Shown: positions 1 through 64,000 of the stretch, piece by piece
Layout of the letters: every line of letters starts with the position of its first letter
Position numbering within the stretch: the first letter of the stretch is position 1
Assembly (NCBI RefSeq): GCF_009689585.1
Contig: NZ_AP018694.1
Location: 4,517,501 to 4,581,500, forward strand
Direction of reading: 5' to 3'
DNA length: 64,000 nt
From: Aquipluma nitroreducens
Lineage (GTDB): Bacteria; Bacteroidota; Bacteroidia; Bacteroidales; Prolixibacteraceae
Notes under the pieces: model-generated
Database searches by the model: none
The model's input: the letters and a program-made list of their open reading frames with translations, nothing else
Told to the model about the DNA's origin: nothing
Made by a program: the position numbers and the translations under genes

Positions 1-722
1 CAGCTTCGAAAGGATACCGGCTCATACTGGTAATGCCCGACTCAATGAGCATCGAAAGGCGAAATATACTGAAAGCGCTTGGTGCAGAAATTGTTCTTAG
101 CTCCGGCCATGAAGGAATGAGCGGCGCTATTCGCAAGGCAACCGAATTAAAAAATACGTTTCCAAAGGTCTTTATTCCGCAGCAATTCAGCAATTATGCG
201 AATCCGGCCATCCACCGGCGAACAACCGCTCTGGAAATTTGGAATGATACTGACGGACTCGTTGATATTTTCATTGCCGGTGTCGGGACAGGAGGAACCA
301 TCACCGGAGTTGCTGAAATATTAAAGGAAAAAAATCCTGAAATAAAGGTCGTAGCAGTTGAACCGGCTGACTCTCCTGTACTTTCAGGTGGTAGGTTTGG
401 ACCACATAAAATACAAGGTATCGGGGCTGGATTTATTCCGGGAGTACTTAATGTCAATGTGTTCGATGAAATTTTCAGGGTAAAAAACGAAGAAGCTTAT
501 GAAATAAGTAACGAACTTGCCCGAACCGAAGGTTTACTGGCGGGAGTCTCTTCCGGAGCAGCTGTTTATGCAGCCATTCAGGTTGCAAAACGCCCTGAAA
601 ATAAAGATAAACGTATCGTAGTTATACTTCCCGATACAGGAGAACGATACCTTTCTACCGGGCTTTATCAGGTTGAGAAAAAAGGTGAAGTTCAGAAGCC
701 CGTTTTTGATAAAACAATGTGA
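1..722 (+). CDS. cysK: Cysteine synthase A, 3' part
   Basis: PLP-dependent O-acetylserine sulfhydrylase, which makes cysteine from O-acetylserine and sulfide in the cytoplasm. The reading frame is open from the first bases of the window (codons begin at base 3), so the N-terminal part with the PLP lysine lies upstream and is missing. Visible family motifs are [10 protein letters not shown], the PLP-phosphate loop [10 protein letters not shown], and the C-terminal GVSSGAA and [13 protein letters not shown]. It leads a same-strand cluster of sulfur-carrier genes with short gaps, so its sulfide donor may be the carrier thiocarboxylate encoded next rather than free sulfide. That donor role is inference; the family assignment is secure. 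Confidence 0.93.
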
Positions 723-749
723 TTTGATAATTTAAAATAACCGTAAAAA

Positions 750-962
750 ATGGCAAAGATTCAGGTAAATGGTAATGAGCAGGAGGTGGAAGTACCTATC
801 TCTTTGATCGAATTGATTAAGAAAAACGATGTGGCACAGCCCGAAATGGTTTCGATACAGGTAAACGGCGAATTTTTACCGCGAGAAAATTTCAACTCGA
901 CACTTATATACGATGGCGATGAAGTTGATTTTCTTTATTTCATGGGCGGAGGTTCAAATTAA
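750..962 (+). CDS. ThiS/MoaD-like sulfur carrier protein with capped C terminus
   Basis: Small (70 aa) beta-grasp ubiquitin-like protein that would carry sulfur as a C-terminal thiocarboxylate. The sequence has the ThiS/MoaD pattern: an N-terminal strand with NGNEQEVE, a central VNGEFLPRE, and the C-terminal DGDEVDFLYFMGGG. Active carriers end in Gly-Gly. This one ends Gly66-Gly67-Gly68-Ser69-Asn70, so two or three residues must be removed before activation. The JAMM peptidase encoded four genes downstream (2615-3010) is the obvious candidate. The E1-like activating enzyme follows after 73 bp. The arrangement resembles CysO/Mec and HcyS/HcyD systems that feed sulfur to cysteine or homocysteine synthesis, and the upstream neighbour is cysK. 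Confidence 0.85.
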   Translation: MAKIQVNGNEQEVEVPISLIELIKKNDVAQPEMVSIQVNGEFLPRENFNSTLIYDGDEVDFLYFMGGGSN

Positions 963-976
963 TTGACGATTTAAAC

Positions 977-1005
977 ATTTACTATTTACCGTTAAAATAG
1001 TAAAT
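977..1005. repeat. Perfect 11-bp inverted repeat between carrier and E1 genes
   Basis: ATTTACTATTT (977-987) and AAATAGTAAAT (995-1005) form a perfect hairpin with a 7-nt loop. Half of the motif recurs about 15 nt downstream (AAATAGTAAAT near 1016-1026). There is no T-tract suited to termination, so it may set mRNA stability or the carrier-to-E1 ratio, or it may be an operator. Confidence 0.5.
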
Positions 1006-1035
1006 GGCAGATTATTTAAATAGTAAATAAACATC

Positions 1036-1845
1036 ATGGATTTTACTGAAGATCAAATACAACGATACAGCCGTCACATTATCCTTCAGGATGTAGGTGT
1101 GGAAGGACAGGAAAGAATTAATAAGGGGAAGGTATTGATTGTGGGTGCCGGAGGTTTGGGGGCTCCGGTTGCCCTTTACCTTGCTGCAGCTGGCGTTGGC
1201 ACCATTGGCATCATCGATGGCGACGTGGTCGATTTGTCGAACCTGCAACGCCAGGTCATTCATTTCACGGCTGATGTGAACAAAGCTAAAGTACTTTCGG
1301 CAAAAGAGAAAATTAATCAGCTTAATCCTGATGTAAAGGTGATTCCCTACTACGATCTTTTAACAGCAAGCAATGCTTCGGACATCATCAAAGATTACGA
1401 TTTTGTGGTGGATGGAACCGATAATTTCCCGGTGAAATTCCTGATCAACGATGCTTGCGTTCAGGCCGGAAAACCATTCTCGCACGGAGGAATATTACGT
1501 TTTGAGGGGCAAACCATTACCGTTTTACCAGGAACCGCCTGTTATCGTTGTGTTTTCCATTCACCACCGCCACCCAATGCCGTACCCACCTGTTCGCAGG
1601 CTGGCGTTTTAGGGGCCATTGCCGGTATGCTGGGAACCATTCAGGCTGCTGAAGTACTTAAATACCTGACCGGAGTTGGCGATTTGCTGACCAACCGGTT
1701 GCTTACTTTCAATGCCAAAACAATGGAGTTCCGCACTATTAAAGTGAAACACAATCGTCGATGTGCAGTTTGTGGCGACCATCCAACCATCACAGAACTG
1801 ATTGATTACGAACAGGCAACCTGTGAAATAAAAAGCAAACATTAA
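1036..1845 (+). CDS. MoeB/ThiF-family E1-like carrier-activating enzyme
   Basis: Adenylates the C terminus of the sulfur carrier and passes it on for thiocarboxylation. The 269-aa protein has the Rossmann ATP-binding loop VGAGGLGAP (about residues 36-44), the DGDVVDLSNLQRQ motif, two zinc CxxC pairs (Cys169/Cys172 and Cys243/Cys246), and the conserved active-site Cys186 in PTCSQAG. The C-terminal rhodanese domain found in MoeBR-type proteins is absent, so sulfur must come from elsewhere, plausibly the DsrE/TusA proteins encoded next. The gene lies 73 bp after the carrier gene and 3 bp before the DsrE-like gene. A role in cysteine or homocysteine sulfuration is inferred from context; a thiamin or molybdopterin role is less likely here. 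Confidence 0.88.
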   Translation: MDFTEDQIQRYSRHIILQDVGVEGQERINKGKVLIVGAGGLGAPVALYLAAAGVGTIGIIDGDVVDLSNLQRQVIHFTADVNKAKVLSAKEKINQLNPDVKVIPYYDLLTASNASDIIKDYDFVVDGTDNFPVKFLINDACVQAGKPFSHGGILRFEGQTITVLPGTACYRCVFHSPPPPNAVPTCSQAGVLGAIAGMLGTIQAAEVLKYLTGVGDLLTNRLLTFNAKTMEFRTIKVKHNRRCAVCGDHPTITELIDYEQATCEIKSKH

Positions 1846-1848
1846 ATT

Positions 1849-2361
1849 ATGGAAATCCCGGAATTAACATCAGAAAATCAGTCGAAAGCGCAAAAGAAGC
1901 TTTCTCTCATTAGTTTCAGCGGAGACTTTGACAAGCTGGTGGCGACTTTCACTTTGGCAACCGGCGCTGCGGCAGTGGGCTACGAAGTGAATATTTTCTT
2001 TACTTTCTGGGGACTCGATGCCATAAAGAAGAAACAAGGACGTGCTTTTGTCGGAAAAGGTTTTCTGGGTAAGTTGTTTGGTTTTTTCATGGGTGGTTTA
2101 CGCAGTGCACCTGTCAGCCGGTTGAACTTTCTGGGGCTTAGTCCAAAGATATTCCGCTACCTGATGCGAAAGAAAAACGTTGCTACTCTTGAAGAACTGG
2201 TTGAAGCCGCCAAGGCCTTGGAAATAAATTTATACGCCTGCGAAATGGCCATGCACATCCTTGGACTTGAAAAGAGCGACTTTATTCATGAAGTAAAAGG
2301 AGTGCTTGGCGTTGCTACTTTCCTCGAATTATCTGAAGGTGGAAGAACGATATTCATTTAA
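1849..2361 (+). CDS. DsrE/DsrF-like family protein
   Basis: Putative sulfur-relay protein of 170 aa. The alternating segment FSGDFDKLVATFTLATGAAA, followed by EVNIFFTFWG and the conserved Cys in LYACEMAM, is typical of DsrE/DsrF/DrsH-like proteins, where that Cys can hold a persulfide. The middle (KGFLGKLFGFFMGGLRSAPV) is hydrophobic and glycine-rich and could contact the membrane. It starts 3 bp after the E1-like gene and precedes a TusA-like gene, and DsrE plus TusA is a common sulfur-transfer pairing. Its place between sulfite/sulfide production and the carrier is inference. Confidence 0.8.
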   Translation: MEIPELTSENQSKAQKKLSLISFSGDFDKLVATFTLATGAAAVGYEVNIFFTFWGLDAIKKKQGRAFVGKGFLGKLFGFFMGGLRSAPVSRLNFLGLSPKIFRYLMRKKNVATLEELVEAAKALEINLYACEMAMHILGLEKSDFIHEVKGVLGVATFLELSEGGRTIFI

Positions 2362-2378
2362 TTTAAAATCAATTCAAT

Positions 2379-2603
2379 ATGGTTACTTTCAAATTAGATA
2401 TTACACGTGAGCATTGCCCGATGACTTTTGTTAAAACCAAGATCCAACTGTCAAAACTAAATGCTGGTGATGTATTGGAAGTTTTACTCACTGAAGGCGA
2501 GCCGCTCGAAAATGTTCCGAAAAGTTCACGCGAACAAGGATTTAATGTGTTGGAGGTATCGCATGTTGAAGGCGTGGTACATAAAGTCCTCATTCAGAAA
2601 TAA
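2379..2603 (+). CDS. TusA-like sulfurtransferase
   Basis: Small (74 aa) sulfur-transfer protein with the two-layer TusA fold. The signature CPM appears near the N terminus (DITREHCPMTFVKTK), and that Cys is the expected persulfide-carrying residue. The remaining body (GDVLEVLLTEGEPLENVPKS) matches the family. It lies between the DsrE-like gene and the JAMM peptidase gene with gaps of only 11-17 bp, so it is almost certainly in the same operon. It probably passes sulfane sulfur towards the MoeB-like enzyme and its carrier. Confidence 0.88.
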   Translation: MVTFKLDITREHCPMTFVKTKIQLSKLNAGDVLEVLLTEGEPLENVPKSSREQGFNVLEVSHVEGVVHKVLIQK

Positions 2604-2614
2604 CATTTTAGGCC

Positions 2615-3010
2615 ATGCTCCAAATACCGCAACAAATTATTAATGATCTTTTTGACCACGCCAAAACGGGCTTGCCTGAAGAAGTTTGTGGTTATCTGGC
2701 TGGTACCAATAGCCAAGTTGTCAAACATTTCAGGCTAACAAACATTGACCACAGCAACGAGCATTTTTCGTTTGATCCGAAAGAGCAGTTTCAGGTGGTG
2801 CGTGAAGCACGGAAATTGGGTTTGGAGATTTTGGCCAATTACCACAGTCATCCCGAAACACCAGCCCGACCTTCGCAGGAAGATATCCGGCTGGCTTTCG
2901 ATCCGAATATCAGTTATGTGATTGTTTCACTGGCTGCAAAATTACCAGATGTGAAATCTTTCAGGATAAGGGGTGGTGAGGTTGAAAAAGAAGAAATACA
3001 GATTATATAG
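2615..3010 (+). CDS. JAMM/Mov34 zinc metallopeptidase, carrier-trimming type
   Basis: A 131-aa single-domain JAMM peptidase. The motif is complete: acidic residue in PEEVCGYLAG (Glu22/Glu23), His77-Ser-His79, and Asp90 ten residues later in HSHPETPARPSQED. Related Mec (Mycobacterium), QbsD (Pseudomonas) and HcyD (Wolinella) enzymes either remove residues past the Gly-Gly of a sulfur carrier or release the amino acid built on it. Here the carrier gene at 750-962 ends in GGGSN, which gives this enzyme an obvious substrate. It starts 11 bp after tusA-like and ends 11 bp before the HemD-like gene. Confidence 0.88.
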   Translation: MLQIPQQIINDLFDHAKTGLPEEVCGYLAGTNSQVVKHFRLTNIDHSNEHFSFDPKEQFQVVREARKLGLEILANYHSHPETPARPSQEDIRLAFDPNISYVIVSLAAKLPDVKSFRIRGGEVEKEEIQII

Positions 3011-3021
3011 AAAATAAAATC

Positions 3022-3381
3022 ATGGAAAAGCCAACCTTTTTTATAGGCGAAGAATTGTCGGATAAAACGCGACAATGGCTTCACATGCAACAGATTCAAT
3101 ACATTGAACAGCCTTTACAAAAGATTGAAAATATGATAACGGGAGCTTTCGATGGCTATTTATTTTTCAGTCCTTTAGGTATTAACATGTTTAAATCATC
3201 CGGAAACTTTCCACTTCCAAACTCGTTGGTTTTTGCTAACCAAAACACCACTGCACGTGCGGCCTGGACACACTTTACAAACAAAGTACATACCTCTCCC
3301 GATTCGGAAGAACTGTCGTTTGTGCAATATTCGATTTTCCGATGGATGAAGGAGAATCATTATAAAGGGGAACATATCTAA
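3022..3381 (+). CDS. Half-length HemD-like protein, copy 1
   Basis: A 119-aa protein resembling only the C-terminal half of uroporphyrinogen-III synthase: DGYLFFSPLGINMF, then SLVFANQNTTARAAW, then VHTSPDSEELSFV, which matches the family pattern FFSPSGV / IGxTTAxA / SPxPTxExL. Full HemD is about 250 aa, so the other lobe is absent and catalysis cannot be assumed. About 96 of 119 residues match a second copy at 12975-13334. It sits 7 bp before cobA, consistent with a role linked to siroheme for sulfite reduction, but the real function is unknown. Confidence 0.65.
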   Translation: MEKPTFFIGEELSDKTRQWLHMQQIQYIEQPLQKIENMITGAFDGYLFFSPLGINMFKSSGNFPLPNSLVFANQNTTARAAWTHFTNKVHTSPDSEELSFVQYSIFRWMKENHYKGEHI

Positions 3382-3388
3382 AATCTTT

Positions 3389-4138
3389 ATGCACTCGTTA
3401 ATCTCCATTGTTGGCGCCGGGCCGGGCGACCCTGAATTATTAACAGTCAAAGCGCTGAAACGAATTCAGGAAGCCGACATCATCCTGCATGATGCCTTGG
3501 TGAGCGATGAAATTTTAAATCTTGCCAAACCTGATGTAGAACGGGTTTATGTGGGCAAAATTTATCAGGACGGCCAAAATCAAACCGGAAGACAGGAATG
3601 GATCAACCAATTGCTGATTGATTTGTCAGAAAAAGGACAAAGGGTTGTCCGGCTGAAATCGGGCGATCCGATGATTTTTGGCCGGGGAGCTGAAGAAATC
3701 AGGTTTTGCATCGAGAACAAGTTGAACTATGAAGTTATTCCCGGCGTTACGTCTGCACTTGCAGCGGCTTCGTTATACGGGATACCGCTCACCGAACGGG
3801 GCAAAAACAGCATGGTACTATTTGGAACCGGGCATTACAGCGAAGGGGAATTCCTGGATATAGACACTTTTGTTTCTGTTTTGAAATCCGGCTCTCCAAT
3901 CATTATTTATATGGGCTTGAACAAACTGATCCGATTATCCACCCGATTAATCGAACAATCCATTTCAGGAGATACCAGCGTTCAGATTTTAAGCAAAGTT
4001 TCACAACCCGATGCTTATTTCATTGAAGGCACTCTGGAAAATATTGCACAGGTGATTGAAAGCAAAAAACCGAATATGCCAGCATTGGTAATTATTGGCA
4101 AAAATGTAGTGAAATTGAATGTGGCGGGCAGAGAATAA
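3389..4138 (+). CDS. cobA: Uroporphyrinogen-III C-methyltransferase (SUMT)
   Basis: SAM-dependent methylation of uroporphyrinogen III to precorrin-2, the entry step to siroheme and cobalamin. The 249-aa protein has the Gly-rich start VGAGPGDPELLTVKA, HDALVS, LKSGDPMIFGRGAEE, and VIPGVTSALAAA, all standard SUMT motifs. It is the single-domain form, without the CysG dehydrogenase/chelatase fusion. It is last in the forward run that begins with cysK. The siroheme made would serve sulfite reductase, linking it to the sulfide chemistry of the operon. Confidence 0.93.
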   Translation: MHSLISIVGAGPGDPELLTVKALKRIQEADIILHDALVSDEILNLAKPDVERVYVGKIYQDGQNQTGRQEWINQLLIDLSEKGQRVVRLKSGDPMIFGRGAEEIRFCIENKLNYEVIPGVTSALAAASLYGIPLTERGKNSMVLFGTGHYSEGEFLDIDTFVSVLKSGSPIIIYMGLNKLIRLSTRLIEQSISGDTSVQILSKVSQPDAYFIEGTLENIAQVIESKKPNMPALVIIGKNVVKLNVAGRE

Positions 4139-4201
4139 ATATTAAATTTCTTTCAGAGAAACATGTTTCATCCATATAAATATAAGTAATTATCAGCTCA
4201 T

Positions 4202-4627
4202 TTATAGAGCTTTAACCCCTGTCGTGAGCATATCCAATGATGTACTTGCCAGTTTGTTGAAAGTGTATTCACGGATATCTTTAAATGTTCCGCGCACTGC
4301 ACAGTTTGCCTCATCTTTACAATGTTCACAGGGTTCGTAGTATTTTTCGGAAGTACATTTTAGCAAGGCGATGCTGCCTTCAAAAAGCCTGACAATTTCG
4401 AGTAAATTGACATCTTTTGGATTTTTTATCAGGAAATAGCCTCCATTTTTACCAAGCTTAGAACTTAAATATCCGTTCTTCTTAAGTTCAAGCAAAATTG
4501 ATTCGAGGAACCTTTTTGGAATTCGCTCACTCTCGGCTATTTCGTTGATCATCAGGGTTCCTTTTCCAAATTCTTTCGCGAGCCGAACCATTGCCAGCAT
4601 CGAATATCTTGTTTTTTGTGTCAGCAT
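4202..4627 (-). CDS. Rrf2-family transcriptional regulator
   Basis: A 141-aa winged-helix Rrf2 protein. The N terminus MLTQKTRYSMLAMVRLAKEF, the recognition region IAESERIPKRFLESILLELK and the wing LGKNGGYFL are typical. It carries a Cys cluster, Cys91, Cys100, Cys103 and Cys109, in the position where IscR/NsrR-type members bind an Fe-S cluster, though the spacing differs from IscR. Rrf2 proteins include CymR, the cysteine-metabolism repressor of Firmicutes, so a sulfur or redox role is plausible in this location. It is 1 bp downstream of the Crp-type gene on the same strand and probably co-transcribed with it. Confidence 0.88.
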   Translation of the reverse strand: MLTQKTRYSMLAMVRLAKEFGKGTLMINEIAESERIPKRFLESILLELKKNGYLSSKLGKNGGYFLIKNPKDVNLLEIVRLFEGSIALLKCTSEKYYEPCEHCKDEANCAVRGTFKDIREYTFNKLASTSLDMLTTGVKAL

Positions 4628-4628
4628 G

Positions 4629-5318
4629 CTATCCTATTTTACTGATATACTTTAATTTATCTATGTCATTGATCTCAATGGTTTTTCCCTCTAAAGATAC
4701 GATTTTCTCATTCTGCCATTTCGATAAAGTCATGATCACATTTTCGGTGGAGCAACCGGCAAATTCGGCAATTTCTTTTCGGGTTAGTGAAAGGAGAAAC
4801 GAATTGCTATGGTAAACTTCTTCGGCCAGATACAAAATGATGTCGGCGATTCGCCCTTCTTTTTGCTTGTGCGCCAGGCTGATAAAATTCATGACCGACT
4901 TTTTGAACATCTCGGAGGCCACCTGAAACATCATCATGGCGAATTTCGAATTATCCATCAAAACCCCTTCAATCACTTTGGAATCAATCATGATAACCTC
5001 ACAATCTTCAACCGCGATGAGCGAAAACAGGTTATTGTCTTTGTAAAACAGGTTGGCTCCTCCCAAAATCTTTGGTGCCGAAACAATAGTCAGGATAAGA
5101 TTTTTACTTGTCTCATTCTCGTAATTGAACTTGACAATTCCCTTTTCAAGATAAACCACATGAGATGGCATCCCACCCTGTTTCAAAATGGGTTCCCCTT
5201 TTTTAAAAGTGAGTTTAACCGAAGTTTTTTCGAGTTTATCAAAGTCTTTTTCAGAAATAAACTGAGAGGAAATTCTTCTGAACCATGAATATTCCTGCTT
5301 GGTTTCACTTAAAAGCAT
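4629..5318 (-). CDS. Crp/Fnr-family transcriptional regulator
   Basis: A 229-aa protein with an N-terminal cyclic-nucleotide-binding-like beta-roll (about residues 35-125; KKGEPILKQGG, VVYLEKGIVK) and a C-terminal helix-turn-helix (LTRKEIAEFAGCSTENVIMT, about 180-200). It lacks an obvious N-terminal FNR Fe-S cysteine set. It lies between the sulfur-carrier operon and the susCD unit. Three nearby promoters carry paired 16-bp TACC-N8-GGTA dyads at spacing suited to a Crp-type activator, so this protein or its Rrf2 neighbour is the best local candidate to bind them (inference). An outward -7 element lies at 5354-5361. Confidence 0.9.
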   Translation of the reverse strand: MLLSETKQEYSWFRRISSQFISEKDFDKLEKTSVKLTFKKGEPILKQGGMPSHVVYLEKGIVKFNYENETSKNLILTIVSAPKILGGANLFYKDNNLFSLIAVEDCEVIMIDSKVIEGVLMDNSKFAMMMFQVASEMFKKSVMNFISLAHKQKEGRIADIILYLAEEVYHSNSFLLSLTRKEIAEFAGCSTENVIMTLSKWQNEKIVSLEGKTIEINDIDKLKYISKIG

Positions 5319-5353
5319 AGCCTGGGATTTTGAAGATGAATGGATTATTAGCG

Positions 5354-5361
5354 CAAAAGTA
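5354..5361 (-). promoter_or_regulatory. Bacteroidota -7 element for the crp-rrf2 pair
   Basis: On the minus strand the sequence reads TACTTTTG, a perfect TAnnTTTG element, 35 nt before the Crp start. A TTG lies about 21 bp upstream. The perfect palindrome GTCAATTGAC (5374-5383) overlaps the -33 region and could be an operator. Confidence 0.55.
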
Positions 5362-5552
5362 AAAGTACACTAAGTCAATTGACAATATATTCGTATTAAG
5401 ACGTATTTTAAATGGAGTTCAGTATTTTCACCTATTTGTTCTCCGGAAAGTATTAAATTTTTAATGGTATGGCCTATAAATAATCATCTAAATACCTATC
5501 AGTTAATGGAGTTTATAAATACATTTGGCCATATAGATTTAATTTTAAAATC

Positions 5553-5560
5553 TACTTTTG
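5553..5560 (+). promoter_or_regulatory. Bacteroidota -7 element for the response regulator
   Basis: TACTTTTG matches TAnnTTTG exactly and lies 16 nt before the ATG at 5577. The -33 element is not clear. The rest of the 258-bp divergent region 5319-5576 holds no ORF that I can support. Confidence 0.5.
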
Positions 5561-5576
5561 TGACTTAACGAAATAT

Positions 5577-6239
5577 ATGAGCAATTCGGGAAATAAAATA
5601 ATAATTGCGGATACACAGTTTTTAGTGGTTGAAGCTTTGAAATCGTTATTGGAGAATGACGAGCGGTTTTCAATCATTGAAATTGTGAGTTCGTGCAATG
5701 AGCTGCATAAAGTTCTGGAAAAGGAATCCTTTCAACTGCTGATTACAGACTTTGCCCTATTCGATTTTGATAGTGTTGATGACCTTCAAAAGATCAAACA
5801 AAAGTTTCCGGATTTAGCGGTTTTAGTTTTGACTAATTCAATCAACAAAGCTGAATTTAACGAGTTGTCTAAAATTGGGATCAAAAACATCATTTATAAA
5901 ACGTCAGACAGGGACGAGATCTTTGCGGCTGTTGATGCAGCTCTAAAGGGAAAGAAATATTTTGCCGAAGAAATACTCGACATGATTCTGGAGCAAGGCG
6001 AAAACAAACCGATAATCGAAGAAGGTGTGCAGTTGACCAGCTCCGAAATCGAAATCGTCAGGCTGATTGCCAGTGGAAGAACCACCAAGGAGATCGCTCA
6101 TAATAAATGCATTAGCTTTCATACGGTAAATACTCATCGGAAAAACATCTTCCGTAAATTGGGCGTTTCCAATGCCTCCGAATTGATCATCCATGCCATC
6201 AAATCGGGTTGGATCGATAACATCGAATACTATATTTAG
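5577..6239 (+). CDS. NarL/FixJ-type response regulator, orphan
   Basis: A 220-aa receiver plus LuxR-type HTH protein. The receiver (about 1-125) has the phospho-acceptor Asp in LLITDFALFDF and the conserved Lys in IIYKTSD. The expected acidic pair near the N terminus is reduced to IIADTQ. The C terminus (LTSSEIEIVRLIASGRTTKE, then SFHTVNTHRKNIFRKLGVSN) is a clear LuxR HTH. No histidine kinase gene adjoins it, so its partner lies elsewhere. It sits between the Crp/Rrf2 regulators and the susCD unit, and its target is unknown. Confidence 0.9.
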   Translation: MSNSGNKIIIADTQFLVVEALKSLLENDERFSIIEIVSSCNELHKVLEKESFQLLITDFALFDFDSVDDLQKIKQKFPDLAVLVLTNSINKAEFNELSKIGIKNIIYKTSDRDEIFAAVDAALKGKKYFAEEILDMILEQGENKPIIEEGVQLTSSEIEIVRLIASGRTTKEIAHNKCISFHTVNTHRKNIFRKLGVSNASELIIHAIKSGWIDNIEYYI

Positions 6240-6339
6240 AAAATAGGCAGATAACTGTCTATGAATTCAATTCTCCTCATCACTTATTCTTATTCTCCTT
6301 TCTCTGGTTCAAGACTTTTAGACTCACCAATACTGTATA

Positions 6340-6409
6340 TACCATAAAATAGTTATAAAATCTACCTATTCCGTGGTATTGAATAATCAAACAGTGATGC
6401 TCATTTTTG
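6340..6409 (+). promoter_or_regulatory. Tandem TACC-N8-GGTA operator/promoter of the susCD unit
   Basis: Dyad A (6340-6355) is TACC-N8-GTTA, one mismatch. Dyad B (6363-6378) is TACCTATTCCGTGGTA. Their starts are 23 bp apart. The -7 TTTG ends at 6409, exactly 31 nt after dyad B. The same geometry recurs at 12883-12952 and 13359-13428. The Cys-rich leader ORF starts 23 nt after TTTG. The second dyad falls near position -41 to -43 relative to the likely start site, a class II activator position. Confidence 0.75.
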
Positions 6410-6432
6410 CATTGTTAATTAATGTTAAAGAA

Positions 6433-6546
6433 ATGAAAGTATCCAACAAACACAATACTTACCGAATATCAACTTCATTATTCATGCTGAATAGTTGCTG
6501 TTGCTGCTGTCCATTTACTTCCCGAATGCGAATGTGCTTCAGCTAA
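6433..6546 (+). CDS. Cys-rich leader peptide upstream of susC
   Basis: A 37-codon ORF starting just after the promoter. It contains five consecutive Cys codons (6496-6510, TGC TGT TGC TGC TGT) followed by PFTSRMRMCFS. A second leader with the same design lies before metY (13454-13582), and 21 nt around the SRMRMC codons (6518-6538) are identical in the two. It ends 163 nt before susC. Ribosome stalling at the Cys run under cysteine shortage could control downstream expression. A weak hairpin (AAGTG/CACTT followed by Ts, about 6545-6579) lies after it, but no strong terminator is visible. Confidence 0.7.
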   Translation: MKVSNKHNTYRISTSLFMLNSCCCCCPFTSRMRMCFS

Positions 6547-6709
6547 GTGCTGCTTGCATTTATTACAATCACTTTTTGAAATAGTTAAGCTAGTCATCCG
6601 GTTTAAATCATAGGCATTTTCATTTGAAAGTCTATCAAAATTAAATCTACCAGGTAGTTAAACCTGACAGATTCAGCAATGTATTATCAACCCACAAAAA
6701 TTCATAACG

Positions 6710-9700
6710 ATGAAAAATCAATTTAAATTTATTATTCTTTTTTTCTGTGTGCTGCTGTCGCTTAGCAGTATTGCCCAGGAAATACAGCTCAAAGGAGTTG
6801 TGCGTTCCAATGATGATCACTCTCCTCTGGTTGGAGCAAGTATTGTCAAGAAGGGAACAACTTCAGGAGTGGTAACTGATGCCGATGGTCAGTTCAATTT
6901 GAAGTTGAATGCAGGGAATGTCCTTGTAGTTTCATTTATTGGCTTTGACTCCAAATCATTTGTTGTTCATGATGATTCGTTTTTAGAAATCGAATTGGGA
7001 GAGAACCTCAACCAGTTAAACGAAGTTGTTGTAACTGCGCTCGGAATCAACAAAGAAAAAAAGTCGCTGGGATATTCAGTTCAGGAGATTAAATCTGAAA
7101 CAATTACAGCAGTGCCCGAAGCGAACCTGGTTAATTCACTTTCAGGCAAAATTGCCGGAGTGCAGGTTACCAACAGCCAGGGGAACCTTGGATCATCGAG
7201 AATTATTATTCGTGGCGAAACTTCAATCTCAGGCAATAACCAACCACTTTTTATTGTGGATGGCGTTCCGGTCGACAATTCCCAATTCACCACATCTGAT
7301 GCCTCACGCGATTTTGCCAATGCGATCTCTGATATCAGTAGTGAAGACATTGAAAGTATTAGCGTATTGAAAGGGCCGAATGCAGCTGCGCTTTATGGTT
7401 CAAGGGCTGCCAGCGGTGTTATCCTGATCAAAACCAAAACCGGTAAAGGTCAAAAGAAGTTGGGCGTGAATGTCTATTCAAAAAACACGTTCGAAAGTGT
7501 TTTAACCCTTCCAAGCTATCAAAACGGTTACGGACAAGGTTCTGGTGGAACTTTTTCGTATGTTGATGGAAAAGGCGGTGGTGTAAATGACGGCGTTGAC
7601 GAAAGTTGGGGCCCGAAACTTGATGGCCGACTGATTCCTCAATTCTTTTCGAACGGTGTTGCAGTGCCATGGGTTGCCCATCCAAATAATGTGCGCGACT
7701 TCTTTGAAACCGGTCACACACTTAGTAACGGAGTTTCGATTTCCGGAGCTGATAACAAATTTGATTTCCGCTTCTCGTATAACAATACCAGCCAAACCGG
7801 AACTTTACCGAACACCGATTTGGGAAAAAACACTTTCGGGATCAACAGCAGTTATAAAATTTTACCTGAGCTGGTACTGAGTACCAGCGCCAATTACATC
7901 AACACCGACGCAGGTAATTTACCCGGTGTTTTTGGACGAAGGGCTACAAGTTCAATGCTTCAGTTTGCTTGGTTTGGCCGTCAGGTCGACGTTAACCAAC
8001 TGAAAAATTACCGGGATGCCAATGGTAATTTGGTGAACTGGAACAATAGCTATTACAGCAATCTCTTTTTCATTGCCAATGAGAATACGGTTTCGCAACG
8101 CCGTGACCGAATCTTTGGAAATGTAAATCTGAATTACAAGTTCCTGAAAGATTTCACGGCAAACTTCCGTATCGGAAACGATTATTACAACGACCGTCGT
8201 AAAATTAAAATCGCTTACGGAACGAATGGTACGCCTTACGGATCTTATCAGGAAATTGGATATACCGTGAACGAACGGAATATTGAGTTTACACTGAATT
8301 ACAATAAAAAAATAACTACTGACTTTACAGTCGATGTTCTTGGTGGCAGCAACCTTTTGTCGAAATACTATGAGGAAAATAATCAGAGTGCGCCAAAGCT
8401 TGCAGTGAGAGATGTTTATACGCTGGCCAATTCGCGCGATCCTCTTGTCTCATCAAGCTATTACAGCAAACAAAAGAAAAACAGTGTTTTTGCATCAGGG
8501 CAAGCCAATTTCAGAGACTATGCGTTCTTAAACTTAACCGCACGCAACGACTGGTCATCAACTTTACCCGAAGGCAACAACTCCTATTTTTATCCTTCAG
8601 TCAATGCCAGTGTGTTGGTTTCAAAATTTCTCAACATCGAAAGCAGTCAGCTTTCATTCCTGAAAATCAGAGGTGGCTGGTCGAAGGTGGGGAAAGATTC
8701 GAATCCTTACCAGCTTATCGACACTTATCCGTTTAATGCGCCTTTCGGCAGCAATCCGCAGTTGACAGTTACAAACGCATCGCTGAATGCCAATTTGAAA
8801 CCTGAAACCACAACTTCATCAGAAATTGGAGCTGAAATTGGGTTGTTCAATAACAATGTCCGTGTAGATTTGAGCTATTACAACACCAATAGTTACGATC
8901 AGATATTGAATGTTGATGTCAGCCCGTCAACCGGATATGTTTCAAAATTATTAAACGCCGGAAAAATCAACAACCAGGGGTTCGAAGTTCAGTTAAGCTT
9001 CTCGCCGGTAAAGATTTCAAACGGGTTGACATGGGATGTGGTGGCTAACTTCTCGACCAACAAAAGTGAAGTTCTTGAACTCGACAAAGAAGGATTGCTT
9101 ACAGCCTATAGAATTGCACAATCGGGTAGCCTTTCAGTTCTGGCCGCCATTGGCCAACCTTACGGATCGTTGTTCGGAACCGCTTACAAACGGAATGACA
9201 AAGGCGAAATTCTGGTCAAAGCAAATGGCGCCCCTGACACTGATCCAAACAACAAATACTTTGGTTCTTTTCAGCCCGATTGGATTGCAGGGATTACGAA
9301 TACTTTCACGTATAAAAACTTCAGCCTGAGTTTTCTGATTGATGCTAAAATTGGTGGTTCAATCTATAACGGAACACAATCTACCGGTACTTATACCGGC
9401 GTCTTAGCCGAAACTTTACGCGGAAGAGATGAAGAAAATGGTGGTTTAGCTTATTATTATCCAAACAATGTAAAAACTCAACTTCCGGTTCAGCTTGCCT
9501 CACACACAACGGCAGCTCCAAATAGCGAAGTTGTTTACCACGACGGGGTTATTTTTGATGGCGTAAAAGCTGACGGAACCCAAAATACTACAATCCTTCC
9601 GGCCCAGTCGTACTGGAAAACTTTCAGGACGATTAATGAGTCGAGTGTTTTTGACGCATCGTTTGTGAAATTCCGGGAAATAAGCCTGGGTTACAACCTG

Positions 9701-9898
9701 CCTTCAAAATGGATAAAAGCCATTGGATTACAGTCGGCAAATGTAGCTTTGCTTGGCCGCGATCTTTGGATTATTCACAAGAATGCACCGCACATCGATC
9801 CCGAAACGGCGCTGAATACAGGAAATGGACAGGGCTTGGAAAGCCTTCAATTGCCATCGACCCGAAGCTATGGGTTTAGTTTGAACCTCAATTTCTAA
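6710..9898 (+). CDS. SusC/RagA-family TonB-dependent outer-membrane transporter
   Basis: A 1062-aa TonB-linked outer-membrane barrel. A signal peptide ends near SSIAQ. A carboxypeptidase-like regulatory domain follows (LKGVVRSNDDHSPLVGASIV, about 27-110). The plug contains IRGETSISGNNQPLFIVDGV and ISVLKGPNAAALYGSRAASG, and the C terminus ends in the aromatic pattern SYGFSLNLNF. It partners the SusD protein 18 bp downstream. The substrate is not readable from the sequence. Because a Cys-rich leader and the sulfur-type promoter control it, it probably imports a sulfur-containing nutrient rather than a glycan (inference). Confidence 0.95.
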   Translation: MKNQFKFIILFFCVLLSLSSIAQEIQLKGVVRSNDDHSPLVGASIVKKGTTSGVVTDADGQFNLKLNAGNVLVVSFIGFDSKSFVVHDDSFLEIELGENLNQLNEVVVTALGINKEKKSLGYSVQEIKSETITAVPEANLVNSLSGKIAGVQVTNSQGNLGSSRIIIRGETSISGNNQPLFIVDGVPVDNSQFTTSDASRDFANAISDISSEDIESISVLKGPNAAALYGSRAASGVILIKTKTGKGQKKLGVNVYSKNTFESVLTLPSYQNGYGQGSGGTFSYVDGKGGGVNDGVDESWGPKLDGRLIPQFFSNGVAVPWVAHPNNVRDFFETGHTLSNGVSISGADNKFDFRFSYNNTSQTGTLPNTDLGKNTFGINSSYKILPELVLSTSANYINTDAGNLPGVFGRRATSSMLQFAWFGRQVDVNQLKNYRDANGNLVNWNNSYYSNLFFIANENTVSQRRDRIFGNVNLNYKFLKDFTANFRIGNDYYNDRRKIKIAYGTNGTPYGSYQEIGYTVNERNIEFTLNYNKKITTDFTVDVLGGSNLLSKYYEENNQSAPKLAVRDVYTLANSRDPLVSSSYYSKQKKNSVFASGQANFRDYAFLNLTARNDWSSTLPEGNNSYFYPSVNASVLVSKFLNIESSQLSFLKIRGGWSKVGKDSNPYQLIDTYPFNAPFGSNPQLTVTNASLNANLKPETTTSSEIGAEIGLFNNNVRVDLSYYNTNSYDQILNVDVSPSTGYVSKLLNAGKINNQGFEVQLSFSPVKISNGLTWDVVANFSTNKSEVLELDKEGLLTAYRIAQSGSLSVLAAIGQPYGSLFGTAYKRNDKGEILVKANGAPDTDPNNKYFGSFQPDWIAGITNTFTYKNFSLSFLIDAKIGGSIYNGTQSTGTYTGVLAETLRGRDEENGGLAYYYPNNVKTQLPVQLASHTTAAPNSEVVYHDGVIFDGVKADGTQNTTILPAQSYWKTFRTINESSVFDASFVKFREISLGYNLPSKWIKAIGLQSANVALLGRDLWIIHKNAPHIDPETALNTGNGQGLESLQLPSTRSYGFSLNLNF

Positions 9899-9916
9899 TT
9901 TTAAAAATCGCAGAAA

Positions 9917-11344
9917 ATGAAAATCAAAAATATTTTTTTAGCTCTTCTTGCCACCGCAGCACTGACTTCGTGTGTACAAGATCTTCTGGATACCAATAAA
10001 AATCCGAACGAAGCACAGATAGCGCAACCCGATTATCTGCTGACTAATGCAATCAAATCGAGCGTTGACACTTATTGGGGAACAACGAATAACCTCGATG
10101 GCACGCTTCTTTTCGCCCAGCATGTTGCCAAAATTCAGTACACCGAAATTGACCGGTATATTGCATCGAACACCACTTTCGAGAGTCCGTGGAAGAGTTT
10201 CTATTCTCAGGGATTGAGGGATTTGGCTGAAATTATTAAGATTGGCGAAACCGAAAACCAGCCCAATTACAAAGCAGTTGCAACCATCTTTCGCTCATGG
10301 GTATTTTTGCTTTTGACCGACGCCTACGGAGATATTCCATACAGCCAGGCAATCAATATCAACGAATACATCACGCCTGCCTACGACGCACAGAAAGATG
10401 TTTATCACGGGTTACTGAACGATCTGAAAACCGCTGTTGCGTTGATCGATCCAACAAAAAAAGCAATTAGCGGCGATGTCATTTATTCAGGAAACCTAAC
10501 CAAATGGAAGAAGTTTGCCAACTCGCTCCGCTATCGCATTGCCTTGCGGATTGCTGACAAGGAACCTGAAGTAGCGAAACAAGCCATTGCCGAAATTCCG
10601 GTGGCCGATCTGATTGGTGACGGAGAAACAGCCCAATTGGTTTATTTGACCTCTCCAAACCAGAATCCGATTGCTCTGTTTTTCGAAACCCGCGACGATT
10701 ACCGGGTAAGTAAAAGCATTGTTGAAACATTAAAAAGCCTGAACGATCCGAGGTTGCCAGTGTTCGCCAATAAAACAGAAACTGCCACTCCTGAAATTTA
10801 CATTGGTGTTCCCAACGGTTTAACCACCAGTGCTGCAAGCGCCTTGGGATTTTCTAAAACTTCGAAAATCGGAACATATTTTACCAGTCCTCAAACGCCG
10901 GGAGTTATTTTAAGTACTGCTGAAGTATTGTTCGGACGGGCAGAAGCCGCTGCAAGAGGTTTTACTACTGAAAATGCCGAAACATTGTATAATCAGGCCA
11001 TTAAAGCTTCGTTGAAACAGTTCGGAATTACGAGCGATGATGTGGTAAATGCCTATCTGGCGCAACCATCAGTAAAATACAACAGTGCAAATTACAAGCA
11101 ATCGATTGGTGTGCAAAAATGGATTGCTCTGTTTGGTCAGGGGCTGGAAGCTTTTGCTGAATGGCGCCGTCTGGATTATCCGCAATTGCCGCCTGCGGTT
11201 GCCGGAACACTCGATGGTAAAATCCCGGTGCGGTATATCTATCCCGGAAGCGAGCAATCGCTGAATCTTAAAAATTATAAAGCAGCGGTTGCACGTCAGG
11301 GTGCCGACGCACTAACCATTAAACTTTGGTTTGACGTGAACTAA
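9917..11344 (+). CDS. SusD/RagB-like nutrient-binding lipoprotein
   Basis: A 475-aa surface lipoprotein partner of the SusC above. The signal peptide ends at a lipobox (AALTSC, Cys19). Early NKNPNEAQIAQPDYLLTNAI, the helical TPR-like core (IFRSWVFLLLTDAYGDIPYS) and the C-terminal EWRRLDYPQLPP are typical of the SusD-like family 2 group. Members of that group serve non-starch substrates as well as peptides. It is 18 bp downstream of susC in the same operon. Confidence 0.92.
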   Translation: MKIKNIFLALLATAALTSCVQDLLDTNKNPNEAQIAQPDYLLTNAIKSSVDTYWGTTNNLDGTLLFAQHVAKIQYTEIDRYIASNTTFESPWKSFYSQGLRDLAEIIKIGETENQPNYKAVATIFRSWVFLLLTDAYGDIPYSQAININEYITPAYDAQKDVYHGLLNDLKTAVALIDPTKKAISGDVIYSGNLTKWKKFANSLRYRIALRIADKEPEVAKQAIAEIPVADLIGDGETAQLVYLTSPNQNPIALFFETRDDYRVSKSIVETLKSLNDPRLPVFANKTETATPEIYIGVPNGLTTSAASALGFSKTSKIGTYFTSPQTPGVILSTAEVLFGRAEAAARGFTTENAETLYNQAIKASLKQFGITSDDVVNAYLAQPSVKYNSANYKQSIGVQKWIALFGQGLEAFAEWRRLDYPQLPPAVAGTLDGKIPVRYIYPGSEQSLNLKNYKAAVARQGADALTIKLWFDVN

Positions 11345-11385
11345 AAAAGCGTATTTTTCAAACATGTGATTTTATTGGGTTTAGC

Positions 11386-11413
11386 TTGCCCGGAGAAGTA
11401 ATTTTCCGGGCAA
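11386..11413 (+). promoter_or_regulatory. Strong hairpin between susD and tlpA-like
   Basis: TTGCCCGGA and TTCCGGGCAA pair around a short loop, but no T-run follows. It may be a partial terminator or an mRNA stabiliser that lowers tlpA expression relative to susCD. Confidence 0.45.
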
Positions 11414-11469
11414 AATTATCAACATATGTGATTGTAAATTTGCGGTTTAATCTATTTAAATATTTCGAT

Positions 11470-12705
11470 ATGAGTAATTTAAAATGGACAAATTTGATTG
11501 TTCTGTTTTTCGTTCTGCTGGGACTTACTTCATTTCAGCAAAGCCCCAAGAACATGAAAGAGGGATTGTGGAGAGGTGTTTTTACAGTTCCTGAAAACGA
11601 AATTCCATTTGTTTTTGAAGTTAAAGGCACGAGCGCCGAAAAGACAACTGTGTTTTTGATTAATGGAGAAGACCGTTTCCAACTCAATAACATCACGTAC
11701 CGAAATGATTCGGTTTTCATCCCAATTGACCTTTACGATGCGGTGTTGAAAGCCAAATTAACAGAGAATTCATTAGATGGAAGGTTAATTAAGCTAAGTG
11801 CTGCAAAACCTGATGCCGGTGTACCTTTTAAAGCCGAATATGGAAAGTTGCCCCGATTTCCTGAAAGTACCGAAACCCCTTCTGTTTCGCTCTCCGGAAC
11901 GTGGGATATCACCATTGGCAGCGGAGAAAGCGCTGATAAAACCGTCGGAGTATTCGATCAGAAGAAATCGTTGCTAACCGGATCAATATTGACCACTACC
12001 GGCGACTATCGTTTCTTTGAAGGCGCAATTCACGGTAAAAAATTTGAATTATCAGCTTTCGGAGGTTCAACTCCATATTTATTAAAAGGAGAATTTGCTG
12101 ACAACAACACGTTCACGGGCGAATTTTTTACTCCGAGGAAAACAACCAAGCTCGAAGGAAAACGCAATGCCAAAGCCGCCCTGCCTGATGCTTACAATGT
12201 TTCGTACCTGAAAAAAGGATATACTTCCGTAGCATTTTCGTTTCCAAACCTGGATGGGAAAAAGATTTCGTTGTCCGATCCTGCTTACAAAGGCAAAGTG
12301 GTCATTGTCACTATTCTGGGAAGCTGGTGCCCCAATTGCCTTGACGAAAACAAATTTCTATCCGAATGGTACAAACAAAACAAGAAGCGTGGAGTTGAAA
12401 TTATCGGCTTAGGCTTTGAACGGAAGAACGATTTTGAATCAGCAAAAAAATCGCTGACTGCCCTGAAAACCCGCTTGGGTATTGAATATGAAATCCTTTT
12501 CGCCGGACAATCCGGAACAGAATCAGCGTCCAAAGCATTACCTCAGTTAAACGGCATAGCTTCTTTCCCAACAACCATTTTCATCGATAAAAAGGGAAAT
12601 GTCCGGAAAGTTCATTCCGGATTCAGCGGCCCGGCAACCGGAAAATTCTACGAAGAATTTAAAACCGAATTCAACGCCCTGATTGATCAGTTAGTGGCTG
12701 AATAA
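11470..12705 (+). CDS. TlpA-like thioredoxin-fold lipoprotein or secreted protein
   Basis: A 411-aa exported protein. The N terminus MSNLKWTNLIVLFFVLLGLT is a membrane/signal segment; this ATG is preferred over an in-frame one 84 bp upstream because it gives a clean signal. The C-terminal third is a thioredoxin domain with GSWCPNCLDE (active-site CPNC, about residue 285), and FPTTIFIDKKGNVRK carries the cis-Pro. The N-terminal two thirds resemble DUF4369-like beta domains common in Bacteroidota TlpA fusions. It follows susD within the same unit and may reduce an imported disulfide or thiol compound in the periplasm, which would suit a sulfur importer (inference). Confidence 0.85.
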   Translation: MSNLKWTNLIVLFFVLLGLTSFQQSPKNMKEGLWRGVFTVPENEIPFVFEVKGTSAEKTTVFLINGEDRFQLNNITYRNDSVFIPIDLYDAVLKAKLTENSLDGRLIKLSAAKPDAGVPFKAEYGKLPRFPESTETPSVSLSGTWDITIGSGESADKTVGVFDQKKSLLTGSILTTTGDYRFFEGAIHGKKFELSAFGGSTPYLLKGEFADNNTFTGEFFTPRKTTKLEGKRNAKAALPDAYNVSYLKKGYTSVAFSFPNLDGKKISLSDPAYKGKVVIVTILGSWCPNCLDENKFLSEWYKQNKKRGVEIIGLGFERKNDFESAKKSLTALKTRLGIEYEILFAGQSGTESASKALPQLNGIASFPTTIFIDKKGNVRKVHSGFSGPATGKFYEEFKTEFNALIDQLVAE

Positions 12706-12757
12706 TAGATTTTCAAAGATTACAGGTTCGACCCAACCAGTCTGTTCCAATTTCTGA

Positions 12758-12794
12758 AATACTCGTATATTGCGGAATGTACGTGTATTTTTTT
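12758..12794 (+). terminator. Intrinsic terminator of the susCD-tlpA unit
   Basis: AATACTCGTA (12758-12767) pairs with TACGTGTATT (12780-12789), one mismatch, followed by a run of Ts. It lies 53 bp after the tlpA-like stop. Confidence 0.65.
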
Positions 12795-12882
12795 GTAAGT
12801 GATTCTTCATCTTCGCCAATACAAGCTGCCCAAACCCAATCTGACTTAATTTCCCTTTTTCGTCTCCGTTCTTCCGTCTACA

Positions 12883-12952
12883 TACCTATTTTGTGGTATA
12901 TAAATTACCCGGAAAAGGGTATTTGATGTAACCATCATCTACCACATCTTTG
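12883..12952 (+). promoter_or_regulatory. Tandem TACC-N8-GGTA operator/promoter of HemD-like copy 2
   Basis: Dyads at 12883-12898 and 12906-12921, both perfect TACC-N8-GGTA, have starts 23 bp apart. TTTG at 12949-12952 ends 31 nt after the second dyad, and a -33-like TTTG directly follows that dyad. The block 12881-12909 (29 nt) is identical to 13357-13385. The gene starts 22 nt after the -7 TTTG, with no leader ORF in between. Confidence 0.75.
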
Positions 12953-12974
12953 TAAAACATTTAATAACAGACAT

Positions 12975-13334
12975 ATGAAACATCCAGTATTTTTCATAGG
13001 AGAAGAATTGTCGGATAAAACACGTCAATGGCTTCACCGGCAACAGATTCAATATATTGAACAACCATTGAATAAGATTGAAGAATTGGCCAGCCGGGCT
13101 TTTGATGGTTACCTGTTCTTTAGTCCAAAAGGAATATCCCGGTTTAAATCATCTGGAAATTTTCCACATCCACTTTCGTTGGTTTTTGCGAATGAAAATT
13201 CAACAGCTCGTGCTGCCTGGAGTCAATTCACCAATAAAGTACATACTTCACCCGATTCTGAAGAACTGTCGTTTGTTCAATACGCCATTTATCGCTGGAT
13301 GAAGGAGAATAGTTATGTAGGAGAACATATCTGA
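12975..13334 (+). CDS. Half-length HemD-like protein, copy 2
   Basis: A 119-aa paralogue of the protein at 3022-3381, with about 23 differences concentrated in residues 34-70 and at the N terminus. It keeps the same HemD C-lobe motifs (DGYLFFSPKGISRF, SLVFANENSTARAAW, VHTSPDSEELSFV). Unlike copy 1 it is a single-gene unit with its own tandem-dyad promoter. It is followed directly by the metY promoter. Conservation of both copies argues for a real, sulfur-linked job rather than HemD debris. That job is unknown. Confidence 0.65.
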   Translation: MKHPVFFIGEELSDKTRQWLHRQQIQYIEQPLNKIEELASRAFDGYLFFSPKGISRFKSSGNFPHPLSLVFANENSTARAAWSQFTNKVHTSPDSEELSFVQYAIYRWMKENSYVGEHI

Positions 13335-13358
13335 TTTAGAATACAATCCTTGATCCCA

Positions 13359-13428
13359 TACCTATTTTGTGGTATATAAATTACCTGAAACAAGGTATTT
13401 CATACAATCAATTTCATGACAATCTTTG
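13359..13428 (+). promoter_or_regulatory. Tandem TACC-N8-GGTA operator/promoter of metY
   Basis: Dyads at 13359-13374 and 13382-13397, both perfect, have starts 23 bp apart. TTTG at 13425-13428 ends 31 nt after the second dyad, as in the two other copies. The Cys-rich leader ORF begins 25 nt downstream. Confidence 0.75.
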
Positions 13429-13453
13429 CAATGTCATTGAACAAAACAAAAAA

Positions 13454-13582
13454 ATGAAAGCAACACAACAAATATCTAATCCATATTTCCTCCGGATAAA
13501 CGGTGCTGGCAATCTTACTGCCGGATCATGTTGTTGTTGCCAGATTTACCCTTCGGCTTCCCGAATGCGAATGTGCTGCTAA
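13454..13582 (+). CDS. Cys-rich leader peptide upstream of metY
   Basis: A 42-codon ORF with four consecutive Cys codons (13529-13540) and the ending SASRMRMCC. The ATG at 13454 is chosen because an in-frame start further upstream would lie inside the operator. The 21-nt block 13557-13577 is identical to 6518-6538 in the susC leader. The stop codon lies in the loop of a small hairpin (GTGCT/AGCAC). A second weak hairpin with Ts follows at 13633-13652. It ends 145 nt before metY. Cysteine-responsive attenuation is the simplest reading. Confidence 0.72.
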   Translation: MKATQQISNPYFLRINGAGNLTAGSCCCCQIYPSASRMRMCC

Positions 13583-13664
13583 AAGCACGTACAGCGCCCC
13601 AATCCTTATCATCATTTTTTACAACGCGAATTGAAAGCTAATCCTTTCTTTTCTGTCAGGCTAA

Positions 13665-15113
<1,449 letters not shown>

Positions 15114-15127
15114 TCAATTGCTGAAGG

Positions 15128-15158
15128 TTCCGGGTTCCTTCCCGGAATCTTTATTCTT
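15128..15158 (+). terminator. Intrinsic terminator after metY
   Basis: TTCCGGG (15128-15134) pairs with CCCGGAA (15141-15147) around a short loop, followed by TCTTTATTCTT. It separates metY from the porin-ABC unit; the remaining ~190 bp to 15349 hold no tandem dyad or Cys leader. Confidence 0.65.
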
Positions 15159-15348
15159 CAGACTTTATAAACATGAAATATTTAATGTTTCGTGCTATTA
15201 AATTTCATTTTCAGGTCTGAATTATTCAATTGAAACTTATTCATCAATCATTCGCTGAGTAAGTATTTTTGACTGTCGGGTTTAATTTAAAAACAGACAA
15301 AATAAAACTTTGAGAATTATACAGTAAATCAATCGACAATATAATAAG

Positions 15349-16488
15349 ATGAAAAGAATACTTTTAATAATAGTGGTTTGGGGAGGTTTGGTTTTCAGTG
15401 CAAAATCACAATCAACCGACGATGTTTTGAATTTATTAATTCAAAAGAATGTGGTTTCGCAAAAAGATGCTGATTCAATCCGCGCAGAAGCTGCCATTGC
15501 TTCTCAGACAAATTTGGCCAAAGTAAAAGCGTTCCCTATTAATGCGGCCAAGAAAATCACGGTTGCCGGATATACCCAAGTTCGTTATCAGGCGCTGGAA
15601 GAAACAGGTAAGATTGATGGTTTTGATATTCGCCGTGCACGTGTTGATTTAAAAGGGACTTTTTCTCCTTATTGGGGCTATCGCTTACAATTCGATCTGG
15701 CCGGAACTCCTAAACTAATCGATGCTTACGCCGAACTGAAGCTGAACGACTATTTCAACTTCACGATTGGTCAGGCTAAAATCCCGTTTTCGCTCGAAAA
15801 TCTTGCAAGTTCAACCAAACTGGAACTAATAGACCGGTCGCAGGCAGTTGAAGCTTTGGTTGCTCGCGGAAAAGATGTTGGAGGAAACCAAAATGGCCGT
15901 GACATTGGAATCTTACTTGGTGGCACAATCCTGAAACTGAAAGATCGACCAGTGATTGATTACCGGTTGGGTGTTTATAATGGTGCGGGCATCAATACTG
16001 TTGATAATAATGAAGGCAAAGACATTGCAGCCCGATTGATTGTCCACCCGGTGGTTGGTCTCGACATTAGCGCTGCCTATTACGATGGGTCGCGGTTTGT
16101 GCCTGAAGTAAAAACAGGTACGGTAGTTACAACTCCTTCAAAAACAGTTAACCGCGACCGTTTTGGGCTCGACCTTAGCTATGACCTAAAAAACTTTTCA
16201 TTACGCAGCGAATATATTTCCGGAAAAGACGATCAGACTGAACGTGAAGGGTACTATGTTTTGGGCGGATATTACTTCTTTCAGAAAAAAGTACAGTTGG
16301 TAGCCAAATACGATTTCTACGACACCGACAAGTCAAAACCCGATAATGCTTCGACCTGGTATGTGCTGGGCGCCAATTATAATTTCAATGCCAATACCAA
16401 ATTGCAGTTCAACTATTCTATCAAACAGGAAGAAGGCACAAGCATCGACAACAATTTTGCCAACGTTCAACTTCAGATCGGATTTTAA
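15349..16488 (+). CDS. OprP/OprO-type anion-selective porin
   Basis: A 379-aa outer-membrane protein with a signal peptide (ends about SAKSQ), a short coiled segment, then a beta barrel (VAGYTQVRYQALEE, DFAGT-like FDLAGTPKLIDAYAELKL, ending FANVQLQIGF). This is the phosphate-selective porin O/P family pattern. It is 25 bp before the PstS-like gene and probably feeds that transporter. Since the unit lies next to sulfur genes, the anion could be sulfate or another oxyanion rather than phosphate (inference). Confidence 0.85.
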   Translation: MKRILLIIVVWGGLVFSAKSQSTDDVLNLLIQKNVVSQKDADSIRAEAAIASQTNLAKVKAFPINAAKKITVAGYTQVRYQALEETGKIDGFDIRRARVDLKGTFSPYWGYRLQFDLAGTPKLIDAYAELKLNDYFNFTIGQAKIPFSLENLASSTKLELIDRSQAVEALVARGKDVGGNQNGRDIGILLGGTILKLKDRPVIDYRLGVYNGAGINTVDNNEGKDIAARLIVHPVVGLDISAAYYDGSRFVPEVKTGTVVTTPSKTVNRDRFGLDLSYDLKNFSLRSEYISGKDDQTEREGYYVLGGYYFFQKKVQLVAKYDFYDTDKSKPDNASTWYVLGANYNFNANTKLQFNYSIKQEEGTSIDNNFANVQLQIGF

Positions 16489-16513
16489 TCAGTCACTAAA
16501 AACACAACATACA

Positions 16514-17467
16514 ATGAAAAAAATTACATCTTATCTCTTTGCCCTTTTGGTAATTACTTCGCTTTCTTCGGTGAAAGTGGTTGGCCAGGCCAAAGACGAT
16601 TTAAAAGGAAATATCAGTATTTCAGGGGCATTTGCGTTGTATCCGCTCACCGTAAAATGGGCCGAAGAGTTCAGGAAACTTCACCCCAATGTGAAGTTCG
16701 ATATTTCGGCAGGTGGCGCCGGAAAAGGAATGACCGATGCATTGGCGAAGATGGTCGATATCGGTTTAGTATCTCGCGAAATCAGTCCTGAGGAAGTAAA
16801 GAAAGGCGCGTTTGCTATTGCCGTAACCAAAGATGCGGTAGTCCCGACGGTGAGTGCTGCAAATCCAAACATTAAAGACATTCTGGCAAACGGTTTGGAT
16901 CACGATGCCGCAGTTAACGTGTTCATTACCGGAAAGGCGAAAACATGGGGTCAGGCTATCGGTACAAAAAGTGCAGTGCCAATACGGATTTACACCCGCT
17001 CCGATGCTTGTGGGGCAGGTGAAACCTGGGCCAAATATCTGGGAAAAAAACAGGAAGACCTTCTGGGGGTAGGTGTTTTTGGTGACCCCGGCTTAGCCCA
17101 GGCCGTTTCCAAAGACCCTTCAGGAATTGCCTACAACAACATAGGCTATGCCTACGACGCAAAGACCAAGAAACCAAATCCGGGGATCAAGGTGCTTCCG
17201 CTCGACATTAACAACAATGGGAAGATTGACCCGGATGAGAATTTTTACGACACGATGGATGCCATCGTCAACGCGATTGCTACAGGTAAATATCCTTCAC
17301 CACCGGCACGCGACCTGTATTTTGTGACTTCTGGAAAACCAGTAAAAAAGGAACTGGTTGAATTCATCAAATGGTCGCTCACCGAAGGGCAGAAATATGT
17401 TTTGGAAAGCGGTTATATTATTATTTCGAAGGAAAAACTTGATGCCGGATTAGAGAAAGTAAAATAA
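16514..17467 (+). CDS. pstS: PstS-like oxyanion-binding protein
   Basis: A 317-aa periplasmic binding protein with a signal peptide ending near KVVGQ. Family landmarks are GAFALYPLTVKWAEEF, ISAGGAGKGMTDALA and DIGLVSREIS. The second ligand loop reads YTRSDACGAGETWAKYL, where canonical PstS has an Arg-x3-SerGlyThr loop. The Ser-Gly-Thr is absent and a Cys is present. This ATG is used because the in-frame start at 16346 lies inside the porin gene. Annotation pipelines would call it PstS, but ligand identity is open: the neighbours are sulfur genes and no phoU or Pho regulator is present. Confidence 0.8.
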   Translation: MKKITSYLFALLVITSLSSVKVVGQAKDDLKGNISISGAFALYPLTVKWAEEFRKLHPNVKFDISAGGAGKGMTDALAKMVDIGLVSREISPEEVKKGAFAIAVTKDAVVPTVSAANPNIKDILANGLDHDAAVNVFITGKAKTWGQAIGTKSAVPIRIYTRSDACGAGETWAKYLGKKQEDLLGVGVFGDPGLAQAVSKDPSGIAYNNIGYAYDAKTKKPNPGIKVLPLDINNNGKIDPDENFYDTMDAIVNAIATGKYPSPPARDLYFVTSGKPVKKELVEFIKWSLTEGQKYVLESGYIIISKEKLDAGLEKVK

Positions 17468-17491
17468 AGGGAGACACAAATATTAATTTGA

Positions 17492-17547
17492 CTTGCTGGC
17501 TTTTCGCAGCAAATCGGAACCTGACAGGATGAAAAGCCTGCCGGGTT
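17492..17547 (+). promoter_or_regulatory. Tandem hairpins between pstS- and pstC-like genes
   Basis: TTGCTG/CAGCAA (about 17493-17512) and then AACCTGACAGG (17518-17528) with CCTGCCGGGTT (17537-17547), an 11-bp stem with one mismatch, followed by a TTTT. This pattern often makes the binding protein more abundant than the permeases by partial termination or 3' protection. Confidence 0.5.
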
Positions 17548-17585
17548 TAGGTTTTAAAAGAGGTTGGCCATTTAAATCAAGATTT

Positions 17586-18497
17586 ATGGATAAAATACGA
17601 TACAACAAATACCGCCAAACAAGGGAATTTCTGATACGGCACAGCATGCTTTTCCTGACACTGATCTCTTTGTCGTTTGCAGTGATCATCGGCATCAGCC
17701 TGTATTATAAATCGGTCCCGATTTTAGATCAGCAGTCCTTATGGACTCTTTTAACGGGCGAAAGCTGGAAGCCGCTAAAAGGTGAATTTGGTTTTTACCC
17801 TTTCATCATGGGAACTTTGTGGGTGACAGGCATCGCGATCATTATTTCGTTGCCCCTTTGCCTGTTGGCTGCCATTTACCTTTCGGAATATGCCCATCCG
17901 TATGTAAAAAAGATCGTTTTCCCGATGATTGATGTACTCGCCGGAATACCGCCGGTAGTTTATGGCGTTTGGGGGATTTTGGTCGTGGTTCCCTTTATTT
18001 CGACTTCCCTGGCTCCTCATTTTGTCGAGTTCTCGACCGGATATAGCATTTTGGCCGGAGGAATTGTACTGGCTATCATGATCATCCCACTGATGATTTC
18101 GGTTTTTATTGAAATCTTCGATGCGTTGCCCGGCGGACTGCGCGAAGCTTCGCTTTCGTTGGGCGCTACCACCTGGCAAACCATTAAAAAAGTGGTACTT
18201 CGTAAATCGTTTCCGGGATTGGCTGCCGCCGTGGTTTTAGCCATTTCGCGTGCTTTTGGCGAAACCATAGCGGTTCTGATGGTTTGCGGAAACGTTTCGG
18301 AAGTACCCCACTCGGTATTCGATCCGGCCTACCCACTGCCTGCACTCATTGCCAACAATTACGGGGAAATGATGTCGATACCGATGTACGACGCGGCATT
18401 GATGCTCTCGGCATTGCTTTTATTTGTCATCATCCTGGCATTCAACGCCATTTCACGACTAGTTTTAATCCGAATAGAAAGGAACTTCGCTTTATGA
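17586..18497 (+). CDS. pstC: PstC-like ABC transporter permease
   Basis: A 303-aa inner-membrane permease with six predicted membrane spans. The start MDKIRYNKYRQTREF is preferred over an upstream ATG at 17493 that would overlap the hairpins. Typical motifs: PIMGTL-like PFIMGTLWVTGIAIIIS, DVLAGIPPVVYGVWG, the EAA loop LREASLSLGATTWQTI, and SRAFGETIAVLMVCGN. It overlaps the next gene by ATGA. It forms the channel with the PstA-like protein. Confidence 0.9.
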   Translation: MDKIRYNKYRQTREFLIRHSMLFLTLISLSFAVIIGISLYYKSVPILDQQSLWTLLTGESWKPLKGEFGFYPFIMGTLWVTGIAIIISLPLCLLAAIYLSEYAHPYVKKIVFPMIDVLAGIPPVVYGVWGILVVVPFISTSLAPHFVEFSTGYSILAGGIVLAIMIIPLMISVFIEIFDALPGGLREASLSLGATTWQTIKKVVLRKSFPGLAAAVVLAISRAFGETIAVLMVCGNVSEVPHSVFDPAYPLPALIANNYGEMMSIPMYDAALMLSALLLFVIILAFNAISRLVLIRIERNFAL

Positions 18498-19348
18498 AAC
18501 ATGTACGAATAAAAAGAATAGAAGAAAAGATTTTCAAAGCACTTATGATAGCGGCAACGCTGGTCATTGTGATCTCGCTGTTCATGATTATTGTCGCCAT
18601 CGTTAAAAGAGGATTGCCAGCCATGAGCTGGGACATGGTCTCGAAAATACCAGGCGGGGGATTTTACATCGGCAAGGAAGGCGGTTTGCTCAACGCTATA
18701 GTTGGGTCGTTGTATATTGTTATCGGTTCTATTTCGCTTGGACTTAGCTTTAGCTTGCCGATTGTTTTATACATCAACCTTTACCTTCCTGAAAAGTCGC
18801 GGTTGGCGCAGTTTACACGCCTGTCGTTCGATGTTTTGTTCGGGATTCCATCCATCGTTTATGGCGCTTTTGGCTTTACCCTGATGGTTTATTTGGGTTT
18901 GCGGTCGTCGTTACTTGCAGGTATCCTCACGGTAACCATCCTGATTATTCCGATTCTGATTCGCTCCATTGACGAGGTACTGCGGCGTGTCCCCAAAGAA
19001 ATGAAAGATGCGGCACTTTCGCTGGGCGCCACCCGTTCCGAAATGATCAAACCCATTTTGCGGCAGGTTGCCCCCGGAATAGTCACTGCCGTGCTTCTTT
19101 CAGTTGGCCGCGGCATTGGAGATGCAGCTTCAGTGCTGTTTACCGCCGGATATACCGACAGTATTCCAACTTCCCTCTCTCAACCGGTGGCTACTTTGCC
19201 GCTGGCTATCTTTTTCCAACTCAGCAGTCCGATAGCTGAAGTTCAGGACAGGGCTTATGCAGCCGCACTTATCCTGACCTTTATTGTTCTGCTGCTGAGT
19301 GTTGCCGCACGTTTTTACAGTCGTAAATTTTCAAAAAACAAGATATGA
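18494..19348 (+). CDS. pstA: PstA-like ABC transporter permease
   Basis: A 284-aa permease. The ATG at 18494 overlaps the pstC stop as ATGA; an in-frame upstream start would run through pstC and is rejected. Motifs: GSLYIVIGSISLGLSFSLPI, FGIPSIVYGAFGF, the EAA loop MKDAALSLGATRSEMI, and SVGRGIGDAASVLFTAG. The C terminus ends in a basic tail. It also overlaps the ATPase gene by ATGA, so the three genes are translationally coupled. Confidence 0.9.
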   Translation: MKHVRIKRIEEKIFKALMIAATLVIVISLFMIIVAIVKRGLPAMSWDMVSKIPGGGFYIGKEGGLLNAIVGSLYIVIGSISLGLSFSLPIVLYINLYLPEKSRLAQFTRLSFDVLFGIPSIVYGAFGFTLMVYLGLRSSLLAGILTVTILIIPILIRSIDEVLRRVPKEMKDAALSLGATRSEMIKPILRQVAPGIVTAVLLSVGRGIGDAASVLFTAGYTDSIPTSLSQPVATLPLAIFFQLSSPIAEVQDRAYAAALILTFIVLLLSVAARFYSRKFSKNKI

Positions 19349-20211
19349 TACAGAATTTGCTTCGGGTTGAAAAATTCGTTGATTCACCCACCGAAAAAAT
19401 GAAGGTCAAGAGAGAAACACAGGATAAGGCAGATGGTGATTTAATTTTGAAAGCCCACAAACCACATATCAGTGTCCGTAACCTGAATGTTTATCTGACC
19501 AAAAACCACATCCTGAAAAATGTCAATCTGGATATTCCTGATAAGGCAATTACTTGTATCATCGGGCCTTCAGGGTGTGGAAAAACCACTTTGCTAAAGA
19601 CCTTTAACCGTCTGCTGCAAAACTCGCTGGACGTAAGGATTGAAGGCGATGTGCTGGTTGACGGCGAAAACATTCACGGGAAAGGCGTGGAGGTTGAAAA
19701 CATCCGGAAGAAAATGGGATTACTGTCTCAACGGCCATGCCCGCTACCGATGTCAATCTTCGATAATATTGCCTATGGTCCTCGCATTCATGGGATCAGG
19801 AGAAAGAAAACGCTAAATATCATGGTCGAAAAATACCTGAAAGAGGCCGGGTTGTGGGACGAGGTGAAAGACAGGTTAAAATCACCGGCAACCAGTTTGT
19901 CGATTGGGCAACAGCAGCGGCTTTGCATGGCGCGTGGGTTGGCCGTTAAACCCGAGATTATCCTGGGCGACGAAGCAACTTCGGCACTCGATCCGATTTC
20001 GAGCAAAAAAATTGAAGAATTATTCGTAAAACTGAAAGATCAGTATTCAATAGTACTGGTTACTCATACACTTCGGCAGGCAAGGCGAATAGCCGACTAC
20101 GTAATATTTATGTACCTGGGCGAGGTAATTGAGGCAGGACCGGCGGCCGAATTCTTCAGCAATCCGAAAGAGAAATTGACGAAGGAATACCTGGACGGGT
20201 ATTTTAGCTAA
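19345..20211 (+). CDS. pstB: PstB-like ABC transporter ATPase
   Basis: A 288-aa ATPase with Walker A GPSGCGKTT, Q-loop LLSQRPCPLPMSIFDN (canonical PstB has FQKPNPFPMSIYDN), signature LSIGQQQR, Walker B IILGDEATSALDP and switch His in VTHTLRQARR. The Walker B start GDEA and the Q-loop Cys depart from ordinary PstB, which supports a paralogous subfamily. There is an N-terminal extension of about 40 residues before the ABC domain. No phoU follows. Confidence 0.88.
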   Translation: MIQNLLRVEKFVDSPTEKMKVKRETQDKADGDLILKAHKPHISVRNLNVYLTKNHILKNVNLDIPDKAITCIIGPSGCGKTTLLKTFNRLLQNSLDVRIEGDVLVDGENIHGKGVEVENIRKKMGLLSQRPCPLPMSIFDNIAYGPRIHGIRRKKTLNIMVEKYLKEAGLWDEVKDRLKSPATSLSIGQQQRLCMARGLAVKPEIILGDEATSALDPISSKKIEELFVKLKDQYSIVLVTHTLRQARRIADYVIFMYLGEVIEAGPAAEFFSNPKEKLTKEYLDGYFS

Positions 20212-20319
20212 GAAATACACCTTGTTCCTTGAACAGAACTATAATTTCACAAATTGCCAACATGCTTAAACAATAAAAAGTAACAGCTAAAAAGGTGATT
20301 TACACGAAGGCTATTTACA

Positions 20320-20525
20320 CTAATTTTCATTTGCTTGAATTGCTGGGCATGAGACACTACCATAAAAACAGAAAACACAACAATCGCCTTCAAGAGGTTT
20401 AAAAATATTTTACAATTCTCACATTCGTAAAAGAACTGGCACGAATCTTCTGGCATCTTTTCTTCTTTTGAAAAGCCGCAGGTCGGAAAGGTAATAGTTG
20501 AATTAAAGTTAAATACCTTTTGCAT
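20320..20525 (-). pseudogene. Frameshifted GDCCVxC-domain protein
   Basis: Reading from ATG at 20525 gives MQKVFNFNSTITFPTCGFSK, then SCQFFYECENCK. The frame then runs on into an unrelated hydrophobic sequence. Shifting by one base at a run of five Ts (minus strand, near 20406-20410) restores PLEGDCCVFCFYGSVSCPAI and a stop at 20320. This is the GDCCVxC family, small Cys-rich proteins (some selenoproteins) often found with metal-transport genes. With one extra T it would be a complete 68-aa protein. The break could be a true mutation, a sequencing error in the homopolymer, or programmed slippage. The flanks (20212-20319, 20526-20561) show nothing else. Confidence 0.75.
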
Positions 20526-20561
20526 ATTTACATAATTTGTGGTCCAAAAGAATGCATTGCT

Positions 20562-22268
20562 TTAAAAGCGAATAACTTTTCTCACCAGAACCCGGTTTTG
20601 ATCGATGAAGCTGATGGTGTAGATTCCTGATTTTAGACTGCTTGTATTCAGAGTAGCTGGAAACCCTGAAATTTTCTCCTGAATGCAGAGTTGTCCCAAA
20701 TCGTTTCTAATTTCAATTATTACTGGATTTCTGTCAACATCAGCAGCTTCAATCGTTAAATGATCAGTCATTGGGTTCGGATAAATCCGAATCAGAGGAT
20801 CGTCAATAAGCGTATTCAGTCCTGTTGGAATCCCTGTTACCAGAAATTGCCCCATCATACCATCATCTTCGTGCGACAACATGTGACAATGAAACATGTA
20901 GGGTATTTCCGGATCTAAAAAATCATCTAATTTCATAATCAACCTTACAGATTGCATGGCGGGCACCAAAACGACATCTTTACGACCTTGTCTTGAACGA
21001 TCAGGTGCAGCGCCTCCAATGTCGGAGATGAAAAACTGGAGTCCATGAATATGAAACGGGTGGGCGATAGCTGTCTGATTGGATATTTGCCAGATTTCGG
21101 TGGCTCCAAGTTTGGCAGAAAAGTCAATTCGATCCATTGAAAATGATTGGCCATTGATTAGAAACGGGCCACTCAGATTACCCATACCCATGCCGCTTGT
21201 TGATAGGGTAATGATTCGTGTTACAGATGATTTAGACGGATCGGGCTTTTTGTTTGAAATCAAATTTGAAGGTATTGTGGAAATCGCTTGAGTGGTTGGG
21301 GCGGTGACGGATAACCGGATTAATTTAAAATCTTTACCATTCAGTATATTAGCAGAATACCCGTCAATACTACCCACGCCCATACTTCCGGGAACAGCAG
21401 CACCATAAATACCGTTAGGTAACTCCGAACCAAAAGAAAACAGGTCCAGGCTCTGATCTTTCAATCCTGAAAGGTTGACCAGCAACTCTGCCCTTTCGCC
21501 GGGAGCTAACATTAATCGGGTTAGAGCAACCGGGGCATCCAACAGGCCGCCATCAGAAGCGATTTGATAAAATAGCTGATTTCCCTGAAAACCTATATTA
21601 TAGACACGATTTGTTGAGCCGTTCAATACCCTGAAGCGGATAATTTGAGCAGGTACTTTTAAAATCGGGTCGATAGTGCCGTTAATTAGTAAGGTGTGGT
21701 CGTCGGCAGAATTGACGACAAACTGACGGTTTGTATCAAAGGCTCTGGACTGTATAACAATAGGGAAGTCATCTATTCCATAATTCCGTGGCAAGTTAAG
21801 AGTCGATTCCTGATTATCTCTTACAATAATCATTCCGGCAGCTCCTTTGGTTACCTGTTCAGCTGTTTTTCCATGAAGATGGGGATGATACCAATACGTC
21901 GATGCCTGATCCAATACTTTTATCCGGGGCGACCATACCGTATGTGCCTGAATTACATTGTGCGGACTTCCATCTAACCTGGCCGGTACGTGTAACCCGT
22001 GCCAGTGCATGGTTGTGGACTCATCGAGGTCGTTATATACCGATAATTGAATTGAGTCGCCCTGATTAAGTATGACCGTTGGGCCCAGAAAGTTGCCGTT
22101 TATGCCTATCGTGGCTGTCGGACCTCCAGCCTGAAATTGCATTGAACCGTATTGTACATGCAAATTAACCTGTTTCCCTTCAAGAATTGGAGGGATAAAC
22201 AATGGATTCTGGCAATTACCTGAAAAAAAGATTACGACTAATACCAAGGTAGAGAAGGCGTGTTTCAT
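20562..22268 (-). CDS. Multicopper oxidase with T9SS sorting domain
   Basis: A secreted CotA/bilirubin-oxidase-type laccase of about 568 aa. The start MKHAFSTLVLVVIFF gives a clean signal peptide; an in-frame upstream start adds 34 residues with no signal. All four copper motifs are present: HWHGLHVP, YWYHPHLHGK, HPFHIHGLQ and the type-1 site FHCHMLSHEDDGMM. The last ~80 residues (IRIYPNPMTDHLTI to RKVIRF) form a type A T9SS sorting domain, so it should be exported through type IX secretion. It likely oxidises Cu(I) outside the inner membrane. It heads the minus-strand metal region. Confidence 0.92.
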   Translation of the reverse strand: MKHAFSTLVLVVIFFSGNCQNPLFIPPILEGKQVNLHVQYGSMQFQAGGPTATIGINGNFLGPTVILNQGDSIQLSVYNDLDESTTMHWHGLHVPARLDGSPHNVIQAHTVWSPRIKVLDQASTYWYHPHLHGKTAEQVTKGAAGMIIVRDNQESTLNLPRNYGIDDFPIVIQSRAFDTNRQFVVNSADDHTLLINGTIDPILKVPAQIIRFRVLNGSTNRVYNIGFQGNQLFYQIASDGGLLDAPVALTRLMLAPGERAELLVNLSGLKDQSLDLFSFGSELPNGIYGAAVPGSMGVGSIDGYSANILNGKDFKLIRLSVTAPTTQAISTIPSNLISNKKPDPSKSSVTRIITLSTSGMGMGNLSGPFLINGQSFSMDRIDFSAKLGATEIWQISNQTAIAHPFHIHGLQFFISDIGGAAPDRSRQGRKDVVLVPAMQSVRLIMKLDDFLDPEIPYMFHCHMLSHEDDGMMGQFLVTGIPTGLNTLIDDPLIRIYPNPMTDHLTIEAADVDRNPVIIEIRNDLGQLCIQEKISGFPATLNTSSLKSGIYTISFIDQNRVLVRKVIRF

Positions 22269-22389
22269 TATTTTTTTACAGTATAACAAGCTGATGATTG
22301 AAAAGTTAATTTCCAAGATTGGCATAACAGAACCCTTGTGGATAAAAGAATGAATCGGAAAGGATTTCATCCAAATAAAACTAAAAACA

Positions 22390-22424
22390 AACTGATCCGA
22401 TGATTTTATTTCATCAGATCAGTT
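22390..22424 (-). terminator. Hairpin after the HMA gene at 22446
   Basis: AACTGATCCGATGA pairs with TCATCAGATCAGTT (13 of 14) around TTTTATTT. A closely similar hairpin follows the CusB gene (33477-33511). T-runs are short, so termination strength is uncertain. Confidence 0.5.
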
Positions 22425-22445
22425 ACACAATATGAACTCAATTTA

Positions 22446-22826
22446 TTATTTGTGTTCATATTTCATTGGTTTCATAGGAGCCTTGAGTACGGCACGGTCG
22501 TATTTACAACATGCAGGAAGTCCATTATAGGCTTCATCAGTTGCTTTTACGGCATCAGTGTCGTGACCAACTTTGGCAATTGCTTCCTGCACAATTTGCA
22601 AACTGGTTTTTGCATCATTGAGTGTTACTTCAATTTCCTTGGTTTCTTTGTTCCAGTCAGCTTTTGAAACACCCTCTAAAGAAAGGGCAGCCATCTCAAT
22701 GCGCTTTTCGCACATCTCACATTTTCCGTTTACCAAGAATTTTTCAGCCTTGATTTTTGCAAATACACTTCCGGTACCCATCATCATCAGGATAGCCAGC
22801 ATAGCTACTTTTGTTTTCATTTTCAT
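22446..22826 (-). CDS. Secreted heavy-metal-associated (HMA) domain protein
   Basis: About 126 aa. A signal peptide (ends about GSVFAK) is followed by an HMA fold with metal-binding Cys pair GKCEMCEKRIE, and a tail GHDTDAVKATDEAYNGLPACCKY that ends in a Cys-Cys. The start is an ATG near 22826 or 22820; the frame is open to a TTG just upstream. Very similar to the protein at 30012-30386. Probably a periplasmic copper carrier. It lies just upstream, on the minus strand, of the multicopper oxidase and downstream of copZ. Confidence 0.85.
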   Translation of the reverse strand: MKMKTKVAMLAILMMMGTGSVFAKIKAEKFLVNGKCEMCEKRIEMAALSLEGVSKADWNKETKEIEVTLNDAKTSLQIVQEAIAKVGHDTDAVKATDEAYNGLPACCKYDRAVLKAPMKPMKYEHK

Positions 22827-22856
22827 CAATTTTAAAGTTAAACTTTCATTTATTCA

Positions 22857-23069
22857 CTAGCTCATCAAATCAGCCTTATAACCGGCACTTTTCAATGTTT
22901 CAATAATTACTTCAGGATCAAGTCCCGTAGATTCAACAGTTAATACTTTCAATGGATTTGAAGTATTGACACTCCATTTGACAATTCCTTTTACCTGATT
23001 CAGGTGAGGGGTTACGGTGGCAATACATCCGCCACAATTTACATTGGTCTTAAATTTTAACGTTTCCAT
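22857..23069 (-). CDS. CopZ-like copper chaperone
   Basis: A 70-aa cytoplasmic HMA protein without a signal peptide. The metal site is in VNCGGCIATV (CGGC), replacing the usual CxxC with small glycine spacers. Single-domain length and the position 17 bp after copA fit a chaperone handing Cu(I) to the ATPase. No Cys-Cys tail, unlike the secreted HMA proteins nearby. Confidence 0.88.
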   Translation of the reverse strand: METLKFKTNVNCGGCIATVTPHLNQVKGIVKWSVNTSNPLKVLTVESTGLDPEVIIETLKSAGYKADLMS

Positions 23070-23086
23070 TTTTAGTCGTTTAATGA

Positions 23087-25312
23087 TTAATAATCAAGTT
23101 TTTTGAATTTCAGTCGTAAACTGTTGCTTACTACCGATACCGAACTTAATGCCATGGCAGCTCCGGCAATCATTGGGTTGAGCATGAAACCCCAGATGGG
23201 GAATAATATTCCGGCAGCAACAGGAATGCCAATCAGGTTGTAAATGAAAGCCCAGAACAAATTCTGATGAATGGTATTGACAGTCAATTTCGATAGCCTG
23301 ATTGATTTTGAGATAAGCTGAAGATCGGAAGAAATGATGGTCATTTTGGCTACATCCATTGCAATATCGGAACCTTTTCCCATGGCGATGCTCACGTCAG
23401 CCTGAGCCAGAGCGTGCGAATCGTTAATTCCATCGCCAACCATTGCCACCACTTTTCCCTGATTTTGCAATTCTTTAATAAAATCAGCTTTGTCAGATGG
23501 CATCACTTCAGCTTTAAAGTTCTTCAGACCGACTTTTTGTGCCACAGCTTTCGCGGTATGTAAATTGTCACCGGTGAGCATATACACTTCAATTCCCTGA
23601 TTTTGAAGGTCAGTAATGGCTTTTGCCGATTTCTCTTTTATTTTGTCGGCGATAGCAACCACAGCTAACAATTCCTTGTCGCGGGCAAAGGAAATCACTG
23701 TTTTTGCCTCACTCTGCCAGATTATAATTTGGTCAGAACTGTTTTTTGGAATATTTACCCGATAATCGGCCAGCAGTTTTTGATTGCCTACTAGATAAGC
23801 ATGTTCGCCGTAGTTGGCTACAACTCCTTTTCCGGTAATACTTTCGAATTTATCGGGAGCAATCCGTTTGTGTGAAGTGTTTTTCAAGGAAGCAGTGACA
23901 GCTTCAGCCAATGGATGTTCCGATTGCGATTCGATAGCATAAAGAATTTGTTCCAAATCTGTTTTTTCATCACCGGAAACATTCCATTCGATATCAGTTA
24001 CGGCCGGTTTACCTTCGGTAATGGTACCTGTTTTATCGAGAACTATGGCGTTCACTTTATGCGCCAGTTCAAGGCTTTCGGCATCTTTAATCAGGATTCC
24101 GTTTTCAGCGCCTTTGCCCATGCCAACCATAATGGCAGTGGGAGTTGCAAGTCCCAGGGCACATGGACAGGCAATTACCAGCACCGAAACCATCGCCAAC
24201 AAAGCTTGTGTAACAGCATTTTCGCCACCCAGAATCATCCATGTTGCAAAGGCTATTACAGCAATAGCCATGACTACAGGAACAAATATTCCGGCAATCT
24301 GATCGACCAGCTTTTGTACGGGAGGTTTGCTTCCCTGCGCCTGCTGAACCATTTTAATTATCTGTGCTAAAATGGTTTGGCCTCCCACCTTTTGAGCTAC
24401 GAAGGCAAAGCTTCCCTTCTGGTTTATCGTTCCGGCAAAAACCTGTCCGCCCTTTTCCTTTTCAACCGGAAGTGATTCGCCGGTAATGGTACTTTCGTCA
24501 ATGAAAGATGACCCTGAAATGATTTCACCATCCACCGGGATTTTTTCGCCGGGCTTAACCCGAATTTTATCACCAATAACGACCTGCGAAATAGGTATTT
24601 CCATTTCCTGGCCATTCTCCTGAATCAGATTGACTGTATTTGGTTGTAACCCAATCAGTTTTTTAATGGCTGAAGAAGTGTTTGATTTTGCCCGTTCTTC
24701 GAGTACCTTACCCAACAAAATGAAAGCAATTACCACCGCCGAAGCCTCAAAATACACATGGGCATGTTGTCCTTGTTCGTGCCAAAATTCAGGAAATAAT
24801 GTGCTGAATACGCTGAAAAGATAAGCGATACCAGTGCTTAAAGCCACCAAAGTATCCATGTTTGCCTTGCCGTGTTTGGCCTGATTAAAGGCATTGATGA
24901 AGAAGCTCCGGCCAAACCAGCCGATTACCGGCGTTGCCAGAATCAGCATGATCCAGTTGGCATACCGAATATCCATCAGGAACATGGCAATTACCACCAC
25001 CGGAAAGGCTAGAATAGTAGCCCAAAGCGTATTGGTTTTTAGCTTTTTGTAATGGACATTTTGCATTTCTTCCTGATGGTCATGGCCTTCTTCTTCAATC
25101 AGTAGGTCGTAACCAATGGACTGAATTGCTGATTTGAAGTTGCTGAGAGAAGCTTCTTGGGGCGTATATTCAACCCATGCAGTAGAATTTGCATAATTAA
25201 CAGAAGCGTCGAGCACACCCACTTGGGCTTTAAGCATACTTTCGACACTGATGGCGCATGATGCGCAGCTTAAGCCGGTAACCGGGAAGTTCTTTTTAAC
25301 TGAAGTTTCCAT
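23087..25312 (-). CDS. copA: Cu(+)-exporting P1B-type ATPase
   Basis: A 741-aa heavy-metal ATPase. One N-terminal HMA domain has GLSCASCA (Cys16, Cys19). The membrane metal site is CPC in [11 protein letters not shown], followed by the phosphorylated Asp in DKTGT. The TGES motif ([10 protein letters not shown]), hinge [14 protein letters not shown] and the HP dipeptide (SEHPLAEA) are all present. A short His-containing loop [10 protein letters not shown] lies after the first domain. It pumps Cu(I) or Ag(I) from the cytoplasm. It is transcribed before copZ and the secreted HMA gene. Confidence 0.95.
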
Positions 25313-25395
25313 GTCTTTATTTTTTCATCAAAGATAAAGCCATGAAAATTAGTGCCTGTTACGATATTCCGGCAACTATTTATAAGATTTTCAGG

Positions 25396-25956
25396 TTATA
25401 CTTCGTCCAATGGTTTTCGTTTGTTTTCTTTTACCTGTTTGAAGTGGCTTGGGGTTAGTCCGGTCACCTTTTTAAACTGGTTCGATAAATAAGCCACGTT
25501 GCTATATCCCATTTGGTAGGCAATTTCGCTCAGCGTGAGTTCGTCGTACACCAGCAATTCTTTTACCCGCTCTATTTTCTGAAGGATGATGTATTTTTCG
25601 ATAGTAGTTCCTTCAATTTCAGAAAAAAGGCCGCTTAAATAGGCGTAATCACGGTTCAGGTGCGATTCGATGTATTCTGAATAATTCACTTTCAGGTCTT
25701 CGTTGCTGTGGTGTACAGACTGTACCACGAGGTTTTTTATTTTTTCGATAATCCGGCTTTTTGTATCGTCAATCAGTTCAAAACCATAAACCACCAGCGA
25801 TTTTTTTAGCTTTTCCAAATCTTCATCCGAAATTGGATTTGCTGTTTCAACATTTCCCAATGAAATACGGACAGGCTTATAGCCTATATTTTCGAATACC
25901 TGTTGCACCACCATGATGCACCGGTTACAAACCATGTTTTTGATAAAATAGAGCAT
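25396..25956 (-). CDS. AraC-type regulator with N-terminal metal-binding-like segment
   Basis: A 186-aa protein. The start at 25956 is chosen for the AAAGGATTAA stretch just upstream and for homology; an in-frame ATG at 26004 adds 16 residues. The N terminus MLYFIKNMVCNRCIMVVQQV places a CxxC where HMA domains bind metal, and the next 25 residues (NIGYKPVRISLGNVE) follow HMA strand order. The C terminus (LTLSEIAYQMGYSNVAYLSN, FKKVTGLTPSHFKQ) is an AraC helix-turn-helix. A copper-sensing activator for the copA region is the natural reading. It is 83 bp upstream of copA on the same strand. Confidence 0.82.
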   Translation of the reverse strand: MLYFIKNMVCNRCIMVVQQVFENIGYKPVRISLGNVETANPISDEDLEKLKKSLVVYGFELIDDTKSRIIEKIKNLVVQSVHHSNEDLKVNYSEYIESHLNRDYAYLSGLFSEIEGTTIEKYIILQKIERVKELLVYDELTLSEIAYQMGYSNVAYLSNQFKKVTGLTPSHFKQVKENKRKPLDEV

Positions 25957-26090
25957 ATTTAATCCTTTATAAAAAATCGCGATACAATTGCAGTCGCTTT
26001 TCAATCGCTTTTACAAAAGCTTTTCAGAAGATCAAAATAAAAACGACCTAATTCCAAAATGGTTTAATGAGCTATCAAAATACGACATTT

Positions 26091-29000
26091 TTATCGGTAC
26101 AAAAATACAAGTCTGCCGGAACCACTGCTTTTCTTTCCATCTTTCGCAGTTGCACTGATCCGATAGATGTATACCCCCGGTTTCATTTTAACCTGTCGCT
26201 CCGCAGGAATCCATTCCAATGGCAAGCTTTCAATACCCTGTGAACCAATTTTATCCTTAACTAAATCAATACGGGACCCAGTCGATTGAAAGACTTCAAG
26301 TTCTACATCAAAAGTTTCGTCGGGCTGGTTATGTGTAAAAATGAACCGTGTTTCTCCCTGCATTGGATTGGGGTAATTGGATACTGTTTCAATTCTGAAA
26401 TCATTCTTCACTGTAAACCGGACTTCTTTTTCAGTCGAATTATTCATAACATCCCAAACCTTAACTTTCAAAACATGTTCGCCCTCTGATAATTTTGTCA
26501 ACGGGAAAACAATCTTTCCACTGGTAAAACTGTCCTTATTGGTCTGAAAAAAATCATTCAAAACAAAAGTATTGGAATTATCCCCATCCAGAATTGCCGT
26601 GATATCATGCCCGATTCCGATACCGGCAGTGTTTATACCAGTTTCGTCGGAAATATTGGCTAACAGTACAGAGCTGGCGCTCACTGTCCCACCGTCCTTA
26701 AACGACTCTGAATTCATAAACAAATCAATTGTGGGACCACTAGAGTCGGTAACAGATGTGTTGGATGACCCGCCAAGGTAAAAATTATCGAAATATCCAC
26801 TTGCATCAACCGATTCATTGTAGGCATAATACAGGATTTTTCCTTTGCCCACCTTATATGAAATATCTTTTGGAACAAAAAATGAAAATTCGAATTCACC
26901 GTTTTTTACACTCGCCAATCCTTTATAAATAATGTTATTCTGACTGGTAAAACTTGTGGTTTCTTGTCCGGCATTTCCCAGTGTTTCGAGTTGCATTTCT
27001 TTGTCGTAAACGGTAGGTATAATTTCACCATTAAAGGATGTAAGTTTTACTCCCTGGCTATTAGCCACGTATCCTTTAACTGTTACAACTGTGAGTGTAT
27101 TGATTGTATCTGTTTCTATTTTAGCCTCGTTCCCATTGAGGCTGGTGGTGATAACCTGATTATTCGGATTTGCCAGCCTTAAAGCCGGGTCAGCCAAAAG
27201 TGAAAAGTTTAATTGATTGATACCAGTATTGGCTGCAGCTTTCGCCAATCGCATCACATCGCCCAGGCGCAGGTTATTGCCCTGTTGGTCTTTTTCAAAA
27301 ACGTATTTAAAGAATTTGCTGTTCAGAACAAAATTAGATCCCGAATACACCAGCCTTGTAGTAGAGAACAGGCCGACCGCTGCGCCAATGGGGTTAAACA
27401 GTGCATATTCACCCGCCGATGTTTCGTTTTCATCGAAACGGCTAAAAGAACAGGTTGCTGTTACAACTAATGCCAGGCGATTATAATTGTTCCAAGATTT
27501 AATACTTGTAACATCAATAACGCTTTCGTCAGCTAGCCCTTTTTCATTGCCGTGCCCCGTGTAGTTCATAATCAAAGTTCCCCGTTTCACCCGATTATTG
27601 ATGGCCACATTCACGTCCGGATACTTCTCGCCACCTGCCGTCATTATCCGCTCATAAGTGTCGAGATAAATTCTATCTGTAAAAAATGACGGGTAATTTT
27701 TGTTTACAAAACGAGCAAGACTTTCTGCCTGATCTGTATGTATGGTAGTATAGCCATCGGCAGTATTTCCATCGTCGGCAATAAAAGTTACTATATTACG
27801 CCAGTTCCCTATACTTTCCTTCGTTTGGTATGTTTTTATTTTGTCCAGAACGATTTCCGCCTCTTCAACAGTTCTGGCCGGAATCCGGCCTATTCCTAAA
27901 TCAACAGTTCCATAAGAACCACCTTCATTCTCATCCAAAAAAACAAAAAAATCGTCTGTTACAAATGATTCGGTAGGTGAGAGTGAATTGTCAGACTGAA
28001 AAGTAGGTAACAGATTAATATTTTTACCATGGATATTCCGATTATCGAAGCTTCCGTCTCCCATCAGTAAAATATATTTCAGGGTATTTGTGCCAGTCTG
28101 TTTTCCACGTTCGTAGCACATCCTAAAATAATTTCTGAAAGCAGCCGGATCGGGCAAGCCACCTGAAAACTCGTTGTAAATTACTTCTGGAGTTACAACC
28201 TGAATAGTCATTTGATCAGTGGTACGATGAAAATCAGCCAAATCATCTGCCACTTTTAGAAGAGTAGGATGGGAAACAATAATCATTTCAGACAATTCTG
28301 CAGCATGTAAATTCTGGTTGGCAACCGTACCAACTAATTCGGCTGAAGGAATTGTTCCGCCAGGGTTAAATGCCACATATTCACGGGTCAGTCCCGAGTT
28401 GGATTTAAATTTCAATTGACCATCGGCATAGCTTGCCGGAAGTTCAAAAGTACTCGTATGGTCAGTCACATCAAAAATTTGTGTCGATGCAGTTGCATTG
28501 GCCAAAACGAATTCTGAAACCGAAACCGGGCCATCGACTCCTCTACCCCGAAAAAAATACACATCCGAATTTATGCTCAACAAACTTTGGTAATTCACCG
28601 AAATAAAATCGAGCCATGCTTCTGAGGAACTATTGCTACCTTGGTAGGTCAGTTTCATCTGAATGTTTTTGGAGGGCAAGTTTTCAGTGTATTTGCCTAT
28701 TCCATCTGCAGCGAACCAACTGGTAGGATCGTCGGTATATATAAGCTGAAATGAGAAACTATTAAGTGATTTTCCATTTATTGAAACGGCCATTGTACTT
28801 GTTCCTGAAGATCTTGCTACCGCTGAAACAATAAAACTAGCCGGTTGGTTAAGATCCGGATTTTCGAGTGCAAAGTTCACCGTTTGTGAGCTGCCGGAAT
28901 TAAATCGCTCACCAAACCATTGGCTTCCGGATGACATCAGGTTTACTGATTCCTTCTCGGAATAATCATATTTAAGAAATGATGTCACCTTTTTCCCGGG

Positions 29001-29858
29001 TACATCGGCTAGCGCTGCTATCTTATCGATAGTTCGTGCGTTTCCCTTGTCGCTAAGAAAAAAGTAAGTTTCGGTGGAATAATAATTTTGCTGGTGGGTA
29101 AAATACCCTGTTTCAAGATTCTGGCTGAACGACACATTCCCGGTTGAATAAAAGAATAAACAATCTTTGCCAGCGCTGTCTTTACCTTTCCAGACAGGGT
29201 AAGTAGTTAAATCATCAAAGCTTAGGTCATCGTTCATAAAAGGAAGCATGTACCCACCGGTCCCGTATAAAACAACCTGATCCGGATTGCCGAAACCCCA
29301 CTGTTTGATCTGGTCGTAGGTTACTTTATAAATTCCACGATCTTTGGTCCTAATTTTTACCCATTTACCTGAAGCAAGTACGGAGCTTGTTTTCCATGGA
29401 TATGCTACACTGGCCGACTTCAGTTTGTTTTGTTTTTCGGTAATCGTAATTGTAAAACTGACAAGCTTTTCCACTTGATTGTTCCTTCTGACAAACGGGA
29501 GTATGGTCAGCCGCAGGAACGACTTTCCGGCAGAAACCCCGATGTCTGATTTGAATGATAATTCTTCATTCTGAATAGTTTTCAGCATCGGAACAGAGTC
29601 ATTTACCAGCTCAAAAATGGCGTCCCTGATCACAACATCAACAGTCGCGAAATCCAGTTCAAAACTTTCGAACCAATATGGAAGGCCTGTTTGATCAATA
29701 AAAATGCTGCCGTCAAATTTAAGTGGATTAATTTCTGCGGGTTCAATTGCAGTTATATCTATTTTGTCTTCCCAAACAATTTTACGCTGGAAATCATTGG
29801 CTATAGAAAACGTTGTAGCTAAAAGAAACAAACAGCTAAAAAATAATGTTTTTGACAT
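26091..29858 (-). CDS. porU: Type IX secretion system sortase PorU
   Basis: A 1255-aa exported protein with a signal peptide (MSKTLFFSCLFLLATTFSIA) and a peptidase C25 (gingipain-like) core. The catalytic His appears in MNYTGHGNEKG and the Cys in VVTATCSFSRFDE. The C-terminal ~100 residues (VSNYPNPMQGETRFIFTH to RLVFLY) are a sorting-domain-like module, as in known PorU. It cleaves the sorting domain of T9SS cargo and attaches it to the cell surface. The usual neighbour porV is not beside it. Two near-identical HMA genes lie about 3 kb and 0.15 kb from its ends, so it appears embedded in the metal region. Confidence 0.9.
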   Translation of the reverse strand: MSKTLFFSCLFLLATTFSIANDFQRKIVWEDKIDITAIEPAEINPLKFDGSIFIDQTGLPYWFESFELDFATVDVVIRDAIFELVNDSVPMLKTIQNEELSFKSDIGVSAGKSFLRLTILPFVRRNNQVEKLVSFTITITEKQNKLKSASVAYPWKTSSVLASGKWVKIRTKDRGIYKVTYDQIKQWGFGNPDQVVLYGTGGYMLPFMNDDLSFDDLTTYPVWKGKDSAGKDCLFFYSTGNVSFSQNLETGYFTHQQNYYSTETYFFLSDKGNARTIDKIAALADVPGKKVTSFLKYDYSEKESVNLMSSGSQWFGERFNSGSSQTVNFALENPDLNQPASFIVSAVARSSGTSTMAVSINGKSLNSFSFQLIYTDDPTSWFAADGIGKYTENLPSKNIQMKLTYQGSNSSSEAWLDFISVNYQSLLSINSDVYFFRGRGVDGPVSVSEFVLANATASTQIFDVTDHTSTFELPASYADGQLKFKSNSGLTREYVAFNPGGTIPSAELVGTVANQNLHAAELSEMIIVSHPTLLKVADDLADFHRTTDQMTIQVVTPEVIYNEFSGGLPDPAAFRNYFRMCYERGKQTGTNTLKYILLMGDGSFDNRNIHGKNINLLPTFQSDNSLSPTESFVTDDFFVFLDENEGGSYGTVDLGIGRIPARTVEEAEIVLDKIKTYQTKESIGNWRNIVTFIADDGNTADGYTTIHTDQAESLARFVNKNYPSFFTDRIYLDTYERIMTAGGEKYPDVNVAINNRVKRGTLIMNYTGHGNEKGLADESVIDVTSIKSWNNYNRLALVVTATCSFSRFDENETSAGEYALFNPIGAAVGLFSTTRLVYSGSNFVLNSKFFKYVFEKDQQGNNLRLGDVMRLAKAAANTGINQLNFSLLADPALRLANPNNQVITTSLNGNEAKIETDTINTLTVVTVKGYVANSQGVKLTSFNGEIIPTVYDKEMQLETLGNAGQETTSFTSQNNIIYKGLASVKNGEFEFSFFVPKDISYKVGKGKILYYAYNESVDASGYFDNFYLGGSSNTSVTDSSGPTIDLFMNSESFKDGGTVSASSVLLANISDETGINTAGIGIGHDITAILDGDNSNTFVLNDFFQTNKDSFTSGKIVFPLTKLSEGEHVLKVKVWDVMNNSTEKEVRFTVKNDFRIETVSNYPNPMQGETRFIFTHNQPDETFDVELEVFQSTGSRIDLVKDKIGSQGIESLPLEWIPAERQVKMKPGVYIYRISATAKDGKKSSGSGRLVFLYR

Positions 29859-29927
29859 TCAATGCTTAGTTATATCTAAATGAGCAACATTGCACTTATC
29901 TTGAAAAATTAGTTATTAAGACCTAAA

Positions 29928-29965
29928 ATTCCTTCTCCCTGTCAATTGACAGAAGGAGAAGGAAT
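29928..29965 (-). terminator. Long hairpin terminator between HMA genes and porU
   Basis: A near-perfect stem (ATTCCTTCTCC-CTGTC with GACAG-AAGGAGAAGGAAT, one 2-nt bulge) around AATT. It lies between the stop of the HMA gene at 30012 and the porU start, so it should end the upstream minus-strand unit. A T9 run on the plus side makes it usable in both directions. Confidence 0.6.
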
Positions 29966-30011
29966 GTGGAATCATTTTTTTTTAGCCACCTTAACGAACA
30001 GTTTCTATAAA

Positions 30012-30386
30012 TTACTTGTGTTCGTACTTCATAGGTTTCATCGGAGCCTTGAGGTCTGAACGATCATACTTACAGCACGATGCAAGCTCTTTATAAGCTT
30101 CATCAGTTGCTTTTACTGTTTCGGTGTCGTGACCAACTTTAGCAATGGCTTCCTGTACTGTTTGCAGACTGGTTTTGGCATCATTGAGTGTTATTTCAAT
30201 TTCCTTGGTTTCTTTGTTCCAGTCAGCTTTTGAAACTCCCTCTACCGATAAAGCAGCCATTTCAATGCGCTTTTCGCACATTTCACATTTACCATTCACC
30301 AAAAACTTTTCTGATTTGATTTTTGCAAATCCTGATAATGTTCCTAATAGGATCACTACCACTACACTTAAGATTTTTGTTTTCAT
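30012..30386 (-). CDS. Secreted HMA-domain protein, near-duplicate of 22446
   Basis: About 124 aa. Start MKTKILSVVVVILLG is chosen; an in-frame upstream start would add 33 residues that overlap the next gene. After the signal peptide come GKCEMCEKRIEMAA, the shared GVSKADWNKETKEIEITLND, and the Cys-Cys tail LASCCKYDRSDLKAP. Most of the mature sequence is identical to the protein at 22446-22826, which points to a fairly recent duplication on both sides of porU. Periplasmic copper handling is the likely role. Confidence 0.85.
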   Translation of the reverse strand: MKTKILSVVVVILLGTLSGFAKIKSEKFLVNGKCEMCEKRIEMAALSVEGVSKADWNKETKEIEITLNDAKTSLQTVQEAIAKVGHDTETVKATDEAYKELASCCKYDRSDLKAPMKPMKYEHK

Positions 30387-30420
30387 ACGATTTAAATTAA
30401 AGATTAAACTAAACTGTCTG

Positions 30421-30834
30421 TTATTTATTGTCACAGCATGCCCCTGACTTTTCAATCTTCCTGTAAGCACTTTCAGTAGCACCATGATAATTTTTTCTTT
30501 TTATATCCCTTTTGTATTGACAGCATCCGGGAAGTTTGTTATAGCCTGATTCACTCGCGCTAAACATTTCAGTATCATGACCAGCCATTGCGATTGAAGT
30601 ATGAATCTTTTGCATGGTCGTTTTTTTGTCATCGTAACTTACGGTCAGGCTTTTGTTCGATTTGTCCCATTGGGCAGAGTTGACACCATCCAAGGATTCT
30701 ATCGCCTTTTCAATGCGATTTTCGCACATGTCGCATTGCCCTTTGACTTTGATCTTTTCAGACTTATTTGCCGCCTGAACCGTACACCCAATAAACAAGG
30801 AGATCGCGATTGTACTAATTAATTTAGTTTTCAT
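30421..30834 (-). CDS. Secreted HMA-domain protein with double Cys-Cys tail
   Basis: About 137 aa. The ATG at 30834 is used; the longer reading starts with TTG. Signal peptide, then GQCDMCENRIEKAIESLDGV (CxxC site), then LPGCCQYKRDIKRKNYHGAT, and a further KSGACCDNK at the C terminus. The second Cys-Cys is not seen in the sister proteins. It is 34 bp upstream of the HMA gene at 30012 and 20 bp after the TRASH-like gene, so these form one transcription unit. Confidence 0.82.
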   Translation of the reverse strand: MKTKLISTIAISLFIGCTVQAANKSEKIKVKGQCDMCENRIEKAIESLDGVNSAQWDKSNKSLTVSYDDKKTTMQKIHTSIAMAGHDTEMFSASESGYNKLPGCCQYKRDIKRKNYHGATESAYRKIEKSGACCDNK

Positions 30835-30854
30835 TTTCAGGTTCAAAATTTGTA

Positions 30855-31298
30855 TTATTTAAAATGATTAAAGTTTTCTTCAGACTCAAAATAGCTCACT
30901 TTCCCTTGCGATTTTTTAGTTAAAGCGATAAACGCTTTTGTTTTTTTTATCCGGTGGTGCGAAAATTTGTCTTCACCATATTGAGAGTCCTGATAGTTTT
31001 GTTTCAGCTTATCTCCACATCCCTGGCAGCATACATAATAGGTTTCACCATCAATCACAACAGGAATAGAAGGCCCCACGTTAAGTTTGTTTCGATACAT
31101 GCATATTTGTTGGCCTTTGACTTCTTTATTTTCGAATTTTGCCAACAGCGAATTTTTACGAATTTCATATCCATAATAATTATTGAAGGCAATCCATCCA
31201 GTAAAAGCAAAGAACATTATTCCGCTTAAAAGGAATATTAGGTCAACCACTCGATCCTTTTTTATTTTTCGCCTTTGTGCCTCTGTTAATTTTTTCAT
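30855..31298 (-). CDS. Membrane protein with TRASH/YHS-like Cys module
   Basis: A 147-aa protein with one N-terminal membrane span (IFLLSGIMFFAFTGWIAFNN) and a periplasmic part. The part contains QICMYRNKLNV and VIDGETYYVCCQGCGDKLKQ, a Cys pattern typical of small metal-binding TRASH or YHS-type domains (CM...P..dGxxYYxCCxxC). It then ends with a Lys- and Ser-rich stretch. It likely binds copper or a related metal at the membrane. It lies between the haem-binding-domain gene and two HMA genes. Confidence 0.65.
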   Translation of the reverse strand: MKKLTEAQRRKIKKDRVVDLIFLLSGIMFFAFTGWIAFNNYYGYEIRKNSLLAKFENKEVKGQQICMYRNKLNVGPSIPVVIDGETYYVCCQGCGDKLKQNYQDSQYGEDKFSHHRIKKTKAFIALTKKSQGKVSYFESEENFNHFK

Positions 31299-31334
31299 AA
31301 CTTATTCAGAATATTCTATTCAATGTACTTAAGC

Positions 31335-31796
31335 TTAGTGTTGCAGAAGACTATCCTGCAATGCACTCAAATAACCCAGAAGCGCTTTCTTACTCTCTTT
31401 CGACAACCGGGCTTCGCGATGAATAAAGGTGTAAGACAACAGTGGCATTTCATCTTTTTCGATCTGGCTTACCATAGACTGTATTTTGCTTTTTTGCTTC
31501 CTTAGCGAATAAGTTCCAAACTCGCTAAAATTTAACTCGGCCTTACCTTTATTAATATGATTCTCTAAAAACCAACCAACTGGCTGTACCCTGCTGTACC
31601 AGGGATAGTCGGTATTATTGCTATGGCAGTTGTAGCAGGAAGTATGCAATATACGCCCCACCTCTCCGGGAACTTTATAAGTTAGCACAAAGTCGGTTGA
31701 TGGTACTTCAGCGCTTTGATTTGATCTGGTGGGTATAAATTGAAGACTGACCAGAACTACCAAAGTGACTAAGCCAATGCGCTTAAACAGTTTCAT
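31335..31796 (-). CDS. Haem-binding domain protein
   Basis: A 153-aa exported protein. The start MKLFKRIGLVTLVVLVSLQF overlaps the stop of the upstream gene (ATGA). The mature part has the c-type haem motif CYNCH followed by SNNTDYPWYSRVQPVGWFLE, then FSEFGTYSLRKQKSKI and EKDEMPLLSYTFIHREA, a match to the Haem_bd family. The overlap suggests it is translated together with the DUF3347 gene. It might pass electrons to the copper-oxidising steps (inference). Confidence 0.85.
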   Translation of the reverse strand: MKLFKRIGLVTLVVLVSLQFIPTRSNQSAEVPSTDFVLTYKVPGEVGRILHTSCYNCHSNNTDYPWYSRVQPVGWFLENHINKGKAELNFSEFGTYSLRKQKSKIQSMVSQIEKDEMPLLSYTFIHREARLSKESKKALLGYLSALQDSLLQH

Positions 31797-32395
31797 TTGA
31801 TTACAATTTCTACCAGAACCCGGCCACATTTCTTATTTTCACCCCCGAAAAAAGGATTTTTAACCTTATCGGATGCACTTAACCACTTGCCACCTTTATT
31901 GTTATTGTACATCGAGCAAAATAACTGATACAAAGTGCGGTCTGACCCTGTAATAACAATCAGGTCTTTTATATCTCCGCCTAATATTTCAAAGTGTTCT
32001 CTCTGATGGTCAATTTTGTCACCATTTTCAGAAATATGCTCCGCATTTTCTTTGGCATCATCCAGTATGTCCTTCAATTCTTTTTGTTTGGGCGCTGGCT
32101 GACTGGAAAGATCAAATTTTCCAAGGGCATCTAGTAACATTTTGCCTGAACTGGCGGCTTTTTTGCTGTTATCGTCAACCAATGCATCTTTCAGAGCCAG
32201 GTAATTGTCGAGGATGGAAGTTACCGATAGAGATTGTTTAACCTTTAATGTAGGTATAACACGTGGTTCTTCTTTCATTTTTGGCACCATATTGGAATGG
32301 CTACTTACGGAGCCACCCATGCTTGAATGATCGTGTTGGGCGCTTGTCCCCCAGCTTAGCAAAGCCAGGAAAAGCATAATCATTGTTGTTTTCAT
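31793..32395 (-). CDS. DUF3347-domain protein
   Basis: A 200-aa secreted protein (signal peptide MKTTMIMLFLALLSWGTSAQ) with a His-containing mature start QHDHSSMGG, then helical LDNYLALKDALVDDNSKKAA and the C-terminal CSMYNNNKGGKWLSASDKVK and GENKKCGRV. This is the DUF3347 pattern, whose two Cys residues are conserved. DUF3347 is common with CusB-type adaptors and metal proteins. It shares an ATGA overlap with the haem-binding gene. Confidence 0.85.
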   Translation of the reverse strand: MKTTMIMLFLALLSWGTSAQHDHSSMGGSVSSHSNMVPKMKEEPRVIPTLKVKQSLSVTSILDNYLALKDALVDDNSKKAASSGKMLLDALGKFDLSSQPAPKQKELKDILDDAKENAEHISENGDKIDHQREHFEILGGDIKDLIVITGSDRTLYQLFCSMYNNNKGGKWLSASDKVKNPFFGGENKKCGRVLVEIVIK

Positions 32396-32414
32396 TGTTT
32401 TACATTTTAACGAT

Positions 32415-33203
32415 TTAAAAACCGAGATTTCTGTTTTGCAAATATTTTACCACCTCGCTGGTAGTAAGTGGGTTCGTCACATTTCCCGTCCGGAGGAAGA
32501 AAATAGTTCTGTTGTCTTCGTTGACGAATACGGGCTGGCGAGAAGGCTCAACATAGAGCGTGCATATTTCTTTGCTGTTTATTTCATGGAAGGCGATGTG
32601 TATTTTTGTACAAATATCCTTGCCAAAAGCGTTTGATATGATCAGGATTAACCGTTGCTGAAAACCATCTTTATCCTTTCTTTTCAAAGACCAGTAATCA
32701 TTTTCGAGTCCAAGAATTTCACCAGTGTCGTTCAAGCCGATAATTAAGGTTCCTCCCTTTGCATTGAGAAATCCGGCAATTGATTTTAAAATCACATCTT
32801 CCAGGTTTTTATCCGTTTTAATTTGCCTGTAATCGTGGCGCAAGGAGGATTTAAACTCGACAAACTCACTTTCACCATTGGCGATTAAACTCGGGATACT
32901 TTGCTGTAACAATTGTTTTTTCCCATAAAGTAAGATTTCCCTCCTATTAATGGATTTATAATAGAAGCCTGAACCCAGGCCTATTAAAGCACCCAATATG
33001 GAAAAAGCAACTGACATGGGCATCATGTGCAAGCTGAAAGCATGTTTGACATTTCCGAGAAAAACATTGGTTAAACCAGCCATGTTGAATTCATCCGGAT
33101 TCAATTGAAACCAGTATATAACCATGCTGATTGGGTGTATAAGGAAATATCCGGTTAAAATTCCGATCAAAGTATGAAGAATCAGTTCTTTATTCTTTTT
33201 CAT
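32415..33203 (-). CDS. Membrane protein with AlbA_2 (Schlafen-type) domain
   Basis: A 262-aa protein with two membrane spans (about residues 7-30 and 55-80), then a cytoplasmic AlbA_2/divergent AAA-4-type domain: SEFVEFKSSLRHDY, KSIAGFLNAKGGTLIIGLND, KIHIAFHEINSKEICTLYVE, and FFLRTGNVTNPLTTSEVVKY. This domain is usually linked to nucleic-acid or NTP-related roles. Its presence in a metal-resistance gene run is unexpected. It lies 19 bp upstream of the DUF3347 gene on the same strand, so co-expression is likely. The function is unknown. Confidence 0.75.
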   Translation of the reverse strand: MKKNKELILHTLIGILTGYFLIHPISMVIYWFQLNPDEFNMAGLTNVFLGNVKHAFSLHMMPMSVAFSILGALIGLGSGFYYKSINRREILLYGKKQLLQQSIPSLIANGESEFVEFKSSLRHDYRQIKTDKNLEDVILKSIAGFLNAKGGTLIIGLNDTGEILGLENDYWSLKRKDKDGFQQRLILIISNAFGKDICTKIHIAFHEINSKEICTLYVEPSRQPVFVNEDNRTIFFLRTGNVTNPLTTSEVVKYLQNRNLGF

Positions 33204-33246
33204 TATAAAATCAGTTATTAATTAAGCGCATAGACTAGCTTTTAAA

Positions 33247-33408
33247 TTAATTCTTGCAACACGGAAAATATAGTTTCATGGTATCCCTATTATCTTTCGT
33301 ATGAGTAATCTCAATTTCTCCGTAATGCGCTTCACAAATGAGCTATATTAATGGAAAGTCTAAGCCGTTGAACCCGACGAAATGGTTCGTGTCGCAACCC
33401 AGAGGATC
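33247..33408 (-). pseudogene. Remnant of a histidine-kinase ATPase domain
   Basis: Reading minus-strand codons ending at the TAA at 33247-33249 gives HFVGFNGLDFPLI, an in-frame stop, then LICEAHYGEIEITHTKDN and MKLYFPCCKN. This matches the G2 box and C-terminal end of sensor kinases (GLGL..VK.ICEAHGGEI...FKLYFP), now with key glycines lost and a TAG inside. No N-terminal part remains. It explains part of the 327-bp gap 33204-33530. Confidence 0.6.
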
Positions 33409-33476
33409 AAATCAATATTCCTTTTCTAATATCCATAGCTTCGCTTTTTTAACTTTCAATCGTTCAATTTACGGTA

Positions 33477-33511
33477 AATTGATCCGACAACTAAAAGTCA
33501 TCGGATCAATT
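33477..33511 (-). terminator. Hairpin after the CusB gene
   Basis: AATTGATCCGA (33477-33487) and TCGGATCAATT (33501-33511) form a perfect 11-bp stem, 19 bp after the CusB stop. Its sequence resembles the hairpin at 22390-22424. The following T content is modest, so it may protect the 3' end rather than terminate. Confidence 0.5.
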
Positions 33512-33530
33512 GGATGAAAAGTAAACCAAA

Positions 33531-35141
33531 CTATTTCCGGTACAAACAGCACTCCGGAAGAGCTTTGTAAGCAGCATCCGAAGCTTTGTATTTTTCGGTG
33601 TCGTGACCAGCTTTTGCAATAGCTTTTTGGATATCGTCCATGTTGGTTTTAGTGCCGTCAAACTGCACATGTAGTTTTTTAGTTTCAGCGCTCCATTCGG
33701 CTGAAGCCACCCCTGGAACCGACTTAGCCGCCGTTTCTATGCGTTCTTTGCACATATCACAGTTTCCGGAGATATTAACCATCTGATGTTGAGTATTAGC
33801 TTTTTCTGAACCTTTGCCCATATCCATTCCAGACATATCTCCTGATTTGCTGCCTCCCATGTCCATTCCTCCATGATCATGTCCAGTCGAGACTTTTCCA
33901 CCTGTAGGATTCATCATACTGGGCTTGCCTTCCAACTGGGCTGCGGCATCAACGCTGAACGCACTTTGTGTCACAATTTCTTCACCATCTGCCAAACCGT
34001 CCAGTACTACATAACTATTCCCCAGTTGTGGCCCCAGTTCAATTTCTCGAATTTTGAAAACAGGCTCTTCGCTATTGGGTTCTTTCACATACACAATGGA
34101 ACGTTTTCCAGTCCAAAGCACTGCCGAACGCGGAATAACCAACTTGTCCTTGAATTCATTGAGATTCGCTTTTACCAGTCCTGTGGCAAACATTTCAGGT
34201 TTTAGTTTTGCCCCTGGGTTGCTGATTTCCACACGGACTTTGGCCACGCGGTTCACAGGATCAATCACAGGATCAATGAACCGAATGGCTCCGGAGAAAG
34301 TTGGGCCTGGCAACGCCTGAATTGAAAAATCGATCTTATCGCCCATTTTCAGAAATGGAAGGTCGCTTTCGTAGGCATCAAATAAGAGCCATACGCGCGA
34401 AAGATCAGAAACTTCGTAAAGTACTGACCCTTGGCTGACATAGTCGCCATTGTTAACGCGCCTTGCGGTAATAATGCCTGAAGTAGTCGATTCAACCTCT
34501 ACATTGGCCTGTACATTCCCGGAACTTTCGATTGCCGAAATTTGTGAATCAGTAAGTTTCCACTGGCGAAGTTTTTCTTTAGCCGCTTCGTAAATTTCGG
34601 GCTGCGCTAATTTGGTTTTGGCCGCTTCTAGTAATTCCTGCTGGGCAGTCACCAATTCCGGCGAATAAATAAGCGCCAGTTTTTGTCCTTTGCGAACAGG
34701 CTCACCTGTGAAATTAACAAACAACTTTTCAACCCTTCCGGAAATATGTGCCACCTGATTTTGCAATAAGCGCTCGTCAGCTTGCACTTTCCCGTAAAGA
34801 CGCACTTCTTTTTCAGGATTTTGTCGCGAAACAATCGATGTAAGCACATTGGCCAACTGGGCTGCCTCTTTGGTCAAATGTACTGCTGCCGGATCCATTT
34901 CTGCGGTACCGCTTTGGGTGAGCGGAATTAAATCCATCGCACAAATGGGACATTTACCGGGTTTATCCATTCGAATATGCGGATGCATTGAGCAGGTCCA
35001 GACCTCACCTTTCGCCACTTCTGCAGCGTGGTCGTGTTTTTCTTCTTTGGCCGGAGACGAATGGAAGAATATCCAACCAAGCAAAATACCCCCAATCAGA
35101 ATGAGGCTAAAGCGGACGTATTTATTACTAAATATTTTCAT
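33531..35141 (-). CDS. cusB: CusB-type RND adaptor with N-terminal HMBD and C-terminal HMA
   Basis: A 536-aa membrane-fusion protein with an N-terminal anchor (FSLILIGGILLGWIFF), a heavy-metal-binding domain (TCSMHPHIRMDKPGKCPICA), and the adaptor body with hairpin, lipoyl and barrel parts (FVNFTGEPVRKGQKLALIYS). The C-terminal ~130 residues add a His/Met-rich link (GHDHGGMDMGGSKSGDMSGM) and a complete HMA module with GNCDMCKERIETAA and tail LPECCLYRK, the same tail as the secreted HMA proteins. Gram-negative CusB usually lacks this module; in E. coli the carrier is separate (CusF). It binds metal and opens the CusA pump. Confidence 0.92.
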   Translation of the reverse strand: MKIFSNKYVRFSLILIGGILLGWIFFHSSPAKEEKHDHAAEVAKGEVWTCSMHPHIRMDKPGKCPICAMDLIPLTQSGTAEMDPAAVHLTKEAAQLANVLTSIVSRQNPEKEVRLYGKVQADERLLQNQVAHISGRVEKLFVNFTGEPVRKGQKLALIYSPELVTAQQELLEAAKTKLAQPEIYEAAKEKLRQWKLTDSQISAIESSGNVQANVEVESTTSGIITARRVNNGDYVSQGSVLYEVSDLSRVWLLFDAYESDLPFLKMGDKIDFSIQALPGPTFSGAIRFIDPVIDPVNRVAKVRVEISNPGAKLKPEMFATGLVKANLNEFKDKLVIPRSAVLWTGKRSIVYVKEPNSEEPVFKIREIELGPQLGNSYVVLDGLADGEEIVTQSAFSVDAAAQLEGKPSMMNPTGGKVSTGHDHGGMDMGGSKSGDMSGMDMGKGSEKANTQHQMVNISGNCDMCKERIETAAKSVPGVASAEWSAETKKLHVQFDGTKTNMDDIQKAIAKAGHDTEKYKASDAAYKALPECCLYRK

Positions 35142-35158
35142 CGTATTTAAATTTTATG

Positions 35159-36610
35159 TTACTGAATTTTTGAATATGCCATTAATCGTTTGAGCCAGGC
35201 AACAGATGTATTATAGTCAGCCACTGCTTCCACCTGCCGGTACTCGTAATCGAGCGTTTGCTGCCTGACCCGCAGAATATCGGTGAGTGAACTGCCCGAC
35301 GAAGCAAAACTTTTAAACATGATGTCGAGCGATTTGGATGCCAACTGATATTGGTTGGCATAAAGTTTTGCTCTTCGCTGTGCATCCTGATACAATTGCA
35401 ATGCCTGGTAATACTCAGTCTGAAGTGAATTCGCCACAGCCTGGTAGTTTTGGGTATTCGCCGATTTCAAAAAATCGGCTTCGTCGCGCATGGCCTTGTA
35501 CTTTTTGCGGTAAATGGGCAATGTTGCCTTAAACATAGGCATCACCATATCTTTACCGTTCATCGGCGATGTTGACATCTCATTTTTATTGATCAGCGAA
35601 TAATTTAAGCCCACCCCAACCATCGGGTAGCTCATCTTTGTAACCATTTGCTTGCGTGCCTCCAACGATTGCTGTTCGAACTGAAGCATCCCCAACATTG
35701 GATTATTCTTCAGGATACTATCAGATATAGCCAAAAGGGAAGGTTCAAAGCTTTCAATTGTTACAGAATCAGGTACGTTTACAATTGTGGCTTGTGGCCT
35801 GTTCAGGTAACTGTTAAATTGTGCCGAAATGGTGACTAACTGGTTGTTTAACAAGTTAATGTTATTCTGAAGGTCGCCAATTTCAATCTGAATCCGATAC
35901 ACATCCGAAAGTCCTGAACCACCAGAGGAGGAACCCATTGAGCTGCCCCCCATTGGAGAAGCCGATTGGCTTGAAGCTGATCCGGCAGAACTGCCCGAAC
36001 CTCCTCCCATGCTGTTCATTCCTGAAGATCCTGAAGAAGAACTTTTGCCGGAAGCTGGAGTTGTTGTTGGGCCAGAAGGCGCTGAACTGTTCCCTGAAGG
36101 ACCAGCTTTAAACCTGACCACAGCCAGCCGTTCAATCGTGCGAAGCAGATCAATGTTTTTTTCCGAAACGCGGATGTTCTGTTTGAGCTTATTCAATTCG
36201 TACCAGGTGCGCTGCACATCGTATAATACCTGCAATTTGGCATCACGAAACGTTTCGTATTTGGCTTTGGCCATCAGGCTCATTTCGTCTTTTGCATTTT
36301 TCAGTACCCCAAACCAGGGAAACATTTGCATCAATTGTATATCTGCCAACTGATTTCCACCGACCAGTTCCATTGGCTTGAGGAAAACCCCAAGACTGGC
36401 TTCAGGATCGGGTAAACTTCCCACCTGCGGTACTTTCTGCAAAGCGGCTTCATATTCAGCAAACCGCTGAAGTACAGTTGGGTTGTTTTTGACTGCAATT
36501 TCAAGATAGTTGAATAAGGAATCTGTCTTTTCCTGACTAAACCCAATAACCCAACTACCAAGGGCAAGCAACAAGAAAAGTATTTTTTTATATGCCTGTG
36601 TTTTCATCAT
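35159..36610 (-). CDS. cusC: TolC-family outer-membrane efflux protein with Ser/Gly/Met-rich insert
   Basis: A 483-aa protein with a signal peptide (ends about VIGFSQ) and two TolC repeat halves (LEIAVKNNPTVLQRFAEYEA, QLMQMFPWFGV; later LPIYRKKYKAMRDEADF). Between the halves (about residues 168-240) lies a low-complexity insert made of Ser, Gly, Pro and Met (SSAPSGPTTTPASG, SGMNSMGGGSGSS, MGGSSMGSSSGG). The start overlaps the end of cusA by 23 bp. Canonical TolC and CusC have no such insert. It completes the tripartite pump with the adaptor (18 bp downstream) and CusA. Confidence 0.9.
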   Translation of the reverse strand: MMKTQAYKKILFLLLALGSWVIGFSQEKTDSLFNYLEIAVKNNPTVLQRFAEYEAALQKVPQVGSLPDPEASLGVFLKPMELVGGNQLADIQLMQMFPWFGVLKNAKDEMSLMAKAKYETFRDAKLQVLYDVQRTWYELNKLKQNIRVSEKNIDLLRTIERLAVVRFKAGPSGNSSAPSGPTTTPASGKSSSSGSSGMNSMGGGSGSSAGSASSQSASPMGGSSMGSSSGGSGLSDVYRIQIEIGDLQNNINLLNNQLVTISAQFNSYLNRPQATIVNVPDSVTIESFEPSLLAISDSILKNNPMLGMLQFEQQSLEARKQMVTKMSYPMVGVGLNYSLINKNEMSTSPMNGKDMVMPMFKATLPIYRKKYKAMRDEADFLKSANTQNYQAVANSLQTEYYQALQLYQDAQRRAKLYANQYQLASKSLDIMFKSFASSGSSLTDILRVRQQTLDYEYRQVEAVADYNTSVAWLKRLMAYSKIQ

Positions 36611-39600
36611 CTTGATTATTAGGGTTATTAATTGCTAATTTATTATGCTTGTTTACGGCTCCTTCCCTCCACATGGCTTGAAACATCGGGACGACGAAGA
36701 CGGTCATTACCTGAATAACCATACCGCCAAACATAGGGATTGCCATCGGAATCATGATGTCGGAACCCTTTCCGTTCGATGATAAAACGGGTAGCAAAGC
36801 AATGACGGCAACGGCTGTGGTCATCATGGCAGGACGGACTCGTTTCAATCCGGCAGAAACTACAGCTTCGCGAACGTCGTGAACAGTAGCAGGATGCCGG
36901 GCTTCAAATACCTGATGGATGTAGGTACCCATGATTACCCCATCGTTGGTAGCGATTCCGAACAAGGCGATGAACCCAACCCAGACCGCGACGCTCAAAT
37001 TAATCGTATGCATTTGGAACATATCCCGAAGGTTGATCCCTTCAATTGAAAAATTAAGGAACCAGTCCTGACCATACAACCAAAGCATAATAAAACCTCC
37101 GGCAAAAGCCACGAAAACTCCTGAGAAGTGGATGAGCGAAGCCGTTACCGTGCGGAACTGGAAATAAAGCAACAGCAAAATCAAGAGCAAACTAATCGGG
37201 ATTACAATCATCAATCGTTTGGTCGCCCTAATCTGATGTTCGTAATTTCCTGCAAATTGGTAGGATACACCGGCAGGCAAAACCAGAGCGCCTGAGCTCA
37301 GTTTTTGCTTCAATATTTTAGAAGCCTCGTCAACCACATCAACCTCGGCAATTCCTTCGTTTTTATCGAAAATAACATATCCATTCAGGAAGGTGTTTTC
37401 ACTTCTGATCATCTGCGCACCACGGGTATAATCGATGTCAGCAATTTCACTCAGCGGAATCTGAACACCATTCATCGCAGGAATCAGGATACGTTTAATA
37501 TCCTCTGGATTATCGCGCAATTCACGCGCATATCGAACCCTAAGCGGAAACCTTTCACGTCCTTCAACAGATGAAGAAAGAGCCATACCTCCGACAGCTA
37601 CCTGCAAAATTTCCTGTACTTCGCTTACCGTCATACCATAGCGGGCCATCGCCTCACGGTTCAATTTAATTTCAAGGTAAGGAGCGCCAACAGCACGGTC
37701 GTAGAATACAGCAGAAGCTTTGATGGATGGAACTTCTTTCAAAGCCTGTTCCAGTAACATTCCGCCTTCTTCGATTGCGTCAAGATCAGGACCAAAAACT
37801 TTCAATCCCATTGGGGCACGCATGCCTGTAGAAAGCATCACCAGACGAGCTTCGATAGGTTGCAACTTTGGCGCAGAGGTCAATCCCGGAATGTTGGTCA
37901 CTTTTACGATTTGGTTCCAGATGTCGTTCGGCCTTTTTATTTCAGGCCTCCATTGACGGAAATATTCACCATTTTCCGCAGGGATCAGGCTGTCAACAGG
38001 AATGGCCTTGAACCCGTCCTTTTCCAAATTATATTTCGCCCCGCTTTTAAGGATAAAACTGCCATCGCGGTCAACTTTAAACTGCATTCGATGTCCGTTT
38101 TCATCAAGAATATATTCTGAGCGGTAACTGATCGTATTTTCGAACATCTGCACTGGCGCCGGATCGAGCGCTGAATTGACGCGACCCCATTTCCCGACGG
38201 CCACTTCCACTTCTGGTATGGCCGAAAGCCGCTTGTCAAGTGTTTCGATGTATTCGAGGTTCTTTTGAATACTGGAATGGGGCATACTGGTGGGCATCAA
38301 CAGGAACGAGCCTTCGTTTAAAGATGGCATAAACTCTTTGCCCGTACCAGGAAATGTTTCCGTAGAAGATTTCCAAAAAGCTGTTTGCCTGAAATCTTTC
38401 CAGCCAACTTTTTCCATTCCTGAAGCAACAGGGCTGAAGGTTTTATCAAATCCCTGCCAGGCCAGTAAACCAAATAACAAGGTAACAATCGGTATAATGA
38501 GAAATTTCCATTTGTGCTCCAGCGCCCACCGCATGATACTTTCATAAAAGTGTACCATCGACATCAGGGCTGCAAGAATCACTATAATTATACCGCTTAC
38601 AAAAATAAAGTTTGAGAAGGTACTATTGTGGGCGCCTAATGGAAGCCATTCGATTGTGAGATACCAGGCAGCTACAAGCACAGTGATGGCAATGTTGATA
38701 TAGTTGGGGAATTCTTTCCGGTTTTCAGGCCAGCGGTAGTCGAGCAAGTTATTAATACCAACAGCGATTAATGCCAATGCGGGCCAGACCTGCCAAATGA
38801 TAACGAACAGGACTCCGGCTATCATCAGGCAACCGTTCCATATACGGCGAACCTTCTTAGTATCTATACTGATATTGAAAAAGATATGCGTTAAGGTTGG
38901 CAAAACAATAATCCCAAGCAGGAATGCTGAAATCAGCGAAAAGGTTTTGGTAAATGCCAGTGGGTGAAACAACTTTCCTTCGGCAGCCTGCATAGCAAAA
39001 ACCGGAAGGAAACTGACTATAGTTGTGGCAATAGATGTAACAACAGCATCACGTACTTCGGTGGTTGCTTCGTAAATTACCGACATCAGTTTTTTACCAC
39101 GGATTCCTTTATTTTCAGGCATTTCAAGGTGCCGGAGAATATTCTCAACATCCACAATCCCAATATCGACCATTACACCAATGGCAATAGCTATACCCGA
39201 AAGGGCCACAATATTGGCATCGATGCCAAAAGCCCGCATCAGGATGAAAGTCATCAATACGCCAATTGGCAGCAGTCCGGCTACAATAAGTGAGGCCCGT
39301 AAATTCATCACCAGAACAATGATGACGATGATACTGATCAGGATTTCGTGCGAAAGAGCCGATTCGAGTGTCCCGATGGTTTCCATGATCAGCCCGGTGC
39401 GGTCATAAAACGGCACAATGGTAACTTTGGAGACACTGCCATCGGGCAAAGTTTTTTGCGGCAATCCGGCTTCAAGTTCCTTGATCTTATTTTTGACATT
39501 ACCAATAACATCCATTGGATTTGAGCCATATCGGGCAACCACCACGGCACCAACAGCTTCTGATCCTGCTTTATCCAATCCACCGCGACGGGTAGCAGGT

Positions 39601-40457
39601 CCAAAAACAACGTGGGCAACATCTTTAATCCTTACGGGAACATTGTTCCTGACAGCAACTACTGAGACTTCCAGGTCTTCCAAGTTCTTTACATATCCCA
39701 AACCTCGGATAATGTATTCCACATTATTCAACTCGATAGTTTCGGCCCCAATGTCGAGGTTACTTTTGCGCACGGCATTCATCACGTCCATGGCCGAAAC
39801 GTTGAATGCTTTCAAAGCTTCGGGGTTCAGGTCGATCTGGTATTCTTTAATGAAACCTCCAACCGACGCCACTTCAGAAACCCCTTCAGCGGTGGCAAGC
39901 CCATATTTGACGTAGAAATCCTGAACAGTACGAAGTTCGCTTGGGTTCCAGCCTCCATTGGGTTTGCCGGTTTTTGGATCGCGCCCTTCGAGGGTGTACC
40001 AGTAAATTTGCCCTAATGCAGTGGCATCCGGTCCAAGTGCTGGTTGTACCCCCGCAGGCAATGTGCCGGTTGGCAGTGAATTGAGTTTTTCAAGAATCCG
40101 TGAACGGCTCCAGTAAAATTCTACATCATCTTTAAAAATGATGTAAATGAATGACATCCCAAACATTGAAGTGCTACGAATGGTTTGTACGCCTGGAATA
40201 CCAAGCAAAGCAGTAGTCAGAGGGTAACTTATCTGATCCTGAATGTCTTTGGGCGAACGCCCCATCCATTCGGTTGCTACAATCTGCTGATTTTCCCCAA
40301 TATCGGGGATCGCATCCACTGCAATCGGATCGCGTGGAAAATAATCAGGTTTCCAGTTGAACGGCATATATACCATGCCCAAAACCACAAAAGCGATCAG
40401 GAACATAAAGGTAATTAGCCTGTTTTCGAGAAAATACTTGACGAGTCGGTTAAACAT
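36588..40457 (-). CDS. cusA: CusA/CzcA-family heavy-metal RND efflux pump
   Basis: A 1289-aa inner-membrane RND transporter that exports Cu(I)/Ag(I) or divalent metals using the proton gradient. Family motifs include the N terminus FMFLIAFVVLGMVYMPF, PDIGENQQIVATEWMGRSP, SIFGMSFIYIIFKDD-like sequence, ARYGSNPMDVIGNV and GVMVDIGIVDVENILRH. It is about 250 residues longer than E. coli CusA. The extra length is in extra membrane segments and loops (about residues 540-720), as is common in Bacteroidota. It is first in the cusABC run, with the small HMBD lipoprotein gene 17 bp upstream. Confidence 0.94.
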   Translation of the reverse strand: MFNRLVKYFLENRLITFMFLIAFVVLGMVYMPFNWKPDYFPRDPIAVDAIPDIGENQQIVATEWMGRSPKDIQDQISYPLTTALLGIPGVQTIRSTSMFGMSFIYIIFKDDVEFYWSRSRILEKLNSLPTGTLPAGVQPALGPDATALGQIYWYTLEGRDPKTGKPNGGWNPSELRTVQDFYVKYGLATAEGVSEVASVGGFIKEYQIDLNPEALKAFNVSAMDVMNAVRKSNLDIGAETIELNNVEYIIRGLGYVKNLEDLEVSVVAVRNNVPVRIKDVAHVVFGPATRRGGLDKAGSEAVGAVVVARYGSNPMDVIGNVKNKIKELEAGLPQKTLPDGSVSKVTIVPFYDRTGLIMETIGTLESALSHEILISIIVIIVLVMNLRASLIVAGLLPIGVLMTFILMRAFGIDANIVALSGIAIAIGVMVDIGIVDVENILRHLEMPENKGIRGKKLMSVIYEATTEVRDAVVTSIATTIVSFLPVFAMQAAEGKLFHPLAFTKTFSLISAFLLGIIVLPTLTHIFFNISIDTKKVRRIWNGCLMIAGVLFVIIWQVWPALALIAVGINNLLDYRWPENRKEFPNYINIAITVLVAAWYLTIEWLPLGAHNSTFSNFIFVSGIIIVILAALMSMVHFYESIMRWALEHKWKFLIIPIVTLLFGLLAWQGFDKTFSPVASGMEKVGWKDFRQTAFWKSSTETFPGTGKEFMPSLNEGSFLLMPTSMPHSSIQKNLEYIETLDKRLSAIPEVEVAVGKWGRVNSALDPAPVQMFENTISYRSEYILDENGHRMQFKVDRDGSFILKSGAKYNLEKDGFKAIPVDSLIPAENGEYFRQWRPEIKRPNDIWNQIVKVTNIPGLTSAPKLQPIEARLVMLSTGMRAPMGLKVFGPDLDAIEEGGMLLEQALKEVPSIKASAVFYDRAVGAPYLEIKLNREAMARYGMTVSEVQEILQVAVGGMALSSSVEGRERFPLRVRYARELRDNPEDIKRILIPAMNGVQIPLSEIADIDYTRGAQMIRSENTFLNGYVIFDKNEGIAEVDVVDEASKILKQKLSSGALVLPAGVSYQFAGNYEHQIRATKRLMIVIPISLLLILLLLYFQFRTVTASLIHFSGVFVAFAGGFIMLWLYGQDWFLNFSIEGINLRDMFQMHTINLSVAVWVGFIALFGIATNDGVIMGTYIHQVFEARHPATVHDVREAVVSAGLKRVRPAMMTTAVAVIALLPVLSSNGKGSDIMIPMAIPMFGGMVIQVMTVFVVPMFQAMWREGAVNKHNKLAINNPNNQDDENTGI

Positions 40458-40474
40458 ATCTATAAGTTTTAAGA

Positions 40475-40762
40475 TTAATGGTGACCTCCGGAATGGCCAC
40501 CAGAGCTGCCACCAGAATTAATCGGATTGTAAGAACTACCTGAATTCTTTAGCTTCAAGTCTGCCATATCAAATGCTTCCATTTTCATACCACATTTAGG
40601 GCATTTGCCCGGGTTCATTTCAATAACCTCAGAATGCATCGGGCAACTGTAATATACTGATTTTGGCTTTGTTTGAGTCGTTGCGTGCCTGCTGCTACTG
40701 CACGAACTGACTAAAAAACTCACTAAAACAGCCATTAATATAGCGATTCTAAATTTATACAT
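40475..40762 (-). CDS. Small lipoprotein with heavy-metal-binding domain
   Basis: A 95-aa lipoprotein (LVSSC, Cys21) with a heavy-metal-binding domain: YYSCPMHSEVIEMNPGKCPK followed by CGMKMEAF. The same HMBD is at the N terminus of the CusB protein. The C terminus is a His/Gly-rich tail (GGSSGGHSGGHH). It lies 17 bp before cusA and likely supplies metal to the pump or buffers it at the membrane. Confidence 0.85.
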   Translation of the reverse strand: MYKFRIAILMAVLVSFLVSSCSSSRHATTQTKPKSVYYSCPMHSEVIEMNPGKCPKCGMKMEAFDMADLKLKNSGSSYNPINSGGSSGGHSGGHH

Positions 40763-40805
40763 TTTTTTATTGTTAATACATTAATATTATATTTCCAATT
40801 AATGA

Positions 40806-41876
40806 TCATTGAACAGCGAATTTTCCCTTGATATTAATATCCTTGTTCAACAATTGATAGAAATAAGTGCCTTGTTTCATGCTTCTTCGTTCAATTACCA
40901 CTTCGCTCTCAATGTTATTTTCCTTTCTTAGAATTATCCTGCCATAGATATCAAAAATCAACAAAGTGTATTTCTCACCATTAAAATCCGGAAGAATTTT
41001 TAGTGTGGCCTTTTCATTAAACGGGTTTGGATAAACTGTGACGAATTTCTGATTTTCAGAGACTTCATTAATACCTGTAGTGAAAGATGTTAATTTTTCG
41101 GCGTACTTGACGGTCTGATAATTACTATTCTGGCTTAAAATACCTTTTGATATTTGAAGTACCGGGAAACCGAGCTCTCTGGTGTACCAGTTGTAATAAT
41201 AATTGCCTTCTGTTTTACTTTTCAATGTGGCTGAGCCATCGGTATAAATACTGTCATATACAGTTTCATAAGTAAAAATGCGAATTGTACTTACAGTTCC
41301 CGCCGGGGTTTTTAATGTGCCCCAGGCATCGGCCTTTGAGTAACCAGTCACATGCAATACTTTTTGAGTGTATCCTGAAGAATAATAGATTAAGCGCGAC
41401 TCATTTTTAATTGAATCCCCATATTTCAAAATAGGGAAAATGGGTCGTGGAATCGAGTACTTTGATATTCCCTGAACATCAGAGCCATAGTAAAACAATC
41501 CATTTTCGTTTTTTAGATAGAAATCATGCTTACAAGTTTCAATATCGGTGTGTGTAACATGTGAATGAACTTTAGTACATTCCTTGTTGATCGCCAAAAC
41601 AGCCAATGGAAATTCCGAGTAATTAGTTGCCAAGCTTGCACTAATCCATTTTTGCACGTCAGATTCTTTTCCACTTAGGGTGCCAAAATCCCAAAAAACG
41701 TTTTCACCTTTTTTCCCAGGCAATATGTTGATTGACTGAATACTATCGACCATTATGCTTATTTGGGCATCTCCGGTTTTAGGTAAATCGTTGTTATTTA
41801 AAACAATTTGGGCATTCAGCAATTGAACTGAAAGCAATAAGGGCAACATGTAAAATATCGATATCCGTTTCTTCAT
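40806..41876 (-). CDS. Secreted protein with T9SS sorting domain
   Basis: A 356-aa protein with a signal peptide (MKKRISIFYMLPLLLSVQLL) and a C-terminal type A sorting domain (VTVYPNPFNEKATLKILPDF to YFYQLLNKDINIKGKFAV). The central ~250 residues (WDFGTLSGKESDVQKWISAS, VTGYSKADAWGTLKTPAGTV) do not match a family I can name. It is exported by T9SS, so PorU in the same region would be its processing enzyme. A metal role is only suggested by location. Confidence 0.8.
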   Translation of the reverse strand: MKKRISIFYMLPLLLSVQLLNAQIVLNNNDLPKTGDAQISIMVDSIQSINILPGKKGENVFWDFGTLSGKESDVQKWISASLATNYSEFPLAVLAINKECTKVHSHVTHTDIETCKHDFYLKNENGLFYYGSDVQGISKYSIPRPIFPILKYGDSIKNESRLIYYSSGYTQKVLHVTGYSKADAWGTLKTPAGTVSTIRIFTYETVYDSIYTDGSATLKSKTEGNYYYNWYTRELGFPVLQISKGILSQNSNYQTVKYAEKLTSFTTGINEVSENQKFVTVYPNPFNEKATLKILPDFNGEKYTLLIFDIYGRIILRKENNIESEVVIERRSMKQGTYFYQLLNKDINIKGKFAVQ

Positions 41877-42032
41877 CTAAGAATTTCTTTTTATTAAGAT
41901 GTAATTATTCACTCCGAATAACTGTATTCAAAGTGTGCAAGGGCATCCACTACAACTGCTATTAGAATTTAGATAGTTGGTTTCATTTTTGCCTTTTCAG
42001 GGAATTAACATGTTAACTTTTTGTATTTAAGA

Positions 42033-42063
42033 AACAAGGGGACTTTTTAAAGTCCACCTTGTT
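42033..42063 (-). terminator. Strong hairpin terminator after the His-rich lipoprotein
   Basis: AACAAGG-GGACTTT and AAAGTCC-A-CCTTGTT form a 14-bp stem with one bulged A. On the minus strand it is followed by TTTCTTAAAT. It ends the transcript coming from 42300. The rest of 41877-42132 shows no gene. Confidence 0.65.
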
Positions 42064-42132
42064 CAACATTGAAAAAGAAACCCTATTACTCTATTTAACC
42101 AAAAGACTATTTAGTACCTAATTCAGATGGTT

Positions 42133-42300
42133 TTAATGACAACCTCCCGAGTGAGAACCATTTCCTGATTGATGAGATGAATGGCTGTCTGACTGATAAG
42201 ATGTACCTCCACTATGACCTAAATGAGATACTCCCATACAACTTGTAAAAGCAAAAAGTACAGAAACAATTAATACTAATCTTACAATTTTATTTTTCAT
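42133..42300 (-). CDS. Small His-rich lipoprotein
   Basis: A 55-aa ORF starting MKNKIVRLVLIVSVLFAFTS with the lipobox Cys immediately after (FTSC). The mature part is MGVSHLGHSGGTSYQSDSHS followed by SHQSGNGSHSGGCH: eight His and a final Cys-His in a Ser/Gly background. This suggests weak metal binding at the outer membrane. It resembles the tail of the HMBD lipoprotein at 40475. It is too short to be found by length filters, but the signal, lipobox and terminator support it. Confidence 0.7.
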   Translation of the reverse strand: MKNKIVRLVLIVSVLFAFTSCMGVSHLGHSGGTSYQSDSHSSHQSGNGSHSGGCH

Positions 42301-42364
42301 AATGATTTTCTGATTTAAAATTTTTCTTGCCGGGTAAAGTCTCTTTTATATTGAGATACTCCAA

Positions 42365-42952
42365 TTATTTAATTCCCTGGCTTTCCAAAAAATGATTGAT
42401 TTTGTATTGTTTGTGAAACTTATCGTATTCACTAAGTGACGATGAAGACTTAAATTGAGCATCGATAGCATCGTGCAGCACGTGGTTGTCAGGAAATGAA
42501 GCTTTTAAGTTCAAAGGTGTTAACTCCAATATTCCGTTATCCCCACCTTTACTGAAATAATAGGTGGTAATGGTTTTTGTTCCTCCTCGATAACCAGCTC
42601 CTTTGACCGTTTGTTTGGTGTAAATCCAGAGTATGCCTTTGTCAGCAACCGGATAATGCTCGTTATCCTGAAAACGTACAATTTTATCATCGCAAAGTTG
42701 ATAACCCCATATTTCATTTTTTTTGAGGTTATAGGGCTTACCTTCATGAACCACAGTTATAAAATCCTTGCCAAGAAATTCGTTGAGCCTGATCTTATGT
42801 TTTTCGGTGGCGCAATCAATACCATATTCCATTTTCCCAGACGTAAAGTCGGCAAACGATTTAAAAACACCACTCTTTTGTGCAAACAATGAACCTGCGC
42901 TGATGATAGCTATCCCGGCTATCATAACAACTTTTTTTACTAAATTTTTCAT
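42365..42952 (-). CDS. Secreted protein of unknown function, copy 1
   Basis: A 195-aa protein with a clear signal peptide (MIAGIAIISAGSLFAQ). The mature part is rich in charged and aromatic residues (CATEKHKIRLNEFLGKDFIT, GILWIYTKQTVKGAGYRGGT) with no family I recognise. It has a degraded paralogue directly upstream (43002-43436). Both lie between the His-rich lipoprotein and the beta-propeller gene in the metal region, so a metal-linked role is possible but unproven. Confidence 0.7.
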   Translation of the reverse strand: MKNLVKKVVMIAGIAIISAGSLFAQKSGVFKSFADFTSGKMEYGIDCATEKHKIRLNEFLGKDFITVVHEGKPYNLKKNEIWGYQLCDDKIVRFQDNEHYPVADKGILWIYTKQTVKGAGYRGGTKTITTYYFSKGGDNGILELTPLNLKASFPDNHVLHDAIDAQFKSSSSLSEYDKFHKQYKINHFLESQGIK

Positions 42953-43001
42953 GTTAATGTCTTTTAAAATTTACAAACTCCATCTAACAGATTTATTTGT
43001 A

Positions 43002-43436
43002 TTAATTCAAAAATGCTTCAATCTCCACTTCCAGCCCAGCTAAAAAATAGGTCGTAATTGTTTGACCATCCTCACAATGAGAAGCTGCCTCAACCTTTTG
43101 TTTAGTATATATCCAAAGCACTCCATTATTAGCAGACTGATAACATTCGCTCTCCTGAAAACGCACTGTTTTTTCATCGAAAAGTTGAAAATCCCATGTT
43201 TCTGAAAATTTAGAGCAATAGGATAAACTATCCTGAATTGTAATCATAAAATTTTGACCTTGAAAATCGTTGAGTTTTATTTCATTCTTTTCTGTATTGT
43301 AATCATCAAATTCTAGTTCGCCGGATATATGGCCCTCTGTTGGTTTAAAATTCCAATTCGTTTGCGTAAGCAATGAACTCACCCTAATAACAGCTTTCTC
43401 AGCTATCATCACCATTTTTCTTATTGCGTTTTTCAT
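43002..43436 (-). pseudogene. Decaying paralogue of the secreted protein at 42365
   Basis: The 144-aa frame aligns with the neighbour (ENAEIRLND-like KNEIKLNDFQGQNFM; GVLWIYTKQKVEA). However, the signal core has charged residues (MIAEKAVIRVSSLLTQ instead of MIAGIAIISAGSLFAQ). At the T-run after TITTY a single-base shift would restore FFSWAGSGD and then a stop, so the last ~45 residues of the family are lost. Either a pseudogene or a diverged short form; the lost signal argues for decay. Confidence 0.55.
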
Positions 43437-43501
43437 TTGGATGTCAATTTAAATACTCAACCAACAAATGATTAGAAACAGGTGAATACCTGTTAATGAA
43501 C

Positions 43502-44680
43502 CTATTTAAACCTCATCACGATTCCGTTAGGTTTTTTACCAACCGTAATCTTCATTGTCTCTTTGAGGTTTGGAATATCAACGACCGAAACCGTTCCTTC
43601 GGCCTGATTTGTCACATATCCGACAGTACCATCTTTATTAAAAGCTATAGCATGTGCGCCACTGCCGACTGTAACTTCACCCTTATGCGTATAATCGTCA
43701 TAACTTTTCCCAATCATATGGACTCCACCATTGTTCGTTTCCCACATATGAATCTTGCTGCCATTCGGATCAGAAACCCACATCTGATTCATCATTGTAT
43801 TCCGAGCGACCATGCCGGGCATAAATCCAAGGTCCAGCGTATCTGTCATCATATTGGTCACACCATCTATCATGCTGATGCTTTGTCCGTCTTCGTTATC
43901 TACATTCATCATTCCATCCATACCAGGCCAAGCGCCAACTGGATTTGCCCCAACTTCTGTAGTTTCAAGCACCTTTTTGCTAACGGCATCGACAATAGTT
44001 ACCGTATTCGACATGCCATTTGCAACAAATGCCTTTTTGCCATCGTCAGAAAAAGTAACTTCGGCAGGCATCTGGCCTACAGGAATGGTATATAAAAGTG
44101 AGTATGACGTGGCATCAAATACCTTGATTTTACCTTCAGGCATCATGATGGCTGTCCACAATTCTTTACCATCAGGAGAGAAAATCGCATTGTGTACCAT
44201 TTCTTCGAGTGCAATTTCCTTTATCAAATCTCCAGTAACTGCATCTAATACCAGAATCCTTCCAGACATTACCATGGTAGTAGCGCTTCCACTATGATGC
44301 TGACTGTGAGCATCCGTTGCACTTCCGGTAGAAGAAGTCTGCATCATACCATGCCCTTCGCTAAAATCCATACCCGGTGCGGCTATAATTAACTTGCTAT
44401 TGTCGGACGAAATGTAAATATGAAGCGGCCACATGTTGGTCATTCCCATTTCCATTTGACTTTCACCTGAACTACTTTGGAGTTTGGTAAGGTCAATGGT
44501 GTTCTCAACCTTGTTTGTGGTAATATTGATTACTGAAATGGTACTGCTTTCGCCGTTGACCACGTAGGCCGCATCAAAATTTACCATTACATCGCCTGTT
44601 GAAGTTTCATCCTTTGAACAGGCTAAAAATAGGGTAGCACTTCCTATCAGGACTGCTAATGCTGTTTTTATATTTTTCAT
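43502..44680 (-). CDS. YncE-like beta-propeller lipoprotein with His/Met-rich insert
   Basis: A 392-aa lipoprotein (LFLAC, Cys21) with seven-bladed propeller repeats of the YncE/NHL type (AYVVNGESSTISVINITTNK, VLDAVTGDLIKEIALEEMVH, YVTNQAEGTVSVVDIPNLKE). A Met/His-rich stretch (MEMGMTNMW, EGHGMMQTSS, DAHSQHHSGSATTMVMSG; about residues 75-140) interrupts the first blades. Such stretches often bind copper. It lies in the copper region between two decaying/secreted genes and an HMA gene. The true ligand is unknown. Confidence 0.8.
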   Translation of the reverse strand: MKNIKTALAVLIGSATLFLACSKDETSTGDVMVNFDAAYVVNGESSTISVINITTNKVENTIDLTKLQSSSGESQMEMGMTNMWPLHIYISSDNSKLIIAAPGMDFSEGHGMMQTSSTGSATDAHSQHHSGSATTMVMSGRILVLDAVTGDLIKEIALEEMVHNAIFSPDGKELWTAIMMPEGKIKVFDATSYSLLYTIPVGQMPAEVTFSDDGKKAFVANGMSNTVTIVDAVSKKVLETTEVGANPVGAWPGMDGMMNVDNEDGQSISMIDGVTNMMTDTLDLGFMPGMVARNTMMNQMWVSDPNGSKIHMWETNNGGVHMIGKSYDDYTHKGEVTVGSGAHAIAFNKDGTVGYVTNQAEGTVSVVDIPNLKETMKITVGKKPNGIVMRFK

Positions 44681-44712
44681 AAAATTATTTTAATTTGTGA
44701 AAAGAATCAATG

Positions 44713-44772
44713 AATAGCCATGACCAAATTCAAAAACCCTCTTTTCCCGAAGTTGGTTGAACCATGGCTATT
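44713..44772. repeat. 10-bp inverted repeat upstream of the propeller gene
   Basis: AATAGCCATG (44713-44722) and CATGGCTATT (44763-44772) are perfect inverted repeats with a further CCAA/TTGG pair inside. It lies between the HMA gene stop at 44797 and the propeller start at 44680. It could be a terminator-like hairpin or an operator. Confidence 0.45.
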
Positions 44773-44796
44773 GCATTGAAAACATGTATTGAAAAG

Positions 44797-45198
44797 CTAT
44801 TTTTTCCTGACGTACTTGCAGCAAGCGTTGAGTTTTGCATATACTTTATCATCAGCTTTATACTTTTCAGTATCATAACCGACGGCGGCAATTTTCTTTT
44901 GAATGTCGTCGCTTTTAACTTTTGATGGATCGTACACCAGTGTGAGTAGCTTAGTGCTTTTATCCCAGTTCGCTTTGCTTACGCCATCAACCTTTGAGGC
45001 TTTTTCAATTGTGGCCTGACAGGTTTCGCATTCGCCCAAAACTTTTATGGTCTCAGTTTTTGTAGAAGCCATATTCGTTTTAGCGTCCATTTTGGTTTTG
45101 GACATGTCCATCTGGGAATGATCGTGCATTTGGGCATATGAGTTTGAGCCCAGAACTACTGACAATACGGCAACTATAATGATTTTTACAGTTTTCAT
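44797..45198 (-). CDS. Secreted HMA-domain protein with His/Met start
   Basis: A 133-aa protein with a signal peptide (ends about GSNSYA), a His/Met start to the mature part (QMHDHSQMDMSKTKMD), an HMA domain with GECETCQATIEKA, and the shared C-terminal tail VYAKLNACCKYVRK. It is the fourth separate secreted member of this group in the window. Copper binding in the periplasm is likely. Confidence 0.83.
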   Translation of the reverse strand: MKTVKIIIVAVLSVVLGSNSYAQMHDHSQMDMSKTKMDAKTNMASTKTETIKVLGECETCQATIEKASKVDGVSKANWDKSTKLLTLVYDPSKVKSDDIQKKIAAVGYDTEKYKADDKVYAKLNACCKYVRKK

Positions 45199-45341
45199 TT
45201 GATTTGAATTTGATGTTAATGTAATGTATTGAAAATGGAATTAGGTATCAGGATGCAGGCATCAGGATACAAACCAAGAATCATCCTCCAGCAAAAGAAA
45301 TTGAATAATCTTTTTAGCTGAAAAATGGTGTTACATATACA

Positions 45342-45764
45342 TCAAATGCGAAAAATACAGATTTTGGGCAAGCTTACAGCACTCGCAAGAAAGGATTCAG
45401 GCGGACTGGCGTTTGCGCTATTCTGAAATAAAGAAGTAAGAGAATAAAATGATATGTTTTCAGGTAGAGTAAAAACCTGCAAAACTGGTTGTTCAATTGT
45501 TTTGATTTCGGAAAACGTGGGTGAATAGTTGTGATCTACCTCATAAACAGAAATCGTATTGTTGCAGCAGTGTTTGTCGAGATGACTGCCTGGTTTTGTG
45601 CATTCATCAGTTGTTTTCTCTTCCATACCACATGAAGCCACGCCACCCCAAACGGATACCTTCGAAGCTGCAAGTTCTCCACCGCAATAATGTTTAGATA
45701 CGGTAAGTTGCGTCCCAGAAAGCAGGATGAGTAAAGCGAATAATATGGAGAAAACTCTTTTCAT
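45342..45764 (-). CDS. HYC_CC_PP-family secreted Cys protein
   Basis: A 140-aa protein with a signal peptide (MKRVFSILFALLILLSGTQL) and the family pattern: HYCGGELAASKVSV near the N terminus, SCGMEEKTTDEC, DKHCCNNTISV, and a final Pro-containing stretch. The named family motif is HYC ... CC ... PP. It is found in Bacteroidota with copper and RND genes and is thought to be metal-linked. It heads the minus-strand metal region, with a 143-bp gap to the HMA gene. Confidence 0.8.
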   Translation of the reverse strand: MKRVFSILFALLILLSGTQLTVSKHYCGGELAASKVSVWGGVASCGMEEKTTDECTKPGSHLDKHCCNNTISVYEVDHNYSPTFSEIKTIEQPVLQVFTLPENISFYSLTSLFQNSANASPPESFLASAVSLPKICIFRI

Positions 45765-46312
45765 TTGGATATATCAACGCAAACAACTGAAAAATGTTAT
45801 CCAAAGGTATGATTATTTTGATTCGTTGATTCACGTTTCCATTGAGATTAGGAAATATTAACAAAATGCGCGTATAGCATACATATTAACCATTGTAATT
45901 TTTTTTTTTTATTATCAAGGATTCGAGATATAAATAGCAATATTATTCTATAATTTATATTATTTTTGTATTATAATAAATTGAATATCAGATAATTCTA
46001 TTTGGACCTCTGTTGAATAACTGGTTTCTAAAATATTGAATATTAGTTGTTTGCAGCAGAAGTTCTAATAAAACATTTATCATAGATTATAAATGCCCAT
46101 TAGATGTATATAGATAATACTCGTTTAGCTTAGGTTGTGTAACAGCAGTCAATTGAAATGGCAAATTGATACATAATATCTTTTGTAATAATTTAATCAT
46201 TCAAGGTCTGATCTTGAATGATCAAAATTAAACTGTTTATAGAATTTCTTGGTGGATGAAATTTATTAGTTGCCTTTTGTCATTGAGGCATTAACAGTTT
46301 AAATTTTTTTCG
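45765..46312. other. 548-bp AT-rich gap before the mobile region
   Basis: Very AT-rich with long T and A runs (T13 at 45900-45912). No ORF that I can support. A TATTTTTG sequence near 45961 fits a -7 element on the plus strand. It separates the metal genes from the RteC gene and may mark an island edge. Confidence 0.5.
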
Positions 46313-47149
46313 ATGGGGACATTCTGCGAAATCATCCTGGAATTGGAAAATGATCTGTCCCGGATGAAAAAAGTTTCGGAAAAACTTCCGGACCAAATGG
46401 AGTATGCAATCGGCCATTGTAAAATTGCATTGGATCGTATGCGTGAACTGGTAATTAACCATGGATTTCCTGACCAAGAATCTGAAATCTATTTTTTCAA
46501 AAAGATCAAGCCGACAGTTTATAGTAAATTATTATACTACCGAGCTGTTTTTGATCTGGAAAGTAAATGTCAAAAAGCCGACACATCTGTTATCAGGAGG
46601 TATCTTCAAAAAAGGCTTTACAAAATCAACGAATACATGGAAGAACACCAAGTGAAAGTCCAATACTTCAAATGTGGATATAAACACTTGGATGAAAAGT
46701 ACTTTGTTCGAGGCACAACTGAAATACCACTAGAACTCCGTGGCAGCCATCATTTGATGGACGAAGATTTTTTCACATGGCATGACCATACCTTTTCAGT
46801 GATTTTGGCCAATGAAATGCTGACTGAATATATTCGGAAGGAGCTGGAAAGAATTGATAGACCTGCGGAATTCAATCAAAGTCATTATAAATCGCCTCTC
46901 AAATGGACAGGGCATAAAATTGATTTGGGAGAGATCATTTATGCTCTTCTATATTCCGGCGTAGTCAACAATGGAAATGCCTCAATAATTGAGTTGGCAG
47001 AAGCCTTTGAACAAATCTTCAATGTTGAGATAAAAGAAGATATTTACCGTTATCGTCTGGATATCCAGCGGAGGAAAATTGAACGTACTAAGTTTCTGAA
47101 TCAACTGATAGCCATCTTGAGGCGAATGATTGATGAAAAAGATGAGTGA
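46313..47149 (+). CDS. RteC-family protein
   Basis: A 278-aa protein matching RteC, the regulator of excision genes in Bacteroides conjugative transposons. Features: EIILELENDLSRMKKVSEKL, a basic RMRELVINHGFPDQESEIYF, and the central FKCGYKHLDEKYFVRGTTEI. The C-terminal half (LGEIIYALLYSGVVNNGNAS, then ELAEAFEQIFNVEIKEDIYR) is a helix-rich DNA-binding-like region. It reads towards the structured RNA and small ORF, which might be its targets. Confidence 0.85.
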   Translation: MGTFCEIILELENDLSRMKKVSEKLPDQMEYAIGHCKIALDRMRELVINHGFPDQESEIYFFKKIKPTVYSKLLYYRAVFDLESKCQKADTSVIRRYLQKRLYKINEYMEEHQVKVQYFKCGYKHLDEKYFVRGTTEIPLELRGSHHLMDEDFFTWHDHTFSVILANEMLTEYIRKELERIDRPAEFNQSHYKSPLKWTGHKIDLGEIIYALLYSGVVNNGNASIIELAEAFEQIFNVEIKEDIYRYRLDIQRRKIERTKFLNQLIAILRRMIDEKDE

Positions 47150-47204
47150 AAATGAAAAAGTAATGACTAATCATATTTGAAATGAACCAATACAGGATGT
47201 TTTA

Positions 47205-47212
47205 TATCTTTG
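47205..47212 (+). promoter_or_regulatory. Bacteroidota -7 element upstream of the structured RNA
   Basis: TATCTTTG fits TAnnTTTG. It is ~100 nt before the riboswitch-like region and could start that transcript. The -33 element is not at ideal spacing. Confidence 0.45.
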
Positions 47213-47308
47213 TCTCGTTGATAATATGATATGAATTATACATCGGGACAAGGATTCCGATAAAATGAAAACATAGGAAGCGTTGGCTTTTTATTTGTGA
47301 TTCCTAAA

Positions 47309-47442
47309 ACCGCCAGTTTTAAAATAAAGTCACAGAGATAATTAGTCCGATGTCGCGTCTTTGGCGTGACTCGGGTTTATCTGTGACAAGGGTCCTGGCG
47401 GTCCCATGGAAGCACTAAATTTCGGGATCACGCCTCTTTTTT
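47309..47442 (+). ncRNA. Riboswitch-like structured leader with mutually exclusive helices
   Basis: Outer helix: ACCGCCAG (47309-47316) pairs with CTGGCGGT (47395-47402). It encloses a long hairpin, GTCACAGA..ATAA (from 47329) with TTATCTGTGAC (to 47387), which also contains CCGA/TCGG and GTCGCG/CGTGAC. Terminator: GGCGGTCCC (47397-47405) with GGGATCACGCC and six Ts (to 47442). GGCG (47397-47400) takes part in both the outer helix and the terminator, so they exclude each other, as in attenuators. It lies 30 nt upstream of the ORF at 47472. Confidence 0.6.
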
Positions 47443-47471
47443 GATTAAAATTGAAAATAAAATAAATCGTC

Positions 47472-47729
47472 ATGTCAATCAACACAGAAAAAATCCGCCA
47501 AAATGCCGACCTGATCAATCCTATTTCTGCTTGTCCGTTTGGGGAACCAATTAATGAATGCCCCTTCATCCCGTATTATACACTAAATGATGAACGGGAA
47601 CAAATAATGCAAATTGATATTATTCCGCAAGAGGAACTGGATAAGCTACGTAAGTTCCACCGTGCCTGTATGGAAAAGTATCGGAACGGAGATTGGCCAA
47701 TGAAAGCCACTGATGTAAATGCACGTTAA
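47472..47729 (+). CDS. Small hypothetical protein of the mobile module
   Basis: An 85-aa protein with no known family. It has a Cys-Pro repeat ACPFGEPINECPFIPY in the first half, and a helical, charged C terminus (IIPQEELDKLRKFHRACMEK). It follows the structured leader by 30 nt, so its expression likely depends on it. It lies between RteC and the integrase, a position often used by excision or regulatory proteins, but nothing supports that directly. Confidence 0.55.
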   Translation: MSINTEKIRQNADLINPISACPFGEPINECPFIPYYTLNDEREQIMQIDIIPQEELDKLRKFHRACMEKYRNGDWPMKATDVNAR

Positions 47730-47825
47730 AAACAACCCCGAAAGAAAATCCACCCTTACCCAAAATGTCTTCAAATTTTCTACTGATTACAGTTAGCGGT
47801 GAAAAGTTTATTGCAATCGCTTCCA

Positions 47826-49049
47826 CTATGCTGTTTGCATTTCAGTTTTACACAGTTTAGTAAGAAGCAAATCCATATCCTCTGAGATTTTCTTGTCAAG
47901 AACCTTCGCATAAATTTGAGTCGTTTTCAATGAAGTATGTCCCAATATTTTGGAAACGGTTTCAATTGGAACTCCGTTGCTGAGGGTTACCGATGTGGCA
48001 AAGGTATGGCGGGCAATGTGCATGGTAATGTTTTTGTTGATATCACAAATATCTCCAAGTTCTTTCAGGTAGCTATTCATTTTCTGGTTGGTTAAAACCG
48101 GCAGTAGAATGTCCTTATTAGAAATTTTCGGATAATCTTCATACCGATTTAATATTTCCCTGGCTTTCGGAAGAATTGGAATCCGGCATCGATTGTTGGT
48201 TTTTGATCTGTCAATAATAATCCATTCTTTTCCGTCAGCACCATGTTGAAGATGAGTTCGGCTTAACTTGGCAATGTCTGAGAAGGAAAGTCCAGTATAA
48301 CAGGCGAAAATAAAAATGTCACGCACAACACTTAAACGTTCGATCTGAATGTTTTTATCCTCCAGCCGTTGTAATTCTTCCATCGAAAGAATTTCCCGGT
48401 GAGTTTCATCCAATCCAACTTTAAACTTGGTATATGGATTCTTATCAATGTAATCTAGTGAAATAGCAAGGTTTAAGACACGACGAAAGTGTTTATGATA
48501 ATTCCACGCAGTATTCTGCTGATTATTAAAATCCTTCTTGATATAAATATCAAATGAATCCAGAAACTTATAATTGATGGATTGAATTGGGATGTCTGTT
48601 TTTTTCAATTGAGTACTTATAAATTCAGCCAACCGTTTTCGGGAAGTTTTGTAGTGTTTATAGGTTTCCATCGAATACCCTTTGTTTAGTTTGGCCAGTA
48701 TACTCTTCAGGTAATAGTCAAAAACAAACAATACTCCTTTTGTTTCTTCGGAATTAAGCAATCTGTTTTTGACTGTGGTTGCATCAAATTCTTCGCCGGA
48801 AGACCTCAATTGATTATAAATATCCTGAATTTCAGTTTTCATTTTATCTAGCCGATCATTCAAAACTCTGGCTCCTGGTATTTTCCCTTTTAAATGTTGT
48901 TTGTTTTCATCCCATTGGTCTTGAGGAACAAAAATACCTGTTGAGAGATCGACTCTTTTATTTTTGATAGTAAATCTTACATAGATAGGTGATTTACCAT
49001 CAGCAGACTCCCTGTTTTTTCTTAATGAGAAATTAATGATAATCTTCAT
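47826..49049 (-). CDS. Tyrosine-type site-specific recombinase (integrase)
   Basis: A 407-aa phage-integrase-family protein with an Arm-binding N terminus (INFSLRKNRESADGKSPIYV), a SAM-like core domain (TYKHYKTSRKRLAEFISTQL) and the catalytic domain. Catalytic residues: Arg in ACYTGLSFSDIAKL region, the HxxR motif in MHIARHTFATSV, the His/Trp position GHTSLKTTQIYAKV, and the Tyr in IYAKV. The 291 bp between its start and the tRNA-Leu gene could hold the attachment site. It resembles integrases of Bacteroidota mobile elements. Confidence 0.9.
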   Translation of the reverse strand: MKIIINFSLRKNRESADGKSPIYVRFTIKNKRVDLSTGIFVPQDQWDENKQHLKGKIPGARVLNDRLDKMKTEIQDIYNQLRSSGEEFDATTVKNRLLNSEETKGVLFVFDYYLKSILAKLNKGYSMETYKHYKTSRKRLAEFISTQLKKTDIPIQSINYKFLDSFDIYIKKDFNNQQNTAWNYHKHFRRVLNLAISLDYIDKNPYTKFKVGLDETHREILSMEELQRLEDKNIQIERLSVVRDIFIFACYTGLSFSDIAKLSRTHLQHGADGKEWIIIDRSKTNNRCRIPILPKAREILNRYEDYPKISNKDILLPVLTNQKMNSYLKELGDICDINKNITMHIARHTFATSVTLSNGVPIETVSKILGHTSLKTTQIYAKVLDKKISEDMDLLLTKLCKTEMQTA

Positions 49050-49281
49050 AATTCATCTGTTTTGCAATAATTTTAAAAATGGTCTCAGCAACCGTTAAAA
49101 ATACCTCATTTAAGGCTTTTTAAAAAGCACCAAAATGAGTCAAAGTGAATCAAATAAAATGTTTGTATTCAATTAGTTGCAGAGTTTGCCGCGACCATAA
49201 ACAGACTAGAAAGTCGTGGTCTCGATTTTGTCCCTAAAAACATGACTTTATATGAAGTTTTTTGATTTTTTAGCCAAAAAT

Positions 49282-49315
49282 AAAAGCGCTTAAATCATTG
49301 AATTTAAGCGCTTTT
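49282..49315 (-). terminator. Terminator of tRNA-Leu
   Basis: GCGCTTAAAT (49286-49295) and ATTTAAGCGC (49302-49311) form a perfect stem. On the minus strand it is followed by TTTTATTTTT. It lies 24 bp after the tRNA 3' end. The remaining 49050-49281 holds no gene. Confidence 0.75.
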
Positions 49316-49339
49316 GATCTAATTTGACTTCTACTTTAG

Positions 49340-49423
49340 TGCCCAGAACAAGACTCGAACTTGCACACCCTTGCGAGCACTAGTCCCTGAAACTAGCGTG
49401 TCTACCGATTTCACCATCTGGGC
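49340..49423 (-). tRNA. tRNA-Leu (CAG)
   Basis: The minus strand folds as a class II tRNA: acceptor GCCCAGA with TCTGGGC plus discriminator A, D-arm with GGTAGAC, anticodon stem CTAGT/ACTAG around loop TTCAGGG (anticodon CAG, reads CUG), a variable arm (GCTCGCAAGGGTG), and a T-arm with TTCGAGT. CCA is not encoded. It is the neighbour of the integrase gene and a likely attachment target. Confidence 0.93.
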
Positions 49424-49661
49424 ATTCTGCTTTTCGTTTAAAGCGCAGCAAATATAGAAAATTTTAATTTCTGGAGAAGGGTTTTCGCACATAAAAATTT
49501 AAAAAGTATGACTTCCATTAAGCTTGTTATTCTTAGATAAACAAGCTCAGTAAGTTACCCTTCGGCTACCTGTCGTTTGTCGGTAAAAATCAGGCTTTGG
49601 TCGTTTTATACGTAAGTTCTGGTTGCAAATTGTTGAGCTTGCAATAACAAAATGAGAAAGC

Positions 49662-50900
49662 ATGATTCAAAATTATACAGAACAATATGCCGGGCTTTGG
49701 GAAAAATGCTCCATTCAGATGCCTGAGTTTTCATGTGTTTATTTGAAGAGAGATAAGCACCGCAAAGAAAACTTTCTGGATCAATTTCTTGAGACTATCA
49801 ACGCTTTTCGAAAAGATAGAATTCGAGGTAAATCCTATTCTGAAGTCGAATTACAGTTGTTTATCAGTAATATACGAGACTTTTTGTGCAACGGACTTGA
49901 TTTTACTGACGGCCAACTCGAATTGATGTTTTCAGACAAGATGCTTGAAATTACCCGCACATTTGTCAGACAAGCCAAGGCTTTCGATCCGGATTTAACT
50001 TTTAATGATATTTTTCAGGCATGTCGCAACATGTGGATCATGAATGGATTGCAGTTGATTATGGGAATCCCGATGCAGGTCACTCCTTCTATTTTTGCAT
50101 ACAGCATGTTGTATCCTTACACCGATAATCTGATCGACGATCCAAATGTTTCGGGCTTTGAAAAGTTAGTTTTCAGTGAACGTTTTCGTAACCGGCTTTC
50201 AGGAGTAAAACTTGAATCGCGGAATAATACCGAAAATGCCATTTTTCGCTTGGTCGGGATGATTGAAAATGAATATTCGCGGAATGATTTTCCGGAGGTG
50301 TATCATAGTCTTTTGGGTATTCACGATGCCCAAACTAACAGCCTGAAACTCCTTCAGCAAAAGAACTTAATTGAGGATGCTGAGATTCTGAAAATTTGTC
50401 TGGCAAAAGGTGGCGCTTCGGTATTGGCTGATGGTTATCTGGTTGCCGGAAAACTAACAGAGGAGCAACGTTATTTCTTGTTTGGTTATGGTGCCTATCT
50501 TCAGTTGCTCGACGATATTCAGGATGTGGAAGAGGATTTTGCAGCCGGATTGATGACCGTATTTTCCGCATCAGTATTTCGGGTCTCGCTGGATGAGAAG
50601 CTGAACAAAACCTATTGGTTTGGAGAACAGGTAATGGAAAGCCTTGAGTTTTTTAATGGACAGCACATAGAATTGTTCAAATCGCTTATGCGCAGAAGTA
50701 TGGATCTTTTCGTTACTGAAGCCATAGCTCAGGTTCCGGAAGCCTACAGCCGAAAATATGTAACTGCTTTTGAAGGCTTTTCGCCGTTTCACTTTTTGTA
50801 TATCCGTAAGCGAAAAGAACAATTTGCGCCATACAATGGATTTCTGTTGACGGCAATTGAAGAATTTGCTTTTGCTGAAAGTTTGATTTCGGCTGGATAA
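49662..50900 (+). CDS. Class 1 isoprenoid-fold enzyme
   Basis: A 412-aa protein with an all-helical sequence and two Asp-rich motifs at the spacing of isoprenoid synthases: YTDNLIDDPN (about residue 165) and QLLDDIQDVEEDF (about 285). The first is not a standard DDxxD. The N-terminal third has no known match. It is likely related to polyprenyl-diphosphate or terpene synthases, but substrate and product cannot be read from sequence. It is a single-gene unit downstream of the tRNA region. Confidence 0.7.
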   Translation: MIQNYTEQYAGLWEKCSIQMPEFSCVYLKRDKHRKENFLDQFLETINAFRKDRIRGKSYSEVELQLFISNIRDFLCNGLDFTDGQLELMFSDKMLEITRTFVRQAKAFDPDLTFNDIFQACRNMWIMNGLQLIMGIPMQVTPSIFAYSMLYPYTDNLIDDPNVSGFEKLVFSERFRNRLSGVKLESRNNTENAIFRLVGMIENEYSRNDFPEVYHSLLGIHDAQTNSLKLLQQKNLIEDAEILKICLAKGGASVLADGYLVAGKLTEEQRYFLFGYGAYLQLLDDIQDVEEDFAAGLMTVFSASVFRVSLDEKLNKTYWFGEQVMESLEFFNGQHIELFKSLMRRSMDLFVTEAIAQVPEAYSRKYVTAFEGFSPFHFLYIRKRKEQFAPYNGFLLTAIEEFAFAESLISAG

Positions 50901-51031
50901 AGACAAGTTTAGATCTGACCTTCCTATTTTTTTTGTGTTATAAAAGTTAAAGTGTTTGAAAGACAATTATTTTTTTGTTGTTTTGGTTAATCAAATTAAT
51001 GAGACTTAATCTTAAACCAAAATAATTAGAA

Positions 51032-52576
51032 ATGAAAAAGTTAATGCTGTTATGTCTTGTGGTACTTACCACTTTTACCTTAAAGGCTCAGGTCAATGTG
51101 CTGGAAATTGATGCAGTTGGCGGAAAAACTCAAATCAATAAAAATATTTATGGTCAGTTTGCCGAACACCTCGGACGTTGTATTTACGACGGCATTTGGG
51201 TGGGCAAAGACTCGCCGATTCCAAATGTAAACGGTTACCGTAAAGATTTGCTTGAAGCCCTTCAGGCGTTGAAAGTACCGGTGCTACGTTGGCCGGGAGG
51301 TTGCTTTGCTGATACTTATCATTGGAAAAACGGCATTGGACCTTTGGCCGATCGCCCAAAAATCAAAAACGTATTCTGGGGTGGAACTGTTGAAGATAAC
51401 AGCTTTGGTACCAACGAATTCCTGAATTTGTGCGAAATGCTGGGTTGTGATCCATACATCTCTGCAAATGTTGGTTCGGGTACAGTTGGCGAAATGGTCG
51501 ATTGGATCGAATACATGACTTCGGATGATGATGTTCCGATGGTGCAGCTTCGTAAGAAGAATGGTCGCGAAAAACCATGGAATGTGAAATTTATTGGTAT
51601 TGGTAATGAGAGTTGGGGTTGTGGTGGTGATATGACTCCTGAATTTTATAGTGACCTGATGAGGCAGTATTCGAACTATGCAAAAATGTATGGTGGCGAT
51701 AAATTTCAGCGTATTGGCTGTGGCTCGAATGGAGGTGACTTTAACTGGACAAAAGTACTGATGGAAAAAGGCCGCAACAACATGGACGGTTTGTCGCTTC
51801 ATTATTATACCATTGCCGGCGAAGGTTGGAACAATAAGTCGGCAGCTACCGGCTTTGGCGAAGATCTTTATTTTTCAGGCCTGAAAAAAGCTTTATATAT
51901 GGACGAATTGGTGAGTAAACATTCAGCGATCATGGATCAGTACGACAAAGATAAACGTGTTGACTTGCTGGTTGACGAATGGGGAATCTGGACCGATGTT
52001 GAGCTCGGAACAAATCCCGGTCATTTATTTCAGCAAAACTCGATGCGCGATGCGTTAATTGCATCAAGCACTTTGGATATTATGAATAAACACAGCGACC
52101 GCGTTAAAATGGCTAATATTGCACAAGTTGTGAATGTGCTGCAAGCAATGATTCTGACCAAAGGCGATAAAATGATTTTGACGCCAACTTATCAGGTTTT
52201 CAAAATGTACAATGTTCATCAGGATGCAACTTTGCTTCCATCGAACTTGATTTGCGAACCGTACAAACTCGGTAATGATCAAATTCCTGCAATCAGCAGT
52301 TCTGCATCAGTTGATAAAAATGGTAAAATTCATGTGTCAATCAGCAACCTAAATCCTTCAAAAGAGATTAAATTGGAGATTAATCTTTCAGGAAAAGGTT
52401 TTGCTAAAATCAATTCTGGAACTATTTTGACAGCGGCAGCAGTCAATACGGTAAATACGTTTGAAAAGCCCGAAACAATAGTGCCAACAGCTTTTAAAAA
52501 TGCGAAGAAACTTACTGACAATAAGTTGGAAGTCAGCATTCCTGGAAAATCACTTGTCGTTTTGGAGCTTGAATAG
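51032..52576 (+). CDS. GH51 alpha-L-arabinofuranosidase
   Basis: A 514-aa secreted glycosidase with a signal peptide (MKKLMLLCLVVLTTFTLKAQ). GH51 motifs: GQFAEHLGRCIYDGIW, LRWPGGCFADTYHWKNGIG, the acid/base Glu in GIGNESWGCGG and the nucleophile Glu in LLVDEWGIWTD. The C-terminal part is the usual beta-sandwich (ISNLNPSKEIKLEINLSG). It releases arabinose from arabinan or arabinoxylan side chains. Monocistronic, with a strong terminator following. Confidence 0.93.
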   Translation: MKKLMLLCLVVLTTFTLKAQVNVLEIDAVGGKTQINKNIYGQFAEHLGRCIYDGIWVGKDSPIPNVNGYRKDLLEALQALKVPVLRWPGGCFADTYHWKNGIGPLADRPKIKNVFWGGTVEDNSFGTNEFLNLCEMLGCDPYISANVGSGTVGEMVDWIEYMTSDDDVPMVQLRKKNGREKPWNVKFIGIGNESWGCGGDMTPEFYSDLMRQYSNYAKMYGGDKFQRIGCGSNGGDFNWTKVLMEKGRNNMDGLSLHYYTIAGEGWNNKSAATGFGEDLYFSGLKKALYMDELVSKHSAIMDQYDKDKRVDLLVDEWGIWTDVELGTNPGHLFQQNSMRDALIASSTLDIMNKHSDRVKMANIAQVVNVLQAMILTKGDKMILTPTYQVFKMYNVHQDATLLPSNLICEPYKLGNDQIPAISSSASVDKNGKIHVSISNLNPSKEIKLEINLSGKGFAKINSGTILTAAAVNTVNTFEKPETIVPTAFKNAKKLTDNKLEVSIPGKSLVVLELE

Positions 52577-52608
52577 CGATTGTTAATTGTTATCGATAAC
52601 ATAAAGAG

Positions 52609-52640
52609 CAGCCGGGTTGATTCGTCAATCCGGCTGTTTT
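52609..52640 (+). terminator. Intrinsic terminator after the GH51 gene
   Basis: AGCCGGGTTGA (52609-52619) pairs with TCAATCCGGCT (52624-52634) around a TTCG tetraloop and is followed by GTTTTTG. A 14-bp perfect palindrome TGTTATCGATAACA (52587-52600) precedes it. Confidence 0.8.
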
Positions 52641-52727
52641 TGTTTGAACGGCAATCTTATTCTTCTGAATGATCATCATTTCGTTTTATCGGTTAATTTT
52701 GGAGCTTCGATTTTTACTATACCAGAT

Positions 52728-53834
52728 ATGGATTCAGAAAAGATAAGAATTGGCTTTTTAGGTGCCGGAGGAATTGCCCGGTCGCATGCCTTTGCCTTGA
52801 ATTCGCTGAAATATTTCTATTCAGCAGTTCCCGAAATTGAGTTGGAAGCGGTTTGTTCTGCCCGAAAAGAAAGCAGCAATTCATTTGCTGTCAAATTCGG
52901 ATTCAGAAAATCGCTAACCCTTGAAGAATTCAAATCCAATACAAAAATCAATACCGTTCTGATTCTTGGACCCAATAAGGTTCATTTTGCGCATTTGAAA
53001 CTGGCTTTGGAAATGCCTTCGGTTACCCGGATTTATTTGGAAAAACCTGTTTGTTCCAATCTGGAAGAAGAAATGGAAATGGCTCAACTGGCTGTTAATT
53101 CAGGAAAGCAAATTCAGGTTGGGTTTCAGTATTTGCAAACGGCGTCAGTAAGGGAAGCTTTAGATTTTTGGCACTCTGGGAAATTGGGGAATCCGATCCA
53201 TTTCGATTTAAAATATTACCATGGCGACTATTTGCAGAAATCGTATCGCGACAAACGGCAAACCCGCTTGACTCCGGCTCCAGATGGCGGAGCCATGGCC
53301 GATTTGGGATCGCACGGAATCAGTTTGCTGATGGCATTCCTGGGCGAAAATCTACAAATTACCAGTGCGGTTCAGGCCGGAAGGTTTGCCGATGTTCCCG
53401 ATGACTCTGATTTATTCAGTTTATTGTCATTGGTTCAGCCTGAAAATTTCGCTGCCGGAACGATGTCAGCCAGTCGCATCAGTTCAGGAACCGGAGATTT
53501 GGTTTCACTCGAAATTTATGCTGAAAAAGGAATGCTGCGTTATTCATCGCATTCGGTCGATTATTTCGAATATTATCTCGAAGAAACCGGGCAATGGACA
53601 CGCCACATTGTTGGCAGCAATTATACACCAATCACCAGTTTCCCGTCGGGGCATGTTCCGCCGGGTTGGTTACGATCGATGATTCATGCACATTATATTT
53701 TCCTTGGCGGAAACGATCCGAAAGCATTTATGCCTGATTTAAAGCATGGTTTAGCTGTTCAGCGCATAGTTCGGGAAACTGCCAAATATTTAAAAAATTA
53801 CAGGGATTTAATACAGGATAATGGAAAGAAGTAG
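52728..53834 (+). CDS. Gfo/Idh/MocA-family oxidoreductase
   Basis: A 368-aa NAD(P)-dependent sugar-type dehydrogenase. The ATG at 52728 is used because IRIGFLGAGGIARSHAF starts four residues later with the Rossmann GxGGxA loop; an in-frame upstream start only adds non-homologous sequence. EKP motif in YLEKPVCSN and the substrate-domain ADLGSHGISLL are present. It overlaps malQ by 14 bp, so the two are coupled. The substrate is not known, probably a sugar or inositol derivative. Confidence 0.88.
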   Translation: MDSEKIRIGFLGAGGIARSHAFALNSLKYFYSAVPEIELEAVCSARKESSNSFAVKFGFRKSLTLEEFKSNTKINTVLILGPNKVHFAHLKLALEMPSVTRIYLEKPVCSNLEEEMEMAQLAVNSGKQIQVGFQYLQTASVREALDFWHSGKLGNPIHFDLKYYHGDYLQKSYRDKRQTRLTPAPDGGAMADLGSHGISLLMAFLGENLQITSAVQAGRFADVPDDSDLFSLLSLVQPENFAAGTMSASRISSGTGDLVSLEIYAEKGMLRYSSHSVDYFEYYLEETGQWTRHIVGSNYTPITSFPSGHVPPGWLRSMIHAHYIFLGGNDPKAFMPDLKHGLAVQRIVRETAKYLKNYRDLIQDNGKK

Positions 53835-55296
53835 TGGCGTTCTGCTGCACATTAGTTCGCTTCCGGGCGAGGATGGTATTGGTAGTATGGGGAAAGATGC
53901 TTTCCAGTTTGTCGATTTTTTGGCACAAACCAAACAAAAGATCTGGCAGATTTTACCGCTCGGTCCGGTTGGATATGGAAATTCACCTTATCAATGTTAT
54001 TCAGCTTTTGCCGGAAACCCCATGTTTATTGATGTTCAGCAATTAGTCACTGATCGCCTGATTTCCAGAAAGTCAATTGCCGATCAAAACTTCAAGACTA
54101 AAACCGTTGAATTTGAGCGGGTAGGAGAGTGGAAGTCCGTTTTATTCAAGGAAGCTTTTGCTGGGTTTCAGAAGAATTTTGACCGCTATAAAGAAGAATA
54201 TCATACGTTTATGCAGCACAATTCGTGGTGGCTCGATGATTATGCTTTGTTTCGCTCGTTGAAAACGAAATACGGAGAAACCGTTTGGAATACATGGGCT
54301 AAAGAATTGGTTACTCGCGACAAGCAAGTTCTTCATGAGGCTTTCAAAGAGTTACATGCAGAAATTGATTTTCATCGTTTCCTCCAATTTGTCTTTTTCA
54401 GGCAATGGTTTAAACTGAAATCGTATGCCAATACGAAGGGAATCAGGATCATTGGCGATATTCCGCTCTACGTTTCGCTTGATAGCGCTGATGTTTGGGC
54501 CAATCAGGATATTTTTCTGCTCGACGGAGATTCCCAGCCGACACAGGTTGGAGGGGTTCCGCCCGATTATTTCAGCGAAACCGGCCAGTTGTGGGGAAAT
54601 CCGGTTTTCGACTGGGAACGGGTTGCCGAGCGCGATTTCGACTGGTGGCTGGCCCGAATCCATTTTAACCTCCGGATGTTTGATCAGGTTCGTGTTGATC
54701 ATTTTCGCGGATTGGAGTCGTTTTGGTCGATTTCGGCAGAGGAAGAAACTGCTGTCATCGGAGAATGGTTACCTGCAAAAGGACATGAATTGTTTCGGAA
54801 GCTGAAAGAACAGTTGGGTACCCTAAATATTATTGCAGAAGACCTTGGTTTGATAACTCCTGAAGTGGAAAAGCTGCGTGATGATTTTGGTTTACCTGGT
54901 ATGAAGGTTCTACAGTTTGCTTTTGGATCGAATGCTTCAAATGCAAATTTGCCACACAATTATACGGCTAATTTTCTGGTTTACACCGGCACGCACGACA
55001 ATGACACTTCGTTGGGCTGGTTTAACTCAATTGATAAAAAGGAACGGAAATTTCTCCATAAGTACATTTCAGGAAGCGGAAAACAGTTTGTCCGGAACTT
55101 TATGGAACAGGCCTGGGCATCGGCTGCACATACTGCTATTGCACCTATGCAAGATGTTTTAGGGCTCGATACTGATGCCCGAATGAATACGCCAGGAGTT
55201 GCTGCTGATAACTGGGATTGGCGGTTTACCTGGCCTCAGGTTCGTTCAAACCACAAGCGGTTTCTGAAGCTGATAACCGAGAAATATAATAGGTAG
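53821..55296 (+). CDS. malQ: 4-alpha-glucanotransferase
   Basis: A 491-aa GH77 enzyme that transfers alpha-1,4-glucan chains in maltodextrin and glycogen metabolism. Motifs: ERSSGVLLHISSLPG, WQILPLGPVGYGNSPYQCYS, IIGDIPLYVSLDSADVW, nucleophile Asp in VRVDHFRGLESFW, acid/base region AEDLGLITPEV, and GTHDNDTSLGW. It lacks the N-terminal extension of plant-type or long DPE2 forms. It overlaps the oxidoreductase gene upstream by 14 bp. Confidence 0.95.
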   Translation: MERSSGVLLHISSLPGEDGIGSMGKDAFQFVDFLAQTKQKIWQILPLGPVGYGNSPYQCYSAFAGNPMFIDVQQLVTDRLISRKSIADQNFKTKTVEFERVGEWKSVLFKEAFAGFQKNFDRYKEEYHTFMQHNSWWLDDYALFRSLKTKYGETVWNTWAKELVTRDKQVLHEAFKELHAEIDFHRFLQFVFFRQWFKLKSYANTKGIRIIGDIPLYVSLDSADVWANQDIFLLDGDSQPTQVGGVPPDYFSETGQLWGNPVFDWERVAERDFDWWLARIHFNLRMFDQVRVDHFRGLESFWSISAEEETAVIGEWLPAKGHELFRKLKEQLGTLNIIAEDLGLITPEVEKLRDDFGLPGMKVLQFAFGSNASNANLPHNYTANFLVYTGTHDNDTSLGWFNSIDKKERKFLHKYISGSGKQFVRNFMEQAWASAAHTAIAPMQDVLGLDTDARMNTPGVAADNWDWRFTWPQVRSNHKRFLKLITEKYNR

Positions 55297-55300
55297 CATC

Positions 55301-55336
55301 AAGGGATTCCATCTTTTTTAGAGAGATGGAATCCTT
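55301..55336. terminator. Bidirectional terminator between malQ and the hydrolase
   Basis: AAGGGATTCCATCT and AGATGGAATCCTT pair around a loop that contains the minus-strand stop codon of the next gene. T-rich on one arm side and A-rich on the other, it can serve both converging genes. Confidence 0.65.
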
Positions 55337-56157
55337 ATGAATCTCCAAATCGTTTCCATGAAAAGTTGAGGCTGTTCGGCATGTAGCCAATGCCCGGCAT
55401 CCGGAATTTGTACGATTTCGGCTTCAGGATAAATACGCCGGATTGAAGCATAATCTTCAGGAAGAATATAATTTGAATTGGCTCCTTTAATAAAGAGTAC
55501 AGGGTAATTGTTTATTGGAAGCCGATCGTCGAACCAATGTGCATTTACGCCCTTGATAATTTCGTCGAGATTATCGTACAAAACCGGCACATTCAACCGC
55601 CATTCGTATAGCTGGTTCTCTTTATTCCGGTGCACATTTTTCAGAAGAAATTGAACAATCTGGGTGCTGTCAATTCGCTCATTCAGAAAATCTTCAACTT
55701 GTTTCCGTGAGTCAATTTTACCGAAATCAAGTTCGAGCATTGCCCGTAAGATGTTGTTGTGTAAATAGTACTGGCTTTCGTCGTTCAGTAAAAAATAATC
55801 TTTAGGTGCAATATCCACAACAATCAGCTTTTCAATGCGTTCAGGATAATCGGCAGCAAAGCACATGGCTGTTTTTCCGCCCATGCTGTGTCCCATTAAA
55901 ATGGCTTTCTCAATTTTTTGCTGATCGAAGAATTCGGCCAGATCGTTTTTCATCGCTTCGTAGCTATGTTCTTCCGAATTTGGAGAACGACCATGATTGC
56001 GCTGATCGATCATATAAACCTTGTAGTTTGTTGATAGCTTTTTGCCGACAGTCAGCCAATTATCCGACGATCCGTAGAGTCCGTGTACAATTACAATCGG
56101 AAACCCTTCGCCTTCTTCTCTGAAAAAAAGATTCATTTCAGTGGTTATTACAAACAA
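55318..56157 (-). CDS. Alpha/beta-fold hydrolase (YbfF-like esterase)
   Basis: A 279-aa hydrolase. The nucleophile elbow is [10 protein letters not shown], the oxyanion/N-terminal motif [11 protein letters not shown], the acidic motif in [11 protein letters not shown], and the catalytic His in [12 protein letters not shown]. This is the YbfF/acyl-CoA-esterase group. The true substrate is unknown. It overlaps pdxJ by 10 bp, so the two are probably co-transcribed from the pdxJ side. Confidence 0.85.
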
Positions 56158-56858
56158 GAGAGGTAATCCTGGATTGTGCTTCTCAAACCCATGTAAAGTG
56201 CATCGGCGATGAGTGCGTGACCGATGGAAACTTCGTCAAGAAAAGGAACATGATCGTGGAAGAAGCGAAGATTTTTTAGGCTTAAATCGTGTCCGGCATT
56301 GATTCCCAATCCAAGTTTGTGAGCCAGATTTGCTGCTTCTTTAAACGGGGCAACAGCGCTGATTGGATCGACTGGATACATTGTTGCGAAAGGCTCTGTG
56401 TATAATTCAATGCGGTTGGTGCCTGTTTCTTTCGCTCCTTCTATTGCAGATAAATCGGGATCAACAAAAATAGAAGTCCGGATTCCGGCTTCTTTGAAAC
56501 GGGCGATAACTTCTTTCAGGAAATCCATGTGTTTGATGGTATCCCAACCGTGATCGGATGTTAATTGGTCGTGCGAGTCGGGAACAAGGGTCACCTGATG
56601 CGCTTTTACATCGATTACCATCTGGATAAAATCTTCACTGGGATAGCCTTCAATGTTAAATTCAGTAGTGATAATTGGTCTAATATCAAATACATCCTGA
56701 CGACGAATGTGTCTTTCGTCAGGTCTTGGATGAACTGTAATTCCCTGAGCACCAAATTTTTGACAGTTGATAGCCGCATCTAAAACGCTTGGGGTATTTC
56801 CTCCACGCGAATTTCGTAATGTTGCTATTTTGTTTATATTTACACTTAGTCTGGTCAT
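56148..56858 (-). CDS. pdxJ: Pyridoxine 5'-phosphate synthase
   Basis: A 236-aa TIM-barrel enzyme that joins 1-deoxyxylulose-5-phosphate and 3-amino-1-hydroxyacetone-1-phosphate to make pyridoxine phosphate. Motifs: [49 protein letters not shown], and [14 protein letters not shown]. Size matches the family. PLP is the cofactor of CysK and MetY in this window. It is first in a two-gene minus-strand unit. Confidence 0.96.
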
Positions 56859-56924
56859 ATCCGAATTTTATGAGCGCAATTTACGATTAAGATTTGATTC
56901 AGGCCATATTGAAAACTTAAAAAA

Positions 56925-57590
56925 ATGATCGCACAAAACCTGCTTTCTGAAGTTGTTCCTCCTTTGCGTCTGACTGATAATGGTCAGAAGGCTTTGAATT
57001 GGATGGAAATTTTCAGGATTTCGCATCTGCCGGTTGTCGATGGGAAGCGTTTGGTTGGATTGATATCGGATAAAATTATTTATGACCTGAATATTATAGA
57101 CAAGCCCGTTGGTGAATATTCAGATCATTTGCTTTCGCCTCACATCCATACAAATCAACATATCTACGAAGTTTTTAATGCCATTTCAGTTCTCAAATTA
57201 AGTGCTGTTCCGGTGCTCGATTTGTACGATCAATATTGTGGTGTAATAACTGTTTTTGATTTGGCTCAAAAATTTGCTGAACTGGTTGCGGTTCAAGAGC
57301 CGGGAGGAGTAATTGTGCTTGAATTAAATTCGATTGATTATTCACTATCGCAAATTGCTCAGATTGTTGAAGGCAATGATGCGAAGATTTTGAGCTTTTA
57401 CATTTCTCCTGAAGTTGAATCGAAACGAATGACAGTAACTTTGAAGATAAATGTGGTTGATTTGTCAGCAATTATTCAAACCTTTGTTCGTTACGATTAT
57501 AACATTATCGCGGTTTATATGGATGATTCTGTAATTAATGAAATGTATGACGATCGCCTTGATCAGTTGTTTCGGTTTATGAATATTTAA
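56925..57590 (+). CDS. CBS-domain protein with C-terminal ACT-like part
   Basis: A 221-aa protein with two CBS domains (RLTDNGQKALNWMEIFRISH, then HTNQHIYEVFNAISVLKLSA) and a C-terminal part (GVIVLELNSIDYSLSQIAQI) similar to ACT-like modules. Such proteins bind adenine nucleotides and regulate partners. It lies 22 bp before nadK, so its regulatory target may be linked to that gene or to the cell envelope genes following. Function otherwise unknown. Confidence 0.8.
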   Translation: MIAQNLLSEVVPPLRLTDNGQKALNWMEIFRISHLPVVDGKRLVGLISDKIIYDLNIIDKPVGEYSDHLLSPHIHTNQHIYEVFNAISVLKLSAVPVLDLYDQYCGVITVFDLAQKFAELVAVQEPGGVIVLELNSIDYSLSQIAQIVEGNDAKILSFYISPEVESKRMTVTLKINVVDLSAIIQTFVRYDYNIIAVYMDDSVINEMYDDRLDQLFRFMNI

Positions 57591-57612
57591 TTTTCGTTTC
57601 AAAGTTCCATTC

Positions 57613-58494
57613 ATGAAGATAGCACTATACGGACAGACAGTTAATCCTGAATTTTTTGAGGAATTGTTGGGACTATTCTTTTTGTTGAAAGAAAAGCAGA
57701 TTGAAAGTTTTATTTATCGGCCATTTCTGGAATACTTACACATGGACTGTGGAATTTATCCTGAAGTTACTGGCCAGTTTGATGATAGCAACGATTTACC
57801 TGACGATATTAGTTATATGTTCAGTTTGGGTGGCGACGGTACATTTTTGAAATCTTTTTTGGTCGCTAAAAACGGTTCAATACCGTTGGTGGGTATTAAT
57901 TCCGGCAGATTGGGTTTCCTTTCTGATATTTCAAGAGATGAGATTGATAGCGCGGTGAGTGATATATTGGCAGGAGATATTTTAATTGATGAACGCACCG
58001 TACTTGAACTGGAAATTGTATCCAACAAACAGTCTGTTTTTCAATATGCCTTGAACGAAATAGCAGTTACCAAGCTCGATTCTTCATCGATGATCAATAT
58101 TCATACCTACATGAATGACGAATTCTTGAATACGTATTGGGCTGATGGACTAATTATTGCTACGCCAACAGGTTCCACGGCTTATTCATTGAGTGTAGGT
58201 GGTCCTATTCTGACACCAGATTCTGAGAATTTTGTGATAAGCCCAATTGCTCCGCATAATTTAACCGTCAGGCCAATGGTTGTTCCCGATCACCATTCCA
58301 TCACTTTAAAGGTTGAAGGTCGTGGCCTTCATTTTCTTGCATCGATTGACTCCAAGTCAGAACCTATATATTTTACCGAATCTCTTCTAATTCGGAAGGC
58401 TCCCTTTAAAGTCAAGACTATCAGACTCAAGGATCACAGCTTCTTCTCAACGCTTCGTAATAAGCTCATGTGGGGCGTGGATAAACGGAATTGA
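57613..58494 (+). CDS. nadK: NAD kinase
   Basis: A 293-aa ATP-NAD kinase that makes NADP. Motifs: the Gly-rich LGGDGTFLKS, VGINSGRLGFLSD, NEIAVTKLDSSSMI, GLIIATPTGSTAYSLSVGGP and ISPIAPHNLTVRP. Size and order match bacterial NadK. Starts 22 bp after the CBS gene. Confidence 0.96.
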   Translation: MKIALYGQTVNPEFFEELLGLFFLLKEKQIESFIYRPFLEYLHMDCGIYPEVTGQFDDSNDLPDDISYMFSLGGDGTFLKSFLVAKNGSIPLVGINSGRLGFLSDISRDEIDSAVSDILAGDILIDERTVLELEIVSNKQSVFQYALNEIAVTKLDSSSMINIHTYMNDEFLNTYWADGLIIATPTGSTAYSLSVGGPILTPDSENFVISPIAPHNLTVRPMVVPDHHSITLKVEGRGLHFLASIDSKSEPIYFTESLLIRKAPFKVKTIRLKDHSFFSTLRNKLMWGVDKRN

Positions 58495-58669
58495 TTTCTG
58501 CTCAACTTAACAATTTTTAATCTTTATTTGGGTTTTATAATATGCATCAGGCATGGATATATCAGAATTGTATTACTTTTGTAGCACTTGGAAGGTGTTA
58601 TGTTCAGAGTCTAAATGATAGTGCCTGAATGATTTATAGAGTGGAAACCCCTTTCAAAAATGTATTTCG

Positions 58670-59437
58670 ATGAAGCAATTATTTGTAATTTTTCTTATAG
58701 GATTTCTGGCAATTAAGGCACTTGCGCAACCAAGTGTTGATATCGGTGTTTTCGGAGGAGGAGGTACCTATTTGGGTGACATGACAAAGGTTGATTTCCA
58801 GAAATCCATTAATCCAGCATATGGCGGTTTTGTCAGATACAATTTTAATCCGAGGTACGCATTACGGTTTAATGTAATTAATGGAACGATTGGAGCCGAA
58901 GGCGAATATGATTATCAGCTTTATAATCCTGATCCAACAGATCTTTTTTGGAGTTTTAGCAAGAATGTACTTGATATTTCATTGAACTTTGAATGGAATT
59001 ACCTTAAATATATTGTTGGCGATAAAGAAACTCCCTGGTCGACCTTTATTTATGGTGGAATTGGAATACAGACATTTAAATACAGCATTCAAACCGTTAA
59101 TGGGATCAATGATGGTTCAGAATTAGCTCCAACCATCCCGTTTGGCCTTGGTGTCAAATATAATCTAAGCAAAAGATGGGGAATTGGATTCGAAGGCGGT
59201 TTGCGAAAATCGCTCTCAGACAAGTTAGATAATCTGGATGATCCACTGAATTATGTTAATGCAGACAATATTCAAATTAAATATACCGATCAGCTTCATA
59301 ACAATGACTGGACAGCATATATGGGTATTCATCTGGTCTATAAATTAATTTACGGAAATCAGAATTGGGAATTGAGGACCGTAAAAGAACGTAACATGAT
59401 AGATTGGGGAATTAAGAATAAAAATAGAAGGGAGTAA
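58670..59437 (+). CDS. DUF6089-like outer-membrane beta-barrel protein
   Basis: A 255-aa protein with a signal peptide (ends about IKALAQ) and a beta-barrel pattern (VDIGVFGGGGTYLGDMTKVD, STFIYGGIGIQTFKYSIQT, WGIGFEGGLRKSLSDKLDNL). This resembles the DUF6089 family often found before uppS and bamA in Bacteroidota. The role in the envelope is unknown. 175 bp upstream of its start has no gene. Confidence 0.8.
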   Translation: MKQLFVIFLIGFLAIKALAQPSVDIGVFGGGGTYLGDMTKVDFQKSINPAYGGFVRYNFNPRYALRFNVINGTIGAEGEYDYQLYNPDPTDLFWSFSKNVLDISLNFEWNYLKYIVGDKETPWSTFIYGGIGIQTFKYSIQTVNGINDGSELAPTIPFGLGVKYNLSKRWGIGFEGGLRKSLSDKLDNLDDPLNYVNADNIQIKYTDQLHNNDWTAYMGIHLVYKLIYGNQNWELRTVKERNMIDWGIKNKNRRE

Positions 59438-59502
59438 ACCAATTATTTTAGAGTATTTTTGGCTCCGGAAAAATTTGGATGAGATTGTTTAAACGATAGG
59501 AA

Positions 59503-60246
59503 ATGTCATTTAAAGATAAACTGATAAAGGATAAAGTACCAAAACATGTTGCCATCATTATGGATGGAAACGGTCGTTGGGCTGCTCAATTTGGCAATGA
59601 ACGAACCTTCGGCCACGAACACGGTGTTGATGCAGTGCGTTCAGTTGTTGAAGGTGCCGGAGAAATAGGCGTTGAATATTTAACACTATATGCTTTCTCT
59701 ACCGAGAATTGGTCTCGTCCAAAAGAGGAAGTTGATGCTTTGATGGGATTATTTGTTCAGGCGATTTCTGAAGAAACCGATGAATTATTGAAAAATAATG
59801 TTCGACTTCGTGCCATTGGCGACATTTCCAGTTTGCCTATAAATGTTCAGGAAAAATTTTTGTGGTCGATAGATAAATTGAAATCTTGCACTGGTTTAAC
59901 TCTTGTAATTGCAATCAGTTATAGTTCGAAATGGGAAATCATTGAGGCGGTCAGGCAAATCGCAGAACAAGTAAAACTTGGGAAAATTCAACCTTCAGAA
60001 ATCGATAATAGCCTCATGGAATGCTATCTTAATACTTCTGAAATGCCCGATCCTGAATTATTAATTCGAACAAGCGGCGAATGCAGAATAAGCAATTTCT
60101 TATTGTGGCAAATTGCATACAGCGAATTATATTTTACGCCTAAATTATGGCCCGATTTTCGAAAAGAAGATTTATTTGAAGCCATTTTTGATTTTCAGAA
60201 TAGAGAAAGACGGTTTGGTAAAACGGGCCAACAACTTATAAGTTAA
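59503..60246 (+). CDS. uppS: Isoprenyl transferase (UPP synthase)
   Basis: A 247-aa cis-prenyltransferase making undecaprenyl diphosphate for peptidoglycan and other wall carriers. Motifs: VAIIMDGNGRWA, GHEHGVDAVRSVVE, LTLYAFSTENWSRP, and RTSGECRISNFLLWQIAYSE. It lies 18 bp before bamA, a conserved arrangement in this phylum. Confidence 0.95.
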   Translation: MSFKDKLIKDKVPKHVAIIMDGNGRWAAQFGNERTFGHEHGVDAVRSVVEGAGEIGVEYLTLYAFSTENWSRPKEEVDALMGLFVQAISEETDELLKNNVRLRAIGDISSLPINVQEKFLWSIDKLKSCTGLTLVIAISYSSKWEIIEAVRQIAEQVKLGKIQPSEIDNSLMECYLNTSEMPDPELLIRTSGECRISNFLLWQIAYSELYFTPKLWPDFRKEDLFEAIFDFQNRERRFGKTGQQLIS

Positions 60247-60264
60247 TATCAATAACGAAATAGA

Positions 60265-62934
60265 ATGCATAAAATAAAACTGTTTATTGTTCTGCTGTTA
60301 ATCAGCGTAAAAGTATTTTCCCAAGAAGCTGAAAGTGACAGCACAAACTTTTCCATCTATTATTCGAGTCCAAAGGAATATGTAATTAGTGGTTTAGATG
60401 TTCGGGGAATACGATACCTGGATACACAGGTATTATTACAGATTTCAGGACTTGCCATTGGCGACAAAATTACAGTTCCAGGTGATGCAGTAACTAATGC
60501 AATCAAGAAACTCTGGAATCATGGTTTGTTCTCTGATGTAAAGATTACTGCTGACAAAATTGTAGGTGATAATATTTGGCTTCGTATTAATTTGCAGGAA
60601 CGTCCACGACTTGCCGATGTGAATTTTAGTGGTGTTTCAAAGTCGGAAAAGGACGATATTACCAAGAAAGTTTTACTTCTAAAAGGCAGTCAGGTTACCG
60701 ATAATCAGTTACGTACAGCTGAAAAAATTATCAAGAATATTTTTCTTGATAAAGGATTTTTGAATACGACCGTTAATGTTCTTCAACGTGACGATACCAC
60801 ACAAACCAATAGTGTTATTCTTGATATTAATGTCGATAAAAAGGAAAAAGTAAAAGTTAGTGAAATTGTCTTTCACGGAAACGAAAACCTTAAATCGGGT
60901 ATGCTCGAGAAATCGATGAAAAAGACTAAGGCAAAAAAGATCAAGAACTTTTTTAGCTCTAAGAAATTTCTGACAGAAAAATATGATGAGGATAAAATAA
61001 ACCTGATTAAAAAGTATAATGAAAAAGGTTATCGTGATGCCACTGTAACCAAAGATTCAATCACAAAACTCGATAACGACAAGGTTCGTTTAGACCTCTG
61101 GATTGAGGAAGGTAATAAGTACTTTTTCCGCGATATTAAATGGGTTGGGAATACAATATATCCAAGTGAATATTTGTCAGCCCGACTTGGAATTAAAAAA
61201 GGAGATGTTTTTGATCAGAAGTTATTGGATAAACGGACGAAAGACGATGAAGATGCTGTAAGTAGTGATTATTTAGATCATGGCTATTTATTCTTTAACC
61301 TCACGCCCATGGAAACACGTGTGGATGCAGATTCTATTGATCTTGAAATGCGCATACAGGAAGGGCGTCAGGCTACAATCGATAAAATTATTATCTCCGG
61401 GAATACCAAAACAAATGAACATGTAGCACGTCGCGAGCTCAGAACTTTGCCAGGTGATCTTTTTAGCAAAGCCGATATTATTCGTACTGTAAGGGAGTTA
61501 TCTCAGCTAGGTCATTTCGATCCTGAAGCGATTAATCCTGACGTGAGACCTCATCCTGAAAACGGGACTGTGGATATAAATTACGAATTGGTCGAAAAAG
61601 CGAACGATCAGATTGAGCTTTCAGGAGGTTGGGGTGCAAATATGTTTGTCGGAACCATTGGTCTGAAATTCTCGAATTTTTCTGTTCGAAACATTTTGAA
61701 TAAAGAAGCTTGGAGACCGCTACCGACCGGTGACGGGCAGGCATTAAGCCTCAGGGCACAAACAAGTGGAAAGTTTTATAAATCGTATAGTTTTACTTTT
61801 ACTGAACCTTGGTTTGGAGGCAGGAAACCTAATTCGTTTACGCTTTCGTTTTCTCACTCTAAAGTAAATTATTCGGCAAATAATTCATACAGTAGCATGT
61901 ATAACGATCCATACAGTAGTTATGGTGGTTATGGTGGCGGTTATGGAGGTTACGGCGGTTATGGTAGTAGTTATGGTGGTTATTCACCTTATGGGTATGG
62001 CTATGGAGGTTACGGTAGCTCTTACGATTATGGCACGAATTATACCTATACTGATCAATCATCGGCTAATGATCAAATCCAAATAACTTCTGCTGTATCA
62101 ATGGGATATGGTTATCGTTTACGTTGGCCCGATGATTATTTTACCATGTACCACGAGGTTTCATTTCAGCACTATCAGTTGCAGAATATGGCCGGGTATT
62201 ATTATTTTCTGAACGATGGCTCTGGAACAGGAAATGGAGGTTTTAATAATTTCAGTTTTAAAACGGCATTTGGCCGGAATTCGATGGATAATCCATTGTA
62301 TACCCGTAGAGGATCGAGCTTTACTTTATCTCTTCAATTGACTCCACCGTACTCGCTTCTTAATGGAGTCGATTACAGTAAAGTGGGATTGTCGGAACGA
62401 TATAAATGGATTGAATATCATAAATGGATGTTTAAAGGCGATTGGTATTCACCACTATCGAAAAACACGAATTTAGTTTTACATACCAAATTTGAATATG
62501 GTTTCTTGGGCCATTATAACAAATACAGGCAGTCACCTTTTGAAGGATTTCGCGTTGGAGGATCGGGTATGTCAGGATATAATCTTTACGGAAGCGACAT
62601 TGTTTCACTTCGTGGTTACAAAGATTACAGTCTGAGTAGTTCTCAAGGGTCGAATATTTACAATAAGCTTTCTATGGAACTCAGGTATCCGGTTATCCTG
62701 AAACCATCTTCAACCATCTATGTACTCGGATTTCTTGAAGCTGGTAATGCATGGAACGATTTTAGCGATTACAACCCTTTCAAACTTCACCGTTCGGCTG
62801 GTGCAGGAGTTCGGATCTTTTTACCAATGTTTGGTTTAATGGGTATCGACTGGGGATATGGCTTCGATCAGGTTCCTGGCCAAAGCGATGCCGCCGGAAG
62901 TCAGTTTCATTTCGTAATTGGTCAGCAATTTTAA
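60265..62934 (+). CDS. bamA: Outer-membrane assembly factor BamA
   Basis: An 889-aa Omp85 protein with a signal peptide (ends about KVFSQE), five POTRA domains (for example YVISGLDVRGIRYLDTQVLL and RQATIDKIIISGNTKTNEHV) and a C-terminal barrel with the VRGF/IRG-type motif (GGSGMSGYNLYGSDIVSLRG). It inserts barrel proteins into the outer membrane. An unusual Gly/Tyr-rich extracellular stretch lies in the barrel (about residues 540-605; SSYGGYGGGYGGYGGYGSS). It is followed by two Skp/OmpH genes. Confidence 0.95.
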   Translation: MHKIKLFIVLLLISVKVFSQEAESDSTNFSIYYSSPKEYVISGLDVRGIRYLDTQVLLQISGLAIGDKITVPGDAVTNAIKKLWNHGLFSDVKITADKIVGDNIWLRINLQERPRLADVNFSGVSKSEKDDITKKVLLLKGSQVTDNQLRTAEKIIKNIFLDKGFLNTTVNVLQRDDTTQTNSVILDINVDKKEKVKVSEIVFHGNENLKSGMLEKSMKKTKAKKIKNFFSSKKFLTEKYDEDKINLIKKYNEKGYRDATVTKDSITKLDNDKVRLDLWIEEGNKYFFRDIKWVGNTIYPSEYLSARLGIKKGDVFDQKLLDKRTKDDEDAVSSDYLDHGYLFFNLTPMETRVDADSIDLEMRIQEGRQATIDKIIISGNTKTNEHVARRELRTLPGDLFSKADIIRTVRELSQLGHFDPEAINPDVRPHPENGTVDINYELVEKANDQIELSGGWGANMFVGTIGLKFSNFSVRNILNKEAWRPLPTGDGQALSLRAQTSGKFYKSYSFTFTEPWFGGRKPNSFTLSFSHSKVNYSANNSYSSMYNDPYSSYGGYGGGYGGYGGYGSSYGGYSPYGYGYGGYGSSYDYGTNYTYTDQSSANDQIQITSAVSMGYGYRLRWPDDYFTMYHEVSFQHYQLQNMAGYYYFLNDGSGTGNGGFNNFSFKTAFGRNSMDNPLYTRRGSSFTLSLQLTPPYSLLNGVDYSKVGLSERYKWIEYHKWMFKGDWYSPLSKNTNLVLHTKFEYGFLGHYNKYRQSPFEGFRVGGSGMSGYNLYGSDIVSLRGYKDYSLSSSQGSNIYNKLSMELRYPVILKPSSTIYVLGFLEAGNAWNDFSDYNPFKLHRSAGAGVRIFLPMFGLMGIDWGYGFDQVPGQSDAAGSQFHFVIGQQF

Positions 62935-62994
62935 TTCAATAGTTTGGTCTGGAATTTGCTAAACCTCTAAAGAAATAATTTAAAACATAACGCA

Positions 62995-63510
62995 ATGAGG
63001 AAATTAGTTATTATCACAGGGATTTTATTACTGGCAACAGTAACTACATTTGCACAGAAATTTGCCTACGTTGATACAGAATACATTCTGGAAAACATTC
63101 CGTCTTATAAAGCAGCGCAGGAACAGTTGGATCAGTTATCCGGGCAATATCAGAAGGAACTGGAATCGATGCATGCCGAATTAGAACAGATGTACAAGGA
63201 CTTTCAATCTGAAAGTGTGTTGCTTTCGGATGAAATGAAACGTAAACGTGAAGATGTGATTGTCACCAAAGAAAAGGAATACAAAGAGTTGCAGCGCAAA
63301 TACTTTGGTAGGGAAGGTGATTTGTTTAAAAAGCGCAAGGGATTGGTAAAGCCAATTCAGGACGATATATTTAATGCGATTCAGGAAATCTCGACTGAAG
63401 GAAGTTATGCTGTGATATTTGATAAAGCGAATGGACTTACATTAATCTATACAAATCCAAAATTTGATCTTTCCGATCAGGTTTTGACCAAACTTGGGTA
63501 TAAAAATTAA
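62995..63510 (+). CDS. OmpH/Skp-family periplasmic chaperone
   Basis: A 171-aa secreted protein: signal peptide (MRKLVIITGILLLATVTTFA), then FAYVDTEYILENIPSYKAAQ, a long charged coiled-coil (about residues 45-115) and a C-terminal PIQDDIFNAIQEISTEGSYA. This is the Skp/OmpH pattern for escorting outer-membrane proteins. It directly follows bamA. Confidence 0.92.
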   Translation: MRKLVIITGILLLATVTTFAQKFAYVDTEYILENIPSYKAAQEQLDQLSGQYQKELESMHAELEQMYKDFQSESVLLSDEMKRKREDVIVTKEKEYKELQRKYFGREGDLFKKRKGLVKPIQDDIFNAIQEISTEGSYAVIFDKANGLTLIYTNPKFDLSDQVLTKLGYKN

Positions 63511-63549
63511 TATTATAAATTTGTCAAAATAAATTAAATCTAGAAAAGT

Positions 63550-64000
63550 ATGAAAAGTGTTTTCAAAATTTGTGTTTTAGGGATTCTGTTGCTTTCAGCA
63601 GGTTTTGCCAATGCTCAGGCTCCAAAATTTGGTCATATCGATTTGCAGGCTCTTGTACAGATTATGCCAGAGAGAGCTACTGCTGAGAAACAATTTACCG
63701 CCTATCAGAAGGAGTTGGAAGATGCACTTGGTGTTATGCAGAAGGATTTCCAAACACTATACATGGATTATGCCGCAAAAAGAGATTCTTTGTCGGAGAC
63801 CGTGAGAAAAATGAAGGAAGATGATTTGAATGCTAAAAATGAACGGATTCAGACATACCAACAAAATGCACAACAGCAGCTCCAGACTAAACAGGCTGAA
63901 CTGTTAAAACCAGTATTTGATAAGGCTGATAAAGCCATTAAGGAGGTAGGTGCCGAAAAAGGTTTAGTTTATGTATTCGACATGAGTTCACGGGTAATTC
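63550..64000 (+). CDS. OmpH/Skp-family chaperone, 5' part
   Basis: Starts at ATG 63550 with signal peptide MKSVFKICVLGILLLSAGFA, then APKFGHIDLQALVQIMPERA and a coiled-coil arm. It runs off the window end at codon 150, after GLVYVFDMSSRVI. It is a tandem paralogue of the previous gene, 39 bp downstream. The paired Skp genes after bamA are common in Bacteroidota. Confidence 0.9.
   Translation, partial: MKSVFKICVLGILLLSAGFANAQAPKFGHIDLQALVQIMPERATAEKQFTAYQKELEDALGVMQKDFQTLYMDYAAKRDSLSETVRKMKEDDLNAKNERIQTYQQNAQQQLQTKQAELLKPVFDKADKAIKEVGAEKGLVYVFDMSSRVI

Follow-up and report, generated by a model that had tools for sequence, protein, structure and literature searches.

In the trp, his and thr attenuators, control codons within a leader peptide precede genes of the same pathway, and a hairpin lies in the leader. 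Cysteine-responsive attenuators were reportedly treated by Canestrari et al. in 2020, with the mycobacterial ORFs said to be leaderless. In Actinobacteria, polycysteine leader ORFs are described ahead of sulfur genes; in the part of the source that treats them, no conserved intrinsic terminator is given and Rho is suggested (PMC1262725). The uORFC-8-2 motif before cysS of Rhodobacterales carries tandem Cys codons, for which the passage on this motif proposes ribosome-mediated attenuation (PMC8632094). Leader-peptide attenuation before amino-acid operons is reported for Flavobacterium in a passage that does not mention cysteine (PMC9723704), and a passage on Bacteroides notes sORFs reminiscent of leader peptides (PMC7366714). 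Among titles and abstracts, we found no report of poly-Cys leaders in Bacteroidota.

The window considered here, i.e., the whole 64,000-nucleotide stretch that was analysed (C1:4517501-4581500 of the genome), contains two short ORFs, one before susC and one before metY, which by their anatomy plausibly belong to the poly-Cys attenuator class. They share with the actinobacterial leaders, as far as PMC1262725 describes these, a short Cys-run ORF before sulfur genes and the lack of a conserved intrinsic terminator; they differ in occurring in Bacteroidota, in preceding genes for a SusC receptor, a porin and MetY, in having the run 4-8 codons ahead of a conserved CGA-AUG tail, apparently in place of a position near the stop, and in the additional presence of a common operator, an upstream hairpin and an apparently short 5' UTR in place of a leaderless start. 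With uORFC-8-2 they have in common tandem Cys codons in a uORF and proposed attenuation, whereas that motif, as presented in its passage of PMC8632094, has a U-run terminator, two Cys codons, as a rule the 14th and 15th, and no described RMRMC tail, and belongs to another phylum and another gene. As in the trp, his and thr attenuators, there are pathway control codons (a Cys run in 16 of the 17 homologous leaders collected) and a leader hairpin; the differences are that no conserved terminator/antiterminator pair was found among these 17 leaders, that uptake genes would also be controlled, and that a codon-fixed tail is added. The SAM-I riboswitch (S-box, RF00162) was not found at the window leaders, where an operator stands in front instead, although elsewhere in Bacteroidota a similar uORF lies directly behind it, before metY, metX or SusC. 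We hold it to be probable that a translated leader peptide gauges cysteine, probably as Cys-tRNA, and in this way governs the downstream sulfur gene; most safely put, these would be translated leaders reading sulfur amino acids ahead of sulfur genes. The features on which the argument draws are:

6363..6379, + strand: operator-like palindrome TACC-N8-GGTAT, upstream of the susC leader
6433..6546, + strand: susC leader ORF (first leader), 37 codons, Cys5, ending SRMRMCFS
6477..6495, + strand: predicted hairpin immediately preceding the Cys run of the susC leader (RNAalifold; pair counts, four susC leaders)
6496..6510, + strand: five Cys codons of the susC leader, TGCTGTTGCTGCTGT
6518..6538, + strand: 21 nt, susC leader copy, identical to 13557-13577; core CGAATGCGAATGTG at 6523-6536
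6710..9898, + strand: SusC/RagA TonB-linked outer-membrane protein behind the first leader (Pfam, NCBIfam TIGR04056)
12883..12922, + strand: pair of operator-like palindromes ahead of the 119-aa gene (12975-13334)
13359..13398, + strand: two operator-like palindromes upstream of the metY leader
13420..13429, + strand: CAATCTTTGC, -7-like element, assigned by eye
13454..13582, + strand: metY leader ORF, the leader at issue, upstream of metY; 42 codons, Cys4, ending SRMRMCC
13506..13524, + strand: predicted hairpin immediately preceding the Cys run of the metY leader (RNAalifold; pair counts, eight metY leaders)
13529..13540, + strand: four Cys codons of the metY leader, TGTTGTTGTTGC
13557..13577, + strand: 21 nt, metY leader copy; core CGA-ATG-CGA-ATG-TG at 13562-13575, in frame
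13728..15113, + strand: metY, O-acetylhomoserine sulfhydrylase (Pfam, NCBIfam TIGR01326)

The metY leader translates as MKATQQISNPYFLRINGAGNLTAGSCCCCQIYPSASRMRMCC followed by a stop codon, and the susC leader as MKVSNKHNTYRISTSLFMLNSCCCCCPFTSRMRMCFS followed by a stop codon. The original prediction, which rested on the letters of the window, had given this reading of ORF 13454-13582, the 21 nucleotides identical in the two leaders (CTTCCCGAATGCGAATGTGCT), and distances of 163 nt (susC) and 145 nt (metY) from leader stop to gene ATG; all of these hold, the identity having been confirmed by position. The last Cys of the metY leader core lies two codons ahead of the stop. Across the whole genome of 5,712,279 bases, CCCGNATGCGNATGTGC occurs exactly at two places, both of them the window leaders, and allowing up to two mismatches adds three two-mismatch places, against one in a reversed control, so that chance is excluded as the source of the match. 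The pattern TYCCGAATGYG falls at 11 places in the same genome, only the two known leaders resembling leader ORFs, and thus the tail does not mark amino-acid leaders in general in this genome. At gathering scores, Rfam gave no match at the window leaders (one tRNA was its sole match in the window) and RF00162 none anywhere in the window; NCBIfam profiles searched against four leader peptides gave no hit up to E 0.1.

Behind the leaders stand genes for SusC/SusD-like proteins, a thioredoxin-like protein and MetY (Pfam, NCBIfam), followed after metY by an O/P-type porin and ABC transporter genes that include one for a PstS-like binding protein. Upstream, window positions 33-4138 encode a PALP-family PLP enzyme, ThiF, a DsrE-like protein, JAB and a tetrapyrrole methylase, a run that looks like a sulfur-carrier and siroheme/cysteine cluster. 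In the window the palindrome TACC-N8-GGTAT matches seven times counted by strand, against a mean of 0.25 from shuffles; the five distinct sites start at 6363, 12883, 12906, 13359 and 13382, and all five are at three promoters, those of susC, the 119-aa gene and metY. A further site, at G000:C1:4513635, precedes a leader-free sulfite reductase gene 3.9 kb outside the window. The 119-aa gene has its own double operator directly ahead of the metY leader; no poly-Cys leader was found before it, and its product has no Pfam or NCBIfam match. Judged by these positions, the operator sites look like marks of a sulfur regulon, with the leader at part of it. A narrower operator, TACCYRNNNNNNGGTATT, was discarded as a regulon marker: it has nine places in the genome against five in a reversed control, namely the three window promoters, one sulfite reductase and five others that have neither a leader nor a gene recognised as sulfur-related. 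Element CAATCTTTGC, which we take from consensus to be a Bacteroidota -7 element, has aligned counterparts (ATCTTTG/ATATTTG) in the eight metY 5' regions, and the position of this -7-like TTTG, some tens of nucleotides before the ATG, suggests a short 5' UTR.

Seventeen distinct homologous leaders were assembled, one given with the finding, eight reached via MetY (including the leader of the finding) and eight via DNA patterns; two of the last eight (susC of G109 and G103) came from a pattern in which the Arg codons were free. Their partner genes, checked with Pfam, are metY (eight), SusC (four), O/P-type porin (Porin_O_P, two) and CGS/CGL-like (Cys_Met_Meta_PP, three), i.e., sulfur or uptake genes throughout, and in 16 of the 17 the operator is found no more than 260 nt ahead of the leader stop, in the remaining one farther up. 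Window-type MetY (83-100% identity) is encoded in 10 of 120 family genomes, with the leader present at eight of the ten. G056 has neither operator nor leader, and G069 lacks the leader but keeps the operator, with a promoter-like stretch immediately at the gene; its locus upstream of metY (L016) is a natural leaderless comparison in which the operators are kept. One contig, JANYLE010000483.1 of Mariniphaga sp., bears both a metY and a SusC leader.

The poly-Cys design, which the original prediction had seen as common to susC and metY, is conserved in other genomes, its elements being kept to different degrees. Of the SRMRMC ending that the original prediction saw as shared design, RMRMC (15/17 leaders) or RMC (2/17, metY of G094 and G091) is retained, while the Ser is not, the residue before it varying over S, F, L, W and D; the eight metY leaders end SRMRMCC, FRMRMCC, FRMRMCS, WRMCF, FRMRMCL, DRMCR, FRMRMCCC and LRMRMCL. 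CGA-AUG repeats number one to three, and two of three CGS leaders carry an extra RMC (RMRMCIRMC, RMRMCMRMC). A Cys run of two to five codons occurs in 16/17 leaders; it is missing in metY_G040 and reduced to CC in the three CGS leaders, where RMRMC is nevertheless kept, so that the tail is more conserved than the run and a pure Cys-run sensor cannot account for every leader. The CGA-AUG block begins 4-8 codons past the run, and in the 17 leaders 39-60 nt separate the start of the run from the end of the stop codon. The near-equal spacing to the gene, by contrast, is not a conserved part of the design: from leader stop to predicted gene ATG the 17 leaders span 71 to 235 nt, the 71-nt value probably reflecting a gene start called too early.

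For CGAATGCGAATGTGY, 140 family genomes gave matches in 12 genomes, one of which, L007 in G066 (a CGA-CGA match), was set aside as a chance match inside a long frame. The Arg-free scan with YYNMGNATGMGNATGTGY in 140 family genomes returned the CGA-CGA leaders, the repeat CCCAGCATGAGCATGTGC and other non-CGA places; none of the repeat copies (a minority of them) and other non-CGA places that were inspected is leader-like. CCCAGCATGAGCATGTGC, which has many copies in several family genomes (L151, L154, L159; 14 in G105), is apparently a repeated or mobile element. Across 393 genomes of the order, the exact tail recurs at two places beyond the window genome: L140 was rejected, having no leader-like ORF, and at L141 a uORF, SRRMRMCRVNRMR, lies between a SAM-I riboswitch and metY.

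The codons separate the two parts of the leader. CGAATG is in frame in 17/17 leaders. In the eight metY leaders, which were found via MetY alone, regardless of codons, Arg before Met is CGA in 14/14 cases and other Arg codons are CGA in 2/9; among comparison ORFs of at least 200 codons (window and L014-L042), the figures are 8/37 for Arg before Met and 16% for all Arg. The claim that the RMRMC nucleotides are constrained beyond their amino acids is thus borne out. Over all 17 leaders, Arg before Met is 34 times CGA and twice CGG, both CGG lying outside the tail. Cys codons, on the other hand, are free at the wobble base, both in the eight metY leaders (TGT 24, TGC 14) and for Cys right after Met in the 17 (TGC 11, TGT 8), and the fixed CGA beside this free wobble shows a constraint bounded by codons. 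By its codons, the run behaves as would be expected of a tRNA-charging sensor (identity kept, wobble free), and the tail, its third base frozen at Arg, behaves unlike it.

ARAGORN, run on stretches covering the genome's 54 tRNA matches (one stretch yielded no tRNA), found one tRNA-Cys (GCA) for both Cys codons and the Arg anticodons TCT, ACG, CCT and CCG, with no TCG among the tRNAs found; CGA is therefore presumably read by tRNA-Arg ACG. Inefficient I:A wobble decoding is reportedly the subject of a published study. In the passage of PMC10454642 concerned, CGA is said in general to be decoded by the ACG (inosine) tRNA, and consecutive CGA codons left lacZ translation in B. subtilis unimpeded, which weakens a slow-CGA role.

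Just 5' of the Cys codons, RNAalifold places a hairpin in which changes occur on both sides of pairs. In the metY set, 85.7% of cells are paired against 60.8% in shuffles, with 16 two-sided changes against 6.1 and a covariation of 0.786 against 0.300; none of 500 shuffles was as high on any of these three measures, and on the other two of the five measures 10 and 18 of the 500 came as high. When the partner is slid, at most 62.5% of cells remain paired. The four susC leaders have 96.9% of cells paired and two-sided changes at three pairs (4/500 shuffles reached this), and seven metY/CGS leaders 89.8% (1/500) with three such pairs (11/500), the number of pair types not being raised (465/500). 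These controls lean in favour of the hairpin since the helices were derived from the same or overlapping sequences, and its energy test is weak (Fisher p = 0.01; 2/17 leaders below 0.05, 15/17 above). Covariation points to this hairpin, upstream of the Cys run, and not to a fold at the 21-nt block. A hairpin-plus-U search for intrinsic terminators in 32 leaders (the 24 of the pairing test below and eight from other loci) gave scattered hits, none conserved in the 17, among which only G040 has a strong one.

The following scheme would join these elements. Transcription would start behind the TACC-N8-GGTA operator, under a putative regulator. A ribosome would initiate the leader ORF, whose translation the conserved frame points to, cross the hairpin, which may act as a polymerase pause or a translation barrier, and then meet what are usually two to five Cys codons. 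With Cys-tRNA, the presumed signal, in short supply, it would halt on the run, its front edge, given the footprint of a ribosome, near the CGA-AUG block. With enough Cys-tRNA, it would reach CGA-AUG-(CGA-AUG)-UGY just before the stop, where the block may impose a second, slow stop, and then be released. These two ribosome positions would set whether polymerase or translation continues into the susC, metY, porin or CGS-like gene, low cysteine presumably switching it on; Rho-dependent, intrinsic and translational control are all candidates for the switch, much as Rho-dependent or translational control is in the actinobacterial case. We propose that the tail defines the second ribosome position; sensing of Met and an RNA signal are serious rivals. 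In favour of the cysteine-gauging leader, poly-Cys or Met/Cys uORFs outside the family stand behind SAM-I and ahead of metY, metX or SusC, and 0/18 SAM-I loci before metH have one. Several results count against it: two of 10 window-type metY genes (G069, G056) are without the leader, there is no conserved intrinsic terminator, the core pairs with downstream RNA without significant excess, the hairpin energy test is weak, uORFs linked to SAM-I make up a minority, and Met-run leaders have CGC at their second Arg before Met (7/7).

Those Met-run leaders bear on a dual sensor, in which the run would read Cys-tRNA and the AUGs of RMRMC Met-tRNA, either shortage turning on homocysteine/methionine synthesis and sulfur uptake. 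We regard this as a real possibility, though short of an even one. Among 59 ordinary metY upstream regions of the window's own family, a survey covering part of the metY genes (L026, cut by a contig end, was left out, and L391 has only 137 nt), nine have Met-rich leaders: seven end MMMRMLxRMSK (G065, G034, G016, G003, G022, G072, G085; DNA ATGATGATGCGAATGCTTNNNCGCATGAGCAA) and two MTMCMR (G078, G033). That genes of the same family should have such leaders speaks for Met sensing, as do the additional RMC in two CC-only CGS leaders and the mixture of Met and Cys in the SAM-I-linked uORFs (NMCMCCCC, CCMCCCCC, RMCCC). However, metY leaders G094 and G091 have a single RMC, internal AUGs are few, and Met sensing leaves the conserved CGA unexplained. 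The seven MMMRMLxRMSK loci upstream of metY are L373, L376, L379, L380, L387, L029 and L037; at gathering score, Rfam found no family at seven Met-rich-leader loci. In Met-run leaders the first Arg before Met is CGA in 7/7, and L406 has AGG. The 13 examined leaders of other families, among them some (L301, L246) that CGA patterns had first brought up, have CGA 13 times, CGT twice and CGG once as the Arg codon before Met.

The SAM-I-linked uORFs come from other Bacteroidota. From 34 metY loci of public contigs (mostly titled Bacteroidota), eight with an upstream Cys-containing ORF were chosen for Rfam; seven of these, picked in this way, have a SAM-I riboswitch, followed in six by a poly-Cys ORF with its run at the stop codon (CCCCM, CCCCCCI, CCCCCC, CCCCCC, CCCCC, CCCCMCA). 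One further family (31 genomes, 30 loci) has Met/Cys ORFs behind SAM-I and before metY, metX and SusC (two SusC genes were checked by Pfam; metY and metX were named by motif only), several of them with RMC or RMR as CGA-AUG and L281 with CGU. By an automatic criterion, with classes assigned by motif and four duplicate loci dropped, such ORFs occur at 11/59 metY, 1/8 metX, 0/18 metH, 1/7 CGS-like and 5/26 other SAM-I loci; the criterion missed the Cys-rich ORFs of L288 and L279, some of its hits, for instance L211 and L296, seem to be chance matches, and 18 of the 48 metY loci without such an ORF are from one family (f136). SAM-I-linked uORFs are thus a minority. SAM-I with a poly-Cys or Met/Cys uORF between it and metY is seen at L064, L069, L072, L073, L075 and L077, and the same arrangement at L276, L277, L285, L292 and L294; such loci may possibly represent tandem SAM and amino-acid control. 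L246 and L237 are similar SAM-I-linked leaders of another family; one ends FFRM, and the other stops at FF because TAA replaces the CGA of the first.

A second rival holds that CGAAUG(CGAAUG)UG is an RNA or DNA signal (a protein or sRNA site, a polymerase pause, an arm of an alternative fold) that merely lies within the ORF, which we think possible and somewhat doubtful. Nothing in the 5' regions is more conserved than the block: CGAATGCGAATGTG, 14 nt, is the longest invariant run in the four susC regions, and CGAATGTG that in the aligned regions of the eight metY genes. Its repeat number varies, and AUGCGAAUG, common to most Cys-type leaders, recurs in the seven Met-run leaders. Their tail is part of a predicted hairpin without variation: at the seven loci GCGCATG is invariant, as is CATGCGC downstream, and the two would pair around the stop codon, or AUGCG could pair with the same CGCAU, giving two mutually exclusive predicted hairpins. 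The arms of this hairpin never vary and so show no covariation. In L246, CCGAAUGUGAA pairs with downstream UUCACAUUUGG, with one G-U (p = 0.003). On the other side, the block is in frame in every leader, the third base of the Cys after Met is free, the overall pairing excess is not significant and the window leaders have no Rfam match. No good fold was found for the 21 nt, which had been suggested to form one: RNAalifold put no helix on the invariant block in the metY set and, in the susC set, one of four pairs that touches it. In 24 leaders with 300 shuffles each, the core paired with downstream RNA without significant excess (Fisher p = 0.053). Such pairing was rejected as a general rule, being significant in only two of the 24 (metY_G107 and L246, p = 0.003), plus G040 at p = 0.047.

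That the nascent RMRMC chain itself stalls the ribosome we consider improbable. An Arg-X-Arg motif is associated with macrolide stalling. The constancy of the tail, RMRMC or RMC in every leader, would suit an arrest peptide, as would the conserved Arg-Leu-Arg motif of a uORF upstream of hflX, described in one passage of PMC8632094. A peptide effect would not need strict CGA, R-M-R is absent in G094 and G091, and metY and susC leaders have different peptide sequences ahead of the tail; the codon constraint in particular argues against a purely peptide-based stall. That the susC and metY leaders are alike by chance or through a recent duplication is refuted as the whole explanation, since orthologues occur in three genera of the family, the N-termini of the window leaders diverge, the genome has only two copies of the block and G107, its MetY 98% identical, has FRMRMC, although leader copies do spread, as N-terminal halves shared by leaders of different genes (por_G018 and metY_G000; metY and CGS leaders in g16) indicate.

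Returning to the leader that gauges cysteine, we offer as a conjecture, which we would not call likely, that CGA-AUG (often AUG-CGA-AUG) is the signal common to a class of Bacteroidota sulfur leaders, in which an interchangeable run of Cys, Met or both would stand before or beside a fixed tail, which would hold the ribosome at a second, codon-defined position by I:A wobble. In a k-mer enrichment of 78 non-redundant SAM-I loci, the top words were mostly pieces of the aptamer, and the occurrence of CGAATGT in five of these loci, against 0.5 expected, is suggestive only. If the conjecture is true, there would be a two-position ribosome gauge, working either by itself behind an operator or in series with a preceding SAM-I riboswitch, of a kind that to our knowledge is found in no other attenuator.

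Ultimately, these small, delimited codon blocks with frozen Arg codons afford a clean test of codon speed versus peptide versus RNA, and they bear on leader-peptide function in a phylum that mostly does without Shine-Dalgarno initiation. Similar uORFs behind SAM-I in other Bacteroidota imply that one transcript may read SAM as well as cysteine or methionine. The leaders described here would extend cysteine-sensing leader peptides to Bacteroidota and to genes for uptake across the outer membrane (SusC, porin).
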